64,000 nucleotides of DNA from Winogradskyella aurantiaca. GTDB lineage: Bacteria > Bacteroidota > Bacteroidia > Flavobacteriales > Flavobacteriaceae. Under the pieces are notes generated by a model. It was given only the letters and a program-made list of their open reading frames with translations, was not told the origin of the DNA and searched no databases. Numbering within the stretch: the first letter of the stretch is position 1; each line of letters opens with the position of its first letter. Shown here in pieces: positions 1 to 64,000 of the stretch. The translations under genes and the position numbers were made by a program. The DNA lies in contig NZ_QKTV01000003.1 in NCBI RefSeq assembly GCF_003362725.1, positions 124,001-188,000 of the forward strand, given 5' to 3'.

Positions 1-1070
1 TTGCTAATAGAGCCCACCAAATAGCAGGAAAGACTATTGGGGAAGGTGAAAAAACGATTCAGCCAAATGATGATGTTAATAAGTCGCAGTCTTCTAATGA
101 CACATTTCCCACTGGAATGCACATCGCAGCATATAAAAAAATAGTTGAGACTACCATTCCTGGTGTCATCCAATTACGCAATACACTGCACAAAAAATCC
201 ATTGCCTTTAAAGATGTAGTTAAGATTGGACGCACCCACCTTATGGATGCGACTCCTCTTACTTTAGGACAAGAATTTTCTGGCTATGTTTCACAATTAG
301 ATCATGGTCTTAAAGCTTTAGAAAATACTTTAGCACATTTAAGCGAGTTAGCCTTAGGTGGAACAGCAGTTGGAACTGGTCTAAATACTCCTCAGGGCTA
401 TGATATCCTCGTGGCTAAGTACATTGCTGAATTCACAGGACATCCATTTGTTACCGCAGAAAATAAGTTTGAAGCGCTTGCGGCTCACGACGCAATTGTT
501 GAAACACATGGTGCCTTAAAACAGCTTGCAGTGTCGCTTAATAAAATTGCCAATGACATTAGAATGATGGCTTCTGGACCGAGATCAGGGATTGGAGAGA
601 TTATTATTCCAGCCAATGAACCTGGAAGTTCCATTATGCCAGGAAAAGTAAATCCAACACAATGTGAGGCCCTAACCATGGTCTGCGTTCAGGTGATGGG
701 TAACGATGTGGCAATCACTGTAGGTGGTACTCAAGGGCATTACGAATTAAATGTGTTTAAACCTGTTATGGCTTATAATCTCTTACAATCGGCACAACTT
801 ATTGGGGATGCTTGTGTGAGTTTTGAAGAGCATTGCGCTGCAGGAATTGAACCTAACACAAAAGTTATCAAGAACTTATTAAATAATTCACTCATGTTGG
901 TAACGGCTCTTAACACTAAAATAGGTTATTACAAAGCCGCTGAAATCGCCAATACAGCTCATAAAAATGGCACTACCCTAAAAGAAGAAGCAATCAATTT
1001 AGGATATGTTAATGAAGAAGATTATGATAATTGGGTTAAACCAGAGGAGATGATAGGTAGTCTCAAGTAA
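1..1070 (+). CDS. fumC: Class II fumarate hydratase, 5' end cut by window
   Basis: Fumarase C interconverts fumarate and L-malate in the TCA cycle as a soluble homotetramer. The reading frame is open from base 3 and the real start lies outside the window; the ATG at 117 is internal. The residues before it ([19 protein letters not shown]) are the conserved substrate-binding loop of the fumarase/aspartase superfamily. The superfamily signature [11 protein letters not shown] is encoded at 624-656. The C-terminal end ([20 protein letters not shown], then a short tail) matches class II fumarases. The protein looks intact apart from its missing N-terminal part, roughly 110 residues by comparison with the usual 460-465. 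Aspartase is less likely given the C-terminal sequence. Confidence 0.95.
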
Positions 1071-1119
1071 TTTTATGTCTAGAAATTCAATATTTTAGTG
1101 ATAACTAATATTGAATTAC

Positions 1120-2520
1120 ATGAAAAAAATTACCTTACTGCTGCTCTGTTTCACAACCACTTATCTTACATCACAAACAGAATTTGGGGCCAAATCTTTA
1201 ATTTCTGGGACAGGAACTCAACCTTATCGAATTGATTCAGGTTTTATAGATGAAGATGAATACCCAGATTTTGTCGTCGGTACCTTTGGAAGTAGCACTA
1301 TCGAAGTTTTTCTAAATGATGGTATAGGTGGTTTTGAACCCAAGACTCTAGTAACTAATTCCTTGGCTGGTATTGCAGATATGAAGCTAGTGGATTTAAA
1401 TGATGATATTTTTCTAGATATCCTCGTCTGTGGTGGTACCAAGTTAGTTTGGTTTGCCAATAACGGAGATGGTACTTTTTCTTCTGAAAACACCATTTCA
1501 AGTTCTTTAAATGACGCCTTCTACGTATCACCAGGGCAAATAGATGGTAATACAACAATTGATGTAATGGTTTGCTCTACAGGGGCGAATGAGGTGCTGT
1601 GGTTTTCTAATGATGGTACTGGTACTTTTACGCAAGCATCTGAAGTAGTAGATAACACGATATCAAGACCTTCAGTTATCAGTTTAAAAGATGTTGATAA
1701 TGATGGTGACCTAGACGCTTTGGTTTCAAGCTCAATAGTACCTTCAGGTGGTAGTCCTACACCAAATGGTATTGAGTTATTTATAAATAATTTGGTTGGC
1801 TCTGGAACAGTTTCATTCACTAAAGAGACTGACCCTGTAAGTGAGAATAAGATTTATATGTTTGATACAATATTTGAAGACCCCAACGATTTTCAAAATA
1901 CGGTAATTTTTGCTGCAGATTTTGGGTTTGGGAATCAAGGCTCTTTATATCGAATTGAAGAAGGGGGTTCAGGATATTCAGAAGAGGCTATTTCTACTTC
2001 ACTATTAAATCCTGCCACGATTAAACTTGTAGACATGGATAATGATGATTTGAGTGATCTTGTGGTGTCTAGTGGAAGTGGTGGTAGTTCTGTAAAACTG
2101 GCTTGGTTAAAAAATAATGGAGATGGCTCCTACGCATCAGACGACACTATTGACACAGCACAAAATGTGGTTTATTCCTTTACCTCTCAGGATTTTGACC
2201 TAGATGGTGATATGGATATTGTATCTATTGCATTTAGCCAAAATGAAGTAAACTTCATAGAAAACTTACTGGAAAGTTTGAGTATACCCGAGTTGGAATC
2301 CAATTCATTTAGGCTCTACCCAAATCCAGTAGAACATCATTTAAATTTTTCTTCAACAGATCTCGTTTCTGCAGATGTTAGAATTGTAGATGTTACAGGT
2401 AAAATTGTTTTTCATAATGAGATTGAATTGTCTAACGGAATAAACACCTCACAATTGCAAAATGGTGTTTATATTTTGACAGTTAATAATTCGGCTAATT
2501 ATAGATTCATCAAGAATTAA
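1120..2520 (+). CDS. Secreted VCBS/FG-GAP repeat protein with T9SS sorting tail
   Basis: The N-terminus (MKKITLLLLCFTTTYLTSQ) is a classical signal peptide, so the ATG at 1120 is preferred over the in-frame TTG at 1111. The body carries several FG-GAP/VCBS-type repeats, each with an Asp/Asn-rich loop such as DVDNDGDLDALV, DMDNDDLSDLVV and DFDLDGDMDIVS. Such repeats fold into a beta-propeller that binds calcium. The last ~75 residues (SFRLYPNPVEHHLNFSS... ending NYRFIKN) are a type A C-terminal domain that directs export by the Bacteroidota type IX secretion system and anchoring or release at the cell surface. Ligand unknown; adhesion or polymer binding is only a guess. A terminator follows at about 2545. 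Confidence 0.9.
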   Translation: MKKITLLLLCFTTTYLTSQTEFGAKSLISGTGTQPYRIDSGFIDEDEYPDFVVGTFGSSTIEVFLNDGIGGFEPKTLVTNSLAGIADMKLVDLNDDIFLDILVCGGTKLVWFANNGDGTFSSENTISSSLNDAFYVSPGQIDGNTTIDVMVCSTGANEVLWFSNDGTGTFTQASEVVDNTISRPSVISLKDVDNDGDLDALVSSSIVPSGGSPTPNGIELFINNLVGSGTVSFTKETDPVSENKIYMFDTIFEDPNDFQNTVIFAADFGFGNQGSLYRIEEGGSGYSEEAISTSLLNPATIKLVDMDNDDLSDLVVSSGSGGSSVKLAWLKNNGDGSYASDDTIDTAQNVVYSFTSQDFDLDGDMDIVSIAFSQNEVNFIENLLESLSIPELESNSFRLYPNPVEHHLNFSSTDLVSADVRIVDVTGKIVFHNEIELSNGINTSQLQNGVYILTVNNSANYRFIKN

Positions 2521-2544
2521 TTAATAGCAATCTATCAAATTTAA

Positions 2545-2575
2545 AAGCGTCCATTTTAAGTGGACGTTTTTTTTT
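2545..2575 (+). terminator. Rho-independent terminator after the VCBS gene
   Basis: A CGTCCA/TGGACG stem with a short AT loop is followed by a run of nine T. It sits 25 bases after the VCBS stop codon and before hutI. Confidence 0.8.
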
Positions 2576-2604
2576 AGTTTAGAGTTTTCCTAATAAGTAG
2601 TCGC

Positions 2605-3843
2605 ATGTCCATTTTAATAACCAATATCCATCAGCTGGTTCAAGTCCACCCTAATAATGTAATGCTCGTAAAAGGCAACGACATGAAAGTCCTTCCTATT
2701 ATGGAAAATGCTTATGTATACATTGAACACGATACAATTATCGAATATGGTCCTATGACTGAGTGTGAAGGCTTTGACCCTGAAACTACAATCGATGCAA
2801 CGAATAAGTTAGTCATACCTTCTTGGTGCGATTCTCACACACATCTGGTATTTGCAGGCAACAGGTCTAAAGAATTTGTAGATAAAATAAATGGTCTAAG
2901 CTATGAAGAAATTGCAGCAAGAGGTGGTGGAATTTTAAATTCGGCAGATCAAATTGCTAATACCAGTTTAGATGACCTTTATACCCAATCACTTATTCGT
3001 CTTAACCAGGTGATCGCTTTGGGTACTGGTGCTATTGAAATAAAAACAGGTTACGGCCTTGAAACTGAAGCGGAATTGAAAATGCTTAAAGTCATTGGAA
3101 AGCTAAAAAAAGATTCTCAAGCTTTTATTCTTCCTACCCTCTTAGCAGCTCATGCCATTCCAGACATGTATAAGTCGGATAAAACGTCTTATGTCAATCA
3201 AATCATTAATAATTTAATTCCAAAAGCTGCTGCATTAAAAATTGCAAAGTATATTGATGTATTTTGCGAGAAGGGATATTTTAGTGTTGAAGACATGGAC
3301 AAGATACTCGCTGCCGGAAAGAACTACCAACTCCAACCAAAGGTTCATGTTAATCAATTTAATATTTTGGGAGGAGTACCTGCAGCTACGGGTCATAATG
3401 CGCTTTCTGTTGACCATCTGGAGTTGCTAGATGAAAACGACATCAATGCCTTAGCACAATCTAACACTATTCCAGTTGCCTTACCAGGCTGTTCATTTTA
3501 TCTTGGAATTCCTTATACTCCGGCCCGTAGAATCATAGAAGCTGGATTACCACTGGCCCTTGCCAGTGATTATAATCCGGGGTCTGCACCAAGTGGAAAT
3601 ATGAACTTTGTTGTAAGTCTTGCTTGCGTGAAAATGAAATTAAGTCCGGAGGAAGCTATTAATGCAGCTACTATTAACGGGGCATATGCCATGGGTATCA
3701 GTAGCATGTATGGTAGTATTACCCGAGGAAAAAAGGCTAATTTAATAATTACAAAACCTATGGGTCACTATCGTGAAATTGCCTATAATTTTGGTGATAA
3801 TCCGGTTGATCAAGTGATTATTAATGGCAAGTTATGGGCATAA
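2605..3843 (+). CDS. hutI: Imidazolonepropionase
   Basis: HutI hydrolyses 4-imidazolone-5-propionate to N-formimidoyl-L-glutamate, the third step of histidine degradation. At 412 residues it has the normal length of this amidohydrolase-fold enzyme. The metal-binding HTH motif is at residues 78-80 inside SHTHLVFAGNR. The active-site segments EIKTGYGL, HVNQFN, SVDHLE and ALASDYNPGSAPS are all present. It has its own transcription unit between two terminators; formimidoylglutamase (hutG) lies 1 kb downstream, but a minus-strand gene intervenes. Expected in the cytoplasm as a zinc or iron enzyme. Confidence 0.96.
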   Translation: MSILITNIHQLVQVHPNNVMLVKGNDMKVLPIMENAYVYIEHDTIIEYGPMTECEGFDPETTIDATNKLVIPSWCDSHTHLVFAGNRSKEFVDKINGLSYEEIAARGGGILNSADQIANTSLDDLYTQSLIRLNQVIALGTGAIEIKTGYGLETEAELKMLKVIGKLKKDSQAFILPTLLAAHAIPDMYKSDKTSYVNQIINNLIPKAAALKIAKYIDVFCEKGYFSVEDMDKILAAGKNYQLQPKVHVNQFNILGGVPAATGHNALSVDHLELLDENDINALAQSNTIPVALPGCSFYLGIPYTPARRIIEAGLPLALASDYNPGSAPSGNMNFVVSLACVKMKLSPEEAINAATINGAYAMGISSMYGSITRGKKANLIITKPMGHYREIAYNFGDNPVDQVIINGKLWA

Positions 3844-3875
3844 AAAAACCGAAACATACGTTCCGGCTTTTTCTA
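3844..3875. terminator. Probable bidirectional terminator between hutI and the coiled-coil gene
   Basis: An imperfect inverted repeat (ACCGAAAC ... GTTCCGGC) is flanked by an A-run on the left and a T-run on the right, between the convergent stops of hutI and the minus-strand gene. One stem position is a wobble. Confidence 0.6.
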
Positions 3876-3892
3876 GTCTAAGATTAGTTTGC

Positions 3893-4780
3893 TTACTTCA
3901 TAGTAAATTCAGAAGATGAAACAAGCGTTTTATTATTAAAAACGTTAACGATGTAGCGTCCTTTAATAAACTTGTCATCTTCAGATTTATTGATGAATTC
4001 ACAAACATTTAAATTTCTGTTTTCATAGTTAAATCTACTGATCAGACTGTAATTTAAAATCTGATCTTCAAATTGAATTTGATCATTTGACCCTAACACA
4101 TTGTTTTCAGGATCAATAACCTGTACATATAATTCTTTATCGCCTGCTTCAGCAATAGTATTCTTAGCTACTGTAAAGCAAACTTTTATCTTGTCACTTC
4201 TTCTAGCACGTTCAGTTGGAATTTGTTTACCGCTATTTCTTTCAATAATACCCATTCCTTTTAAGCCAACAGTCTGGAGAGCAGAAGCATCTTCAACTGC
4301 AGTTGCTAATTCCGAATTTTGAACCAATAAGGAATCTGTAAACATAGCACGTTCTGCAAGTTGAACCTGTGTACTATCCAATGAAGTGGCCAATAACTCA
4401 TTTTCTACGCGCAGACTATCATTCTGTGCTAAAAGTACATCCATTTCCTCTTGTAAGGCCATATACTTCTTCTTGTATCGCCATAAGCTGTTAACACTGT
4501 TTTGAGATACCTTTAAAGAATCCATTAGGCCTTGAATACGTTCTCTAGCCTCAACTAAGTTTTCATTGGCTACTTCGTTCTCCTGAATGGCCAAATCATA
4601 TTGTTTTGCCATACTGTTAAGATCATTCATAACCTGCTCTTTCTCGCTTGTTAATAATGCCTCACTTTCTTTTTTGTCTGAATAAAGCTTAGAGGCAAAA
4701 AATGCGGTTCCTAAAAAAAGTACTACTAAGATCCCCAATCCGACTTTAAGTCCGGTATTCTTTCCGTTTGAACTTTCCAT
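3893..4780 (-). CDS. Membrane-anchored coiled-coil protein of unknown function
   Basis: No function recognised. The 295-residue protein has a single membrane segment near the N-terminus (about residues 11-30, VGLGILVVLFLGTAFFASKL) after a short polar leader. A long heptad-rich coiled coil follows (about 35-160), then a compact C-terminal domain of about 110 residues starting near GMGIIERNSGKQIPTERAR and rich in beta-strand-like sequence. The positive leader and single anchor suggest the coiled coil and the C-terminal domain lie in the periplasm, but orientation is inferred. It sits between hutI and hutG on the opposite strand, and nothing in its sequence suggests a metabolic role. Confidence 0.8.
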   Translation of the reverse strand: MESSNGKNTGLKVGLGILVVLFLGTAFFASKLYSDKKESEALLTSEKEQVMNDLNSMAKQYDLAIQENEVANENLVEARERIQGLMDSLKVSQNSVNSLWRYKKKYMALQEEMDVLLAQNDSLRVENELLATSLDSTQVQLAERAMFTDSLLVQNSELATAVEDASALQTVGLKGMGIIERNSGKQIPTERARRSDKIKVCFTVAKNTIAEAGDKELYVQVIDPENNVLGSNDQIQFEDQILNYSLISRFNYENRNLNVCEFINKSEDDKFIKGRYIVNVFNNKTLVSSSEFTMK

Positions 4781-4821
4781 AATTTGATTGTTTTTAAGTT
4801 ACTGATAAATTTGATTTGTGT

Positions 4822-4829
4822 TAATTTTG
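4822..4829 (+). promoter_or_regulatory. Possible -7 box for hutG
   Basis: TAATTTTG matches the Bacteroidota -7 consensus TAnnTTTG and lies 50 bases before the hutG start. No clear TTG -33 box is at the expected spacing, so this is tentative. Confidence 0.35.
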
Positions 4830-4878
4830 AAGCTAAGACTTAAACCTGTTATAACTGTTTACGGCCTAATTTATTGTA

Positions 4879-5886
4879 ATGGAATACCTTCAATTATTTT
4901 CTCAGAAAGATCTGAAGTCCCTCTTAAAAACTCGCAAAGGTGAAACCAAATTTGGTGAACAAATTAAGCTGTTACCTAACCTCACCAACATATACGAAGA
5001 CTTAAAGGATTTAGATGTTAGATACGTAATTTTTGGTATCGAAGAAGATATTGGTGTTCGTGCAAACCTCGGTAATCCAGGCACTTACAAATGTTGGAAG
5101 GCCGTAAAAAAAATCTTAATAAATATTCAAAGTAATACCTATACACATGCCAAAAAGGTATTAATATTAGGTTCATTAAACTACAAATCTGCCGATGATG
5201 ACATAAATCAAAGTGTATCCAATATTAAAAATTTACGCTCAAATGTTGAAAAAATTGATGCAGATGTCACCTATCTGGTTTCTCAAATAATTAAAGCAGG
5301 TAAGATTCCAATTGCAGTTGGCGGTGGCCATAATAATAGTTATGGTATGATTAAGGGTTCTGCTTTTGGCTTAAACCAACCCATAGCGGTAATTAATATA
5401 GATGCACATAGTGATTTTAGACCAGAGGAAGGGCGGCATAGTGGTAATGGGTTTAGTTATGCCCTTGCAGAAGGCTTTCTAAAAAAGTACTTTATTATGG
5501 GACTTCATGAGAATTTTACATCCAGATCTATTTTATCCACAATGAAAAAAATGAAGGCCGTTGATTTTGTCTCTTATGAAGCTATGGAGGTGAGGAGTGA
5601 AATTGGTATGAAAACAGCTATTGAATCTTGTATCAAGCATGTAGACGGTTTAAAGGTTGGGTTGGAGATTGATTGTGATGCCATTATTAATGTTCCAAGT
5701 AGTGCTGCCACACCTGCCGGTTTTACTGTAAAGCAGGTTAGACGAATGCTACACTCCTTTGGTCAAACCAGAGACTTAACTTACTTACATATTTGCGAAG
5801 CCATTCCTTCAAAGAAGTCCAAAGACAAGATTGGTAAATTGATCAGCTACTTAATAACTGACTTTATTAGAGCGCATGAGTCCTAA
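4879..5886 (+). CDS. hutG: Formimidoylglutamase (arginase family)
   Basis: HutG hydrolyses N-formimidoyl-L-glutamate to glutamate and formamide, closing the histidine degradation route. The protein is a ureohydrolase with the complete binuclear manganese site: His151 in GGGHNNSYG, Asp175/His177/Asp179 in NIDAHSDFR, and Asp265/Asp267 in EIDCDA. The length (335 residues) fits the family, and HutI nearby favours this over agmatinase or arginase. The gene overlaps the following GNAT gene by 11 bases, so the two are probably translationally coupled. Confidence 0.88.
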   Translation: MEYLQLFSQKDLKSLLKTRKGETKFGEQIKLLPNLTNIYEDLKDLDVRYVIFGIEEDIGVRANLGNPGTYKCWKAVKKILINIQSNTYTHAKKVLILGSLNYKSADDDINQSVSNIKNLRSNVEKIDADVTYLVSQIIKAGKIPIAVGGGHNNSYGMIKGSAFGLNQPIAVINIDAHSDFRPEEGRHSGNGFSYALAEGFLKKYFIMGLHENFTSRSILSTMKKMKAVDFVSYEAMEVRSEIGMKTAIESCIKHVDGLKVGLEIDCDAIINVPSSAATPAGFTVKQVRRMLHSFGQTRDLTYLHICEAIPSKKSKDKIGKLISYLITDFIRAHES

Positions 5887-6340
5887 CATCATATCTTTCG
5901 ATCATAAATATGCTAAGGATTTTCACGATCTTAACATCGAATGGTTGGAAACGTATTTTTATGTAGAGCCATATGATAAGGAAGTACTGAGTAAGCCCGA
6001 TAAATACATTATAAATAAGGGTGGACAGATCTTCTTCCTACTTGAAAAAGATGCTGTTCTTGCCACAGCAGCCTTAATGCCAACTGAAGATCCAACGGTG
6101 TTAGAACTAACAAAAATGGCGGTAACCCCAAGGGCAAGGGGGGAAAAGTTTGGCCAGAGACTACTTCAGTACTGCATAGATTTTGCAAAATCTAAAGACT
6201 ACGCTGCACTGATGCTATACTCCAATACCATATTGGAAAATGCCATTCATTTATATCGAAAATATGGCTTTAAGGAATTAGAGCTTGAAAAGGACAATCC
6301 CTACGAACGCGCCAATATTAAGATGCTTCGTAAGCTCTAA
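5876..6340 (+). CDS. GNAT family N-acetyltransferase
   Basis: A 154-residue acetyl-CoA-dependent acyltransferase. The central acetyl-CoA binding region reads KMAVTPRARGEKFGQRLL, close to the R/Q-x-x-G-x-G/A signature of the GNAT fold, and the C-terminal part ends with the usual LYRKYGF segment. The start codon lies inside the last codons of hutG, so the two form an operon. Substrate unknown; the coupling to hutG may simply be a shared transcript. Its stop overlaps the stop of the convergent minus-strand gene by four bases. Confidence 0.85.
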   Translation: MSPNIISFDHKYAKDFHDLNIEWLETYFYVEPYDKEVLSKPDKYIINKGGQIFFLLEKDAVLATAALMPTEDPTVLELTKMAVTPRARGEKFGQRLLQYCIDFAKSKDYAALMLYSNTILENAIHLYRKYGFKELELEKDNPYERANIKMLRKL

Positions 6341-8034
6341 TTAGAATTAGATTTCAAAGAATCAATTTTACGTTGTAAAGCTTCAATTTGCTCAGTATTA
6401 TCTGTGACTGGTGGTACTATTTTTGTTGAATCGGTTTCCCTCTCAGCAATATCGTTATCACGCACATCATCCTGATAATAGAAACCTAAGTCCTTTTCAC
6501 TAGAGCGCCAGGCCTCATTTAATTGGTCATACACCGCTTTATCCCATCCACTGGGGTGCTTAACATCTATCCAAACCACATCCCTGTATTCACTGTCAAT
6601 AAGAACCAAGTCTGGAGTAGCTGAACCATCAAACTGTTCAGCATTAGTGTCACTAATTGATGAAACCGTTCCAAGAAAGAACATCCGCTTTCTTCCAGCA
6701 ATTTCCTTAATATAAGGTCGAAACTCAACGGGTGTGTTAGCTGACCAATCGTACTCTTTACGAGATTCTTGAACCTTCAAAGGCATGGCAGAAACGCCAG
6801 CATAGCCTTGTTTCTTACTAGCGTGATTATAGTAATAGAGTTTATCTGTACCATCTGCTGGCACCATCACACTAAAACTCAAACTTGTGCGCTCCTCTCC
6901 TATTGGCTCCAAACCAAACCAATGGTATAAACCACTGTAGGCATTGGTATTGGAATTAGCAAAATCAAAATCAGTCACATAAGGTTGTTGGTTTTGATCC
7001 TTGGGCATCATAGGTATTTTAACCACAGTTTTCATATTCCATGGAAGTGGATCTGCAAAACCTCCTAGAAATTTAAGAGATTCGGCCTGTAATCTGGATA
7101 CCTTCTCTGCAAGAATGTTTTGCTTGCTCAAATAGTCATAGGAATCCAATTGATCTGGTGGAATAAACGTTCCTTTTCCAATGGATATGCGCTCGAGGTA
7201 ATCCTTAAAATCGTGTTCCCCATTTTCAATTACCATGACACCTCCAAATGTAGGATATGGAAAAAAGAAGCCTTCCCACTTAATTAGACTCACTACTTCA
7301 ACCCACTCTCCTTTATCATTTTTCATGTAGTAGGTATCACTGGGCTCATAATTAAATAGCATCCAGGGATTGAATCGCTGCACAACGGCATTATAGGTGT
7401 TTCTGCTAAACATTAAGGACTCTCCTATTGCAAAGACAACCTCAATACGATTTTCGTTTGAAAATCTGGGAAATGGCGTGGTACTACTAACTGAAAACAC
7501 TTCTTCAGTGTTATTCATGATGCGTTGCATGGAGTACTTCTCACTTGGCTGAATAGCCATAGTCCACCGGTTTTCACGATCAACTCTAACTAAATGCGGT
7601 AAGGATACATCTTTAGTCTCCCCCACACTCTCGTTGGCCATAGACAAGATATTTCTTAGTGGCTGAATGCGCTCGTTTTGAGTTAAGGGTAATTCATGAA
7701 TTTCAACCTTGTTTAAATTCTTGTAGACATTGTAAGTCTTCATATAATCATAAAGCTGATAATGCCACCCAAACAAATACATCAATCCATAGAACAATAC
7801 CAATATCCCCAAAATTCCCAGGCGACGTCCAGTACTTGGAGTATTTCTGAATCTTGAGAGTCCAAAGACAAGAATAATGGTGGCAACAAGAATGACAAAA
7901 AAGTACTTTCTAATAAATAATAAGGCCGGTTGGTAATCATCTCTTAAAACAAATAGGGCTATTAATACAATTATGGCTCCAATAATGACATTGCGCTTTT
8001 GTTTAGATCCTTTATTCCAATACGATTTTATCAT
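6337..8034 (-). CDS. Unknown membrane protein, last gene of six-gene AAA+ operon
   Basis: No family recognised. The 565-residue protein starts with three predicted membrane segments (about residues 15-30, 44-59 and 72-90), followed by about 470 residues of soluble sequence rich in aromatic and beta-type segments. A short coiled-coil-like tail (TEQIEALQRKIDSLKSNSN) ends the protein. No catalytic motif is visible. It follows the 176-residue membrane protein by 15 bases and is the distal gene of the minus-strand operon that begins at 14295. Inference: a membrane platform or sensor for the module encoded upstream, given that the first four proteins look soluble. Confidence 0.75.
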   Translation of the reverse strand: MIKSYWNKGSKQKRNVIIGAIIVLIALFVLRDDYQPALLFIRKYFFVILVATIILVFGLSRFRNTPSTGRRLGILGILVLFYGLMYLFGWHYQLYDYMKTYNVYKNLNKVEIHELPLTQNERIQPLRNILSMANESVGETKDVSLPHLVRVDRENRWTMAIQPSEKYSMQRIMNNTEEVFSVSSTTPFPRFSNENRIEVVFAIGESLMFSRNTYNAVVQRFNPWMLFNYEPSDTYYMKNDKGEWVEVVSLIKWEGFFFPYPTFGGVMVIENGEHDFKDYLERISIGKGTFIPPDQLDSYDYLSKQNILAEKVSRLQAESLKFLGGFADPLPWNMKTVVKIPMMPKDQNQQPYVTDFDFANSNTNAYSGLYHWFGLEPIGEERTSLSFSVMVPADGTDKLYYYNHASKKQGYAGVSAMPLKVQESRKEYDWSANTPVEFRPYIKEIAGRKRMFFLGTVSSISDTNAEQFDGSATPDLVLIDSEYRDVVWIDVKHPSGWDKAVYDQLNEAWRSSEKDLGFYYQDDVRDNDIAERETDSTKIVPPVTDNTEQIEALQRKIDSLKSNSN

Positions 8035-8049
8035 TCTGTCTAAATTATC

Positions 8050-8580
8050 TTAAAGTAACCCTTTATCTTTTAAACGCTCACGAGCGCTTTTTCCATCGTC
8101 TTTAGCCCTAGCTTCTTGTTTATCAATGACTTCTTCTTTAGGAGTTTCAGGTCTTAAATTCTCAATATAATCCTTACCCTTATCAATGGCTTCATCCATA
8201 ACATTGCCTATGGTGTCTCCATGCTCTTCAATTACTTTGGAGGACTTAAGAACAAAATTCGCAAGATAGGTACCCACAATAGTCCCTACCACGATAGATG
8301 AAAATGCCGAAACACCATTGTAGGAACCAAAGACTGAAATTGGCGTTACAAACTCCAGTACCAAAGCCACAATTAGACACATGGTAACTATAAAGATTAA
8401 TCTTGGGATAAAAGACTGTTTATAAACGAATCCTTTTGGATTGTCCTTAGACATCTGAAGCGCTTTGCTGTTTACGATTTTGTTTAGAGTTCTATAAGCT
8501 TTATTACTATTGGATTCTCTCCAATAAATAAAAATTCCTAACAATATGGCAGCAATAAAAATTACAAGTTCAAGTCCCAT
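8050..8580 (-). CDS. Small three-span membrane protein of the AAA+ operon
   Basis: A 176-residue protein of unknown function with hydrophobic segments at about residues 3-20, 57-78 and 91-110, and a highly charged C-terminal tail (about 115-176) rich in Lys, Glu and Asp. The tail could be a cytoplasmic docking surface. It is fifth in the six-gene operon, 36 bases after the 412-residue protein and 15 bases before the larger membrane protein. No cysteines or catalytic motifs stand out. Confidence 0.75.
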   Translation of the reverse strand: MGLELVIFIAAILLGIFIYWRESNSNKAYRTLNKIVNSKALQMSKDNPKGFVYKQSFIPRLIFIVTMCLIVALVLEFVTPISVFGSYNGVSAFSSIVVGTIVGTYLANFVLKSSKVIEEHGDTIGNVMDEAIDKGKDYIENLRPETPKEEVIDKQEARAKDDGKSARERLKDKGLL

Positions 8581-8616
8581 GGCCTTCGTATTTAGTTCTA
8601 TAAAATTAGTATCTAT

Positions 8617-9855
8617 TTACTCAATATTGTTACGGATGATACCAATAACCCAATCTCGTAGAGTATCGTCCCAATCTTGATAGCTCAAATAAAATTGTTC
8701 CTTATCATACCAGTACAAAAACAACACATCCAATGGCGAAATATTAATCAGTAATTGGTGAATGAGGTCACGATCATGAGGATTTAGTGATGAGTGTGGG
8801 TCTAAAAGCCCAAAAAACAAGGACTGATCAATTAGATCTTCCTTTTTGAAGGCATTACTTTTAGCTATTTTCTCAAGATATAACTCAACTCCCATCACCT
8901 TTTTACGGTCTTCTATAGTCAGTTTGTTTAAATAACTCCTAAATAAAGATTTACTTTCTAATATCTCTTCATACGAATGTTCTGGTTTGTTTACAAATTG
9001 AGAGAAATAGTATTTTTTAATACGATCATACCTTTTGGTACCTACTACTGCTTCTAGATCGTAAGAAATTATTTGATAATCCTCCAGTTTACGTATCAAT
9101 TCAGGCTGATTTATATGATAGACTAGAACATCATGAAGCGAATCGTTAATAGAGCTCTCGTAGGCCGTTTTATCTTCAAATACGACTATGGTCTTCACAA
9201 AATCTTTTAAGACATAGACCCCACCAAAGGCCCTGGAATAAAAGGAGGATACTGTATAATGTAAAGAATGCAGATTTAAATCCCTATTCCTAAGATCACC
9301 ATAGGTCTTGGCAGAATCCAATAATTGTTTCTGTAAATCCTCATCGATAAAATTATGACCTGTCGTAAACTGATCGACCAGCTGAAGTTGTTCTGCTTGA
9401 ACTTTATTAAGATCGTCGATTAGTCTAAAGGTGATGCTTACATCATCGTATTTGAGAATATCCAATGGCTCGTAATAAGCATCAATATCCTGGTCAAAGT
9501 CAATGCAAATAGCGGAATCTCTTGTGATATCACTAATCTTTTGACCGTGAGTTCTAAATACATGACGCATCATTTCACGATCAAAAGAATGAAATGGCAA
9601 ATAAACGGGCTTCCCTTTTTGTAAAGGAGAAATAATAATCCCATGCGGATTAGCATCTCCATGATTTAAATACTGAACATCAGCTTTCTCCTCAGCTATT
9701 TCAGGACTCCATCCAACACCATCTATAGAAAAACTACTGAGGTTGGTTTCCTTAAAACCTAGAGTCTTTAAACACTTATTGTAGCGGTCTACTAGCTTAC
9801 CACTAACAGGAATTAACTCACTCTGATATAAATTTGCAGCTTTAAGTTTGTCCAT
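8617..9855 (-). CDS. Unknown soluble protein of the AAA+ operon
   Basis: A 412-residue protein with no signal peptide, no membrane segment and no motif I can tie to a function. Residues ~60-100 (LNHGDANPHGIIISPLQ and PVYLPFHSFDREMMRHVF) are rich in His and could hold a folded core, but this is not enough for an enzyme call. The rest is largely alpha-helical in character. It begins five bases after the AAA+ ATPase gene stops, so the two are probably translated together and may act together. Confidence 0.75.
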   Translation of the reverse strand: MDKLKAANLYQSELIPVSGKLVDRYNKCLKTLGFKETNLSSFSIDGVGWSPEIAEEKADVQYLNHGDANPHGIIISPLQKGKPVYLPFHSFDREMMRHVFRTHGQKISDITRDSAICIDFDQDIDAYYEPLDILKYDDVSITFRLIDDLNKVQAEQLQLVDQFTTGHNFIDEDLQKQLLDSAKTYGDLRNRDLNLHSLHYTVSSFYSRAFGGVYVLKDFVKTIVVFEDKTAYESSINDSLHDVLVYHINQPELIRKLEDYQIISYDLEAVVGTKRYDRIKKYYFSQFVNKPEHSYEEILESKSLFRSYLNKLTIEDRKKVMGVELYLEKIAKSNAFKKEDLIDQSLFFGLLDPHSSLNPHDRDLIHQLLINISPLDVLFLYWYDKEQFYLSYQDWDDTLRDWVIGIIRNNIE

Positions 9856-9860
9856 AGTTT

Positions 9861-11825
9861 TTATTCCGATTTACCAAATCGCTCCCTTGCCTCCAATTCT
9901 ATTTGCATCTGACTAACTCTAGACTCAACCTTTCTATTAAAGTCTGTATCTGCTATTGTTGCTACATTATCCAGATAACGGATGACTTCTTGTCTACGAA
10001 TATCTGAGAAGTTGAGCCCTTTCATATTAGATTTCATTAACTCCTGAAGCATTCCAAACTTGGTGTCATAATTCTTATTGAAATACACTTCTGGATTCTC
10101 AAACCAATCCTTTTCCAAATCAAAATCTGTTAATCGCAATGAGATGGCCGATTGAATATTTCTTACATCTCTTGAGGAAAAAAATGGAAACACTTCTTGA
10201 ATGGATTTGTACAATGCGGCATAAAACATGTGATCATCTTCTTCATGAAGCTCATCAATCTTATTGAACACCTGTCGCACACGGTCCTCATTTGGGTCGT
10301 CGATCTGATCTAAAATATCACCCAAATTTTTAGCTAAACCTTGATCTTGCAAATATTTATAACCTTCGGGGTTATCCATATTTATAAATCCAGGCATGGT
10401 TTTCTGTAGCTTTTGCCACCATAAATAATCCTGATCAAGAAAATCATGTTCAGAACGCGCACCATCTATCTTAAACCTTCCCTGAACTCTTGAAATAACG
10501 GCCTTATCTAACATTTCGGGTAAGTTTGTAAACAGTCCTATAGAACTATTACCATAGTTGACCGCATAAGCCCCTTCAGTATATCTTAAAAATACACCAA
10601 TCACTTCTTTAACACCAGCGGACACCCCTTGTGCTGTGCGTTCCTGAAGATTATTCTCTGCATCATCAATAGGTGCAAAAATGATTTTTGACGGATCTTG
10701 AAGAGGTTTCATCCATTCCACCATTTTTTCCGCAGATCCTCCTTGAAATGTACTTATTAGGGTATCAGGCATTGGGTGAAACAGAAATGGTATATCCAGG
10801 TTGTCACAATGCTCTTTCAACCTAGTGGCAATAGCCGCAATCAGCATACTCTTACCTGTTCCTGGAATACCATATCCCATAAAGACTGGCATAAATCCAC
10901 CGAGTTCTTGAAATGGATTCTTCTTTTCTATAAAATCATAACTCAACAAACGTTCGGTTAATCGTCTGGCAAAATGTTTTGCATCTCTATTTCCAACGAT
11001 TTGCTCAAACTGGATCTTATTGAACTCAACACTTTTGGCGGCTCCATCAAACACATTGCTCCAACCAGAAATTGCAAAATCTGAATGCTCTAATTTATAA
11101 GTACGGTCTTCTATTGTTTCGGTGTATTCCAAAGTGGATTTCCTAAGTTGTATTTCAGCTATTAAGGCCTCAAAATAGACCACCGTAAAATCAACAACAT
11201 CCTGATCGCTTTTAATAAGATCGGGGTGACTTAAGTATTTATCATAATAGAACAAACTGCATGACAATCCCTTTAATGGACTTAAGAGAGACACTTCAGG
11301 AATTCCAGCAAACTTTTGTTTCATAACGCTAAGATCATCGGTTTCATGAGGTTTCAAGTCTGTTAAGATCTTGTAGGCAGAAGCATAAAGCATAAAAGCT
11401 GTAGCTGTATGCATTTTACTTTCGAACTCCCTTCTACCTTTTTGACCTAGAGTGGATCTCCTTTCTTGTAAACTGCTTAATCCTGACGCATCATAATAGC
11501 TATCACGTATCCATAAACCTAAAGTAATCCCCTCCTGAACTGCGTATAAAGTTTGATTTAATAATACTGGTAAAGCAACGGATTCGGGCAACAAACGTTT
11601 TTTTAACCCCAAAACCGTTTTGGACACCGAGGCTAATTGGGCTGCATTATTCCCATTATTAGCTCGGGATAAATACAACAAAATTGATTCGTCCTTGGTA
11701 TCACCGTCCCGATTTTTGGCACGCTGACTTTGTTCCCATTCTATACTTTTTAAATAGGAGGTCGCCTCGTCACGCAACATGTCGAGTTCAGATTGTTTTA
11801 TAGGAAATGTTGAATTATGTTCCAT
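9861..11825 (-). CDS. AAA+ ATPase with long N-terminal helical domain
   Basis: A 654-residue ATPase. Residues 1-300 are helical and of unknown family. The AAA+ module follows: Walker A GIPGTGKS at 319-326, a Walker B-like segment IIFAPIDDAEN at 381-391, a sensor-1-like Asn in LFTNLPEML near 434, and a probable arginine finger in SRVQGRF at 445-451. A C-terminal domain of about 190 residues completes it. The Walker B region reads Asp-Asp rather than the usual Asp-Glu. Members of this superfamily form hexameric rings that remodel proteins, but the target here is unknown. It is third in the operon, nine bases after the preceding gene and five before the next. Confidence 0.85.
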   Translation of the reverse strand: MEHNSTFPIKQSELDMLRDEATSYLKSIEWEQSQRAKNRDGDTKDESILLYLSRANNGNNAAQLASVSKTVLGLKKRLLPESVALPVLLNQTLYAVQEGITLGLWIRDSYYDASGLSSLQERRSTLGQKGRREFESKMHTATAFMLYASAYKILTDLKPHETDDLSVMKQKFAGIPEVSLLSPLKGLSCSLFYYDKYLSHPDLIKSDQDVVDFTVVYFEALIAEIQLRKSTLEYTETIEDRTYKLEHSDFAISGWSNVFDGAAKSVEFNKIQFEQIVGNRDAKHFARRLTERLLSYDFIEKKNPFQELGGFMPVFMGYGIPGTGKSMLIAAIATRLKEHCDNLDIPFLFHPMPDTLISTFQGGSAEKMVEWMKPLQDPSKIIFAPIDDAENNLQERTAQGVSAGVKEVIGVFLRYTEGAYAVNYGNSSIGLFTNLPEMLDKAVISRVQGRFKIDGARSEHDFLDQDYLWWQKLQKTMPGFINMDNPEGYKYLQDQGLAKNLGDILDQIDDPNEDRVRQVFNKIDELHEEDDHMFYAALYKSIQEVFPFFSSRDVRNIQSAISLRLTDFDLEKDWFENPEVYFNKNYDTKFGMLQELMKSNMKGLNFSDIRRQEVIRYLDNVATIADTDFNRKVESRVSQMQIELEARERFGKSE

Positions 11826-11834
11826 AGTTAATTC

Positions 11835-12881
11835 TTAATTGGAAACTGGCAGATCGGCCAGTTGAATTGGTGGTTTTGCAAGTTTGTTAATGCTGTTGGG
11901 GCTTTTATTATATAGCATTTGAATTATTCGATGAGGTGCCATTAAATATTGCTGCTTAATAATGTCACTCCATCTTTGCAAGACCTGTTTATTGAAAAAA
12001 CTGCCTTCTTTAAACTCGCTTCCCGAAAACACCTCGTCAATCTTCAATGAAAACGCATAAGATTCTAAAGGAATGTCCTTACGCCCAATACCATCAAGAA
12101 TGGCATGAGTAATATCATTTTCGTCTTTGGCAAATACATTGTGTAATGGACCTAAATCAATGCGTTTCATGTGTTTGGGATAGACGTCCATTAGTTTTCT
12201 GTCGATAGCGTAGGCCATACTATCTAAAGGCATTTTTCTATCCGCCGTCTGCCTAATAGCCTCGTAAATCTGTTGCCGTTCTTTCTGTGGATCCTTGCCA
12301 TTATAATCGAAATACATAAAGCATATGAAAGGTCTGTTGAGCGCCACATCATAAAAACTCCAGCTAGTCATGTACTGAGCCCTCACGTCCTCAGGAGATG
12401 GTAAAATTTTACCTTGAATAAATCGATTAAAGATATATTCCTGCTTAACGTTAGAATAATAAACAATAGATGCGGCCTGAAATAACCTGGATTTCCTAAT
12501 TGGCTCCTTTTTTCGCATCAAGGTGTCCAAAAATTCATGCTTAATCACTTCAATATCTGTAAGCTTATTAAGATACTCTTCTCTTAAAGCCAAGTCGTTA
12601 AACAGGTACCGAAACTCTAAATAATTGGGGAATCCAGAATCAGTAAGATCAATCTTCATATTATCCTCATCATCATACATATACTTAACGCGCATTGCCT
12701 CAATGGAATATAACAGCAAATCACAGTATTGCTTAAAAAAGCCCAATTCTTTATTAGAACAGAGCTGTTGCTGTTGCATTTTAACAATGAGTTCCTTAAT
12801 TGTAAAGTCTACCATTTGATGATAGAACACATACTGACTTTTAGAGTCTAATTGTGCAGAATCTAAGGGAGTAACAATCAT
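11835..12881 (-). CDS. Unknown soluble protein of the AAA+ operon
   Basis: A 348-residue protein of unknown family when started at the ATG at 12881 (MIVTPLDSAQL...). A TTG at 12923 would add 14 residues; the ATG is preferred because the extra residues look like untranslated leader. It is mixed charged and aromatic, without signal peptide, membrane segment or known catalytic motif. It is second in the operon, between the coiled-coil protein and the ATPase. Conserved function is supported only by its tight position. Confidence 0.75.
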   Translation of the reverse strand: MIVTPLDSAQLDSKSQYVFYHQMVDFTIKELIVKMQQQQLCSNKELGFFKQYCDLLLYSIEAMRVKYMYDDEDNMKIDLTDSGFPNYLEFRYLFNDLALREEYLNKLTDIEVIKHEFLDTLMRKKEPIRKSRLFQAASIVYYSNVKQEYIFNRFIQGKILPSPEDVRAQYMTSWSFYDVALNRPFICFMYFDYNGKDPQKERQQIYEAIRQTADRKMPLDSMAYAIDRKLMDVYPKHMKRIDLGPLHNVFAKDENDITHAILDGIGRKDIPLESYAFSLKIDEVFSGSEFKEGSFFNKQVLQRWSDIIKQQYLMAPHRIIQMLYNKSPNSINKLAKPPIQLADLPVSN

Positions 12882-12954
12882 TAAGATTAATTTGAATCTA
12901 TTTGGTTTAAAGTCGTAACCCAAATAAAGAGCTACGACTTATAAGTTGAATTTA

Positions 12955-14295
12955 TTAGGACAAAAGATCTTCCTCTACATCAGGTGAAGGGCTCGTTTTA
13001 TCAGGGGTCTCACCCCCATCGGGAGCCGAACTATCTGACTTATAGTACTCTTCAAATATTTCTTTCATATCAATGCCGTAACGTTCAGAAAAGTTTTTCT
13101 GGATATCGACATCCTTTTCACGTATTTCCTGAAGGGCCTCTGCATAACTACTATAAACACCCTGCATAACTTTCTCGTGAACGGGAATGTTGTCCATCAT
13201 TTGTTGACGTGCCTTAGCACTTGCCGTATGCATGGCAGCAAGGGTCTCACCAATATGTTCATCAGTTTTTACTCCTAAGTGTTCCAGAATTGCGGCAAAC
13301 TCCTGATCAGTTCTGGCCTTGAGCGCTACTACATAGCCATCGTAATACTTCAAACGCTCTTCTGTATCACTCTTGAGCTTGGCTCTATGCGTTTGTAAAT
13401 TACTTCTAAGGGATGTCAATACCTTTATAGTTAAGTTATGTTTGTGAACGAAACTATCCTTTGAAGCTGCCAACGTCGTATATGCATTCTTAAGACCTTC
13501 CAACTCCTCAACACTTTGTTCTAGTGTTGTCACCTTACCAACAGCTTCTGCATATTCAGCTGACTGCTTATCTACAATATCTTCAAGTGCTTGTCTGGCT
13601 TGTTTTAACTTGGCGTACTCTGTCTCTAACTTATCTTCTACTTCTTTCTTCTTCTCAAGAGCACGAGTATGGTTTTTTGTTGCTTCTACTATAGCGTCCT
13701 GAAGGCGATCCTCTACTTCTTTAATTTCAACCTCACGATCTTTTAAGCGCTTAACAGCGGCTTGACTTTTAAATGATAATTCATTTAACAAGGTTTGTAC
13801 ATCAGCAGATTCTATACGCTGTTGGAAAAGCGCTTTCGCCTTATTATCGGCAGCATCGCGATCTTTCTGTGCATTCTTTAATTCCTCCTCTGCCTTCGCA
13901 ATCTTGCTCTTACGTCCCCACAAATTATTCCACCAGGTATCCGGTTTGTTTTCAGCATCCTCAAGCTCTACTTTAGCACGTTCTAAGCGTTTGATGGCAT
14001 TATCAATGATCTTCTGCTCATCAGCATTTAGAGACGAGAAATTCTCAAAAATAATTCCCACTTCGTCCTGATAGTCCGTTAAATCTTTGATGGCGTCTAG
14101 CAAGGTTGTTCTATCCTTTTCTGCCATATGAACAACATCATCCAGGGTAGCATTTAAAATCTTTTGGCGCATCTCAGGATCATCCTCCTGGGCCAGTTTA
14201 GATTTCATAGTATCAATAGCCTTTCCCCAATTGACATCTACTTTCTCAGTTTTTTCATTGGAATTAGTTTCTAATAAATCGAACTCGTCGGACAT
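12955..14295 (-). CDS. Long coiled-coil protein, first gene of the AAA+ operon
   Basis: A 446-residue acidic, highly charged protein with no signal peptide or membrane segment. Heptad-like helices extend over most of residues 85-300, interrupted by a tryptophan-rich patch (DTWWNNLWGRK, near 130) that could touch a membrane or partner. The C-terminus is a disordered Asp/Glu/Ser/Pro tail. The overall look resembles filament- or membrane-scaffold proteins such as PspA/ESCRT-III or TelA, but I see no sequence proof of homology. It is the first gene of the operon, with 160 bases upstream before the divergent MBL gene, so the operon promoter should be there. Confidence 0.75.
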   Translation of the reverse strand: MSDEFDLLETNSNEKTEKVDVNWGKAIDTMKSKLAQEDDPEMRQKILNATLDDVVHMAEKDRTTLLDAIKDLTDYQDEVGIIFENFSSLNADEQKIIDNAIKRLERAKVELEDAENKPDTWWNNLWGRKSKIAKAEEELKNAQKDRDAADNKAKALFQQRIESADVQTLLNELSFKSQAAVKRLKDREVEIKEVEDRLQDAIVEATKNHTRALEKKKEVEDKLETEYAKLKQARQALEDIVDKQSAEYAEAVGKVTTLEQSVEELEGLKNAYTTLAASKDSFVHKHNLTIKVLTSLRSNLQTHRAKLKSDTEERLKYYDGYVVALKARTDQEFAAILEHLGVKTDEHIGETLAAMHTASAKARQQMMDNIPVHEKVMQGVYSSYAEALQEIREKDVDIQKNFSERYGIDMKEIFEEYYKSDSSAPDGGETPDKTSPSPDVEEDLLS

Positions 14296-14455
14296 GGAAT
14301 ATAGTTTTAAATTGTACTGTTTACGAACCTGTAATTTCGTTAATTTTTGGGATTATTAAAATTAAATAAGGCTCAAAATATAGGTGTCTAATTCCATAAA
14401 ATTGTTACACCTATTTTTTACAAGAGTTTATTAGATATCTTTACAAAAAAAAACC

Positions 14456-15226
14456 ATGACTTTTCGACTCTTAAGTATTTTTCTCACTATTATTTGTTTG
14501 TCCTGCAAACAGTCTAACTCTAATAGTAATTCAGAATCAGCGTCACTCGTTAAGGTTCCACAAGACCCAATAAGTATAATTCCTATATCACATGCTAGTC
14601 TAATATTAGAAGCTGGAGATAATGTTATCTATGTGGATCCAACCGGTGGTGCTAATGCTTACGTAGGCCATAAGCGACCAACAGCTGTATTTATAACGGA
14701 TATTCATGGCGATCATATGAATAAAAAAACTCTTGAAGAATTACAACTTAATAATATTCCCATAATAGCTCCTCCTGCAGTAATAGAAAAATTACCCTCA
14801 ACAATTGCAAAGAATACCTTTGAGGCCAAGAATAACTTTGATTATATTTTAAAAGACGGATTGTCTTTTAGCACTATACCAATGTATAACCTAAGAGAAG
14901 AAGCTTTAAAATTTCATCCCAAGGGTCGTGGTAATGGCTATATCCTAAACTTAAAAGGGCAACGTATTTATATATCTGGTGATACTGAAGACATCCCTGA
15001 GATGCGTACCTTAAAAGACATTGACAAGGCGTTTATTTGTATGAATCTACCGTATACGATGACAGTTGAGAAAGCAGCAGACGCAGTTATCGATTTTAAA
15101 CCTAAACAAGTTTATCCCTACCATTATCGAGGGCAAGGAGGATTGAGTGATATTGGTAAGTTTAGGGCGATAGTAAATGAAGGAAATTCAGATATTGAGG
15201 TTGTTCAATTAGAATGGTACAACTGA
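14456..15226 (+). CDS. Lipoprotein with metallo-beta-lactamase (UlaG-like) fold
   Basis: The N-terminus carries a lipoprotein signal with lipobox LSC and predicted acylated Cys17, so the protein should be anchored in an envelope membrane. The rest is a 240-residue MBL-fold hydrolase of the UPF0173/UlaG-like group. The metal site reads D82-I-H84-G-D86-H87, so the first His of the usual HxHxDH is Asp. Later ligand regions are YISGDTED and YPYHYRG. The substrate cannot be assigned. It stands alone between the divergent six-gene operon and the next small gene. Confidence 0.85.
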   Translation: MTFRLLSIFLTIICLSCKQSNSNSNSESASLVKVPQDPISIIPISHASLILEAGDNVIYVDPTGGANAYVGHKRPTAVFITDIHGDHMNKKTLEELQLNNIPIIAPPAVIEKLPSTIAKNTFEAKNNFDYILKDGLSFSTIPMYNLREEALKFHPKGRGNGYILNLKGQRIYISGDTEDIPEMRTLKDIDKAFICMNLPYTMTVEKAADAVIDFKPKQVYPYHYRGQGGLSDIGKFRAIVNEGNSDIEVVQLEWYN

Positions 15227-15301
15227 TTTATAATCATAAAAATTGTTCACAACTTTATGTAAATAAATTAGATACAGGAATTTAGAACCTAGACTAATTT
15301 G

Positions 15302-15309
15302 TATATTTG
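15302..15309 (+). promoter_or_regulatory. Possible -7 box for the small membrane gene
   Basis: TATATTTG fits the TAnnTTTG -7 consensus, 30 bases before the start at 15339. The -33 position is not a good TTG. Confidence 0.35.
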
Positions 15310-15338
15310 ATGCATAACCCAATCAGACAAACAAGAAA

Positions 15339-15563
15339 ATGCCTACATTTTTAAGTACACTTTCTCTTCTGGTCTCAACTCAAGAATTGACCATTATCCT
15401 AATTGCAGTCTCGTGCATTTTTGTGGTTTTTATAGCCATTGCCATTCTAAAAATGTATAAGCTGAGATCTGAGGAAAAAAAGCTCATGGAAACCAATGCC
15501 TTTAAAGAGGCCGAGGAAGAAACCAAAGACTACTCTGGCGGGCATTTGTATGGGGATAACTAG
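15339..15563 (+). CDS. Small single-span membrane protein
   Basis: A 74-residue protein with one hydrophobic span (about residues 17-39) followed by a charged cytoplasmic-type tail ending YSGGHLYGDN. Function unknown. A fair -7 box upstream and a normal-looking start support it as a real gene. It converges on ettA with only three bases between the stops. Confidence 0.65.
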   Translation: MPTFLSTLSLLVSTQELTIILIAVSCIFVVFIAIAILKMYKLRSEEKKLMETNAFKEAEEETKDYSGGHLYGDN

Positions 15564-15566
15564 ACC

Positions 15567-17258
15567 CTAGCGAATCAACTTTTTGTACTTAATGCGTTTC
15601 GGCATTAAATCTCCACCCAGACGTTTCTTTTTATTCTCTTCGTATTCGGTAAAACTACCCTCAAAAAAGTAAACTTGAGAGTCGCCTTCAAAAGCTAGGA
15701 TATGTGTACAAATACGATCTAGGAACCAACGGTCGTGAGAGATAACCACAGCACAACCAGCAAAGTTCTCCAACCCTTCCTCTAATGCTCGTAATGTATT
15801 GACATCAAGATCATTAGTTGGCTCATCTAAAAGTAATACATTACCTTCTTCTTTCAGGGTCATAGCCAAATGTAAACGATTTCGTTCACCACCAGATAAA
15901 AGTTTGACTTTTTTATTTTGCTCACTTCCACTAAAATTAAAGCGGCTTAAATAGGCTCTGGAATTAACCTGATGGTTACCCATCATTATAAGCTCTTGTT
16001 CATCACTAAAATTCTGCCAAATAGTCTTTTCTGGATCTATATTAGCATGTGACTGATCGACATAGGCTATTTTAGCCGTTTCACCAACGTTAAATTGACC
16101 CTTATCGGCGCTTTCTTCAGCCATGATCATCCTGAATATGGTGGTCTTACCTGCCCCATTAGGCCCGATAACACCAACAATCCCGGCCTGAGGTAAATTG
16201 AAATTCAAATCTTCATATAACAATTTATCTCCATAGGCCTTACTGACACCTGACGCTTCAATAACATTGGTTCCCAGTCTTGGGCCATTTGGAATATAAA
16301 TTTCCAATTTATCATCCAGTTGTTTTTGATCCTGATTAAGTAACTTATCGTAATTTTTTAATCGTGCCTTTTGCTTGGTTTGTCGCCCTTTAGCTCCTTG
16401 ACGCACCCATTCTAATTCACGCTCTAAAGTTTTCTGGCGCTTTGAGGCAGCCTTGCTTTCTTGAGCGAGTCTTTTAGATTTTTGATCTAACCATGACGAG
16501 TAATTACCTTTCCATGGTATGCCCTCTCCACGGTCCAATTCAAGAATCCAACCCGCAACATTATCAAGAAAATAGCGATCGTGTGTCACCGCAATAACGG
16601 TTCCTTTATACTGAGCCAAATGGTGCTCTAACCAATGAACAGATTCTGCGTCTAAATGGTTGGTTGGCTCATCCAATAACAAAACATCAGGTTCCTGTAA
16701 TAGCAAGCGACATAATGCAACACGACGACGTTCACCACCCGACAAAACACCTATTTTTTGATCTCCATCTGGTGTTCTCAAAGCATCCATGGCTATTTCT
16801 AACTTGGTGTCCAGTTCCCACGCATTAGCGGCATCAATTTGGTCTTGAAGTTCGGCTTGACGATTCATCAACTTTTCCATTTTATCTGGATCTGAATACA
16901 CTTCTTCCAAACCAAACATATCGTTGATCTTATTGTACTCATCCAATATGGCCACTGTTTCTGCTGCGCCTTCCCGCACCACTTCCATCACTGTTTTTTC
17001 ATCATCTAATTGAGGTTCTTGTTCCAAATAACCAACAGAATAACCAGGTGCAAAAACGACATCGCCCTGGTAGTTGGAGTCGACCCCTGCAATAATCTTT
17101 AATAAAGTGGATTTACCAGAACCATTGAGTCCAAGTATACCAATCTTAGCACCGTAGAAAAAACTTAGGTAAATGTTTTTTAAAACTGGAGTATTCGCTC
17201 CTTGAAATGTCTTGGTAACACCAGACATTGAAAAGATTACCTTCTTATCATCACTCAT
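15567..17258 (-). CDS. ettA: Energy-dependent translational throttle protein EttA (ABC-F)
   Basis: EttA is a ribosome-associated ABC-F ATPase that binds the E site and gates translation according to the ADP/ATP ratio. It is a 563-residue tandem ABC protein without membrane domains. The first cassette has Walker A GLNGSGKST at 43-51, signature LSGGERRRVAL and LLDEPTNHLD. The second has GPNGAGKTT, LSGGERNRLHL and LLDEPTNDLD. The linker between them and the length match EttA rather than Uup or EF3 types. Its start overlaps the stop of the upstream 60-residue gene by one base (TAATG), so they are translationally coupled. Confidence 0.93.
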   Translation of the reverse strand: MSDDKKVIFSMSGVTKTFQGANTPVLKNIYLSFFYGAKIGILGLNGSGKSTLLKIIAGVDSNYQGDVVFAPGYSVGYLEQEPQLDDEKTVMEVVREGAAETVAILDEYNKINDMFGLEEVYSDPDKMEKLMNRQAELQDQIDAANAWELDTKLEIAMDALRTPDGDQKIGVLSGGERRRVALCRLLLQEPDVLLLDEPTNHLDAESVHWLEHHLAQYKGTVIAVTHDRYFLDNVAGWILELDRGEGIPWKGNYSSWLDQKSKRLAQESKAASKRQKTLERELEWVRQGAKGRQTKQKARLKNYDKLLNQDQKQLDDKLEIYIPNGPRLGTNVIEASGVSKAYGDKLLYEDLNFNLPQAGIVGVIGPNGAGKTTIFRMIMAEESADKGQFNVGETAKIAYVDQSHANIDPEKTIWQNFSDEQELIMMGNHQVNSRAYLSRFNFSGSEQNKKVKLLSGGERNRLHLAMTLKEEGNVLLLDEPTNDLDVNTLRALEEGLENFAGCAVVISHDRWFLDRICTHILAFEGDSQVYFFEGSFTEYEENKKKRLGGDLMPKRIKYKKLIR

Positions 17259-17440
17259 TAGACACGTCCTTTTAAAGCATTAAATACCCAGGCTATAGCA
17301 AAAAAACCAACCCCTACTGACGCAAAACCCCAACCAGCCACATCATCATACTTAAAAGCACCAAGAGATATGAGTCCACATCCAACAAAAATCATAATAA
17401 AGGTGGCCCAAGCCAAAACGGTATTTTTATTCATTGCCAT
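17258..17440 (-). CDS. Small two-span membrane protein (CAL67264-like)
   Basis: A 60-residue protein with two hydrophobic segments (about residues 8-28 and 36-55) and short polar ends. It resembles a small flavobacterial membrane family that I recall under the name CAL67264; this is from memory and not verified. Start is either ATG at 17440 or the next at 17434. It is fused by a one-base stop/start overlap to ettA, and a terminator of the upstream operon precedes it. Confidence 0.7.
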   Translation of the reverse strand: MAMNKNTVLAWATFIMIFVGCGLISLGAFKYDDVAGWGFASVGVGFFAIAWVFNALKGRV

Positions 17441-17487
17441 AGTCGCAAATTTTAGTTAGTCAGATAACAAATATCGTGTTTTAATGC

Positions 17488-17516
17488 AAAAAAGCATCCT
17501 GTTTTAGGATGCTTTT
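17488..17516 (-). terminator. Terminator of the azoR-pirin operon
   Basis: Read on the minus strand, AAAAGCATCC pairs with GGATGCTTTT around a 7-base loop and is followed by a T-run. It lies just beyond the stop of the last pirin gene. Confidence 0.85.
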
Positions 17517-17538
17517 AAGCACTTACAACATTCAAATT

Positions 17539-18255
17539 TTAATTCATTGGTACTTCAATGATTATCAGACTTGAATCTGATTTAGCGGTAACCGCTACAT
17601 TATCAGTTTCGTACACACCAATAGCATCTCTTTGGCCTAAGTCTTCATCAGCAACCTGAACATCGCCATCTACAACAAAAACATAGAACCCATGATTACT
17701 GGATTTAGATTTAAGATCCAAACTAGAATTTGCATCAAGATCCGATCTGTAGATGTAGGCTTGCTGACTAATTGGCAAGGCCTGACCTTCAATTTTATCT
17801 TTAGGGGCCACCACTGTCTGAAGCCGATTCTTTTGTTCAGAAGCATCAAATTCACGTTGCTGGTAATTTGGTTTCACATTCATTTCTTCTGGGGTGATCC
17901 ATAACTGTAAAAAGTTAACCTCGTCCGTTTTACTATCATTAAACTCTGAATGGGTTAAACCAGTACCAGCACTCATTACTTGCACTTCCCCTACTTCAAT
18001 AGCACGTTTATTACCCATACTATCTTTATGAGATAGCGCTCCCTTTAAAGGGATGGATATAATTTCCATATTTTGATGTGGGTGCGTTCCAAATCCCATT
18101 TTAGGCTGAACAACGTCGTCATTTAGAACGCGCAACATTCCAAAATTCATACGAGCAGGATTTTGATACCCTGCAAAACTAAAAGTGTGGTGCGATTTTA
18201 ACCATCCATGATCAGCATAACCGCGTGTATTTGCTTTATCTATTACTTTTCTCAT
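17539..18255 (-). CDS. Pirin family protein, YhhW-like
   Basis: A bicupin of 238 residues. The metal-binding residues of pirins are visible in GTHPHQNMEII and GTGLTHSEFN (three His and a Glu). The start (TRGYADHGWLKSHHTFSF) and length match E. coli YhhW, which has quercetin 2,3-dioxygenase activity in vitro. It is the last gene of a six-gene redox operon, 21 bases after another pirin gene. Inferred role: handling or sensing of quinones or flavonoid-like electrophiles. Physiological substrate unknown. Confidence 0.9.
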   Translation of the reverse strand: MRKVIDKANTRGYADHGWLKSHHTFSFAGYQNPARMNFGMLRVLNDDVVQPKMGFGTHPHQNMEIISIPLKGALSHKDSMGNKRAIEVGEVQVMSAGTGLTHSEFNDSKTDEVNFLQLWITPEEMNVKPNYQQREFDASEQKNRLQTVVAPKDKIEGQALPISQQAYIYRSDLDANSSLDLKSKSSNHGFYVFVVDGDVQVADEDLGQRDAIGVYETDNVAVTAKSDSSLIIIEVPMN

Positions 18256-18276
18256 AACATGTAATTTTATTTATTG

Positions 18277-19146
18277 TTAGCGAGGTAAAAACCCCATTTT
18301 ACCCATTTGATAATCTCGCATGGCTTCCATAATCTCGGTTTGTGTATTCATAACGTAAGGGCCCCAGGAGGTCACTTTTTCATTAAAGGGTTCACCTGAT
18401 AAATACAATAGTTGACTTGCCATACCAGACCTAATATTAATACCGTCACCATCAGGCTCAAACTCCAGCATTTGATTACTATTAAGTTTAAGTTCCTCTT
18501 GACTATTTACCTTAACCTCACCTTTAATCAGATATAAAAGGCTTTGATGCGTATTTTGGGTAGACAGATTAAGCTCAGAACCAGCCTCCATCTCAATTAT
18601 AAATGCGTTCACCGCAGTTTGCGTGGTTATTTGTCCTTTTTTTCCATTGAGCTCACCAGCCACAACTTTAACTATGGACTTCCCATCATCTGATTTGACC
18701 ACTTCAAACTCTTCATTATGAGCATGCTGATAATTAGCAGGAATCATCTTTTTGTCAGCAGGTAGGTTTAACCATAACTGAATACCTTCAATGGTGCCGC
18801 CATTCTCAACAAGACTGTCCGTTGGCCCTTCTGCATGTATAATCCCTCTGCCAGCTGTTGTCCATTGTACGTCTCCTGCTTTAACAACACTTTCATGCCC
18901 TAAGGAATCACGGTGTAATTGCTCCCCTTGCAGAAGAAATGTCACAGGTTCAAACCCCCTGTGTGGATGTGGTCCAAGATCAAACGGATTGTCTGTTGGT
19001 GTTATATCATAAGGACCATAGTGATGAAGTAAAATAAAGGGATCAATCATATCAACCTTTTGAGTTGGTAGTGGTTGACGCAACCTTATAGGCCCCATAT
19101 TTACAAAATCACTTCGTTCTACTGTTTTTATACTATTAAGTTTCAT
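18277..19146 (-). CDS. Pirin family protein, long form
   Basis: A 289-residue bicupin with the pirin metal site in GPHPHRGFEPV and GRGIIHAEGP. The C-terminal cupin with a PFNEKVTSWGPYVMNT segment is typical of the longer pirins. It is distinct from its 238-residue neighbour, so the operon has two different pirins rather than a recent duplicate. A 41-base gap to marR contains an operator-like palindrome (19174-19183), so it may also have its own promoter. Confidence 0.9.
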   Translation of the reverse strand: MKLNSIKTVERSDFVNMGPIRLRQPLPTQKVDMIDPFILLHHYGPYDITPTDNPFDLGPHPHRGFEPVTFLLQGEQLHRDSLGHESVVKAGDVQWTTAGRGIIHAEGPTDSLVENGGTIEGIQLWLNLPADKKMIPANYQHAHNEEFEVVKSDDGKSIVKVVAGELNGKKGQITTQTAVNAFIIEMEAGSELNLSTQNTHQSLLYLIKGEVKVNSQEELKLNSNQMLEFEPDGDGINIRSGMASQLLYLSGEPFNEKVTSWGPYVMNTQTEIMEAMRDYQMGKMGFLPR

Positions 19147-19173
19147 TTTTTATCCTTTCTTTTTTTGTTGTCG

Positions 19174-19183
19174 AAACTAGTTT
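19174..19183. promoter_or_regulatory. Possible second MarR operator half-palindrome
   Basis: AAACTAGTTT is a perfect 10-base palindrome in the marR-pirin gap. It is built from the same GAAACTA/TAGTTTC half-sites as the 18-bp operator at 21096. Confidence 0.35.
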
Positions 19184-19187
19184 ACCG

Positions 19188-19625
19188 CTAGCGCATTTTA
19201 TCAAGTAGATTGCTTAGTTGTTCGGCATCCGCTTCTGAAAGGTTCTTAAAAACAGGTGCATTAAAATCCCTAGGAATAGATGCCATTAAATCAAGTCCCG
19301 CCTGCGTAATGATAATTCTAACAACCCGTCGGTCTTCTTCTGAGGGTAAGCGTTTAATTAGGTTCTTGGCACACAGCTTATCCATTAACCTAGTGACATT
19401 AGGCGATCTGTCAATCATGCGTTCTTTAATAGTTTGAACCTTTAGTGGACCGCCAGCACCTCTGAGGATTCGTAAAATATTATACTGTTGCGGAGACAAA
19501 CCAAAAGACTTAAAAAACTCGTTTTGATGTGCTGTAATCCAATTGGCTGTATACAGTATATTGATAAGTGCCTTAACCCAATTGTTTTCAAACTTTGATT
19601 GAATTTCTTTAGACAGATCTCCCAT
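19188..19625 (-). CDS. MarR family transcriptional regulator
   Basis: A 145-residue winged-helix regulator when started at the ATG at 19625 (MGDLSKEIQSKFENN); the 41-residue upstream extension overlaps the gnat gene and is not credible. The wHTH covers about residues 45-110, with a wing at SEEDRRVVRI. There is a single Cys (residue 85), so redox sensing by an intramolecular disulfide is unlikely, though an inter-subunit one is possible. It sits inside the operon it probably controls, next to reductase and pirin genes, which is the usual arrangement of quinone- or electrophile-responsive MarR/DUF24-like regulators. Confidence 0.9.
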   Translation of the reverse strand: MGDLSKEIQSKFENNWVKALINILYTANWITAHQNEFFKSFGLSPQQYNILRILRGAGGPLKVQTIKERMIDRSPNVTRLMDKLCAKNLIKRLPSEEDRRVVRIIITQAGLDLMASIPRDFNAPVFKNLSEADAEQLSNLLDKMR

Positions 19626-19635
19626 ATTTTCAATT

Positions 19636-19914
19636 TTAAAATAAAACGTCTTTGTAAGCCCTCTTTTTAAATACAGCTGCTGCAAATGGACATAAAGGCA
19701 TAATTTTAATAGTGTTTTCTCGTGCATATTCAAAAGCGGCTTCAACAAGTTTATAACCGACTCCCTGACCCTTCAGTGATTCATCGACTTCCGTATGATC
19801 AATGATAATCTTTCCTAGACCGGCTTTACTGTAAGTCATTAAAGCAAGCTTCTTTCCTTCTATTTCAACAAAAAAGCGTCCTAGCTTTTCGTTTTCTCTT
19901 TGTTTGATTTCCAT
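19636..19914 (-). CDS. Small GNAT-type acetyltransferase, YjdJ/Gtn-like
   Basis: A 92-residue GNAT-type domain with the acetyl-CoA loop in SLKGQGVGYKLV. The family of this size (YjdJ-like, N-acetyltransferase domain) is about 90-95 residues. The segment DHTEVDESLKGQG and the C-terminal IMPLCPFAAAVFKK match the typical sequence. It is ten bases upstream of the marR start and two bases after the FMN reductase gene. Substrate unknown. Confidence 0.85.
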   Translation of the reverse strand: MEIKQRENEKLGRFFVEIEGKKLALMTYSKAGLGKIIIDHTEVDESLKGQGVGYKLVEAAFEYARENTIKIMPLCPFAAAVFKKRAYKDVLF

Positions 19915-19916
19915 AA

Positions 19917-20447
19917 CTATAAACTCTTGCTAAATGTTTGTATATGATTTTTTAATATCTCGTTCAATTCTTCATTGATTATAGCGCCCTCTTTAAAATT
20001 GTTGTAAAAAGATGGCATAGAAAAAACACCAGTCAATTGCGCATCATGACGTGGGAAACGATCCTCAGCCATAGCCAATACAGAAGCACCACCACGACCA
20101 CCAGGTGACGCTGCCATGAGCAGCATTGGTTTTCCTAAAAAGGTCTTTTGTTCAACTCTAGATATCCAATCAAAAATATTTTTGAAAGCACCAGAATAAG
20201 CCCCATTGTATTCTGCTAATGATATTAAAATACCATCTGAATTTTTTATGAGTTCAATCAGATCTTTTGCCAATTGAGGTTGACCATTGGTGTTTTCTCT
20301 ATCTGAGCTATAAATCGGCATTTCAAAATCATTAAGATCCAAAAGGTCCACCTCCACATTCTCTAATAAAGATCCAGCATAAGCAACTAGTTGCTTATTA
20401 ATTGAAGTACTGCTATTACTTCCAGCCAGTGCTATTACACGTTTCAT
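19917..20447 (-). CDS. NADPH-dependent FMN reductase family protein
   Basis: A 176-residue flavodoxin-fold reductase. The flavin phosphate loop is GSNSSTSINKQL near the start, and the isoalloxazine-binding segment SLAEYNGAYSGAFKNIFDW matches the family's PEYNGSIPGALKN type. Proteins of this kind reduce FMN, quinones, chromate or azo compounds with NAD(P)H. It is second in the operon, five bases after azoR, and likely works with it in quinone detoxification. Confidence 0.9.
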   Translation of the reverse strand: MKRVIALAGSNSSTSINKQLVAYAGSLLENVEVDLLDLNDFEMPIYSSDRENTNGQPQLAKDLIELIKNSDGILISLAEYNGAYSGAFKNIFDWISRVEQKTFLGKPMLLMAASPGGRGGASVLAMAEDRFPRHDAQLTGVFSMPSFYNNFKEGAIINEELNEILKNHIQTFSKSL

Positions 20448-20451
20448 ATGT

Positions 20452-21051
20452 TTAGTTTAAAGATTGTTGTACTAATTGGTTAATTTGCTCGGTTGCTTCT
20501 TGAGTCTTTTGATCCGCACCCATCATTAACTGATCCAGTTTAATGATTTCAACATCTGAAATTCCCAAAAACCCTAAGAAGTGTTGAACATAACGCCCAG
20601 CAAAATCAATATCGCTACCTATTGCTGTTCCACCGCTACTTATAACCACGTAGGCCTTTTTATTTTTAAGCAAACCTTCAGGACCCGTTTGAGCGTATTT
20701 AAAGGTCTTACCTGCTCTGGCAATCAAATCAAAATAAGCCTTCAGAGATGCGGGAATCGAAAAATTGTAAATCGGTGCTGTGATGACCAGCACATCCGAA
20801 TCTAGCAACTCAGCAACTAAGGCTTCAGAAATTGCAATAGCCTGCTCTTGTTCTGTTGTTAGAGTATCTTTTGAAAAGAAGGCACCCAACATAGCTTCAT
20901 CCACAAATGGCAAATCGCTGTAGGTTGTATGTCTTTCAATTAATTCAAGGTCTGAATTTGTCTCTTGCAATAAGGCAATTAGTTGTTTCCCATATTGAGC
21001 AGAAACAGATCCCGTTCTATTACTGCTGGAATTAATATTTAATAATTTCAT
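20452..21051 (-). CDS. azoR: FMN-dependent NADH-azoreductase
   Basis: A 199-residue flavodoxin-like reductase of the AzoR family, which reduces azo bonds and, more relevantly, quinones to hydroquinones by two-electron transfer. Motifs: NSSSNRTGS phosphate-binding loop, TAPIYNFSIPASLKAYFD flavin-binding loop, and VVISSGGTAIGSDIDF. It is the first gene of the minus-strand operon. Its promoter (21075-21082) carries the palindromic operator at 21096-21113, indicating MarR control. Confidence 0.93.
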   Translation of the reverse strand: MKLLNINSSSNRTGSVSAQYGKQLIALLQETNSDLELIERHTTYSDLPFVDEAMLGAFFSKDTLTTEQEQAIAISEALVAELLDSDVLVITAPIYNFSIPASLKAYFDLIARAGKTFKYAQTGPEGLLKNKKAYVVISSGGTAIGSDIDFAGRYVQHFLGFLGISDVEIIKLDQLMMGADQKTQEATEQINQLVQQSLN

Positions 21052-21074
21052 TGTTCTATGTTTTAATTACAGTT

Positions 21075-21082
21075 CAAAATTA
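21075..21082 (-). promoter_or_regulatory. Promoter -7 box of the azoR operon
   Basis: On the minus strand the box reads TAATTTTG, an exact match to the Bacteroidota TAnnTTTG -7 consensus. It lies 23 bases upstream of the azoR start. The expected -33 position falls in the operator palindrome just upstream, so a bound repressor would block the promoter. Confidence 0.6.
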
Positions 21083-21095
21083 GAAATAATTATTT

Positions 21096-21113
21096 TAGTT
21101 TCCTAGGAAACTA
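21096..21113. promoter_or_regulatory. 18-bp perfect palindromic operator
   Basis: TAGTTTCCTAGGAAACTA reads identically on both strands. A third half-site follows (GGAAA at 21106, TTTCC at 21114-21118). It lies between the azoR operon and the divergent acyl-CoA carboxylase gene. The cognate MarR gene is in the azoR operon, so this is most likely its binding site, giving autoregulation. Confidence 0.75.
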
Positions 21114-21204
21114 TTTCCATGTAACATGTTTTTAACATATCATTGTGAAAAGCCACTAATACAAATCTCTATTCTTTTGTAAATTCGTGCCAAATTCATC
21201 GCAA

Positions 21205-22848
21205 ATGGACCTTAACTTCAATAAAAACGAAGATCACAACAAACTTTTACTTTCAGCTTTAAAGAAAAAACTCAATCAAGTTAAACTTGGAGGAGGACAA
21301 AAAAGCATTGATAAACATCATGCCAAAGGCAAACTAACAGCTCGAGAACGTATCGATTATCTGTTGGACTCTAAAAAGCCTAGTCTTGAAATTGGAGCAT
21401 TTGCTGGTGATGGAATGTATGAAGATTATGGAGGCTGTCCTTCCGGTGGTGTGGTTATTAAAATGGGTTATGTACAAGGTCAGCAATGCATTGTCGTTGC
21501 TAATGATGCTACTGTCAAAGCGGGTGCCTGGTTTCCGATTACTGGGAAAAAGAATTTAAGAGCACAGGAAATTGCCATCGAGAACCGTTTGCCCATTATC
21601 TATCTTGTCGACAGCGCTGGTGTATTTCTGCCTATGCAAGATGAAATTTTTCCAGACAAAGAGCATTTTGGGCGCATTTTTAGAAACAATGCCGTTATGA
21701 GTAGTCTGGGCATCACACAAATTGCTGCAGTAATGGGAAGTTGTGTAGCTGGTGGGGCCTATTTACCTATTATGAGCGATGAAGCGCTTATCGTAGATAA
21801 AACCGGAAGCATTTTCCTTGCCGGAAGTTATCTCGTTAAAGCAGCTATTGGAGAAGACATCGACAATGAAACACTTGGCGGAGCTACTACCCACTGCGAA
21901 ATATCTGGTGTTACTGATTATAAGGCTAAAGATGATAAAGATGCATTGGACAGAATAAAAAACATTGTCAATAAAATTGGCGATTATACTCCAGCTGGCT
22001 TTAACCGTATTGCCGCATCTAAACCTTCTTTAGACCCTAAAGAGATTTATGGCATATTACCAAAAAGTCGGGCAGACCAATACGACATGAAGGAGATTAT
22101 CAAACGCCTGGTCGACAAGTCTGAATTTGACGAATACAAAGAAGGTTATGGAAAAACCATTATTACAGCTTATGCACGAATCGATGGCTGGGCAGTAGGG
22201 ATTGTTGCTAATCAACGTCAGCTTGTTAAAACCACTGGCGTTAAGACCAAACCAAGTGAAATGCAGTTTGGCGGAGTCATCTACAACGACTCAGCAGACA
22301 AGGCTACGCGCTTTATAGCTAACTGTAATCAAAAAAAGATTCCGTTAGTGTTTCTTCAGGATGTAACTGGATTTATGGTCGGCAGTAAAAGTGAACATTC
22401 TGGCATTATTAAAGATGGGGCCAAAATGGTGAACGCTGTTAGTAATTCAGTAGTACCTAAATTCACAATTGTTGTTGGGAATAGTTATGGTGCTGGCAAT
22501 TATGCCATGTGTGGTAAAGCTTATGATCCTAGACTTATTGCAGCTTGGCCGAGTGCTGAATTGGCTGTGATGAGTGGTAAATCAGCTGCCAAAGTACTTC
22601 TGCAGATTGAAACCGCTTCTTTGAAGAAAAAAGGGGAAACCATAACCAAAGAAAAAGAAGAGGAGCTTTTTGAAAAAATAAAATCCCGATACGACAATCA
22701 GGTGTCACCTTATTACGCTGCTGCTAGACTATGGACTGACGGAGTTATAGATCCTTTAGATACGCGAACCTGGATTAGTTTGGGAATTGAAGCTGCTAAT
22801 CATGCTCCTATAGAAAAACCGTTTAACTTAGGGGTCTTACAAGTGTAA
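21205..22848 (+). CDS. Acyl-CoA carboxylase, carboxyltransferase beta subunit (MCC-like)
   Basis: A 547-residue biotin-dependent carboxyltransferase; the ATG at 21205 is preferred to a GTG at 21187. It carries the N- and C-terminal crotonase-like carboxyltransferase domains. The segments LTARERIDYLLD, VANDATVKAGAWFP and the second-domain FLQDVTGFMVGS match methylcrotonyl-CoA carboxylase beta subunits better than propionyl-CoA types. The reaction would transfer CO2 from carboxybiotin to 3-methylcrotonyl-CoA in leucine degradation. The biotin carboxylase/BCCP alpha subunit is not in the window. MFS gene follows by one base. Confidence 0.85.
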   Translation: MDLNFNKNEDHNKLLLSALKKKLNQVKLGGGQKSIDKHHAKGKLTARERIDYLLDSKKPSLEIGAFAGDGMYEDYGGCPSGGVVIKMGYVQGQQCIVVANDATVKAGAWFPITGKKNLRAQEIAIENRLPIIYLVDSAGVFLPMQDEIFPDKEHFGRIFRNNAVMSSLGITQIAAVMGSCVAGGAYLPIMSDEALIVDKTGSIFLAGSYLVKAAIGEDIDNETLGGATTHCEISGVTDYKAKDDKDALDRIKNIVNKIGDYTPAGFNRIAASKPSLDPKEIYGILPKSRADQYDMKEIIKRLVDKSEFDEYKEGYGKTIITAYARIDGWAVGIVANQRQLVKTTGVKTKPSEMQFGGVIYNDSADKATRFIANCNQKKIPLVFLQDVTGFMVGSKSEHSGIIKDGAKMVNAVSNSVVPKFTIVVGNSYGAGNYAMCGKAYDPRLIAAWPSAELAVMSGKSAAKVLLQIETASLKKKGETITKEKEEELFEKIKSRYDNQVSPYYAAARLWTDGVIDPLDTRTWISLGIEAANHAPIEKPFNLGVLQV

Positions 22849-22849
22849 A

Positions 22850-24124
22850 TTGACGAGATCGGTATCCTTTAAATCTGTCATCTATATTATTCTGTTGATT
22901 TTTGCAGCAGAAGCAATTTTCATACTTCCATTTGTTTTACAACGGGTGTTCAGACCTACCGTATTAGAAACCTTTGCCATTTCCAATGAAGAAATTGGTT
23001 ATTGCTTCTCGGTTTATGGAATTGTTGCCCTGTTCTCATATTTTTTTGGCGGACCCTTGGCCGATAGATTTCCACCCAAAAATCTGATGGCCCTAGCGCT
23101 GATTCTCACCGCACTTGGCGGCTTGTATTATGCCAATTACCCCGATTACCAAAGTCTCAAATGGCTCTATGGTTACTGGGGTTTTACAACGATATTTTTG
23201 TTTTGGGCACCAATGATTAAAGCTACCCGATTATGGGGAGGACGCGATCAACAAGGCTTAGCTTTTGGTTTTCTTGACGGAGGACGCGGACTTGTTGCGG
23301 CTGCATTTGGATCGCTTGGAGTCTTAATATTTGCTTCTGTAATGGGGGACAACAATCAGTTTCTCGATTTATCGACAAAGAAGGCGGCTTTTGAACAGGT
23401 GATCCTCACTTCTGCGCTACTGGTTGGTTGTATTGGAGTCTTGGTATTTCTGTTTCTTAGAACTCCAAAATCGGCAACGCAAAGTGCTGCTGTATCACGC
23501 ATGAACAGCTTAAACTGGAATAACATCAAAACAGTTCTCAAATTTCCAGCCATTTGGTTATTAATGCTCATTATATTATGCGCCTATACAGCCTATAAAG
23601 CTACAGATCTTTTTGCGCTCTATGCCAGTACCGTAATGCAATACGATGCTATTGATTCCGCAAAAGTTGGCACGTCCCTACTCTACATACGACCCATCAT
23701 AGGTGTAGTCATTGGCCTCCTGGCAGATAGAACCAAACCATCACTTTGGTTGATGGTAGGATTCTTACTTACTATTATGTCTAGTTTGATATTTACAACT
23801 GGGATTGTTAATTACCAGACCGAGGCCCTCTTTGCCATCAACATACTACTTATGGCTATTGGGGTGTACTCCTGCCGTGTTTTATATTTCGCCACTCTGG
23901 AAGAAGTCAAAATCCCATTGGAACTCACAGGTACTGCAGTTGGCTTAGCCTCCATTATTGGCTTTACCCCAGATATATTCTCTGGGCCTATGTTTGGGAT
24001 TTTGGTAGACAATCCAGATGGGGTACTTGGACTTGAAAATGCCTTTAAGGTATTGGCCGTTTTTGGAATGGTAGGCTTTATTGCAGCTTATCTAATGAAA
24101 CGGCTTTCCGCTAAACACACTTAA
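22850..24124 (+). CDS. MFS transporter
   Basis: A 424-residue protein with about twelve hydrophobic helices. The loop between helices 2 and 3 reads FFGGPLADRFPPK, the MFS motif A, and a related loop recurs in the second half (GLLADRTKPSLW). Only a TTG start at 22850 fits, one base after the stop of the carboxylase gene, so translation is probably coupled. Substrate unknown; an organic acid linked to acyl-CoA metabolism is only a guess from position. The stop overlaps the stop of the convergent M24 gene. Confidence 0.85.
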   Translation: MTRSVSFKSVIYIILLIFAAEAIFILPFVLQRVFRPTVLETFAISNEEIGYCFSVYGIVALFSYFFGGPLADRFPPKNLMALALILTALGGLYYANYPDYQSLKWLYGYWGFTTIFLFWAPMIKATRLWGGRDQQGLAFGFLDGGRGLVAAAFGSLGVLIFASVMGDNNQFLDLSTKKAAFEQVILTSALLVGCIGVLVFLFLRTPKSATQSAAVSRMNSLNWNNIKTVLKFPAIWLLMLIILCAYTAYKATDLFALYASTVMQYDAIDSAKVGTSLLYIRPIIGVVIGLLADRTKPSLWLMVGFLLTIMSSLIFTTGIVNYQTEALFAINILLMAIGVYSCRVLYFATLEEVKIPLELTGTAVGLASIIGFTPDIFSGPMFGILVDNPDGVLGLENAFKVLAVFGMVGFIAAYLMKRLSAKHT

Positions 24125-25458
24125 TTACCCTGATGGTTCTTAACCCTTGGAATCAACAATAATTCTGTTTGTCTACCATTGACATAACGGAAGCCATCTG
24201 GCCCCCAAAATCCAGCTTCCTCAAGCATAACTCTTATATCTCTATTCCATTCTGGAATATTGACGGTCGTATTTAATTCAATGGCATACACAGTATTTTC
24301 GTGCAAAGGATAGTCGCCAGTAACAGGAACTCCGTCTTGCGCATCCCACATTCCTATTGTTGTACCAGAGGAGTGACCATAGGACCCTAAAGGATGTGTG
24401 TAAATAGCTGGTCGCATACCTTCTTCCCTACCTTGATCTAAAGACATTTTTAGGATGTCGTTACCTGTTCGGCCTGTTTTAAAATTATCTGTAAAAATAT
24501 CCTGAATATGATTCCCGTCACGCAAAGCATCTACCAAATAATCAGGCGGAGAAGTTTCTCCAGGTTTTAATACATAGGCTAATTCCTGACAATCTGTATT
24601 CAGTCGAAGATAACTAATACCAATATCGCAATGCACCAAATCCCCTGGAAGTATCACCATATCCTCTGGCCCACTTGAGAACGAGTATAATTCAGCATCT
24701 GTGCTATTGGCACTGCGCTGCACGTCTACCGTTGGATGAAACCAGGTCTCCAAACCAAGAGCTGTGATCTTATCGCGCATCCACCACTTAACATCTGAGG
24801 TTTTTGTAACGCCTGGTGTAATAACTTTCTCAGAAAAGGCTTCTGCGATAATATCATGGGTAATATCCACCAATTGATTGTAAATAACCATTTCTGCTTC
24901 AGTACGGGTTTCTATCCAGGAAATCGCCAGATCTTCAGCAGATCGAACCCTGGACTTGTAGCGTTTGGGAAGATTGGCCATAAATTCCTCATAATCCGTT
25001 TTTACCAATCCATCACAAATATTAAAATAGGTGGAATAGTTTAAGCCAATAGACTCAGGTTTCTTTTCTTCAATTATCTGTATTAGTCGTTTCCATTGTT
25101 CGGGTTCTTTTTCCTTATCCCAGGCGGAAATTATGTTCTCACCAAAATTATAGCGGGCCACAGCCAGCTTTTCAATAGTATTCTTTTGTTTATTTCTATA
25201 AAATACCAGAATTGTTCGTCTTCGGGCGTTCAACCAAGTAGCCGGTAACATGGTTTTTAATACCGGATCTTCGTTGTATTCTCTGGAAATAAGAATCCAC
25301 ATATCAAACCCTGTCCTGTCCATTAATTCTGGGAGAAGATTATCAAAACGGTCTTTTAAAATGGCATCCACTACTTCTGCCCGCTGACGTTCTGGAAGGG
25401 TTTGCTGGGCATTAATTATAGAACCAATTAAAAATAAAAGAAAGTACAGAGGTCTCAT
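24121..25458 (-). CDS. Secreted M24 family metallopeptidase
   Basis: A 445-residue protein with a signal peptide (MRPLYFLLFLIGSIINAQQ). The C-terminal half is a pita-bread M24 fold: the metal-ligand regions are HCDIGIS...LNTDCQ, HPLGSYGHSSG, AIELNTT and EEAGFW, and all five ligands (two Asp, one His, two Glu) appear present. The N-terminal half matches the creatinase-like domain of Xaa-Pro peptidases. Likely a periplasmic dipeptidase or aminopeptidase P-like enzyme; exact specificity cannot be read. Confidence 0.88.
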   Translation of the reverse strand: MRPLYFLLFLIGSIINAQQTLPERQRAEVVDAILKDRFDNLLPELMDRTGFDMWILISREYNEDPVLKTMLPATWLNARRRTILVFYRNKQKNTIEKLAVARYNFGENIISAWDKEKEPEQWKRLIQIIEEKKPESIGLNYSTYFNICDGLVKTDYEEFMANLPKRYKSRVRSAEDLAISWIETRTEAEMVIYNQLVDITHDIIAEAFSEKVITPGVTKTSDVKWWMRDKITALGLETWFHPTVDVQRSANSTDAELYSFSSGPEDMVILPGDLVHCDIGISYLRLNTDCQELAYVLKPGETSPPDYLVDALRDGNHIQDIFTDNFKTGRTGNDILKMSLDQGREEGMRPAIYTHPLGSYGHSSGTTIGMWDAQDGVPVTGDYPLHENTVYAIELNTTVNIPEWNRDIRVMLEEAGFWGPDGFRYVNGRQTELLLIPRVKNHQGN

Positions 25459-25484
25459 ATGTTAAGTTTTATATAAAAATATCA

Positions 25485-25513
25485 AAAAAAAAGAGCGCAA
25501 ATTGCGCTCTTTC
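25485..25513 (-). terminator. Terminator after the small membrane gene
   Basis: A 10-bp stem AAGAGCGCAA/TTGCGCTCTT is followed, on the minus strand, by a T-run of nine. It separates the small membrane gene from the M24 peptidase gene. Confidence 0.85.
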
Positions 25514-25531
25514 AATGAGTATATAATATTG

Positions 25532-25714
25532 TTATAAAGAAGCTGCTTCTCGCTTTGCTTTTTTTTCTGCTCTAAGTTCTTTTAAGCGCTCAATAGACGC
25601 ACCGAATACCCAGTAAGGAATTACAAATGTTAATAAGAAGATCATTAACCAAAATCCTATAGTAAGTATAGTTAAAAATGCTAAAAATCCTAAATATTGA
25701 TCAAATTCGAACAT
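25532..25714 (-). CDS. Small membrane protein
   Basis: A 60-residue protein with a long hydrophobic stretch (about residues 8-42, probably two helices separated by a Pro-Tyr turn) and a basic C-terminal tail (ELRAEKKAKREAA). Function unknown. It is followed by a strong terminator at 25491-25513, which supports it as a real single-gene unit. Confidence 0.65.
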   Translation of the reverse strand: MFEFDQYLGFLAFLTILTIGFWLMIFLLTFVIPYWVFGASIERLKELRAEKKAKREAASL

Positions 25715-25801
25715 AATATTCCTGCGTTAGTTTAATTCTCTGCAAAGATATAATCTATGATTAAGTTCTCCAACAGGAATTAGAAAATTATAAACCGGTT
25801 A

Positions 25802-26170
25802 TTAACCGCATTTTGCTTTTATTAATAATTCTGCCGTTGCTGGGTTAGTGGCCAAAGGTACATTGTGAACATCGCATAAACGCATTAGCATTAAAATATC
25901 AGGTTCATGAGGATGTTTATCTAGAGGATCTCTAAAAAATAAGACCATATCGCAAAAGCCCTCTGCTACCCTCGCCGCTATCTGAGCGTCTCCACCTAAA
26001 GGGCCTGACAACATGGGATTAACTGTATAGCCAGCTGACGTTATCTTTTCACCTGTTGTTCCAGTTGAAATAAGATGGATACTTGGTTTACTTAAAATTT
26101 CTCTATGCGCATTGAGAAATTGCACCATATCAGCCTTTTTCCCATCATGAGCAATTAGTGCGATTTCCAT
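25802..26170 (-). CDS. mgsA: Methylglyoxal synthase
   Basis: Converts dihydroxyacetone phosphate to methylglyoxal and phosphate, a bypass used under phosphate limitation or sugar-phosphate stress. At 122 residues it is shorter than the E. coli enzyme but holds the core: IALIAHD at the start, phosphate-binding STGTTG at 35-40, SGPLGGDAQIAA with the catalytic Asp61, and FFRDPLDKHPHEPDI with His87. Its start overlaps the stop of the upstream kinase gene by one base (TAATG), so the two are translated together. Confidence 0.92.
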   Translation of the reverse strand: MEIALIAHDGKKADMVQFLNAHREILSKPSIHLISTGTTGEKITSAGYTVNPMLSGPLGGDAQIAARVAEGFCDMVLFFRDPLDKHPHEPDILMLMRLCDVHNVPLATNPATAELLIKAKCG

Positions 26171-27030
26171 TAAATATTGTTTATATGGTAGTCTACCAAA
26201 CCATCAATTGGTCGGCGCACAAAATTCCCTACGTTAATGCCGTATTCCTGAGCCACCTCCATAATCTCCTCTTGAGAAAAATAGGCGATTGATCCAGCAA
26301 AGTGGACTGGACAGGTGGTTAGCTCCTCTTTGTACTGAAGAATCATATGTTCCGTAAACATTCTAAACCCACGCTTAATTAAATCTCTTATGTACTCTGA
26401 ATCCTTATTTAAAAACATGAATTCTGCGAAATTAGCGAGATAGGCATTGGGGTTTGGTTGTTTATACAAATTGTACTTTATGAAGTCAGCATCCAAGTTG
26501 TATTTATGTTCAAATGCCAGTTTTATGGTTGCTGGCATGAGATTAAAATAATAATCCCTGATCAGTTCCTTCCCGTAGAAATTACCACTAGCTTCGTCCA
26601 TTAATGTATATCCTAAACTTTTAACGCGTTGATGCAACTTCTTCCCGTCGAAATAGCTACAGTTTGAACCCGTTCCCATGATACACACGACTGCAGCTTC
26701 ATCATTATGATTTAAAGAAGCTCTTACGGCGGCCATGGTATCTTCCTGAACATCAATCTTCGCAACAGGAAATAAGAACTGAAGAACGTGCGTTAACATG
26801 GTTCTTGGCTTCTCAGTACCACAACCTGCCCCATAAAAGAAAATATGAGTTACTTCAGACTTATAACGCATTAGCTCATCACTTCCACCAATAATCGTTT
26901 TTAACTCATCTTCAGTTAGGATGGCGGGATTTAAGCCCTTAGTTCGGATTTTTTCCGCTAAGCGTTTACCAGTATGGTCAATGGCAATCCAATCGCATTT
27001 GGTAGAACCACTATCAGTAATTAAAATCAT
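26170..27030 (-). CDS. BadF/BcrA-type ATPase, probable N-acetylglucosamine kinase
   Basis: A 286-residue member of the ASKHA fold family with the phosphate 1 motif DSGSTKCDW at 6-14 and the phosphate 2/adenosine loop CIMGTGSNCSYFDG. The length and these motifs fit the bacterial N-acetylglucosamine kinase/BadF group. It lies between gapA and mgsA, so phosphorylation of an amino sugar or other sugar feeding into glycolysis is likely, with substrate unproven. A 15-bp hairpin lies in its leader. Confidence 0.8.
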   Translation of the reverse strand: MILITDSGSTKCDWIAIDHTGKRLAEKIRTKGLNPAILTEDELKTIIGGSDELMRYKSEVTHIFFYGAGCGTEKPRTMLTHVLQFLFPVAKIDVQEDTMAAVRASLNHNDEAAVVCIMGTGSNCSYFDGKKLHQRVKSLGYTLMDEASGNFYGKELIRDYYFNLMPATIKLAFEHKYNLDADFIKYNLYKQPNPNAYLANFAEFMFLNKDSEYIRDLIKRGFRMFTEHMILQYKEELTTCPVHFAGSIAYFSQEEIMEVAQEYGINVGNFVRRPIDGLVDYHINNI

Positions 27031-27048
27031 ACTAAATGAAATTAAATG

Positions 27049-27092
27049 AAAATTCCGTAGAAAACCTTAGAAACGCCTTTCTACGGAATTTT
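27049..27092 (-). other. 15-bp perfect hairpin between gapA and the kinase gene
   Basis: AAAATTCCGTAGAAA (27049-27063) pairs perfectly with TTTCTACGGAATTTT (27078-27092) around a 14-base loop. On the minus strand it follows gapA and precedes the kinase gene by 18 bases. The T-run is weak, so it may be a partial terminator or an mRNA stability or processing element. Confidence 0.7.
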
Positions 27093-27110
27093 AGTAATTA
27101 TTAGAATCGC

Positions 27111-28130
<1,020 letters not shown>

Positions 28131-28140
28131 TTATTCAGTT

Positions 28141-29127
28141 TTATATAGACATTATATCTGAAACTCTAAGGAGTTCCATATTTAATTTCGATTTTCCTTT
28201 TATGGCATTCTCAAAGGGAGTCAATTCAATGATATCATTCTTTAATCCTACCATATAATTACTTTTTCCTGTAATTAAACTTTCAACAGCTTTAACACCC
28301 ATTCTACTGGCCAGTACCCGGTCAAAACAAGATGGTGATCCACCGCGTTGCATATGCCCTACAACAGATACTCGAACTTCATACTCAGACATGTTTTCTT
28401 CAACATAATCTGCCAGTTCAAACACGTTCTTTCCAATTTTATCACCTTCTGCCACCACTACAATACTTGATGATTTACCAGACTGTTTACTTCGTCGTAA
28501 AGATTCCAATAATCTATCCAATCCTAAATCCTCTTCAGGAATTAAGATTTCCTCAGCACCGGCTCCAACACCAACATTTAAGGCAATATGCCCAACATCT
28601 CTCCCCATAACCTCTATAAAAAAGAGTCTGTTATGAGAACTCGCGGTGTCACGAATTTTATCAATTGCATCAACTGCTGTATTAAGGGCTGTGTCATACC
28701 CCAGCGTATGGGTTGTACCAAAAATATCATTATCAATGGTTCCAGGTATCCCCATCACAGGAAAACCAAATTCTTGATTAAATATCATGGCACCAGTGAA
28801 ACTCCCATCACCACCAATAACTACAAAAGCATCAATTCCTGCTTTAAGTAACGCGTCGTATGCTTTCTGACGTCCTTCTTTAGTTCTAAACTCTTTGGAC
28901 CTGGCCGATTTAAGCATGGTTCCACCTTTGTTGACGATACCTTTAACACTACGAGCATCCATCTTTTCAAAGTCCCCTTCTATCATTCCTTGGTAACCTC
29001 TGTAAATACCATAACATTCAATGTCATGAAAGGCACAAGCTCTTACAACAGAACGGATTGCGGCATTCATTCCTGGAGCATCTCCACCGGAAGTCATAAC
29101 ACCAATTTTCTTAATTGTATGCAACAT
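28141..29127 (-). CDS. pfkA: ATP-dependent 6-phosphofructokinase
   Basis: Phosphorylates fructose-6-phosphate. A 328-residue bacterial-type PFK with the ATP-binding GGDGSFTGA loop and the catalytic GIPGTIDNDI segment (Asp of the TIDND motif). The MTSGGDAPGMNAAIR start and FIEVMGRDVGHIAL segment are family signatures. First of the pfkA-gapA-kinase-mgsA set on the minus strand. The 132-base gap upstream of it to the tamB stop should hold its promoter. Confidence 0.96.
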   Translation of the reverse strand: MLHTIKKIGVMTSGGDAPGMNAAIRSVVRACAFHDIECYGIYRGYQGMIEGDFEKMDARSVKGIVNKGGTMLKSARSKEFRTKEGRQKAYDALLKAGIDAFVVIGGDGSFTGAMIFNQEFGFPVMGIPGTIDNDIFGTTHTLGYDTALNTAVDAIDKIRDTASSHNRLFFIEVMGRDVGHIALNVGVGAGAEEILIPEEDLGLDRLLESLRRSKQSGKSSSIVVVAEGDKIGKNVFELADYVEENMSEYEVRVSVVGHMQRGGSPSCFDRVLASRMGVKAVESLITGKSNYMVGLKNDIIELTPFENAIKGKSKLNMELLRVSDIMSI

Positions 29128-29259
29128 TTTTTAATTGTTTCGAGTAAAATTACGTAAATCAATAGACAAAAAAGTGACTTCTGTCATAAAAAAAGAAGGG
29201 TCGAAAAACTCAAACGTTTTCGTTAATAACTAATGTGAACAATCAGTAAATCAGGGAGT

Positions 29260-32200
29260 TTATTGTTCCTTATTTCCTCCTTTTTTCTTCATTGTAATGA
29301 ATTCTGGAAGCGTGGAGTCTTCAGTGGTTTTTTCGGTCTCAATAACCTCAATGGAATCTTCTTTGTCTTTTTTACCCTTAAATATGAGTTGCATGAGTTC
29401 TTTAAAGGTATCAAACTCCACATTATAGGATAAACCAACTCCCTGTGTAAAACCAATTTCTTCCCCAAAATTGCGTATTCTGTTTTCGCGATTAAATACG
29501 GTGGCTCTAAGAGAACCGTCAGCATTTAAGACCCAATCGATTCTAACGTCACCAGTGATGGTGGTCTGGCTAGCAGTTCCAAATGGTACACCAACCTTTC
29601 CATTTACTATAACTTTCTCTGATATATTGGTCTGGAAATTGACCCCTATTCTATTCTGAACATCAAAATCGACATTAGGGTTGTTTTGTGCTAATTCCAA
29701 GTCAAGACCCATTTGGAAATTACCGTCATCATCCCCAATAAAACTATTGATGATACCCGTTAACCTTTCAGATATAGTACCTGAAACATCAAAATTATCA
29801 GGACTTGCAAACCCTCCTGATATAATAAGCATTAAGCCTTGATTGTCTCGATCTTCCTTTGTGGAAAGTCTATATTCAAGCTCAGATTTTATAGTCGAAT
29901 TTACAGATGGAAAATCGAAAACAAAGTTATAATCAGGTTTTGCAAGTGCGCCTGTAAGATCAATACCTAATTCAACCGGAATACTTCTGGCAATTGGACT
30001 CTCCAGAAGTACAGACGGATTCGCTTGAGTTTTATAAATAGCCCTAATATTTACTTCGGCATCAAGTGGATCTCCTTCCCAAACAATACTACTACCTCTG
30101 TCCACCACAAAGCGTTTTTCTACAACGGGTGGATATCTAAATAAGTACTCACCTTCAAAAACCGAAAAATCACCCCACATATTAAAGGTTCCATTTGTAT
30201 TTATTGCTATAAGCAATCCTCCGGCTCCTTTACCCTTAATATAACTGCCCGTTTTTTCGTCCATAACCATGTCTATGAGCGCATTTTCATTGACATTTAA
30301 ATTAAAATTTAACTGCAGTCCACCTACTTTTTGAATAGAACGTTTTACACCTCTTAATCGAGCCTTTTTTTCTTCGGGGCTCAAAAAGTTGACATATGAA
30401 TTGTCACCAATACTTTCGGTATCCTTTAATGGAATGGTGAATACAGTACCTGGGGATGTAGTAGCCTCGACATCAATCACTAACCGCTCTGTAGGGCCAT
30501 TTATTTCTGCTGTACCACTTACGAAAGCCGTCCCATAATACAGTTCATCGGATTCTTGAGTATCCAGAACCAATAAACGATCTGTTGAAAGATCAAGACC
30601 TAATCGCCAATCTCTGAAGTTGTTGTGAGAAATGAATCCATTTAAAAATCCTCTGGAAAAATACTTTGAATCGGTTAGGGCCACATTGTTAAAAATGAAT
30701 CGTTGCTCTTCCAACGTAACTCTTGAGTCAAAATCGAAACTAAAGTCAACATTCAAATATGGAATCTTCAATCCAGCCCTATCCAATAATAATTCACCAG
30801 TAATATCTGGTCGTTCTAATGATCCAGATACTTTAGCATCACCTGACACCAAGCCTCTTATATTACTAATTACCCCTTCACCTAAGGGGCTTAAAGGATC
30901 CAGCATAAAATCCCTAAATGCTACATCTACATTTATTTTTGGATTTCTTACTCCTACTTCAAGAAAGCCCTCAGCATCTAATGTGTTTTGACCATTGTTG
31001 TTCAACTTAATATCAACATTGTACTTCGTCAACGAACTGTCCCCAACAACAAAGGCGTTCAAGTCTCCTAAGTTGTAATTGTTAAGATTCAACTCACTGA
31101 TCTTTAAAGTAGATTTAGGTGCGTATATTCCATTTTCCTGAACCAGGTTAAGCACCCCGTCGACATCACCGTTTAGTTTCAGACTGTCCAATCTTGGGGT
31201 GATTTTCTCTAGCTCCACATTCTTAAAATCAACCGCCAAGTTTTTGGTGACCGAATCCTGAATTTTTCCTGAAAGAATAATTTCTTCCAGGCCCTGGTTA
31301 AAGCGAATCTCTGAAATTTCAAATTTGGAAAATGACTTGTCAAAAGTAATCTTGTTGTTTTGATCTCTATTGGAATTAATATACCAGTCAAATTCTTTGA
31401 ATCTTACATCCGATTTCTTAAACCCAAAGACTGATTTTCCATCCTCTAGAATAGTGAAATATAAATTTAGATCGTAAATATCCTTGGCGTCATCACCTCC
31501 TTTGAAATCTGTTTTTACAAACAATGAATCACGTCTTGTAACATTTAATAAGTTGAACTCAGACAGTTTATAGCCAGCTACGTTGACAGAATCTGCTTCT
31601 ACATAGGCATTATAAACAGGGTTAGCATTGTTTAATTCCAAACTCAAGTTATTGACATAATAGTCACCATAAGATAATTTTGGAGACGATAATTGCACTT
31701 GAAAACCTCTGTCATCAGTTTCTATCTGGCCCTTTATAAAGGTGTTAGCGGCGATTTTTAGATTCTTATCAATTACCTCAGCTATTTGATTGTAAATAGC
31801 AAATTCAAATTCTAAGTGTTGATTTGGAGTTACTTCATGTGGTCGGTAATTGGCATAGATTCTACCAAGGGCATTTTCTGTGAGTTTAAGAAGCTCTTTA
31901 ATTTTAAACTGACCTCGCATCTCGCCTGAAATGATATCTGGAGAGTCCACGGTTATCCTTCGCTGATCATCTCTAAATTCTGATACGATTTCAAAATCAT
32001 CAAATTCATAAATTTCAAAATCATTGATATAGGTAACATCTTTAACACTTATGTAACCGTCAAGATCTTCGTAACCTGATCCTAGGGCAGCCATATTAAC
32101 CTTACCCTTAAACTCAGCAATACTATCCTTTGTTATAAAATTTAAAGCCTTTAAATCTGCATAAGTCACATCTGCTTTGAAATCGAATCGTCGAGTGGCC

Positions 32201-33663
32201 TCTGAAAAATCTGATAAGCCATTAAACTGCATTTTTAAATTAGGGTCATCGGCATTTAATTGACCGTTAAAAACATAGCTCCCAAGGTCCCCAAACAACA
32301 CAAGATTAGTGTAGTTGTAATTATTATAACCCAGGGTATCAATCTTACCCTCTATATGGGTCTCAAGACTTTCAATTTTAAAGCCCTTCCCATCCAATTC
32401 GAGATTGGCTGTAATATTACCAACATTAGCATCATTGATCAGTTCACCTAAATTAAAAGAATTAAAAATTACATTACCTTCATAACTAGCTTCATCAATA
32501 TTATTAACTTTCTCAATAATCAGTTGGGTCTCCATCACCCCAATGTCCGTAGAGATATCAAAATTAGCGTTGATATTCGGACCGTTGATTTTAGACTCAC
32601 CTACCATTGTAAAATTCCCTAATTCAGCAAAGAAAGATGGAATAGAGCGTCCAAGTATATTAGGTAACAATCCTGTTAGATCTTTGTAATTAGACGTCAG
32701 ATTCCTTAATTGCCCATCCATAGCAAACTTCCCATTTCTTGAATTGAACAAATTACGAAACTGGAGATCGCCATCAATTCTGGTATTACTCGAAGATGTG
32801 AGCTTCAGGTTTTTAGCCGTGAGATTATTCAGTGTTCCTTTCAAGTCAACTGAAAACTCAATACTTCTATTTGGGCCAAACTCATTGTAAAACTTATTAA
32901 TATCGTTTAACTTGACCTTAGAATCCTTGAACTCTGCCTGCAGCTGTACCTTCTCTGTAAAGTCCTTAAGATCCTCACGCTTATACAGAAACTTTAAATC
33001 ACCAGCAATTTCACTATCATCTGTTGATAGCTTCAAATTACCGAAGTTCATGTAGCTTAAGGTATATTCAAAATCTGCCATTAAATTTTTGAGTCTCACC
33101 CCTCTCCGGGTTAGTAAGGACAGTTTATTAATACGCGTGGTTACATTAGGGCCAGAGATAACAAAGTCGGTTACATTAGCATCAATTTCCCTGAGCACTA
33201 GCACATTGGTCCTTTCAAGATTTTCATCAATTATTAAAAAATCGCCACCCTCAATAGAAATGTCGCTCGAAGAAAATAAAAAGTCGCTCTTTTCCTTTCG
33301 CGGTTGATCATCGTCAAAACTATCTACAAAAAGGTCCAGGTTAGAATCTTCTTCCCCTTTGTAGGTTTTAAGATTAAATAAGAGGTTCTCAATATCAATA
33401 TCACCAAAGTTGAGTTTGTTATTGAATATGTTATTCAAGCTAATAATAGATGTATTTAACTCTGATATCGCGATTAAGGTGTCCTGGTGATGATCTCTAA
33501 TGAGTATTTCTTTAAGTTCAACATCACCATTAAACTGCATACCCACGCGTCCAATATTAATATCTGTATCAAAGTCTTTATTAATACGCTCAGTAGCATA
33601 ACGTCCCAAACGGGTCTGTACCGCTGGTATGGAAAGAACAAGTACAAAGATGATGAACAGCAA
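29260..33663 (-). CDS. tamB: TamB-like inner-membrane-anchored translocation/assembly module protein
   Basis: A 1467-residue protein with an N-terminal signal anchor and a long repetitive beta-helical body ending in a DUF490/TamB domain (NQGLMLIISGGFASPDNFD, then the ~150-residue tail). TamB proteins form a hydrophobic groove spanning the periplasm and are linked to lipid transport and outer-membrane assembly. The conventional start is a TTG at 33663, but the frame stays open upstream to 33736 and encodes a Lys/Arg-rich leader before the hydrophobic anchor. The true start is probably upstream at a non-standard codon. An Asp/Glu-rich tail ends the protein. TsaD is transcribed divergently. Confidence 0.88.
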   Translation of the reverse strand: MLFIIFVLVLSIPAVQTRLGRYATERINKDFDTDINIGRVGMQFNGDVELKEILIRDHHQDTLIAISELNTSIISLNNIFNNKLNFGDIDIENLLFNLKTYKGEEDSNLDLFVDSFDDDQPRKEKSDFLFSSSDISIEGGDFLIIDENLERTNVLVLREIDANVTDFVISGPNVTTRINKLSLLTRRGVRLKNLMADFEYTLSYMNFGNLKLSTDDSEIAGDLKFLYKREDLKDFTEKVQLQAEFKDSKVKLNDINKFYNEFGPNRSIEFSVDLKGTLNNLTAKNLKLTSSSNTRIDGDLQFRNLFNSRNGKFAMDGQLRNLTSNYKDLTGLLPNILGRSIPSFFAELGNFTMVGESKINGPNINANFDISTDIGVMETQLIIEKVNNIDEASYEGNVIFNSFNLGELINDANVGNITANLELDGKGFKIESLETHIEGKIDTLGYNNYNYTNLVLFGDLGSYVFNGQLNADDPNLKMQFNGLSDFSEATRRFDFKADVTYADLKALNFITKDSIAEFKGKVNMAALGSGYEDLDGYISVKDVTYINDFEIYEFDDFEIVSEFRDDQRRITVDSPDIISGEMRGQFKIKELLKLTENALGRIYANYRPHEVTPNQHLEFEFAIYNQIAEVIDKNLKIAANTFIKGQIETDDRGFQVQLSSPKLSYGDYYVNNLSLELNNANPVYNAYVEADSVNVAGYKLSEFNLLNVTRRDSLFVKTDFKGGDDAKDIYDLNLYFTILEDGKSVFGFKKSDVRFKEFDWYINSNRDQNNKITFDKSFSKFEISEIRFNQGLEEIILSGKIQDSVTKNLAVDFKNVELEKITPRLDSLKLNGDVDGVLNLVQENGIYAPKSTLKISELNLNNYNLGDLNAFVVGDSSLTKYNVDIKLNNNGQNTLDAEGFLEVGVRNPKINVDVAFRDFMLDPLSPLGEGVISNIRGLVSGDAKVSGSLERPDITGELLLDRAGLKIPYLNVDFSFDFDSRVTLEEQRFIFNNVALTDSKYFSRGFLNGFISHNNFRDWRLGLDLSTDRLLVLDTQESDELYYGTAFVSGTAEINGPTERLVIDVEATTSPGTVFTIPLKDTESIGDNSYVNFLSPEEKKARLRGVKRSIQKVGGLQLNFNLNVNENALIDMVMDEKTGSYIKGKGAGGLLIAINTNGTFNMWGDFSVFEGEYLFRYPPVVEKRFVVDRGSSIVWEGDPLDAEVNIRAIYKTQANPSVLLESPIARSIPVELGIDLTGALAKPDYNFVFDFPSVNSTIKSELEYRLSTKEDRDNQGLMLIISGGFASPDNFDVSGTISERLTGIINSFIGDDDGNFQMGLDLELAQNNPNVDFDVQNRIGVNFQTNISEKVIVNGKVGVPFGTASQTTITGDVRIDWVLNADGSLRATVFNRENRIRNFGEEIGFTQGVGLSYNVEFDTFKELMQLIFKGKKDKEDSIEVIETEKTTEDSTLPEFITMKKKGGNKEQ

Positions 33664-33745
33664 GAGCAGCGTTGCAGCTATTTTACCTATTATTTTTACA
33701 ATTTTTCTCCTGATGACGTAGGGCCTTAGAAAGTTCTATTTCTTA

Positions 33746-33753
33746 TATCTTTG
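33746..33753 (+). promoter_or_regulatory. Possible -7 box for tsaD
   Basis: TATCTTTG, followed by C, is an exact fit to TAnnTTTG. It lies 74 bases before tsaD in the tamB-tsaD divergent gap. The -33 position has no good TTG, so only the -7 element is proposed. Confidence 0.45.
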
Positions 33754-33827
33754 CACTGTTTATACGTGGTACAAGCTTTTTTGGACCATCGCAATCAAAA
33801 GTAACAATTATTGTGCCTTAATTCTTC

Positions 33828-34847
33828 ATGGTTAACGAAAATATATACATACTCAGTATAGAGTCTTCATGTGACGACACTTCAGCTGCCGTACTTTGTA
33901 ATGACCAGGTGTTGAGTAACATAGTTGCTAATCAGGAAATTCATCATGAATATGGTGGTGTCGTCCCAGAGTTGGCATCGCGCGCGCATCAACAAAATAT
34001 TGTTCCAGTAGTGGAAATGGCGATTAAAAAATCAGGAGTTGCCAAAGAAGATCTAAATGCCATTGCTTTTACCCGTGGCCCTGGACTTATGGGTTCGCTA
34101 TTGGTTGGCACCTCTTTTGCTAAATCCCTGGCGCTTGGTCTTAATATTCCATTAATTGATGTTAATCACATGCAAGCCCATGTTTTAGCACACTTTATAG
34201 ATGAGGGTCAGAAAATGCCAGAATTCCCATTTCTAGCGATGACCATTTCTGGTGGGCATACGCAAATCATCAAAGTATCAGGCTACAATAAACTTGAAGT
34301 TCTTGGTGAAACTATTGATGATGCTGTTGGTGAAGCCTTTGATAAAAGCGGAAAGATATTGGGATTGGGTTACCCATCTGGACCCGAAATAGACAAGCGT
34401 GCGCATCTAGGAGATCCAAAGCGTTTTAAATTTAGTAAACCAAAAGTAGATGGTTTGAACTTTAGCTTTTCGGGATTAAAAACGGGTATTTTATATTTTG
34501 TACAAAAAGAAATGAAGGCCAACCCGAATTTTATTTCTGAAAACCTGAATGATATTTGTGCCTCTATTCAACATACTATTATTGAGATATTAATGGATAA
34601 GTTGAAAAAAGCGGTTAAAGAAACAGACATTAGTCAAGTAGCCATTGGTGGAGGTGTTTCAGCTAATTCCGGAATACGAGCAGCATTGGAACAGGCAGAA
34701 CAAAATTGGGGCTGGAAAACCTTTATTCCGAAATTTGAGTACACCACAGATAATGCCGCCATGATTGGCATTGTAGGATACCTTAAATTTCTTGAGAAAG
34801 ATTTTTCAAGTTCAGAAATAACGGCTGCTTCCAGACTCAAGATTTAA
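33828..34847 (+). CDS. tsaD: tRNA N6-adenosine threonylcarbamoyltransferase
   Basis: TsaD transfers the threonylcarbamoyl group from TC-AMP to A37 of ANN-decoding tRNAs. The 339-residue ASKHA-fold protein has the metal-binding NHMQAHVLAH, the GGVVPELASRAH segment, the SGGHTQI loop and the AIGGGVSAN nucleotide loop of the Kae1/TsaD family. It is the first gene of a plus-strand string of RNA-modification genes (tsaD, rsmE, TrmH-like), two bases before rsmE. Confidence 0.96.
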   Translation: MVNENIYILSIESSCDDTSAAVLCNDQVLSNIVANQEIHHEYGGVVPELASRAHQQNIVPVVEMAIKKSGVAKEDLNAIAFTRGPGLMGSLLVGTSFAKSLALGLNIPLIDVNHMQAHVLAHFIDEGQKMPEFPFLAMTISGGHTQIIKVSGYNKLEVLGETIDDAVGEAFDKSGKILGLGYPSGPEIDKRAHLGDPKRFKFSKPKVDGLNFSFSGLKTGILYFVQKEMKANPNFISENLNDICASIQHTIIEILMDKLKKAVKETDISQVAIGGGVSANSGIRAALEQAEQNWGWKTFIPKFEYTTDNAAMIGIVGYLKFLEKDFSSSEITAASRLKI

Positions 34848-34849
34848 TT

Positions 34850-35557
34850 ATGCAGTTATTTTATAACGAAAATATAAGTAGTCATGACACCCTAATTTCT
34901 TTTGATAAAGAAGAAAGTCGTCATATTGTGAGAGTTCTACGTAAGAACATTGGTGACACATTGATAATTACAAATGGTAAAGGAAGTGTTTTTAGGTCTG
35001 AAATAATTTCAGTTGATCAAAGATCGGTTCAAGTGAAAATATTGGAAGAGCGTACTCAACCGCAACCAAGTTATCAGCTTCATATGGCTGTGGCGCCAAC
35101 CAAAAACATTGATCGTTTTGAATGGTTTTTAGAGAAGGCAACTGAAATTGGAATAAGCCAAATCACCCCAATTATTTGTGAGAGAAGCGAACGAAAAGTT
35201 GTAAAATTAGAGCGACTTAGACGCATCATTCTAAATGCAGCCAAACAATCGTTAAAGTACCACTTGCCCAGACTTAATGAACCTGTAATGATTAATGATC
35301 TAATGACTGAAGCAAAAGAGACGTCTAAATACATTGCTCATTGCGAAGAGACAAGTAGACAATCGCTTTTTAAATCCGTAAGCGCAGGGGAAAATGCTAT
35401 AGTTCTCATTGGCCCCGAGGGAGACTTCAGTGTTAAAGAAATTACAATGGCTTTGGAACAGGGCTTTATTCCGGTAACTTTGGGTGAATCGAGACTAAGA
35501 ACAGAAACTGCAGCAGTTGCTGCGTGCCACACATTTGCTCTTTTAAATGAAAAATAA
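34850..35557 (+). CDS. rsmE: 16S rRNA (uracil-1498-N3)-methyltransferase
   Basis: Methylates N3 of U1498 in 16S rRNA. A 235-residue SPOUT methyltransferase with an N-terminal PUA-like RNA-binding domain (HIVRVLRKNIGD). The C-terminal knot carries LIGPEGDFS and LGESRLRTETA, the SAM-binding loops. Spacing to tsaD is two bases, and its end overlaps the DUF4159 gene by 11 bases, so three genes are translationally linked. Confidence 0.95.
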   Translation: MQLFYNENISSHDTLISFDKEESRHIVRVLRKNIGDTLIITNGKGSVFRSEIISVDQRSVQVKILEERTQPQPSYQLHMAVAPTKNIDRFEWFLEKATEIGISQITPIICERSERKVVKLERLRRIILNAAKQSLKYHLPRLNEPVMINDLMTEAKETSKYIAHCEETSRQSLFKSVSAGENAIVLIGPEGDFSVKEITMALEQGFIPVTLGESRLRTETAAVAACHTFALLNEK

Positions 35558-36191
35558 GATTTTCTTAATTATAATAGCCAGTGTGGTATTTGTTGGTCAT
35601 GCTCAAGAGGTGGCCGTTATAAAATATAAAGGTGGTGGTGATTGGTACAGTAACCCAACAGCTTTACCCAATTTGGTTAAATATTGTAATGACAATATTG
35701 ATACCAATATTAGCGAACAAATTGCTACCGTTGAGCCTGGTAGCACAGATATTTTCCAATATCCATTATTGCATATGACAGGACATGGCAATGTTTTTTT
35801 TAGTGAGGAAGAAGCAGAAAACCTGAGACTGTATTTACTTTCTGGAGGTTTTATTCATGTTGATGACAATTATGGGATGAAACCCTATATTACTTCTGAA
35901 ATAAAAAAGGTATTCCCTAATAAAGAATTGGTCACCATACCTAAGGATCATCCAATTTTTTCAATGGCCTATAACTTTCCCAATGGTTTACCTAAAATTC
36001 ACGAACATGATGGTAAAGCACCTGAAGCTCAAGGTATTTTTGATGAGGAACGATTGTTGGTACTTTTTACATTTGAGAGTGACTTAGGAGATGGCTGGGA
36101 AGACCAGGAAGTCCATAACGATCCTGAGGAGGTGAGACAAAAAGCGCTTCGCATGGGTGCCAATATTGTCAAATACGCCTTTGAGAACTAA
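35547..36191 (+). CDS. DUF4159 domain protein with signal peptide
   Basis: A 214-residue protein with a signal peptide (MKNKIFLIIIASVVFVGHAQ) and a DUF4159 domain, a glutamine amidotransferase-like fold seen by its GHGNVFFSEEEAENLRLYLLSGG and DDNYGM segments. No nucleophile Cys is evident in the relevant loop, so an enzymatic role is doubtful. Elsewhere DUF4159 proteins appear with MoxR/VWA envelope modules, but here the gene overlaps rsmE. Periplasmic; function unknown. Confidence 0.82.
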   Translation: MKNKIFLIIIASVVFVGHAQEVAVIKYKGGGDWYSNPTALPNLVKYCNDNIDTNISEQIATVEPGSTDIFQYPLLHMTGHGNVFFSEEEAENLRLYLLSGGFIHVDDNYGMKPYITSEIKKVFPNKELVTIPKDHPIFSMAYNFPNGLPKIHEHDGKAPEAQGIFDEERLLVLFTFESDLGDGWEDQEVHNDPEEVRQKALRMGANIVKYAFEN

Positions 36192-36200
36192 GTGCATCTC

Positions 36201-36701
36201 ATGCAACTGACACATTACAATTCAAAATTTCAACCTAGATCTTTTCCCATATGCCTTATTTGTGATGGTTTAACAAGCCCCTATAACATTGGTGGGATGT
36301 TTAGAATTGCAGATGCTTTTGGGATTGAGCAACTGTATTTTATTAATAGCAATCAGAATCTAGGGAATAAATATAAACGGACGTCGAGGTCTGCTGAAAA
36401 ACATGTCTCATATGAATTGGCTAATAATTTTGAGTCCATCTACCATGATTTAAAATCAAAAGACTACCAATTTATAGTTCTTGAGATTACCGAACATAGT
36501 ATGCCACTTAGTTCTAGTTACCTAGATTATAACAAACCCGTAGCTCTAATAATTGGTTCTGAGAATAGTGGCGTTTCTGATGGGATTCTAGAAAAAATCC
36601 CCAAGCATTTACATATTGAAATGTATGGTGTTAATTCTAGCATGAACGTAGTTCAATCCACAGCTATAGCCTTGTATGAACTAACCAATAGATTCAAATA
36701 A
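36201..36701 (+). CDS. TrmH/SpoU family RNA methyltransferase
   Basis: A 166-residue SPOUT 2'-O-methyltransferase. The ATG at 36201 is preferred to a GTG at 36192. Motif 1 is DGLTSPYNIGGMFRIADAFG, motif 2 VALIIGSENSGVSDGIL and motif 3 IEMYGVNSSMNVVQSTAIALYEL, with the knot's Asn and Glu in place. There is no N-terminal substrate-binding extension, so the target (tRNA G18 or rRNA) cannot be told. Follows DUF4159 by nine bases. Confidence 0.9.
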   Translation: MQLTHYNSKFQPRSFPICLICDGLTSPYNIGGMFRIADAFGIEQLYFINSNQNLGNKYKRTSRSAEKHVSYELANNFESIYHDLKSKDYQFIVLEITEHSMPLSSSYLDYNKPVALIIGSENSGVSDGILEKIPKHLHIEMYGVNSSMNVVQSTAIALYELTNRFK

Positions 36702-36743
36702 ATAAAACAAGAATACTTTTAGGCTTTTGTTTATATTTAGCTC

Positions 36744-37832
36744 ATGGATTCCAAAACCATTACTAAAGGCATACTTAATGCTGTCTATACGATTGCTGGA
36801 ATTGTAGCCTTTGCTTATTTCTTATACCTTATTCAATCGGTCATTCTGTACATTTTAATGGCGGCAATTACCTCATTAACAGGAAGACCTATTGTTATTT
36901 TATTACGACGACATTTGAAATTTGGTAATGGCCTAGCGGTCATTACTACAATGATTTTGTTATTTGGTTTTTTATTGGGTGTCCTTGGTTTGTTTATCCC
37001 ACTTATGATAGAACAAGGACAAAATTTGGCATTATTAGACATTACACGATTAGAGGGAAATGTTGAACGACTGTTTGATGAAGCCATTACTTACTTACAA
37101 ATAGAAAATATTGATTTAGAGGGGTCTTTCAAAGATTTCCAGTTGTTTTCAAATGTTGATTTCTCGTATATCCCAGATTTCTTAAACACCTTATTTAGTG
37201 GTTTAGGTAGCTTTAGTGTTGGCTTGTTTTCTGTATTGTTTATTTCCTTTTTCTTTTTAATGGATGCCAATCTAGTTGAAAGTGTGATTGTTAGTATTGT
37301 GCCAATTGGTCAGGAGCGCAAAACAAGGCATTCCATAATGAAAATCAAGAATTTGCTTTCTCGCTATTTTGCCGGATTATTTATGCAAATTTCCATACTA
37401 TTCGTTATTTACACAGTAACTCTGTTAATAGTGGGAATTCAGCATCCCATTGTTATTGCCTTTCTCTGTGCATTATTAAACCTTATCCCCTATGTAGGTC
37501 CCTTAATAAGTGCGGTATTAATGGCCATATTGACAATGTCTAGTAATATTGGGCAAAGTTTTAGTGAGGTGATTTTACCAAAAACATTGTATGTGATGGT
37601 TGGTTTTGGAATTGGTCAGTTTATTGATAATTTCTTCAGTCAACCTTTCATATTTTCAAGATCTGTGAACTCACACCCTCTCGAAATCTTTCTTGTTATT
37701 TTAATTGCAGGTATGTTAACTGGACCTATTGGAATGGTAGCCGCCATTCCATTCTACACAGCTGTAAAGGTGATTTTAAAAGAGTTTATGAGTGATAATA
37801 AATTTGTTCGAAAGCTCACAAAAAACCTATAA
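36744..37832 (+). CDS. AI-2E family transporter (PerM-like)
   Basis: A 362-residue multispan membrane protein. Hydrophobic segments run from the N-terminus, with a long soluble loop at about residues 85-150 and the conserved C-terminal region (ALLNLIPYVGPLISAVLMAILTM, then FIDNFFSQPFIFSRSVNSHPLEIF). Members of this family have been linked to export of autoinducer-2 or to sodium/proton exchange; the substrate here is unknown. The THUMP-like methyltransferase gene follows after five bases. Confidence 0.88.
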   Translation: MDSKTITKGILNAVYTIAGIVAFAYFLYLIQSVILYILMAAITSLTGRPIVILLRRHLKFGNGLAVITTMILLFGFLLGVLGLFIPLMIEQGQNLALLDITRLEGNVERLFDEAITYLQIENIDLEGSFKDFQLFSNVDFSYIPDFLNTLFSGLGSFSVGLFSVLFISFFFLMDANLVESVIVSIVPIGQERKTRHSIMKIKNLLSRYFAGLFMQISILFVIYTVTLLIVGIQHPIVIAFLCALLNLIPYVGPLISAVLMAILTMSSNIGQSFSEVILPKTLYVMVGFGIGQFIDNFFSQPFIFSRSVNSHPLEIFLVILIAGMLTGPIGMVAAIPFYTAVKVILKEFMSDNKFVRKLTKNL

Positions 37833-37837
37833 TATCC

Positions 37838-39013
37838 TTGAAAACCGAAATTCTATCGGACGAAATTCAGAAGTTTATTGCAAAACATCTTAATGATGAT
37901 CCCAATGACCTGGTTTTAAGGGGTATCCCTTTTGACAAGAGATTGCACCAATCCATCTTAGACCAAATTCGATCAAAACAAAAGGCCCAGTCTAAACTAC
38001 CAGAATGGTTTACAACTGAAGGATTGTATTACCCACCATCACTGAATCTGGAACAAACCTCATCTGAAGTTACGGCCAGATATAAGGCCAGTTTAGTGTC
38101 GGGTGATACCTTAATTGACATTGCCGGGGGATTTGGAATCGACAGTCATTATTTCTCTAAACAAATTAAATCTGTTGCTCACTGTGAGTTGAATGAAGAC
38201 CTCTTGGCCATGGCCAAACACAATGCTGAAGTCTTGGATTCTGATATTGAATTTTATGCTGGTGACAGCATTCAAATTCTTAAAGATCTAGACCAGCAAT
38301 TTGACTGGATCTATTTGGACCCTTCCAGACGTTCCGATAATAAACGAAAGGTATTTCTACTGGCAGATTGCACCCCTAATGCCAAGACATTTAAAGGCTT
38401 GTTTTTAAAGTATGCCAGGAAGGTAATGATAAAAACCTCACCGCTATTAGACCTTAAAAAAACTCTTGAAGATCTCGAGTTCGTCAAAGCTATTCATATC
38501 GTGGCAGTCAATAATGAAGTGAAAGAATTGCTATGGATACTTGAACGAGATTACAATGGCTCAGTAGATGTTATCAGCCTTAACCTCACTAAAACCAAAG
38601 AGCAAGTATTTAAGTTTAATTTTGAAGAATTACAAGAGGCTTATCCTAAAACTGCCCAACCCCTAAGCTATTTATATGAACCTAATGCTGCAATTTTAAA
38701 ATCAGGGGCCTTTAATTTATTATCAGATAAGTTCGAAGTCTCTAAGCTGCATGAGCATTCGCATATATACACCTCAGAATTCTTGTTAGAGTTTCCTGGA
38801 CGGCGCTTTAAAATCGAGAATAACATTCCTTTCAACAAAAAGAAATTTTCAAAAGAAGGTATTAAAAAAGCGAATATTACCACACGAAATTTCCCCATGT
38901 CGGTCCATGATATTCGGAAGAAACTCAACATTAAGGACGGGGGAGATATTTACTTGTTTTTTACTACCCTAGAAGATGGTAAAAAGAGTATTCTTGTTTG
39001 TTCTAAAATATAA
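37838..39013 (+). CDS. THUMP-like class I SAM-dependent methyltransferase
   Basis: A 391-residue protein with a Rossmann methyltransferase core: SAM motif I LIDIAGGFGIDS, the acidic ELNED strand-2 end, and a DPSRRS motif IV-like segment at IYLDPSRRSDNKRK. A C-terminal ferredoxin/THUMP-like extension (FPMSVHDIRKKLNIKDGG) follows. The domain arrangement suggests RNA binding, but the target is unknown. Only a TTG start at 37838 fits the frame, five bases after the AI-2E gene stop. The last 11 bases overlap the convergent PdeM gene. Confidence 0.85.
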   Translation: MKTEILSDEIQKFIAKHLNDDPNDLVLRGIPFDKRLHQSILDQIRSKQKAQSKLPEWFTTEGLYYPPSLNLEQTSSEVTARYKASLVSGDTLIDIAGGFGIDSHYFSKQIKSVAHCELNEDLLAMAKHNAEVLDSDIEFYAGDSIQILKDLDQQFDWIYLDPSRRSDNKRKVFLLADCTPNAKTFKGLFLKYARKVMIKTSPLLDLKKTLEDLEFVKAIHIVAVNNEVKELLWILERDYNGSVDVISLNLTKTKEQVFKFNFEELQEAYPKTAQPLSYLYEPNAAILKSGAFNLLSDKFEVSKLHEHSHIYTSEFLLEFPGRRFKIENNIPFNKKKFSKEGIKKANITTRNFPMSVHDIRKKLNIKDGGDIYLFFTTLEDGKKSILVCSKI

Positions 39014-39650
39014 AAAACGCATTGTCTGTAAAGGCATAATGCACAGTATTTTTTTTACTATACCTTGAATTTAAACCAGTAAATCTGCTAAATGCTGGAA
39101 GTACCATTTCGTTGTTTGTTACAGCATAACAGGGTAGTTTAATTTTTTGCTTCCCCTTTCCCTTTACCAGCACACCTGGGTGGATATGACCTGATATTAC
39201 AAAGGCATCCTTCTTATGATCCTGGGGATCATGTACAAATAGGAATGGGTCTAATTTTAAGTAATTAACTACCTCGAGATTAAACCTCGATATCCAACGA
39301 TCCGAAAGACGATCGTGATTTCCTTTAATAAGTCTAAAGACTACGTCATTAAACTGATGGCGCCATTGGGCAAACTCAGCCATATTTTTATTCGCCTCTG
39401 CATGGAATAAATCACCAACGATCAAGACCTGCTCTACTTTAAAATGATGGATTAAACCTTGCAATTTTTGGAGATCCTCTTTAAAGATATCATCCGGAAT
39501 GGGAATACCGTGTTTGCGAAAGTGTGCCGTTTTACCCACGTGTACATCGGAGAGTATAAGGGCTTTTAGTGCCGGCCAATATATAGCCCGTTGATTGGTA
39601 AGAACTAGTTCTTCCCCTTGCAGTTCTATAGTCTCTTTAACGATCTCCAT
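39003..39650 (-). CDS. pdeM: Ligase-associated DNA damage response endonuclease PdeM
   Basis: A 215-residue metallophosphoesterase with the complete metal site: SDVHVGK, GDLFH, GNHDR and GHIHP. Named members of this group are Mn2+-dependent DNA endonucleases or phosphodiesterases, found next to an ATP-dependent ligase, a large helicase and an MBL exonuclease. Its start overlaps the end of the helicase gene by 14 bases, so the two are translated together. It is the last gene of the operon. Confidence 0.92.
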   Translation of the reverse strand: MEIVKETIELQGEELVLTNQRAIYWPALKALILSDVHVGKTAHFRKHGIPIPDDIFKEDLQKLQGLIHHFKVEQVLIVGDLFHAEANKNMAEFAQWRHQFNDVVFRLIKGNHDRLSDRWISRFNLEVVNYLKLDPFLFVHDPQDHKKDAFVISGHIHPGVLVKGKGKQKIKLPCYAVTNNEMVLPAFSRFTGLNSRYSKKNTVHYAFTDNAFFIF

Positions 39651-42102
39651 CTGGTAATTTTAAGGCTTGTTCTTTAATACGACGGATGCGTTTATCCAGA
39701 CTTTCGTTACTCATGGTACCACGCAGGCTATCTACTTTAAGTGGAAAGCTTAAGGGAGTAAAGGATTTGGCCTCCTTTAAAATGATCTTACTCTTGGCTA
39801 TGCGTTCAAATGAAGCTCTTAAGCGCACCTCCTCCAATTGCTGATTAAAGACTTCAGTATAGGCTTGCTTTAAGAGCAAATTATCGGGCTCATAATCTTC
39901 AAGCACCCTAAAAATTAAACCTGATGACGACTGCAAGCTTTTACTGGTTTTTCGAGCACCTGGCTGAGATTGCACCACCAGACCAGCGATAACAGCGATA
40001 TCACGAAATTTCCGCGATGCCATTTCAGAGGCATTAATACTGGCAATAACATCCTCCATTAAATGATCCTTACTCAATAAAGCTTGTATGTTAGACGTAT
40101 CTACTGGTATGGGCTGATCACTTAGCAATTCAAAACCATAATCGTTCATGGCGATGGTAAACGTCAGGGGTTTAATTTTAGAAATGCGGTAGGCCATTAA
40201 AGCCGAAAATACCTCATGTACCAACCGACCCTCAAACGGATACATAAAGACATGGTAACCATCTTTAGTTTCTATTTTCTCAACCAAAAATTCATCGGCT
40301 TTTGGAATATGAGAAGTATTGTTTTGTCGGCTAACCAATGGGTTCAGGAATCGAAGCTCTTTTTCCAAACGACCCGGTTCAAGGGCATCTGACAGCTTCA
40401 GCCTTAGAAAATGACTCAGGTATGAGGTTAAGGGCAAACGTCCCCCTAACCAACTGGGAGAGACCGCTTTTTTAGCACGGCTTCGTCTAACCAAAACGGT
40501 CATGTCTTTTATAGTGACTAGCTCCAAAATTCTCCCGGCTAATACAAAGCTATCACCAGGTTTTAATTTGGAAATAAAGAACTCCTCAATCATTCCTATA
40601 TAACCGCCTGAAAAGTATTTCACTTTTAAGTTAAGCTCACCAACTATGGCTCCAATATTCATTCGGTGCAACATACTTATACGCCGGCTCTTTACCTTGT
40701 ATTTGCTATCCTCATCTTTTACCACCTTATGAAATTCATCATAAGAATTCAGGGTTTTGCCTCCAACCGTGATAAAATGTAAGCACCAATGCCACTCTTC
40801 TGCGGTCAGGTAACTAAAAGCATGGGTCTCTGTAACCTGTTGAAATACCCCCTTTTCTGTAAATCCTTCACCAGTGGCAAGTGTGACCATAAATTGCACC
40901 AGCACATCAAAGGTTAATACCATAGGGTCTCGGGATTCTACCACCTTATTCTTAATAGCCTCTTTAAGTGCTGCAACCTCCACTAATTCTAAAGAATGAG
41001 TTGGAATAAAATAGATCTTAGAACGCTCGAAAGGTGAATGACCTGAACGTCCTGCCCGCTGTATAAATCGGGCTACACCTTTTACGGATCCTATTTGTAT
41101 GACACAATCTACAGGTTTAAAGTCTACACCTAAATCAAGGGACGAGGTGCAAACTACCGCCTTTAGATATCCATTGGCAATGTGATCCTCAATCCATTCG
41201 CGCAGAGATTTGTCAATTGATCCGTGATGAATAGCTAACAATCCCGCTAAATTTGGATCGGCATTCAAAAGCATTTGATACCATAATTCGGCCTGCCCTC
41301 TAGTATTAGTGAATATGAGGGTCGTTGTATTGCTTTCCAATATGGGCAGAATTTTATCCACCATTTTGGCACCTAAATGACCGGCCCAGGGCAAGACTTC
41401 GATCTCATTTGGTAAGACCGATACGATGTCTATCTTCTTTTTAAGATTGGCCTTTACCTGAGTTACTTTAAGATTAGGATATGGTAATAACACTTGTTTA
41501 GCTTCTTCCAGATTGCCTATGGTAGCCGTTATGCCCCAGATTTGTAGTTGTGGTGAATACCGTCGTAATTGACTCAAGGCCAATTCAGTTAACACCCCGC
41601 GTTTATTCCCTAAAAGCTCATGCCACTCGTCAATAGCCACACAGCGCAAGCCCTTAAAAAACCGAGAGTTCTTTTTCTGAGAAAAAAGCAAGTGCATGGT
41701 TTCTGGGGTGGTTAATAAAACGTCAGGCATTAAGCGTTCTTGTTGCCGCCTGATATTGGTCGGTGTATCACCATTACGCACCTGAACAGACCAATCTAAT
41801 CCTATTTCGTCTGCAGCTTCTGCCATAGCCTTGGCTAAATCTTTAGCCAATGAACGTAATGGGCTTATCCACAAAAGCTTCATTCCTTTTGGATAATGCT
41901 CAGGATGGTTGAGGTAGTCTATGACAACGGCCAGGAATACTGAAAAGGTTTTTCCAAATCCCGTTGGTGCCACCACCATACCACTGTAGCCATTGGCATA
42001 GCGTTCCCAGGTGGTTGACTGAAACGGAAAGGGAGCATGTCCCTTAAGGGCCATCCATTCTTTAATCAATCGTAAACCATCGGATGCTTTAAAATTGCTC
42101 AA
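39637..42102 (-). CDS. Ligase-associated DEXH-box helicase (Lhr family)
   Basis: An 821-residue superfamily 2 helicase of the Lhr-Core type. Motif I is APTGFGKTF, motif II DEWH (AIDEWHELLGNKRG), motif III ITATIGN and motif VI QRAGRSGHS. The C-terminal half has the winged-helix and beta-barrel-like region of Lhr. Lhr enzymes are 3'-5' DNA/RNA:DNA helicases with ATP-dependent loading. It overlaps the ligase gene by four bases and the PdeM gene by 14, indicating coordinated synthesis of the repair set. Confidence 0.93.
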   Translation of the reverse strand: MSNFKASDGLRLIKEWMALKGHAPFPFQSTTWERYANGYSGMVVAPTGFGKTFSVFLAVVIDYLNHPEHYPKGMKLLWISPLRSLAKDLAKAMAEAADEIGLDWSVQVRNGDTPTNIRRQQERLMPDVLLTTPETMHLLFSQKKNSRFFKGLRCVAIDEWHELLGNKRGVLTELALSQLRRYSPQLQIWGITATIGNLEEAKQVLLPYPNLKVTQVKANLKKKIDIVSVLPNEIEVLPWAGHLGAKMVDKILPILESNTTTLIFTNTRGQAELWYQMLLNADPNLAGLLAIHHGSIDKSLREWIEDHIANGYLKAVVCTSSLDLGVDFKPVDCVIQIGSVKGVARFIQRAGRSGHSPFERSKIYFIPTHSLELVEVAALKEAIKNKVVESRDPMVLTFDVLVQFMVTLATGEGFTEKGVFQQVTETHAFSYLTAEEWHWCLHFITVGGKTLNSYDEFHKVVKDEDSKYKVKSRRISMLHRMNIGAIVGELNLKVKYFSGGYIGMIEEFFISKLKPGDSFVLAGRILELVTIKDMTVLVRRSRAKKAVSPSWLGGRLPLTSYLSHFLRLKLSDALEPGRLEKELRFLNPLVSRQNNTSHIPKADEFLVEKIETKDGYHVFMYPFEGRLVHEVFSALMAYRISKIKPLTFTIAMNDYGFELLSDQPIPVDTSNIQALLSKDHLMEDVIASINASEMASRKFRDIAVIAGLVVQSQPGARKTSKSLQSSSGLIFRVLEDYEPDNLLLKQAYTEVFNQQLEEVRLRASFERIAKSKIILKEAKSFTPLSFPLKVDSLRGTMSNESLDKRIRRIKEQALKLPDGDR

Positions 42103-43688
42103 GGTGATGTAATTAGTTGCTTTACAGATTCTATAGTATCGATGTCTTCCACGGGTTTATCACGACGCCATCTAGCTATACGCGGAAAACGCAAGGCAAC
42201 ACCAGATTTATGACGCTTGCTAAAGGCAATACCCTCAAAGGCTATCTCAAACACTAATTCCGGTTTTACCGTACGTACTGGACCAAAACGTTCAATGGCA
42301 TTTTTACCCACCCATTGCGAGATTTCAGTGATTTCCTTATCAGTTAATCCAGAATACGCTTTAGCCACGGTCACCAGACCATCGTCTTTTTTGACTGCAA
42401 AGGTATAGTCTGTGTATTTTGAACTTCGCCGTCCGCTACCCCGCTGAGCATAGATCATAACGGCATCAATAGTCATGGGGTCCACCTTCCATTTCCACCA
42501 ATCGCCCTTCTTACGTCCCGAATGATAGCTCGAGTTTTTGTGCTTTAGCATCAGGCCTTCGCTATTAATCTGTCTTGAATTGGATCTTATTTCCGGAAGT
42601 TCATTCCAGGATTTAAAGGCAATTAGGTGCGATAATTTGATGTTATTAGGTAACGTATACCTGTTAAATAACGTCTCTAATTGATGGCGCCTTGATTGCA
42701 TGGATTGCTCTCTTATATCGTCTCCGTCATCCTCAAGCATGTCATAGGCACAAAATCCAATGGGCACCTCTGCTAGCAACTTTTTAGTGACGTTTTTACG
42801 ATTTAGTCGTTTTTGTAAATCATTGAATAATAACACATTATTATCTTTAATTGCAAGTATTTCTCCATCAATGACAAAATCATTTGAAAACCCAGAAAAG
42901 GCCTCCACCAATTCTGGAAACTGGCTGGTTACCAACTCTTCACCTCTGGACCAAATATGGATTTCGCCATTGCGTTTTACAATTTGCCCGCGGATACCGT
43001 CCCACTTCTGTTCGACGATCCAATCTTCAGGCTCACCTAATTCGTCCAATTCCTTATCCAGGGCATAAGCCAAACAAAATGGATAGAGTTTAGAGTTATC
43101 ATAATTGATGTGCTGCCCTTTAATAAGAGCTTCAAAACTAAGATCATCAACAGACCATTTACCAATGATGCTGTGCATTAAACGGTTGGCATCAATTCCT
43201 GAATATTTGGCCAGGGCATTTACCAGAGTCTTCTTTGAGACCCCAATTCTAAAGCTACCTCCAATGAGCTTATTAAAAATGAGCCGTTCTTGTTGGTCCA
43301 GTCCTGCCCAAGCTTCTAATACAAAAGCCTTCTTGTCATCGTCTGATTTGGACTTTAAGGCTTTGAGTTCGGTCATCCATTCATGTAAACTAAGATCTAA
43401 TTGCCCTGTTGGCTCAGGTAAGAGTAAAGCTAGTGTTTCTCCCAAATCCCCTACAGTACTGTAGCTCTCCAGAAAAAGCCATTCGGGTAAGCCCGTAATC
43501 TCCATGCACCATTCTTTCATCAGTGTAGTCTTTACAGGCCTGGGAGGGCGCTTACCAGTAAATATAGCTATGAGCCACAACTTGTCTTTATCGGGCGCCG
43601 TTTTAAAGTAATGCGCCAGCGCCTCAATTTTAGCGTTGGTCTTGTTAGTAATTTCAATGGCTGATATTAAGTTTGAAAAGGCTTTCAT
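42099..43688 (-). CDS. ATP-dependent DNA ligase
   Basis: A 529-residue ligase of the archaeal/LigB-like type that seals nicks with ATP. The catalytic motif KWDGIRG holds the nucleophile Lys near residue 228. Motif III-like VIDGEILA, motif IV-like SEGLMLKH and motif V WKWK are present, as is an N-terminal DNA-binding domain of about 200 residues. It differs from the NAD-dependent LigA used for replication. Three bases separate it from the exonuclease gene upstream, and its end overlaps the helicase start. Confidence 0.94.
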   Translation of the reverse strand: MKAFSNLISAIEITNKTNAKIEALAHYFKTAPDKDKLWLIAIFTGKRPPRPVKTTLMKEWCMEITGLPEWLFLESYSTVGDLGETLALLLPEPTGQLDLSLHEWMTELKALKSKSDDDKKAFVLEAWAGLDQQERLIFNKLIGGSFRIGVSKKTLVNALAKYSGIDANRLMHSIIGKWSVDDLSFEALIKGQHINYDNSKLYPFCLAYALDKELDELGEPEDWIVEQKWDGIRGQIVKRNGEIHIWSRGEELVTSQFPELVEAFSGFSNDFVIDGEILAIKDNNVLLFNDLQKRLNRKNVTKKLLAEVPIGFCAYDMLEDDGDDIREQSMQSRRHQLETLFNRYTLPNNIKLSHLIAFKSWNELPEIRSNSRQINSEGLMLKHKNSSYHSGRKKGDWWKWKVDPMTIDAVMIYAQRGSGRRSSKYTDYTFAVKKDDGLVTVAKAYSGLTDKEITEISQWVGKNAIERFGPVRTVKPELVFEIAFEGIAFSKRHKSGVALRFPRIARWRRDKPVEDIDTIESVKQLITSP

Positions 43689-43691
43689 CGT

Positions 43692-44708
43692 TTAGGCATC
43701 AGCTGTTTTTGTTTCAGAATTAGCTAGTTCTTCTTCCCCGTATTCTGTTTTTAACTCATAGGCCTCGATGCTCATTTCATTGAGGTATCGTGAAAACGTG
43801 GCCTGCGAACCATGCGTAACGTAGACTTCTTCTGCTTCTGTGGCTTTAATGGCTGAGATTAAACCGTCCCAATCGGCATGATCGCTAACGGCAAAACCTG
43901 CATCTGCTGCCCGCCAGCGGCGATTACCACGAATTTGCATCCAACCCGAGCAAATGGCTGTTGCCGCATTAGGAATGCGCTTGAACATTCTTGAATCCAG
44001 CATAGCCGGTGGAACGATAATAAGTTTGCCTTCGACGTCTTTTTTATTGAAGTCGGCGGTGAGCAGTTGTGTCTTTGGGATCTTATAACCACTGGAAGCA
44101 ATAGCCTCATTCAGATTATGAATAGAGCGGTGTACAAACACCTCATCAACTCCGTCAATTAAAGACATGATGCGCTGTGCCTTTCCCAAAGAGTAACCTA
44201 CAAACACCGATGTGCGGTTTTGTGATTGGTTATAGCCGATCCAGTTGTGGAGTTCTTTCTGAATTGCGTCTTCAGATTTCCAACGGTAAATGGGTAATCC
44301 AAAGGTGCTTTCAGTAATAAAGCTATGGCATTTTACAGGTTCAAAAGGAGTTGTAATAAAATCGGGCTGTGTTTTATAGTCGCCAGAGAACACTTCAACC
44401 CTACCCTTGTATTCCAAGCGTATTTGAGCAGACCCTATGACATGGCCAGCTGGATGAAAGCTAACTGCTACCCCATTAATGGTTCTGGGCTTGTTATATG
44501 GCATGGTTTCAATGGAAAGGTCCTTACCCAAGCGCTGCTTTAGTATCGCCTTAGAATCGGTATGGCATAGGTAGTGCTTCATTCCCCATCGAGCATGATC
44601 GGCATGGCCATGTGATATAATGGCATGATCTACCTTAGACCAGGGGTCTAGATAAAATTTGCCTTGCTGGCAATACAATCCCTTTTTGGTTAGACGAAGA
44701 AGTTTCAA
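43692..44708 (-). CDS. Ligase-associated MBL-fold DNA exonuclease
   Basis: A 338-residue metallo-beta-lactamase/beta-CASP-like nuclease of the ligase-associated exonuclease family. The HxHxDH motif is SHGHADHARW, near residues 31-40. The later ligand motifs are HPAGHVIGSAQ, SGDY and SDHADWDG, and CSGW precedes the last. It is upstream of the ligase gene in the same operon. Together with the helicase and endonuclease it forms the described four-protein DNA damage set, thought to process and seal breaks. Confidence 0.92.
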   Translation of the reverse strand: MKLLRLTKKGLYCQQGKFYLDPWSKVDHAIISHGHADHARWGMKHYLCHTDSKAILKQRLGKDLSIETMPYNKPRTINGVAVSFHPAGHVIGSAQIRLEYKGRVEVFSGDYKTQPDFITTPFEPVKCHSFITESTFGLPIYRWKSEDAIQKELHNWIGYNQSQNRTSVFVGYSLGKAQRIMSLIDGVDEVFVHRSIHNLNEAIASSGYKIPKTQLLTADFNKKDVEGKLIIVPPAMLDSRMFKRIPNAATAICSGWMQIRGNRRWRAADAGFAVSDHADWDGLISAIKATEAEEVYVTHGSQATFSRYLNEMSIEAYELKTEYGEEELANSETKTADA

Positions 44709-44786
44709 GTTGGAAAATAAAAAGTGAAGCTACAAAGAAGCTGTGAAAACTTCCCAAAGTTTTAGTTAAAACTCTATGGCCATAAC

Positions 44787-45380
44787 TCATATAAAGCCCT
44801 GCTGAGAAATGACAACTTCATCCTGAAACAGGTCTAGCAATTGTACAATATCAATAGGAACAAAGGACGAAGAACGGTCCCGGTTAGCAATTACAGGACA
44901 TTCAATAATACCGTCTTCTACAATGCGACTGTGCATTAAGTTCTGATCTGTAATTCTAATATCACCTTTATCAATCTTCTCATAAAATTGTTTTAGATCG
45001 ATAACCGCGTATTTTAAAAAGCCAGAATTACTAGAAAGGTCATTTTTTTGGCCGTTGACAATACCATAAACAAAATATTGAGCCTTGAGTTTATAAAATT
45101 CCGATTGGTGATGGGTTTCTTCTTTGTGGTGATCACGCCGATAACGAATAGTAAAATCGGTATAGGTTTTATAGCGTGCTTCTCTAAAACGCTCCTGAAC
45201 GGTAATGAGCTGATCCTCTTTTAAAAACACATAGTCAATACCATCGGATTTATCAATATGTAATCCGTATGAATCGTTAAAATTAACCTGCTTCCATCCC
45301 ATAGGTTCATAAATTTTGGAACCAGCGATATGGGTATGCACATAATCGGTAAAAGCCTTGTCTGATTTAAATCTTGACAT
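44787..45380 (-). CDS. Unknown protein heading the ligase operon, possible PD-(D/E)XK-like nuclease
   Basis: A 197-residue protein with no signal peptide or membrane span. The segment SDGIDYVFLKEDQLITVQERFRE has an Asp followed, about 16 residues later, by Gln-Glu-Arg on an apparent beta-strand. That resembles the D...(E/Q)xK/R core of PD-(D/E)XK nucleases, with Arg instead of Lys. This is a pattern-level suggestion only. Seventy-eight bases separate it from the exonuclease gene on the same strand, so it may be cotranscribed with the repair set. Confidence 0.65.
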   Translation of the reverse strand: MSRFKSDKAFTDYVHTHIAGSKIYEPMGWKQVNFNDSYGLHIDKSDGIDYVFLKEDQLITVQERFREARYKTYTDFTIRYRRDHHKEETHHQSEFYKLKAQYFVYGIVNGQKNDLSSNSGFLKYAVIDLKQFYEKIDKGDIRITDQNLMHSRIVEDGIIECPVIANRDRSSSFVPIDIVQLLDLFQDEVVISQQGFI

Positions 45381-45474
45381 TGTTTAAAATTAAGGATTTA
45401 GAAGCAGATGGTATTTGATTCCAAACACTTAGGGGATTGGGGAGGCTAAAGAGTTAAAAAACAAAATAAAATAG

Positions 45475-45505
45475 TTGCGTTCTTAAATACTAAAAGCTAC
45501 ATTTG
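45475..45505 (+). promoter_or_regulatory. Promoter of the tRNA cluster
   Basis: TTG at 45475-45477 and TACATTTG at 45498-45505, separated by 20 bases, match the Bacteroidota -33/-7 consensus TTG-N19/20-TAnnTTTG. The box ends 37 bases before tRNA-Ser. Confidence 0.65.
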
Positions 45506-45542
45506 CATCCGCAAAATAAGCGACGTTCTTTTATAGAATTTA

Positions 45543-45626
45543 GGAGAGGTGCCAGAGTGGTAATGGAGCAGATTGCTAATCTGTCAGCGCGTAAGTGCTG
45601 CCCGGGTTCGAATCCCGGTCTCTCCG
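45543..45626 (+). tRNA. tRNA-Ser (GCT)
   Basis: Acceptor stem GGAGAGG/TCTCTCC (one G-T wobble), anticodon GCT at 45575-45577 in loop TTGCTAA, long variable arm typical of type II serine tRNA, and a TTCGAAT T-loop. About 84 bases with no encoded CCA. Confidence 0.95.
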
Positions 45627-45635
45627 CATAATTTT

Positions 45636-45710
45636 CGGGGTGTAGCGTAGCCCGGTTATCGCGCCGCGTTTGGGACGCGGAGGTCGCAGGTTCGAATCCT
45701 GCCACCCCGA
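45636..45710 (+). tRNA. tRNA-Pro (TGG)
   Basis: Acceptor stem CGGGGTG/CACCCCG, anticodon TGG at 45671-45673 in loop TTTGGGA on a CCGCG/CGCGG stem, and a TTCGAAT T-loop. The CCA is not encoded. Ten bases after tRNA-Ser. Confidence 0.95.
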
Positions 45711-45774
45711 CAAAATGAAGCTTAATAGATTTCGTAGAAAGTTTACTTTATAAAGAAATCTTGAAAGATTCATT

Positions 45775-45797
45775 AAATTGAAGTCTAGCTTCAATTT
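45775..45797 (+). other. Hairpins between tRNA-Pro and tRNA-Arg
   Basis: AAATTGAAG and CTTCAATTT form a perfect 9-bp stem around TCTAG, and a shorter hairpin (AATCTTGAAAGATT) lies about 12 bases upstream. A T-run is nearly absent, so processing or partial termination is more likely than full termination. Confidence 0.5.
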
Positions 45798-45879
45798 GCA
45801 GCAACACCTTATTCAGGATCAGCCCAGCTAATCCTTGAAACTTTGAGTAAAGAGAGGCTAGCCTTTCAACACTCGGTCC

Positions 45880-45953
45880 GGTCGCGTAGCTCAGCTGGAT
45901 AGAGCATCTGCCTTCTAAGCAGACGGTCACAGGTTCGAATCCTGTCGCGATCA
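45880..45953 (+). tRNA. tRNA-Arg (TCT)
   Basis: Acceptor stem GGTCGCG/CGCGATC (one wobble), anticodon TCT at 45914-45916 in loop CTTCTAA on TCTGC/GCAGA, and a TTCGAAT T-loop. CCA not encoded. Confidence 0.95.
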
Positions 45954-45972
45954 CGAATAAATAGTTCGATAA

Positions 45973-46006
45973 GAAAAAACGCCAAGTTTACTTGAGCGTT
46001 TTTTTG
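45973..46006 (+). terminator. Terminator of the tRNA cluster
   Basis: ACGC-CAAGT and ACTTG-A-GCGT form a stem with a one-base bulge, followed by seven T. It sits 20 bases after tRNA-Arg. Confidence 0.75.
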
Positions 46007-46047
46007 TTTGGGCTATTTTCAAAGCGTAACGCTTTGGATCATGAAAT

Positions 46048-46064
46048 AATCCTGTCGCGATCAC
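46048..46064 (+). pseudogene. Relic 3' end of a tRNA-Arg
   Basis: Seventeen bases (AATCCTGTCGCGATCAC) are identical to the 3' end of tRNA-Arg at 45938-45954. The acceptor 3' strand and part of the T arm survive, but the rest of the tRNA is missing. Downstream flanks are also alike (GATAAATAAG after the relic, GAATAAATAG after the intact gene). A separate terminator follows at 46073, as expected for a lost second tRNA unit. An attachment-site repeat is the alternative. Confidence 0.65.
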
Positions 46065-46072
46065 AGATAAAT

Positions 46073-46100
46073 AAGCCTAACAAGAAATTGTTAGGCTTTT
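46073..46100 (+). terminator. Second terminator, after the tRNA relic
   Basis: AAGCCTAACAA pairs perfectly with TTGTTAGGCTT around GAA, followed by TT-C-T. The stem is different from the first terminator, so it is not a copy. Confidence 0.75.
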
Positions 46101-46324
46101 CTGTTTTATAGGCGGAAATTGTAGTTTCATTCGTATGAAACAGAAAAGGTGTCATGCGAAAGGCATAGAGGATTATTTTCAAGATGGATTAGACAAGGAA
46201 CTATAATCCTTCCCATCATAGGTAAATACGCATAATAATATCTTGTTAGGCATTAATTATTCTATCCACTTTTTAATTATCATTTATCGGTTATCTTTAA
46301 AAAATTCAACTCTTAATCCAAAAA
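46101..46324. other. Gene-free stretch before the glycosyltransferase
   Basis: No gene seen. It holds a GTTTCAT/ATGAAAC inverted repeat (46124-46141) and ATAATCCT motifs in both orientations (46169-46176 inverted, 46203-46210 direct). A third copy of that motif lies in the tRNA relic. The last 60 bases are AT-rich and should hold the glycosyltransferase promoter. Confidence 0.5.
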
Positions 46325-47368
46325 GTGACCCAAGCTGTGGATAGTAATTCCTCCAACGACAACCAACCCCTGGTAAGCATTGTCATGGCAGTAAAGGACA
46401 CAGCACCTTATTTACCGGATTGCCTGGACTCCATAATAGCTCAGACTTATACCAATTGGGAACTTATTGCCGTAAATGACCATTCTACCGATAAAACCCC
46501 AGAAATCTTAAATACTTATGCTGCAAAAGACGCTCGTATTCGTGTGTTTAATAGTGACCAGCCCAAGCTTATACCAACCCTTCAAGTAGGCTATCGTGAG
46601 GTAAAGGGTGCTTTGATCAACCGTATGGATTCAGACGATAAAATGCCGGAATACAAACTCGAGGTTATGGTAAACGAATGGCAGAAATATGGAAAAGGCC
46701 ATGTTATCGCTGGGGGTACCCAACATTTTGTAGATGACGGTAATGTTGGTGATGGGTTTTTGAAATATGAAACTTGGTTGAATGAAGTGGCTAGAAGTAA
46801 CACCCACTATCAGGAAATATACCGCGAATGTGTGATTCCTTCCCATTGTTGGTTACTGCATAAAGACGATTTTGACAAGGCCGGTGCCTTTGATCCCATC
46901 GTCTACCCCGAAGATTACGACCTCTGCTTTCGGTTTTACCAACTTGGGCTGAAAGTCATTGGCATTGATGTAATTCTACATTATTGGAGAGACCGCTCTA
47001 ACCGCATATCGCGTACCTGGGACGAATACAAAGACAATCGTTATTTCGAACTTAAGCTTCAATACTTCTACAAACTGGATCGCGATAAAAAACGGCCTTT
47101 AGTTTTGTGGGGTGCAGGAAAAAACGGCAAGGATCTGGCCCAGGGCATCCTGAACTTTGAAAGGGATTTTTATTGGGTATGCGACAACCAACGGAAAATA
47201 GGCAAAGACATTTATGGCCTCCGTATGCATCATTTTGAGTTTGTAATGCAACTGAATCAACCTCAAATCATCATTGCTGTTTCGGCACCGGATGGTAAAA
47301 ATGAGATCAAAAATCTACTGGATAGTTGGAATAAACAACCGGTAATGGATTATTGGTTTTTTTCTTGA
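46325..47368 (+). CDS. GT2 glycosyltransferase with C-terminal Rossmann-like extension
   Basis: A 347-residue protein. Residues 1-250 form a GT-A glycosyltransferase family 2 domain: SIVMAVKDTAPYLPDCLDSI at the start, the metal- and nucleotide-binding RMDSDDK (DxD-like), and the catalytic-base region YPEDYDLCFRF. Residues ~260-347 look like an additional Rossmann-type half-domain with LVLWGAGKNGKDLAQGIL and IIIAVSAPDGKNEI. The start is GTG at 46325. No polysaccharide or lipid carrier genes lie nearby, so the acceptor cannot be inferred. Confidence 0.85.
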   Translation: MTQAVDSNSSNDNQPLVSIVMAVKDTAPYLPDCLDSIIAQTYTNWELIAVNDHSTDKTPEILNTYAAKDARIRVFNSDQPKLIPTLQVGYREVKGALINRMDSDDKMPEYKLEVMVNEWQKYGKGHVIAGGTQHFVDDGNVGDGFLKYETWLNEVARSNTHYQEIYRECVIPSHCWLLHKDDFDKAGAFDPIVYPEDYDLCFRFYQLGLKVIGIDVILHYWRDRSNRISRTWDEYKDNRYFELKLQYFYKLDRDKKRPLVLWGAGKNGKDLAQGILNFERDFYWVCDNQRKIGKDIYGLRMHHFEFVMQLNQPQIIIAVSAPDGKNEIKNLLDSWNKQPVMDYWFFS

Positions 47369-47481
47369 GTTCTTATTTACAATGCCTAGACCTTTGAAAC
47401 TTGAGTTTCATTTGATGCTTTTCATTCCAACACATTATTAAAGACATATTTTTTGTAATTTCCTGATCTAACAAAAAACCT

Positions 47482-48453
47482 ATGACAAGAAAACTACTAA
47501 CTGCACTGATAATCATTCTAGGCATAAACTCTTATGGACAATCCAGTTTAAATCTGGGTTCCGACGTCTGGCCTCCTTTCACCAATGAGGGTTCTGAACG
47601 AAGCATCGCCTTTGATATCGTAAAGGAAGGTCTGGCCAGAAACAGTGTTGGTATGCAAGCCCAGCTATTAGGATTTAAAGAGGTGCTCTCTGGTATTGAG
47701 GAAGGTAACTTTGACGGTTCAGCAGCACTTTGGAAAACAGAAGAGCGCGAGGAAATAATGATATTTTCTGAGCCGTATTTAGAGAACCGTTTGATTTTGG
47801 TTGGTCTTAAGGGAACTGAAGTCAATTACCAAAGTATTGAGGAGTTAAAGAATCAAAGATTAGGTGTGGTAGCCAATTATGCTTACGAAGCAGATCTTTT
47901 AAATGCAGATAATGTACAATTGGTGTATGGAAAAAGTGATCAGGACAATCTTGAGAAACTATTTGATAATAAGATCGATTTTATGTTGGTTGATGAGCTT
48001 CTTATTCAGTATTTGCTCAAGTACCAATACAATGATGTTCAGACTTATTTGAACATTGCAGAGCAAGCCTTCCAGACTCAGAAACTATACCTTGCGCTAC
48101 GGAAAGATGTACCAAACGCCCAAAGCATTATAGATGGATTTAATACCTCAATTAAAGAAATGATGCTAGACGGAACCTATAACCGTATTTTGGACTTAGA
48201 TATTTTACAGTTAGACGTTAACGGCGACGGTGTTGTGGAACTAATTTTTAATGGAAAAAACCTAAGTGAAGATGCCTCTGAAAAATCCTATAGCATTTTC
48301 TATTACGATCGGTCCGACAAGAAACGTACGCAATATTACATGAATGGAAAAAGCTATACGAGCATCAATCTTATGAAGAAAAATATTGGCGAGGTGGAAT
48401 CCATTAGAGCAGACAATGCCAATTACGATTCAGGCTTGAAAATCAAGTTTTAA
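47482..48453 (+). CDS. Family 3 solute-binding protein with C-terminal extension
   Basis: A 323-residue exported protein (signal MTRKLLTALIIILGINSYGQ) with a periplasmic binding fold typical of amino-acid or nickel-type family 3 binding proteins: WPPFTNEG, FDIVKEGL, and the second-lobe entry RLGVVANYAYEADLL. After residue 240 a segment with DVNGDGVVEL (245-254) resembles a calcium-binding loop and leads into ~70 residues not in ordinary binding proteins. No permease or ATPase gene is adjacent, so it may act as a sensor or enzyme rather than a transporter subunit. Confidence 0.8.
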   Translation: MTRKLLTALIIILGINSYGQSSLNLGSDVWPPFTNEGSERSIAFDIVKEGLARNSVGMQAQLLGFKEVLSGIEEGNFDGSAALWKTEEREEIMIFSEPYLENRLILVGLKGTEVNYQSIEELKNQRLGVVANYAYEADLLNADNVQLVYGKSDQDNLEKLFDNKIDFMLVDELLIQYLLKYQYNDVQTYLNIAEQAFQTQKLYLALRKDVPNAQSIIDGFNTSIKEMMLDGTYNRILDLDILQLDVNGDGVVELIFNGKNLSEDASEKSYSIFYYDRSDKKRTQYYMNGKSYTSINLMKKNIGEVESIRADNANYDSGLKIKF

Positions 48454-48457
48454 GAGT

Positions 48458-50512
48458 CTATTCCGGATACTCGATCCTGAGGTGGTAAATATTTGCCAGT
48501 TTACGTTTCAAAACCTTTTTAATAGATTGAATTTCTTTAAAGGTAATATTGGCATTTAAAAACTGACCCGTTTCCATTTGTTTGGAAATGATGTTTTCAA
48601 CAAAGTCATTAATCTTACTCGTTGTTGGTTCTTTTAAGCTTTTGGAGGCAGCCTCTACACTATCGCACATCATTAAAATGGCAGTTTCTTTACTAAATGG
48701 TTTCGGTCCTGGGTATTGAAATAAATTTGAGTCTATATCTGTTTTCTTCTCTAGCTCTTTCTGGTAAAAGTAGTGGACCATAGAGGTTCCATGATGGGTA
48801 CGTATAAAATCAATCACCCTGTCAGGCAGGTTGTTCTTTTTAGCAATTTCTATCCCTTTAATAACATGATCAATAATTATTCGAGCGCTTTCCTTAGGAG
48901 ATAGTTCGTCATGGGGATTAATTCCAGTAGACTGATTTTCGGTAAAATAAGTAGGGTTATCCATCTTACCAATATCATGGTAAAGAGCCCCTACCCTTAT
49001 AAGCATTGAATTGGCTCCAATTTCATTGGCAGAAGCTTCTGCTAAATTGGCGACATTTAAGGAATGATGAAACGTACCCGGAGCTTCATTAGACAAACGT
49101 TTCAACAATTTGGTATTGGTATCTGATAGCTCTAATAGGGACACATCGGATACCAGCCCAAAAGCTTTTTCATAAATATAGATCAAGGGTTGTACAAACA
49201 AGGTTGCTACACCACCTAACAAGAATAATCCAAAGGTTTCCCATTTAAGAGAGGTAATCTGCCCTTCGTGAATCACGAAAAAGGCAAAGTATGCCAAAAT
49301 GTACACAAGGGTGATTTGACCAACTGAAATAAACAGATTAGCTCGCTTGTATAATTCGGACACCGTTAGAATAGTAACAATACCTGCAATGATCTGTAAG
49401 AACATGTACTCATAACTATTGGGCACAATAAAGCCCAATAGTAAAACCGTCAATACATGTGTAAACAAACCTAAACGTGCATCAAAAAATGCTTTGAGTA
49501 CCAAGGGTAAAATACATAGGGGAACTACATAAATGTATTGTGAATTAAAGCGTACCACCACAATAGTAAGTCCAATCATCACTAAAATATTAAAGAATAT
49601 AAATGTGACTTTGGTATTATTGAGAAACACTTCTTCTCTGTATTTTCTAAGGAATAATAACAGCATTAATAAGGCCAACGCCACTAGCAACGTGTAGGCA
49701 AGCAATACCCAATTGTAATTGGCGGTATTCCAATCTTGTGATTCATATTCCAGACGAAGGGACTCCAGTATCTGGTACTGCTCCTCTTCTATCACCTTTC
49801 CTTTTGAAATAATTAGAGTTCCTGTTTCAATACTGCCTCTTGTTGGAGATATCTTTGAGATTGACTCTTGAAGTGCAGAATCCGTTAATACTTTATTGAC
49901 TTTTAGATTCGGTTCTATAATATTAAAAAAGAGCGATAAAAAGGCTGCCCGATACTGGGTCAGATTCTCATCATCTACTCGTTTCTCAAGAATGCCTCTA
50001 AAATTATTTAGACTTCTAAGGTTTTCAAATACCGTTTTTGCAATTTGAGTTTGTTCAGAAAGAATAATGACCGGATGCTGGGGCTCGTAACTTAAAGCTG
50101 TTTCTAAAAGTCCATATTTATAAAGATCATCCAATATGGTTGTACCCAACTTATACAGGGTCCGTATCTCTGGCACTTGCTCAGCTATGGAATCCTGAAA
50201 GGTCTCATTAAAACCCAAGTCATAATTTTCGAAAACTCTTGTTTTAACCGTATTATCCAAATCGAAAAAAACAGAACTTGATTCTTCTATGAATGCAGTT
50301 TCCTCTTGTATTTCTGATGGGGATTTAACTATAGCAAAGTCAAAGGGGGCATACAAATTTTCGGACTGCCATGGTTTTCCTTTTTCAAAACTGTAGCGGA
50401 ACTTACCGGTTTTAGGAAAGATGTAAACAATAACCAGTGTGGTAGACAACAACAGTAAAATCTTGTAAATCAAGGGCTGATTTGAATACCATCTATTAAC
50501 AAATTCGCTCAT
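48458..50512 (-). CDS. 7TM-HD protein, PgpH-like c-di-AMP phosphodiesterase candidate
   Basis: A 684-residue membrane protein starting at the ATG at 50512 (MSEFVNRWY); a TTG at 50521 is less likely. It has an N-terminal signal anchor, an extracytoplasmic 7TMR-HDED-type domain, about seven membrane helices and a C-terminal HD domain with HHSLNVANLAEA and ALYHDIGKMDNP. Later HH and D residues of the HD site are in RTHHGT. PgpH homologues hydrolyse c-di-AMP to pApA. The enzyme activity is known for the family and inferred here. Confidence 0.88.
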   Translation of the reverse strand: MSEFVNRWYSNQPLIYKILLLLSTTLVIVYIFPKTGKFRYSFEKGKPWQSENLYAPFDFAIVKSPSEIQEETAFIEESSSVFFDLDNTVKTRVFENYDLGFNETFQDSIAEQVPEIRTLYKLGTTILDDLYKYGLLETALSYEPQHPVIILSEQTQIAKTVFENLRSLNNFRGILEKRVDDENLTQYRAAFLSLFFNIIEPNLKVNKVLTDSALQESISKISPTRGSIETGTLIISKGKVIEEEQYQILESLRLEYESQDWNTANYNWVLLAYTLLVALALLMLLLFLRKYREEVFLNNTKVTFIFFNILVMIGLTIVVVRFNSQYIYVVPLCILPLVLKAFFDARLGLFTHVLTVLLLGFIVPNSYEYMFLQIIAGIVTILTVSELYKRANLFISVGQITLVYILAYFAFFVIHEGQITSLKWETFGLFLLGGVATLFVQPLIYIYEKAFGLVSDVSLLELSDTNTKLLKRLSNEAPGTFHHSLNVANLAEASANEIGANSMLIRVGALYHDIGKMDNPTYFTENQSTGINPHDELSPKESARIIIDHVIKGIEIAKKNNLPDRVIDFIRTHHGTSMVHYFYQKELEKKTDIDSNLFQYPGPKPFSKETAILMMCDSVEAASKSLKEPTTSKINDFVENIISKQMETGQFLNANITFKEIQSIKKVLKRKLANIYHLRIEYPE

Positions 50513-50565
50513 GTAATTCAAATGTAATAAATAATAAATATTGGATTGGTATTCTTTTTAAAACG

Positions 50566-50595
50566 TTCAGAATTCTCTTGAAATCACTAATTTTG
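50566..50595 (+). promoter_or_regulatory. Promoter of the thiolase gene
   Basis: TAATTTTG at 50588-50595 matches the -7 consensus. TTC at 50566-50568, 19 bases before it, is one base off the TTG -33 element. It sits 26 bases before the start. Confidence 0.55.
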
Positions 50596-50621
50596 CACGA
50601 GCAAATTTAAATTAACAAATA

Positions 50622-51797
50622 ATGTCAAAAGAGGTTGTAATTGTATCTGCCGTAAGAACTCCTATTGGAAGTTTTATGGGTAGTTTATCCACTGTTCCTG
50701 CACCCAGACTTGGGGCTGCAGCAATTAAAGGAGCCTTAAATAAAATAAACTTAGATCCATCTCAGGTAGACGAAGTACTAATGGGTAATGTGGTGCAGGC
50801 CGGCACTGGTCAGGCACCTGCCAGACAAGCAGCCATTTATGCGGGTATTCCAGACAGTGTGCCTTGTACTACTGTTAATAAGGTATGTTCTTCTGGAATG
50901 AAAGCTGTTATGCAAGGGGCTCAGGCCATTGCTCTAGGAGATGCTGATATTGTAGTCGCTGGAGGTATGGAAAATATGAGTCTTATTCCTCATTACTATC
51001 ATGCCCGAACTGCCGCTAAATTTGGTGGAGTAACGATGGAAGATGGTATGCAAAAAGATGGTTTGGTAGATGCCTACCAAAAAGAAGCAATGGGTGTTTG
51101 TGCTGATGCCTGTGCTGTTGAATACGACTTCAGCAGAGAAGATCAGGACGCCTTCGCCGTACAATCTTATAACAGATCTGCTGCTGCTTGGGATTCTGGA
51201 AAATTTAATAATGAAGTTGTTCCTGTTGAAGTTCCTCAGCGACGTGGTGAGCCCATCGTAGTTTCAAAAGATCAGGAATATACCAATGTGAAGATGGAAA
51301 AGATTCCAAATCTTAGACCCGCCTTTACTAAAGATGGTACGGTTACAGCAGCAAATGCTTCAACCATAAATGACGGAGCGGCAGCCTTAATCTTAATGAG
51401 CAAGGATAAAGCAGAAGAACTAAACTTAACTCCTTTGGCAACCATCAAGAGTTATGCTGATGCTGCTCAGGAACCTGAATGGTTTACTACAGCTCCAGCC
51501 AAAGCCCTACCAAAAGCTCTTGCCAAGGCCAATGTAGCAATTGAAGATGTGGATTACTTTGAGTTTAATGAAGCATTCTCTGTTGTAGGTCTTGCCAACA
51601 TGAAAATTTTAGGTCTAACTGAAGCTAACGTGAATGTTAATGGTGGAGCGGTTTCATTAGGACATCCGCTAGGTTGTTCAGGAGCTAGAATTCTTGTTAC
51701 ACTTTTAGGTGTACTTGAACAAAATAATGCTAAATTGGGCGCAGCAGCAATATGTAATGGTGGTGGCGGTGCTTCTGCCATGGTATTAGAACGATAG
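50622..51797 (+). CDS. Acetyl-CoA acetyltransferase (thiolase)
   Basis: A 391-residue type II thiolase that condenses two acetyl-CoA or cleaves acetoacetyl-CoA. The nucleophile Cys89 sits in VNKVCSSGMKAV, and GHPLGCSGARI and CNGGGGASAM hold the remaining catalytic His/Cys residues. The length is that of biosynthetic thiolases (AtoB/PhaA-like), but fatty-acid or amino-acid degradation is equally possible. The NlpC/P60 gene follows by ten bases on the same transcript. Confidence 0.93.
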   Translation: MSKEVVIVSAVRTPIGSFMGSLSTVPAPRLGAAAIKGALNKINLDPSQVDEVLMGNVVQAGTGQAPARQAAIYAGIPDSVPCTTVNKVCSSGMKAVMQGAQAIALGDADIVVAGGMENMSLIPHYYHARTAAKFGGVTMEDGMQKDGLVDAYQKEAMGVCADACAVEYDFSREDQDAFAVQSYNRSAAAWDSGKFNNEVVPVEVPQRRGEPIVVSKDQEYTNVKMEKIPNLRPAFTKDGTVTAANASTINDGAAALILMSKDKAEELNLTPLATIKSYADAAQEPEWFTTAPAKALPKALAKANVAIEDVDYFEFNEAFSVVGLANMKILGLTEANVNVNGGAVSLGHPLGCSGARILVTLLGVLEQNNAKLGAAAICNGGGGASAMVLER

Positions 51798-51807
51798 ACA
51801 ACAGTAT

Positions 51808-52560
51808 ATGCAATATGGCATTTGCAATCTTGGTATTGTACCATTGAGATTTGAACCATCTGACGCTAGTGAGATGGTTTCTCAAGTTTTATACGGTACA
51901 CATTTCAAAGTTTTAGATAAACGTAAGAAATGGAGCCGTATACGCATTGCATTTGACAAGTATGAAGGCTGGGTAGATAACAAACAGTTTATCTTTATTG
52001 ACGAGGAAGTCTATAAAAATCTACCATCCAAACCCAATTACTTAGTCCGCGATATCATGGACTTTGTATCCAACGACAAAGGTCAGCTGATGCCCATTCC
52101 ATTAGGTTCATGTCTGGACCACCTGGACATTCTAAATCATTCTTATGAAGGTGATCCTATTGCTACAAAAGAAAGCAGGGACAACATTTTGTCAACGGCA
52201 CTACTCTATATGAATACCTCCTATCTCTGGGGTGGCATGACCCCTTTTGGGATTGATTGTTCTGGTTTTACTCAAATGGTATATAGACTTAATGGATTTC
52301 AGTTAAGCAGAGATGCCTCTCAACAGGCAGAACAAGGTGAACCATTAAGTTTTATTGAAGAGAGCCAACCTGGAGATCTCGCCTTTTTTGATAATGCAGA
52401 AGGCAACATCATACATGTAGGCATTATTATGGAAGATCATCATATCATCCATGCCCATGGGAAGGTGCGCATCGATAGAATTGACCATTCTGGAATTTAT
52501 AATGTGGACACCAATCAGCATACCCATAAACTTAGGGTTATCAAAAAGATAATAACATAA
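51808..52560 (+). CDS. C40 family (NlpC/P60) cell-wall hydrolase with SH3-like domain
   Basis: A 250-residue protein. Residues 1-65 resemble a bacterial SH3 domain (GTHFKVLDKRKKWSRIRI, YEGWVDNKQF). The catalytic domain has Cys151 in GIDCSGFTQMVYRL and His203 in IIHVGII, with a third polar residue in HAHG. Such enzymes cut gamma-D-Glu-diaminopimelate bonds in peptidoglycan stem peptides. No signal peptide is evident, so either it acts in recycling in the cytoplasm or is exported another way. Confidence 0.9.
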   Translation: MQYGICNLGIVPLRFEPSDASEMVSQVLYGTHFKVLDKRKKWSRIRIAFDKYEGWVDNKQFIFIDEEVYKNLPSKPNYLVRDIMDFVSNDKGQLMPIPLGSCLDHLDILNHSYEGDPIATKESRDNILSTALLYMNTSYLWGGMTPFGIDCSGFTQMVYRLNGFQLSRDASQQAEQGEPLSFIEESQPGDLAFFDNAEGNIIHVGIIMEDHHIIHAHGKVRIDRIDHSGIYNVDTNQHTHKLRVIKKIIT

Positions 52561-52590
52561 AAAAAAGCGACCGCATGGTCGCTTTTTTTT
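52561..52590. terminator. Bidirectional terminator between C40 and TPR genes
   Basis: AAGCGACC pairs with GGTCGCTT around GCAT, with A-runs on the left and T-runs on the right. It serves the convergent genes from both sides. Confidence 0.9.
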
Positions 52591-52609
52591 ATGTTATTGA
52601 AAGTTGTTA

Positions 52610-53887
52610 TTAATTACCTGCAGCAGCTTCCATTTCAGCTACTCTAGTTTTCATGGCTTTCATTTTTTCAGTTTCACCAAGAACTCCATAAATATTTACA
52701 AGCGTCTGAGCTGCATTAATATTAGTTTTATTGAGCTCTAAGGACTTTTCAAGATATGGAATAGCCGACTTATATAGATTAGAACGCTCATCTTTTAATT
52801 CGTCATATCGTCTATTATCCGCAGAACTGGTTCCAAGACCATTCATCTCTTCAACAATTGCCTCCTCACCAGCTAGTATAACTACCGCCATATTTGTATA
52901 GGCATCACCATAATTAGGATTGAGTTCGATCGCTCTTTTATAATAGGCTTCTGCCGCTTTAGCATCACCACCTTCAGCTGCCAAAACTCCTAAATTATAT
53001 TGTAATTCAGCATTGTTTGGATCTTGTTTAGTAGCCTCTTCCATCAAGGTTTTGAACTTTTCTTTATCCCCCATTTTCAGATGGACATTCGCTTCAGAAA
53101 GTAATAAGCCTAGATCGTCTGGATTCTCTCTTCGCGCTTCAGACATAGCTGCAAGTGCCTCATCATTTTTCCCCTGAGCAACATAAATCAAAGCAATGTT
53201 TTTAACAATCTCACCTCGCTTTGAAGTAGACATTGCGTCTCTTGGGTTATTATATTCCTTTGACTTTAGCATGAAGTCTCTACTTCTTTCGTCATTGAAC
53301 ACTTCTTCTTGACCGCTAGCTACATTAGTAGCGTAATAGTTCATTTGAATTCCAGTGAATCCAAGATCAACTAACTCATTGTAGTACTTCAATGAGGTAT
53401 CATAATCCCCACCGTTTACAGCATAAGAAGCTGCGTAATAAAGCATTGTGGTATCAGATGGTTTGATACGATAAATTTGTTCGAAGCGTTTAGCGGCTGT
53501 CTTATTATCGTTCTGATCAATCGCTGATTGCGCTTCTCTAGAGTACTCAGCATACATACCATCCGTTAATTCTGTAATCTCGTCCTGGTACTTGGAATTC
53601 CCTTTTTTCATTTCCTCAATTTGAGCTAATGCTTCTAGGGATTTCATAAGGTCAGCATCTGTACAAGTACCACCAGCATATAAAGCAGTAGCTTTTAGGT
53701 ACAAATATTTCTCTTTTGTTTTGTCATCCATACTCCCTTCGAGAGGTTGAGCAGCCTGAAGTGCCGCTTTCGCCGCAGCATAGTCTTCTTTTTTAATGGC
53801 CTTTTCTAAAGCCTTAACCTCATTCTTCTGTGCAAGAGCACCAAATGATATAACTAATGCACATAAAATCGTGACTAACTTTTTCAT
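52610..53887 (-). CDS. Exported tetratricopeptide repeat protein
   Basis: A 425-residue protein starting at the ATG at 53887, which begins a signal peptide (MKKLVTILCALVISFGALAQ). Four to six TPR units are recognisable, for example YNLGVLAAEGGDAKAAEAYYKRA and NLGVL/PNYGDAYTNMAVV-type helices. The repeats make a scaffold for protein-protein contacts. Its position is just after gyrA on the same strand, 28 bases away. Envelope location is inferred from the signal; partners are unknown. Confidence 0.87.
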   Translation of the reverse strand: MKKLVTILCALVISFGALAQKNEVKALEKAIKKEDYAAAKAALQAAQPLEGSMDDKTKEKYLYLKATALYAGGTCTDADLMKSLEALAQIEEMKKGNSKYQDEITELTDGMYAEYSREAQSAIDQNDNKTAAKRFEQIYRIKPSDTTMLYYAASYAVNGGDYDTSLKYYNELVDLGFTGIQMNYYATNVASGQEEVFNDERSRDFMLKSKEYNNPRDAMSTSKRGEIVKNIALIYVAQGKNDEALAAMSEARRENPDDLGLLLSEANVHLKMGDKEKFKTLMEEATKQDPNNAELQYNLGVLAAEGGDAKAAEAYYKRAIELNPNYGDAYTNMAVVILAGEEAIVEEMNGLGTSSADNRRYDELKDERSNLYKSAIPYLEKSLELNKTNINAAQTLVNIYGVLGETEKMKAMKTRVAEMEAAAGN

Positions 53888-53915
53888 TTTTATTATCAAT
53901 TTGTTGTTATTCTAG

Positions 53916-56429
53916 TTATTCCTTATCAAGAGTTGTGCCATCAGCTTCCGATTCACCAGCTTCAGCATCTAGTTGTTCGGCCTCAGCATCCTCATCCTTC
54001 ATTACCTTTGCAACTGCTGCAATTGAGTCTGACCCCTTTAAATTGATCAGCTTAACTCCTTGCGTAGCACGACCCATTACTCTTAAATTGTCAATCTCCA
54101 TTCTAATGGCGATTCCCGACTTATTTATGATCATTAGATCATCCTCGTCGGTGACATTTTTTATGGCGACTAAGTTACCGGTTTTTTCTGTAATAGAGAT
54201 GGTTTTAACGCCTTTTCCACCTCTATTAGTGATTCTATAATCCTCAAGGCTGGAACGCTTTCCGTAACCATTTTCGGAAACTACAAGGATGTTGCTTTCC
54301 ATGTCATTGACAGCTACCATTCCAATCACCTCATCAGCATCACTTGCCAGGGTAATTCCACGAACTCCAGACGCGTTTCTACCCATAGGTCTTGTTTTGG
54401 CTTCTTCAAAACGTATAGCTTTACCCGACTTAAGCGCTAACATGACCTGACTCTCACCTGTAGTTAGTTTAGCTTCTAACAATTCATCTTCTTCACGAAT
54501 GGTTATTGCATTGATACCATTAGTTCTAGGTCTTGAATATTGTTCCAAGGATGTTTTCTTCACTTGACCCTTTTTAGTAGCCATTATAACGTAGTGATTG
54601 TTTACATAATCCTCATCTTTGAGATCCTGAGTACAGATGAATGCTTTTACTTTATCGTCCTGCTCAATATTGATCAGATTTTGAATAGCCCTGCCTTTGG
54701 AGGTCTTGCTTCCTTCTGGTATTTCATATACACGCATCCAGAAACACTTCCCTTTTTGTGTAAAGAACAGCATGTACTGGTGGTTGGTTCCCACGAATAA
54801 ATGTTCCAAGAAATCTTCATTACGCGTCGTTGACGCCTTTTGACCTACTCCGCCTCTATTTTGTGTTTTGTATTCTGTAAGCGATGTACGTTTGATATAG
54901 CCGGCATGTGAGATGGTAATTACCACTTTCTCGTTAGGGATCATATCTTCAATACTCAAGTCACCACCAGCATACTCAATTGCTGAACGACGCTCATCAC
55001 CATATTTGGACTTGACTTCAAGAAGTTCGTCTTTAATGATGGTCATTCGACGCTCTTTCTTATCCAAGATATCTTTAAGATCCTCTATAGTCTTTAATAA
55101 TTCATCATACTCAGCTCTTAATTTATCTTGTTCAAGACCTGTTAACTGACGCAAGCGCATTTCTACAATCGCCTTGGCTTGAATTTCAGTGAGTTCAAAA
55201 CGGTCAATTAATTTCTGACGTGCTTCATCTGCGTTTGCAGAGGCCCTGATTAAAGCAATAACCTCATCGATATTATCGGAAGCTATAATGAGCCCTTCCA
55301 AGATATGAGCACGTTCCTCAGCCTTACGTAATTCATATTTAGTACGTCTTACCACTACATCATGGCGGTGCTCAACGAAATAATGAATAAGATCCTTCAG
55401 GTTTAAGAGCTGCGGACGCCCTCCTACTAATGCAATATTGTTTACACTGAACGATGATTGCAGTGCTGTATACTTATATAACTTGTTAAGAACAATGTTT
55501 GGGATAGCATCACGCTTTAATACATATACAATACGCATCCCATTTCTATCGGACTCATCACGTATTGCCGAAATACCATCTAACTTCTTATCATTGATAA
55601 GGTCAGCCGTTTTCTTAATCATATCAGCCTTATTGACTTGATATGGAATTTCAGTTACAATTATGCACTCACGACCCTGCACCTCCTCGACATTGGCCTT
55701 TCCTCTAAGAACAATACGTCCACGTCCAGTTTCAAAGGCTTCTTTTACTCCATCATAGCCATAGATAATTCCACCAGTCGGAAAATCCGGGGCTTTAATA
55801 TGCGACATTAAGCCATCTATCTCAATGGAAGGATCATCAATGTAGGCAACGGTACCATCCACTACTTCACTCAAATTATGAGGCGGCATGTTGGTGGCCA
55901 TACCTACTGCAATACCAGCAGCTCCATTAACTAATAAACTTGGGATTCTAGTTGGAAGAACCGTTGGTTCATGAAGCGTATCATCAAAGTTTAATTTATG
56001 ATCTACCGTATCCTTGTCAATATCAGCCAACATATCCTCAGATATCTTGCGCATTCTGGCTTCGGTATAACGCATGGCTGCAGGACTATCACCATCGATG
56101 GAACCAAAGTTACCCTGACCATCAATCAACATGTAACGCAAACTCCACTCCTGAGCCATACGTACCATTGTATCATATACAGAGGTATCCCCATGTGGGT
56201 GGTATTTACCAAGAACCTCACCAACAATTCTCGCCGATTTCTTATGCGCCGTATTGGCTCTTACACCAAGCTCATGCATACCATAGAGTACTCTTCTGTG
56301 AACTGGTTTTAAACCATCTCTGACATCTGGTAATGCACGTGACACAATGACCGACATTGAATAGTCAATGTAGGCTGACTTCATTTCGTCTTCAATATTG
56401 ATTGGGATTAGTTTTTCGCCTTCCGCCAT
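53916..56429 (-). CDS. gyrA: DNA gyrase subunit A
   Basis: Introduces negative supercoils with GyrB. An 837-residue protein with catalytic Tyr121 in AAMRYTEAR and the winged-helix segment [13 protein letters not shown]. The C-terminal beta-pinwheel contains GyrA-box-like QNRGGVG and TNRGGKG motifs. Residue 82, which corresponds to E. coli Ser83 (quinolone region), is Thr here. The acidic tail ([19 protein letters not shown]) is family-typical. Confidence 0.97.
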
Positions 56430-56676
56430 ATTAAAAAAGTTAGGATTTTAACAAGTTATTCATAACGCGCTAATATAAGTAAAATACCAGCCTTGAAGGG
56501 GTTTTTAGAGCTTTAAAACAGTACTTTTTATTAACAAATTTCAGGGGTCTTTTGGTTAATAAGTATATAGTCAATCCCTTTGATTTAACAATGCTTTTTC
56601 GTCTATTCGTTAAGGATGCTTTAAATAGGGTATAGTTTTTGAACTATCTACCTTGATTTTATTATTTTTAATGCAG

Positions 56677-56683
56677 AAAGGAG
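56677..56683 (+). promoter_or_regulatory. Strong Shine-Dalgarno of clpC
   Basis: AAAGGAG lies six bases before the ATG at 56690. Strong ribosome-binding sites are uncommon in this window, so this one fixes the start. Confidence 0.8.
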
Positions 56684-56689
56684 TTCAAA

Positions 56690-59239
56690 ATGGATGATAA
56701 TTTTTCACCAAGAGTAAAAGATGTAATCGCTTTCAGTAAAGAGGAAGCCCTTAGATTGGGGCATGACTTTATTGGAACTGAACATCTTATGTTGGGATTG
56801 TTGAGAGATGGCAACGGTAAGGCAATTGACATTTTGAGTGCTTTGGATATAGACCTCAATCACTTAAGAAGAAAAGTAGAAATATTAAGCCCTGCAAATC
56901 CTAACGTTACAACCACATCTAACGAAAAGAAAAACCTGCACTTAACGCGTCAAGCGGAACGTGCACTTAAAACCACATTTCTTGAAGCCAAGTTGTTTCA
57001 AAGTTCCTCAATCAATACAGCACATTTATTGTTGTGTATTTTAAGGAATGAGAATGACCCGACGACAAAATTGCTAAATAAGCTTCAAGTAGATTATGAT
57101 AACGTTAAAGAAGAATTTAAATCAATGATTACAAGCGAAGACGATTATATAGACACACCAAAAGCAGAATCTTTTTCAGAGGATGATGTTAATGAAGATG
57201 ATAACTCGAAACAAAATCCGTTCGGTCAATCATCAAAAACGAACAAAAAATCGAAGACCCCAGTTCTTGATAATTTTGGGCGCGACCTAACGGCCTTGGC
57301 CGAAGAAGGGAAATTAGATCCAGTAGTTGGAAGAGAAAAGGAAATTCAACGGGTATCTCAGATTTTAAGTCGACGAAAGAAAAACAATCCGTTATTAATT
57401 GGTGAACCAGGGGTTGGTAAGTCTGCTATTGCAGAAGGTCTGGCACTTAGGATTGTGAAACGAAAAGTTTCCAGAACTCTATTCAACAAACGCGTTGTTA
57501 CCTTAGATCTTGCAAGCCTTGTTGCAGGCACAAAGTACCGAGGACAGTTTGAAGAGCGCATGAAAGCTGTTATGAACGAGCTCGAGAAGAATGATGATAT
57601 CATTCTATTCATAGATGAGATCCATACCATTGTAGGCGCTGGTGGTGCTACAGGTAGTCTGGATGCCTCCAACATGTTTAAACCTGCTCTGGCACGCGGT
57701 GAAATTCAATGCATTGGCGCCACTACCCTGGACGAATACCGTCAGTATATAGAAAAGGATGGTGCTCTCGAAAGGCGTTTCCAAAAGGTAATTGTTGAGC
57801 CAACGACTGTTGAGGAAACTATTGTGATTTTGAATAATATCAAATCTAAATATGAAGATCATCACAACGTTGATTACACTGAGGAAGCCATTGAAGCCTG
57901 TGTGAAATTAACCAATAGGTATATGACTGAGCGCTTTTTACCGGATAAAGCAATTGATGCTCTTGATGAAGCAGGTTCTAGAGTCCATATAACCAATATT
58001 GATGTTCCAGATCAGATCATTGAGCTGGAAAAACGTCTTGAAGAGGTTAAAAACACCAAGAATACTGTTGTTAAAAAGCAGAAATACGAAGAGGCTGCTA
58101 AACTACGTGATGACGAAAAGCGCCTTGAAAAAGAACTTACGTTAGCCCAGGAAAAATGGGAAGAAGAGACCAAGCTTCATAGAGAGGTGGTCACAGAAGA
58201 CAATGTTGCAGATGTTATTTCTATGATGACTGGTGTTCCTGTCAATAAGATAGCCCAAACCGAATTAAATAAGCTAGCCCAACTACCTGAGCTCATTAAG
58301 GGTAAAGTAATTGGACAGGACGAAGCTGTTAAGAAAGTTGTTAAGGCCATTCAACGTAATCGCGCCGGGCTTAAAGATCCAAATAAACCTATTGGGTCCT
58401 TTATATTTTTAGGTCAAACTGGTGTGGGTAAAACTCAGTTAGCCAAAATATTAGCTAAAGAATTGTTTGATAGTGATGATGCGCTTGTAAGAATTGACAT
58501 GAGCGAATACATGGAAAAATTCGCCATCTCAAGACTTGTGGGAGCACCTCCAGGATATGTTGGTTATGAAGAAGGAGGACAATTAACTGAAAAAATAAGA
58601 AGAAAGCCTTATGCAGTTGTATTACTAGATGAGATTGAAAAAGCGCATCCAGACGTGTTTAATATGCTACTCCAGGTACTTGATGATGGGTATTTAACCG
58701 ATAGTCTTGGAAGGAAGATCGACTTTAGAAATACTATTATCATTATGACATCCAATATTGGAGCTAGAAAACTCAAAGATTTTGGTCAAGGGGTTGGATT
58801 TGGAACATCTGCTAAAGAAGCTCAAGCTGCTGATTATGCCAAAGGGGTTATTGAGAATGCTCTTAAAAAAGCCTTTGCCCCAGAATTCCTTAATAGAATT
58901 GATGATGTTATCGTATTTAATGCTTTGGAAAAAGACGACATCGATAAAATTATTGATATTGAATTAGTTAAGTTAGTTGCCAGAATCCAGGATCTAGGAT
59001 ATAAGCTTAAGCTTACAGCAAAAGCCAAAGGATTCATTGCTGACAAAGGTTTTGATAAACAATATGGAGCCCGTCCATTAAATAGAGCCATCCAGAAGTA
59101 CGTTGAAGATGCTTTAGCAGAAGAGATTATTAATGCTAAAATTCAGGAAGGGGATCAAATTATTATGGACTTTGATGGTAAAGGTGAAGATTTAAAAATT
59201 AAAATTAAATCCAAGGAAGCTACTCCAGAGTCTGAATAA
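56690..59239 (+). CDS. clpC: ATP-dependent Clp protease ATP-binding subunit ClpC
   Basis: An 849-residue HSP100 chaperone that unfolds substrates for ClpP. Two Clp_N repeats cover residues 1-145. The first AAA+ domain has Walker A GEPGVGKS at 238-245 and LFIDEIH. A UVR-type helix ([17 protein letters not shown]) lies in the linker. The second AAA+ domain has GQTGVGKT at about 575-582 and [10 protein letters not shown]. Divergent from gyrA across 260 bases. No CtsR or McsB genes are near, so its control differs from that in Bacillus. Confidence 0.96.
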
Positions 59240-59260
59240 TCAAATTGACATATAATCTAG

Positions 59261-59288
59261 AAAGCCCTACATTTTGTAGGGCTTTTTT
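59261..59288 (+). terminator. Terminator of clpC
   Basis: AAAGCCCTAC and GTAGGGCTTT form a perfect stem around ATTTT with a TTTTTT tail. Confidence 0.9.
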
Positions 59289-59320
59289 CATTTTTATGGC
59301 CTGACTTTGTAATTTTAAGT

Positions 59321-59695
59321 ATGCCACGAGTACTAAAATTTGACTTTTGCCTTATCACACTCTATGATTCTTATTTAGTCAATAATATCAATGAGGGTAT
59401 TAACCTGCTTCCTAAACACAACGAAGTCCTTGTAGATTTGGCGAAGTCTCATTTCCAGGACCGCCCTTTTGTTTATATAACTCATAGGGTCAATTCCTAT
59501 TCAGTTGATCCCAAAATCTATTTTAAAACTTCCAAAATCAAGAATCTTGTTGGTTTTGCTGTAGTATCTGATAAGTTTAAAGCAAAATCCAATGCTGAGG
59601 TTGAGAAAATGTTTTTCTCTAAACCTTTTGAGATTTTTGGTGAGCTAGAGAAGGCCAAGAAATGGGCAAAGCAATTGGTAGCGTCTTTTAATTAA
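59321..59695 (+). CDS. SpoIIAA/STAS-like protein
   Basis: A 124-residue cytoplasmic protein that resembles the SpoIIAA-like (STAS/SEC14) domains common in flavobacteria. The features are alternating beta-strands and helices, with the segments PFVYITHRVNSYSVDP and NLVGFAVVSDKF. No kinase or sigma regulators are near it, so its partner is unknown. Its stop overlaps the hutH stop by four bases, convergent. Confidence 0.65.
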   Translation: MPRVLKFDFCLITLYDSYLVNNINEGINLLPKHNEVLVDLAKSHFQDRPFVYITHRVNSYSVDPKIYFKTSKIKNLVGFAVVSDKFKAKSNAEVEKMFFSKPFEIFGELEKAKKWAKQLVASFN

Positions 59696-61227
59696 TAACA
59701 ATCTAAGCCATAAGTGTTTAAAAACAGTTCTTCAATTTCAATGTCCAAATCTTTCAAAAATGCAATTGAAGCCTGAATATCATCATGTAGCACCTCATCC
59801 TCCTTTATATAGGGTACTTGAGCTCTATACCTAACCAAAAACTCTTCTAAAAATGGAGAGGTTTTTAAAGGCCTTCTAAATTCTATCGCCTGAGAGGCAT
59901 TCATTAATTCTATCGCGATCACCCGCTCTACGTTTCTAATTAAATTATAGGCTTGTGTTGCTGCGTTAGCTCCCATACTCACATGATCTTCTTGTCCGTT
60001 GCTAGAAACAATGCTATCTATACTGGCTGGAGTTGCCAACTGTTTATTAGCACTCACTATACTGGCAGCTGTATATTGTGGAATCATAAAACCTGAATTT
60101 AACCCAGGATTATCCACTAAAAACGGCGGCAAACCTCTAAGCCCCGATACTAATTGAAAAGTTCGTCTTTCTGATATATTGCCAATTTCAGCCATCGCAA
60201 TTTTCAAGTAATCCAGTGCCAAGGCAAGAGGTTGCCCATGAAAATTTCCGCCGGAAATAATCAAATCTTCTTCGTAGAAAATATTTGGATTGTCTGTAAC
60301 AGAGTTTATCTCTGTTAGCACCACCTTTTCAACAAAATCTAAGGTGTCTTTAGTAGCCCCATGCACTTGTGGAATGCATCGGAATGAATACGGGTCCTGT
60401 ACATGCTCTTTGTACTGTTTGGAAAGTTCACTTCCTTCAAGAATAGTATTCACGCGCCGTGCCACTTTCCATTGCCCAGGATGTGGTCTAACTTCATGTA
60501 CTAAATCATGGAAAGGGTCCAGTCTTCCATCAAAAGCATCTAAAGAAAGACTAGCAATAATATCAGCCAAATAAGACGTTTTGTGAGACATTAAAAGAAG
60601 ATAGACGCCATAAGCACTCATAAATTGGGTGCCATTTAACAAGGCTAGACCTTCCTTAGCTTCAAGTTTTATAGGTTCCCATCCAAATTTAGCAAGGATT
60701 TCCTGTGCATCGTAAGTCTTATTCTCATGGACCACCTTACCTTTTCCTAATAATGGTAGAGCCAAATGTGCAAGTGGCGCCAGATCTCCTGATGCGCCAA
60801 GCGATCCCTGGGTAAAAACATGTGGGAAAATATCATTGTTGAAGAAATCAATTAATCGCTGAATGGTTTGTAACTGCACCCCACTCCTACCAAAACTTAG
60901 AGATTGTATTTTAAGAAGTAGCATAACTTTTACAATCGATTCTGGTACACGATCACCGGTACCACAAGCATGAGACATCACCAGATTTTCTTGTAACTTG
61001 GTTAAATCTGCTCCGGAAATCTTTACATTATATAGGGAACCAAACCCTGTATTAATGCCATACATTGGACTCTCATTCTCCGCTAACTTAGAATCAAGAT
61101 AGTTTTTACACTCTACAACCTTTTGTTCTAATTCAGCTGATAAAGAAAGCTTTTTATTATTATGGAATATGTTGTATATGGTAACAATATCCAAAGACTC
61201 GGATGATATGGTGTGATGTGAATGCAT
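59692..61227 (-). CDS. hutH: Histidine ammonia-lyase
   Basis: HutH eliminates ammonia from L-histidine to give urocanate. With the ATG at 61227 (MHSHHTISSES) the length is 511 residues, the family norm; 25 more residues upstream are unlikely. The MIO cofactor triad Ala145-Ser146-Gly147 is in GSLGASGDLAPLAH. SVTDNPNIF and IRNVERVIAIELMNASQAIEFR are further family signatures. HutI and hutG are in the first 6 kb; hutU is not in the window. Confidence 0.93.
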   Translation of the reverse strand: MHSHHTISSESLDIVTIYNIFHNNKKLSLSAELEQKVVECKNYLDSKLAENESPMYGINTGFGSLYNVKISGADLTKLQENLVMSHACGTGDRVPESIVKVMLLLKIQSLSFGRSGVQLQTIQRLIDFFNNDIFPHVFTQGSLGASGDLAPLAHLALPLLGKGKVVHENKTYDAQEILAKFGWEPIKLEAKEGLALLNGTQFMSAYGVYLLLMSHKTSYLADIIASLSLDAFDGRLDPFHDLVHEVRPHPGQWKVARRVNTILEGSELSKQYKEHVQDPYSFRCIPQVHGATKDTLDFVEKVVLTEINSVTDNPNIFYEEDLIISGGNFHGQPLALALDYLKIAMAEIGNISERRTFQLVSGLRGLPPFLVDNPGLNSGFMIPQYTAASIVSANKQLATPASIDSIVSSNGQEDHVSMGANAATQAYNLIRNVERVIAIELMNASQAIEFRRPLKTSPFLEEFLVRYRAQVPYIKEDEVLHDDIQASIAFLKDLDIEIEELFLNTYGLDCY

Positions 61228-61423
61228 CTGGATTGATTTAGGCTTTAAAATTCTGAAAATTTCAAGATTTGTAATTCTGAAAGTCGAATAACTTATAAAC
61301 AAAAACTCATTTGGCCTGTAATTATAAAGCCCTTAACATTAAATAACATAAATTAAGAATATTACATTTCTGATTTGATCATAAAATACTACATTGAACA
61401 CTTATTAATTAAAATCAAATCAA

Positions 61424-62806
61424 ATGAAGAATCTACTCCTAGTCTTATTGTTAGTAACAGCCTTTTCTTGTGCAGAAAATGAGGAAAATAAGGAAGTAAC
61501 TTATGCCCTATTTTCTGGAACCATAACAAATACTGAGGCTACGGTTGCGGTGATTTCTGGGCCAGACTTTAAAAAACAAATGAGTATTGATCCAGAAACT
61601 AGAACATTTTCGGATACACTTTTCCTCCCCAAATCAGGCTTTTATCAATTTGCTTGTGGTGAGTATTCAACCATCTATTTAGAAAATGGCTACAAGTTAG
61701 ATATCTCGATCAACGCCAAACAGTTTGATGAGAGTATAACTTATACTGGAATTGGTTCAGAAGAAAACAACTATTTAGCCGACAAATTCATGGATAATGA
61801 AAAGATGCAGGGATCCATTCCTGAATTTTACAGCTTAAACGAAGAAGATTTTAAAGCGAAAGTAGAAGCAATAAAAACCAACCATAAATCTAAATTAGAT
61901 GCAACCGTTCTAAGTAATGCGGTTTTTGCCACCAATGAAACCCAAAACTTGACATATGAAGCTTTAGTTTCTTATGACAACTATGAAAGCTATCATAAGA
62001 GTGTTACCAAAAACCCCGAATTTAAAGTTTCGGAAGATTTTCTACCAAAAAAGTTAGAAACCATAGAATTTAATGACGCTAGCCTGTATAGCACATCTTC
62101 TGGCTATAGAGATTTGGCAATGAAAAAATCTTTAGATGACCTGTTTAGCAATATGGAAGACTTTCAATCTGTTTCCCCTTCTGAGCTAGCTGCTATTGGT
62201 GACGTTTCAATTCCAGAATTGAAAAACGAAATCATTGCTAGCTATGGAACATTGTTTGTGTCTCCAGGAAACCCCAATATGGAGGCTAACTATAAATTTC
62301 TTGAAAGCGAAACCACTTCAGAAACAACACAACAAAGCCTGAATATTGCCTATGAAAGAGGACTCACATTGCGACCAGGCCAACCTTCACCAGAATTTGT
62401 CAACTACGAAAATCATAAAGGTGGTGAAACCTCACTAGCCGACTTAAGAGGCAAATATGTTTACGTTGATGTTTGGGCAACCTGGTGTGGTCCTTGTATA
62501 GGAGAGATCCCTTCGTTAAAAGAGGTTGAGGCCAAATATCATAACAGCAATATTGCTTTTGTTAGCACCTCCATTGATCAAGCAAGAGATCACGATAAAT
62601 GGGTGGCTATGGTCAATGATAAGCAACTTGGTGGCATGCAATTAATGGCCGATAATGATTGGCAGTCGCAATTTGTGAAAGACTATGGTATTGAAGGAAT
62701 TCCAAGGTTTATTCTTATTGATCCTGATGGAAATATTGTTAGTGCAGATGCACCTAGACCATCCAACCCCAAACTGGTGGAAATGCTAGATGAATTAAAC
62801 ATGTAA
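61424..62806 (+). CDS. TlpA-like thiol-disulfide lipoprotein
   Basis: A 460-residue exported protein with a lipoprotein-type signal (MKNLLLVLLLVTAFSCAE, Cys at 16). Residues ~20-280 include a DUF4369-like beta domain and a helical middle. The C-terminal 150 residues are a thioredoxin fold with the redox pair Cys355-x-x-Cys358 in WATWCGPCIGE and a cis-Pro loop GIEGIPRF. The role is periplasmic reduction of cysteines, possibly in cytochrome maturation, by family inference. Confidence 0.9.
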   Translation: MKNLLLVLLLVTAFSCAENEENKEVTYALFSGTITNTEATVAVISGPDFKKQMSIDPETRTFSDTLFLPKSGFYQFACGEYSTIYLENGYKLDISINAKQFDESITYTGIGSEENNYLADKFMDNEKMQGSIPEFYSLNEEDFKAKVEAIKTNHKSKLDATVLSNAVFATNETQNLTYEALVSYDNYESYHKSVTKNPEFKVSEDFLPKKLETIEFNDASLYSTSSGYRDLAMKKSLDDLFSNMEDFQSVSPSELAAIGDVSIPELKNEIIASYGTLFVSPGNPNMEANYKFLESETTSETTQQSLNIAYERGLTLRPGQPSPEFVNYENHKGGETSLADLRGKYVYVDVWATWCGPCIGEIPSLKEVEAKYHNSNIAFVSTSIDQARDHDKWVAMVNDKQLGGMQLMADNDWQSQFVKDYGIEGIPRFILIDPDGNIVSADAPRPSNPKLVEMLDELNM

Positions 62807-62808
62807 TT

Positions 62809-62836
62809 AAAAAGCCTTCGAATGAAGGCTTTTTTT
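62809..62836. terminator. Terminator of the TlpA-like gene
   Basis: AAAAGCCTTC and GAAGGCTTTT pair around a short loop with a T-run on the right. The T-run runs into the stop codon of the convergent gene at 62835. Confidence 0.85.
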
Positions 62837-64000
62837 ATGATTCTTCCTCAGGAGGTGGTGGCACATCCTGTTCAAATAAACTTAAAAAACTTGCCCCTAG
62901 ATGGTATATGAGGTCACCAGCTATTAGACTTTGGTACCCTGTTTTTTCTACAGCTAAATCACCTGATTTACCATGTAAATAGACTCCCATAATAGCCGCA
63001 TCAATAGCGCTGTAATTTTGCCCCATCAATCCAGTGATAACCCCTGAAAGGACATCACCACTGCCCGCTGTTGCCATACCCGGATTACCAGTAGTATTAA
63101 TATAACGCTTGTCCTCAAATACCGTAATGGTATGAGCCCCTTTTATGACAACAATCAGACTGTACTTATTTGAGAATTGCGTCACACGTTCAAGCATCTC
63201 AAAATCATCCGACCATTCACCTATTAACCTCCTTAATTCACCTCTATGAGGAGTTAAAATAGAATTTTTAGGAACCAAATCTATCATGCTCTGATTCTTA
63301 CTAAGCATATTAACTGCATCAGCATCCATAACCATTGGCGCTTTGTTCTGTTCTAAAAAGGTACGCAAGGCTCCAACAGTTTCTGCATGGGTCCCCATAC
63401 CCATACCTATACCAACAACATCAAAATTTATGGAGGATTTAATTTCAGTAATCCTATTGGTATGTGGATCCGTTTCCACCATGGCTTCCGGCAAAGAGTT
63501 TTGCAAAATATTATAGCCGCATTGAGGAATGTAAGACGTAACCAACCCTGCACCTGCCTGTAAACTAGCCCTTGAAGCTAAAGTAATAGCTCCCATCTTA
63601 CCATAACTTCCCCCAATCATTAAAGCATGTCCATAATCTCCTTTATGGGCATATTTGTCGCGAGGCTGGTACTTAACTACAACTTCATTTTTTCCAATGA
63701 GTTCATCCTTTGTTTCTACATTACCCAAATACTGTCTATCAATACCAATATCCAATACTTCCCATTGGACGGTATATGAATAGGTATCTTTTAGAAAGAA
63801 CACTAATTTTGGTGTCTGGAAGCTCAGCGTATAGTTAGCTCTTATGGCGTGACTTGCATCTTCGAGGGCACGATCTGTATATAAGCCAGACGGAATATCA
63901 ACAGAGAGTGTAAATGCCTTTGTAGATTCTAAGTGACGAAATAAGTCCAAAACCCAATCCGCGGGTGGACGATTAATTCCTATTCCAAAAACAGCATCAA
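62835..64000 (-). CDS. nnrD: Bifunctional NAD(P)HX epimerase/dehydratase, 5' end cut
   Basis: The frame continues to the window edge and starts outside it. The upstream residues DAVFGIGINRPPADW are the YjeF_N epimerase signature, so the protein is probably the bifunctional NnrE-NnrD type. The dehydratase domain has GGSYGKMGAITLASRASLQ and GNPGMATAGSGDVLSG, the ATP/ADP-binding loops of the ribokinase-like fold. It repairs hydrated NAD(P)H using ADP or ATP. The TTG at 63950 is an internal codon. Confidence 0.93.
   Translation of the reverse strand, partial: DAVFGIGINRPPADWVLDLFRHLESTKAFTLSVDIPSGLYTDRALEDASHAIRANYTLSFQTPKLVFFLKDTYSYTVQWEVLDIGIDRQYLGNVETKDELIGKNEVVVKYQPRDKYAHKGDYGHALMIGGSYGKMGAITLASRASLQAGAGLVTSYIPQCGYNILQNSLPEAMVETDPHTNRITEIKSSINFDVVGIGMGMGTHAETVGALRTFLEQNKAPMVMDADAVNMLSKNQSMIDLVPKNSILTPHRGELRRLIGEWSDDFEMLERVTQFSNKYSLIVVIKGAHTITVFEDKRYINTTGNPGMATAGSGDVLSGVITGLMGQNYSAIDAAIMGVYLHGKSGDLAVEKTGYQSLIAGDLIYHLGASFLSLFEQDVPPPPEEES

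Follow-up and report, generated by a model that had tools for sequence, protein, structure and literature searches.

PspA-type systems carry out upkeep of the envelope in other bacteria. MoxR- and Rubisco-activase-type AAA+ proteins mature a client, and the anti-phage system IetAS consists of the ATPase IetA and the subtilisin-like protease IetS. A PSP survey describes, in its available part, AAA+ ATPases as partners of PspA/Snf7 proteins in operons and ties NMT1-OmpA as well as ABC permease/ATPase genes to PspA/Snf7 operons (PMC11237479). The operon of six genes found in the window, i.e. the whole stretch of 64,000 nucleotides of Winogradskyella aurantiaca DNA analyzed in this study, resembles these operons in combining genes for a helical protein, for an AAA+ ATPase of the classic clade, and for membrane proteins, and a role in membrane upkeep is plausible. 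In contrast, its coiled-coil protein is not a PspA/Snf7 protein according to Pfam or profile comparison, the remaining partners U348, DUF6638, TM176, and TM565 are absent from the operons described in that part of the survey (PMC11237479), and the module and PspA tend to be found in different genomes. The module can best be classed as an AAA+ system without a name, within the wide category "classic AAA+ remodelling machine", and its set of partners matches nothing known. The preliminary description had not been able to match the genes to a named system, and our searches likewise yielded no described cluster of assigned function that fits.

The six genes lie on the minus strand from position 14295 down to 6337 and are separated by gaps of 73, 9, 5, 36, and 15 bases. 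These ORF positions agree with the earlier statement of six same-strand genes with short gaps. Gene 1 (14295-12955, ORF call) encodes cc446, a coiled-coil protein of 446 aa. It is followed by gene 2 (12881-11835), encoding U348, a protein of 348 aa (start codon ATG at 12881) that belongs to no annotated family, and by gene 3 (11825-9861), encoding the classic-clade AAA+ ATPase of 654 aa (Pfam AAA, E=1.7e-9). The soluble 412-aa protein of gene 4 (9855-8617) had been reported as unknown; the size stands, and the protein is now assigned to DUF6638 (PF20343, E=1e-32) with 114 bits at a Pfam gathering score of 27. It aligns with rhizobial, Vibrio, and phage members of this family. Genes 5 (8580-8050) and 6 (8034-6337) encode the membrane proteins TM176 (176 aa) and TM565 (565 aa), for each of which hydropathy predicts three membrane segments, N-terminal in TM565. 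The other four proteins have none, and this topology suits the earlier proposal that the last two proteins form a membrane platform. Apart from the AAA domain and DUF6638, Pfam identified none of the six proteins, since cc446, U348, TM176, and TM565 had no match above cut-off. A literature search returned no paper on DUF6638, and DUF2333, discussed below, was mentioned in passing in one paper. A scan for sigma-70-type promoters, which does not cover Bacteroidota promoters, found no more upstream of the operon than expected by chance.

Strong orthologues of the ATPase (75-84% identity) were present in 12 of the 36 other sampled genera of Flavobacteriaceae and in none of the sampled genomes from other families of the order; the remaining hits were weak, comprised the AAA domain only, and were set aside in the presence counts. 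The loci of the 12 relatives contain the six genes in identical order, one of them (L032) stopping inside the operon, and three loci (L034-L036) keep the set amid different flanking genes. A collection-wide scan for the ATPase resulted in 80 loci, mostly from named Flavobacteriaceae (Winogradskyella, Polaribacter, Gelidibacter, Lacinutrix, Psychroserpens, and Tenacibaculum). Among the loci located through the AAA gene, 68 span 19 kb or more, and 66 of these carry all six genes in order. The apparent loss of distal genes at two loci is explained by an insertion in L125, where the DUF6638 gene lies about 7.9 kb downstream beyond it, and in L107 by an insertion after a NUDIX gene together with the end of the available stretch ahead of any distal gene.

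Searches with the ATPase and with profiles of the coiled coil and TM565 detected the identical 13 of 60 genomes, our own genome included, and the other 47 were negative for all three. On the basis of this identical presence and the conserved order, chance co-location of the six genes is rejected, and the neighborhood comparison did not find the genes separately in the relatives sampled. Pairwise distances across 53 loci correlate at 0.54-0.78 among the module genes and at 0.32-0.60 with the neighboring ABC-F gene, which adjoins the module in 58 of the 80 loci. In total, the ATPase was present in 102 of 351 sampled genomes of the family. Among 297 sampled Bacteroidota genomes, only four, all Flavobacteriaceae and the source genome among them, contained DUF6638.

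The core of the module extends beyond the family. Searching plasmid records with the ATPase by tblastn revealed long relatives with 26-29% identity in rhizobia and on Vibrio replicons of about 0.9 Mb (megaplasmids), and each of these is adjoined by a DUF6638 gene. The order coiled coil - U - AAA - DUF6638 was identical in 3 of 3 rhizobial and 2 of 2 Vibrio loci read. In searches of nine proteins, flavobacterial profiles recognized the Vibrio coiled coil (E=2e-10), U protein (1.6e-21), and ATPase (1.9e-75), and the DUF6638 profile recognized its Sinorhizobium counterpart (4.7e-48). Homology of the coiled coil beyond the family was given a probability of 98% by hhalign. In Sinorhizobium and Shinella a membrane protein of the DUF2333 family (PF10095) follows DUF6638. 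The same family adjoins the core in a 359-kb record from a viral-contig scan, where the order is DUF2333 - coiled coil - U - AAA - DUF6638 with all genes on one strand. No adjacent membrane protein was found at the two Vibrio loci read, hence the operon need not include a membrane partner. The assumption of the preliminary description that the genes encode one machine is strongly supported by conserved order, all-or-none presence, co-evolution, and the finding of the core in a second phylum as well as in a phage. Genes that have stayed together in two phyla and have also been acquired by a giant phage almost certainly encode a real machine.

What this machine does can be described in graded terms. 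Our tentative but quite plausible reading is that the products of the six genes form a single ATP-driven machine anchored at the inner membrane, in which the ATPase acts on a coiled-coil assembly for the upkeep of membrane or envelope. The ATPase would form a hexamer at the cytoplasmic face of the inner membrane and use ATP to build, dismantle, or remodel this assembly; as an analogy, remodelling as performed by Vps4 on ESCRT-III is our best guess. By its motifs, the gene 3 product belongs to the classic clade of AAA+ ATPases; Walker A and the arginine fingers are intact, but Walker B has Asp-Asp instead of Asp-Glu. The Walker A motif GIPGTGKS (residues 319-326) is present in 80 of 80 orthologues, with PGTGK invariant across the phyla, as are the arginines R446 and R450 in the second region of homology. 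Walker B reads IDD (386-388) rather than IDE in all aligned members and lacks the catalytic Glu; PIDDAE is found in 79 of the 80 orthologues. ATP use may be slow because this Glu is replaced by Asp.

The coiled coil is the most conserved member of the module (81-90% identity in 12 relatives). Its AlphaFold model is almost wholly helical at low confidence (pLDDT 64) and contains a long hairpin (166-238/246-339). The loop WWNNLWGRK (residues 121-129), which holds three of the four tryptophans, is kept in 71 of 76 orthologues, and more distant homologues show a hydrophobic-basic GIF-K stretch at the corresponding place. This Trp-rich basic loop may touch lipid, a predicted contact based on composition only; the most hydrophobic windows of cc446 lie outside it. 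The C-terminus is acidic and ends in DLLS. DUF6638 and U348 might serve as adaptors linking the ATPase to the coiled coil. U348 was modelled with confidence as an alpha/beta protein (pLDDT 88.7), for which Foldseek returned no match at E<=0.001 in PDB and BFVD (viral structures); its predicted fold appears to be new, with solved structures as the sole reference. TM176 would recruit the complex via its C-terminal tail SAR[ED]RLKDKG (KSARERLKDKGLL), kept in 69 of 75 orthologues of this otherwise least conserved protein. This sequence conservation suggests that the tail is a docking peptide. TM565 could transmit a signal or force to the periplasm.

The likeliest task of such a complex would be to maintain the inner membrane or envelope or to protect it from stress. 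Of the 351 family genomes, 26 contain PspA and 102 the module; 2 contain both, compared to 7.6 expected. This exclusion has p=0.007 by genome and is weaker by genus (0.01-0.05), both values being uncorrected for phylogeny, and the majority of family members have neither PspA nor the module. The weak exclusion is consistent with a role overlapping that of PspA and provides a lead. A wider reading is possible, if somewhat doubtful: an undescribed, widely distributed AAA+ membrane machine that would substitute for upkeep of the PspA/ESCRT-III type without being related to it. Its core, shared by Bacteroidota, by Pseudomonadota, and by at least one jumbo phage, would combine DUF6638 and a DD-type AAA+ ATPase with a novel coiled-coil family and a novel fold, and its membrane partners would be exchangeable. 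If membrane maintenance is the true function, the module would be a second and unrelated answer to the problem solved by PspA, Vipp1, and ESCRT-III, and a large group of marine flavobacteria would gain an identifiable envelope-maintenance system. Four of the six proteins are without an annotated relative, and the module makes a hitherto unnamed cellular system accessible to testing.

A rather unlikely alternative places the membrane protein at the center. Much like the MoxR- or Rubisco-activase-type AAA+ proteins, the ATPase and the three soluble partners would then be a dedicated chaperone that assembles, activates, or recycles one envelope complex around TM565, or around DUF2333 in rhizobia and the phage, with the coiled coil as scaffold and without membrane remodelling. 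The constancy of the four-gene core while the membrane partner varies by lineage fits this idea. So does TM565, which shows 62-79% identity in relatives, is gained and lost together with the rest, and has a large conserved domain following the N-terminal membrane segments, probably periplasmic as judged from the charge distribution. However, it is the coiled coil and not the membrane protein that is most conserved, which points to cc446 as the main substrate or framework. Furthermore, a common client is unsupported because TM565 and DUF2333 share no detectable relation. DUF2333 was ruled out as a homologue of TM565 by the missing Pfam match and an hhalign probability of 0.5%, obtained with a comparison alignment of three sequences only.

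The remodelling machine preferred here could also be a true homologue of ESCRT-III/Vps4 or of PspA-type systems, with cc446 as a divergent ESCRT-III or PspA protein and the ATPase as its Vps4. The classic AAA+ fold, the conserved SRH arginines, and the single coiled-coil partner are indeed shared with ESCRT-III/Vps4 (Cdv in archaea). An AAA profile spanning both phyla matched the CDC48/VCP, proteasomal, and Vps4 ATPases in PDB (Vps4 at E of about 1e-5), and a flavobacteria-only profile had no match in PDB. The modelled partner is mostly helical, and AAA+ partners of PspA/Snf7 are known in other bacteria from the available part of the PSP survey (PMC11237479). Nevertheless, homology is highly unlikely. 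Pfam searches gave no PspA_IM30 or Snf7 match in the module and neither MIT nor Vps4_C at E<=1 in the ATPase, which differs from Vps4 also in Walker B (DD vs DE) and in a long N-terminal region of about 260 aa. Comparison of the coiled coil with eight PspA sequences by hhalign gave 0.0-0.3%, no better than reversed controls. In Foldseek, Vipp1 appeared only among generic coiled coils (E=0.16, TM 0.17/0.27), and the low-confidence model of cc446 found no specific structural relative. Coiled-coil profiles had either no match in PDB or matched generic coiled coils. Since Pfam, hhalign, and Foldseek were all negative, ESCRT-III/PspA homology of cc446 was rejected. The TelA/Ter tellurite-resistance proteins are similar in that TelA is a cytosolic helical protein of comparable size with a superficially similar GIF/K-rich motif, which by eye had suggested homology to TelA (PF05816). 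In contrast to them, Pfam reported no TelA match, the operon lacks TerB, TerC, and TerD genes, and hhalign against six TelA sequences gave 2.3% in the wrong register, so this candidate was discarded.

The preliminary description had stated that nothing else interrupts the six genes. This holds for the window, but in 52 of the 80 related loci a NUDIX gene is located between the AAA and DUF6638 genes. Its product belongs to the YffH/AdpP family, with NudK as best match just under the equivalog cut-off. The gene speaks for the proposal of a surface-polysaccharide or nucleotide-sugar module, in which the operon would direct how a surface glycan is exported or assembled and a NudK-like GDP-mannose pyrophosphatase would be the metabolic partner. 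We consider this quite improbable, because the NUDIX gene is missing not only from the window and about a third of the loci but also from those of rhizobia, Vibrio, and the phage, and no glycosyltransferase, flippase, or polymerase is linked to the module at the loci.

That the module is an anti-phage or conflict system centered on an IetA-like ATPase is very improbable: the AAA domain is weakly similar to IetA (PADLOC E=1.2e-5, 22.9 bits), presence in the family is patchy (102 of 351 genomes), and one phage carries the module, but the similarity is restricted to the AAA domain (15.2 bits vs an NCBIfam cut-off of 510), the operon contains no IetS-type protease gene and no other toxic effector, nuclease, or protease partner, the other members have no PADLOC match, the module is single-copy in a mostly stable chromosomal neighborhood (58 of 80 loci beside the same ABC-F gene), and its genes evolve slowly, unlike defence genes. 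As NCBIfam and PADLOC gave weak AAA-domain similarities only, a known defence system was rejected.

The viral record is read as a jumbo phage because it encodes T4-type topoisomerase II subunits, a clamp loader, and PhoH. The terminase model phrog_2, run as a phage check, had no discriminating value, since it matched 13 of 14 control genomes. No further phage copies of the module were found in the viral-contig collections besides this record or in GenBank phage records. The Walker B motif of its ATPase reads FDD. If the module maintains membranes, this raises the question of how the phage benefits from carrying it. As a separate observation, the phage also has an NMT1-OmpA fusion and ABC permease/ATPase genes, a likeness to the PspA/Snf7 operons as far as these are described in the available part of the PSP survey.

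Within the operon itself, 52 out of 80 loci (e.g. the flavobacterial locus L030, positions 8415-9005) have an additional gene between AAA and DUF6638. Its product is a NUDIX hydrolase from the YffH/AdpP family, with the GDP-mannose pyrophosphatase NudK as nearest relative. Unlike in most relatives, this gene is missing from the operon in the window. An insertion divides the operon in two loci from Tenacibaculum, either behind the AAA gene or behind the NUDIX gene (L125, 11158-17557; L107, 12083-19060). Judged by eye from the sequence, these insertions encode a CheB-CheR-PAS-like signalling protein of about 1490 amino acids and two AraC-type regulators. In one strain of Sinorhizobium meliloti, the AAA and DUF6638 genes are separated by an endonuclease-domain gene and the IS4-type insertion ISRm16 (L044, 10851-12596).

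The genes on the 3' side of the operon, encoding a coiled-coil membrane-anchored protein (minus strand), an arginase-family enzyme and a GNAT acetyltransferase (both plus strand; window positions 3893-6340), are frequently syntenic. They were rejected as members of the system, because all three are missing from module loci with other flanks. In two Vibrio species the four-gene core is found on replicons of 882-938 kb (L045 and L048), and on both of these a copy of mfd directly follows DUF6638.

In S. meliloti, choline transporter genes adjoin the module, and SMc02733 presumably lies close to them. With SMc02733 in this position, the module might be touched by the envelope regulator ExoS/ChvI. 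A screen for the ChvI regulon of this species placed a fragment bound by ChvI inside SMc02733 (PMC3687685).

PspA is rare among the 351 sampled genomes of Flavobacteriaceae, being present in only 26. Counted by genome, PspA and the module occurred together in 2 cases versus 7.6 expected, and two thirds of the genomes have neither.

A literature search brought up no paper on jumbo phages in which vault protein is mentioned. The module-carrying jumbo phage (L155, from about 60-73 kb of record IMGVR_UViG_3300035698_035310) encodes a Major Vault Protein homologue of 886 amino acids (L155, 10549-13209; MVP_shoulder, E=2.9e-22). It also has clustered genes for OmpA, VWA, an NMT1-OmpA fusion, an ABC permease and an ABC ATPase (L155, 16-7882). 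According to a survey of PspA/Snf7 operons, gene sets resembling this cluster accompany such operons (PMC11237479).
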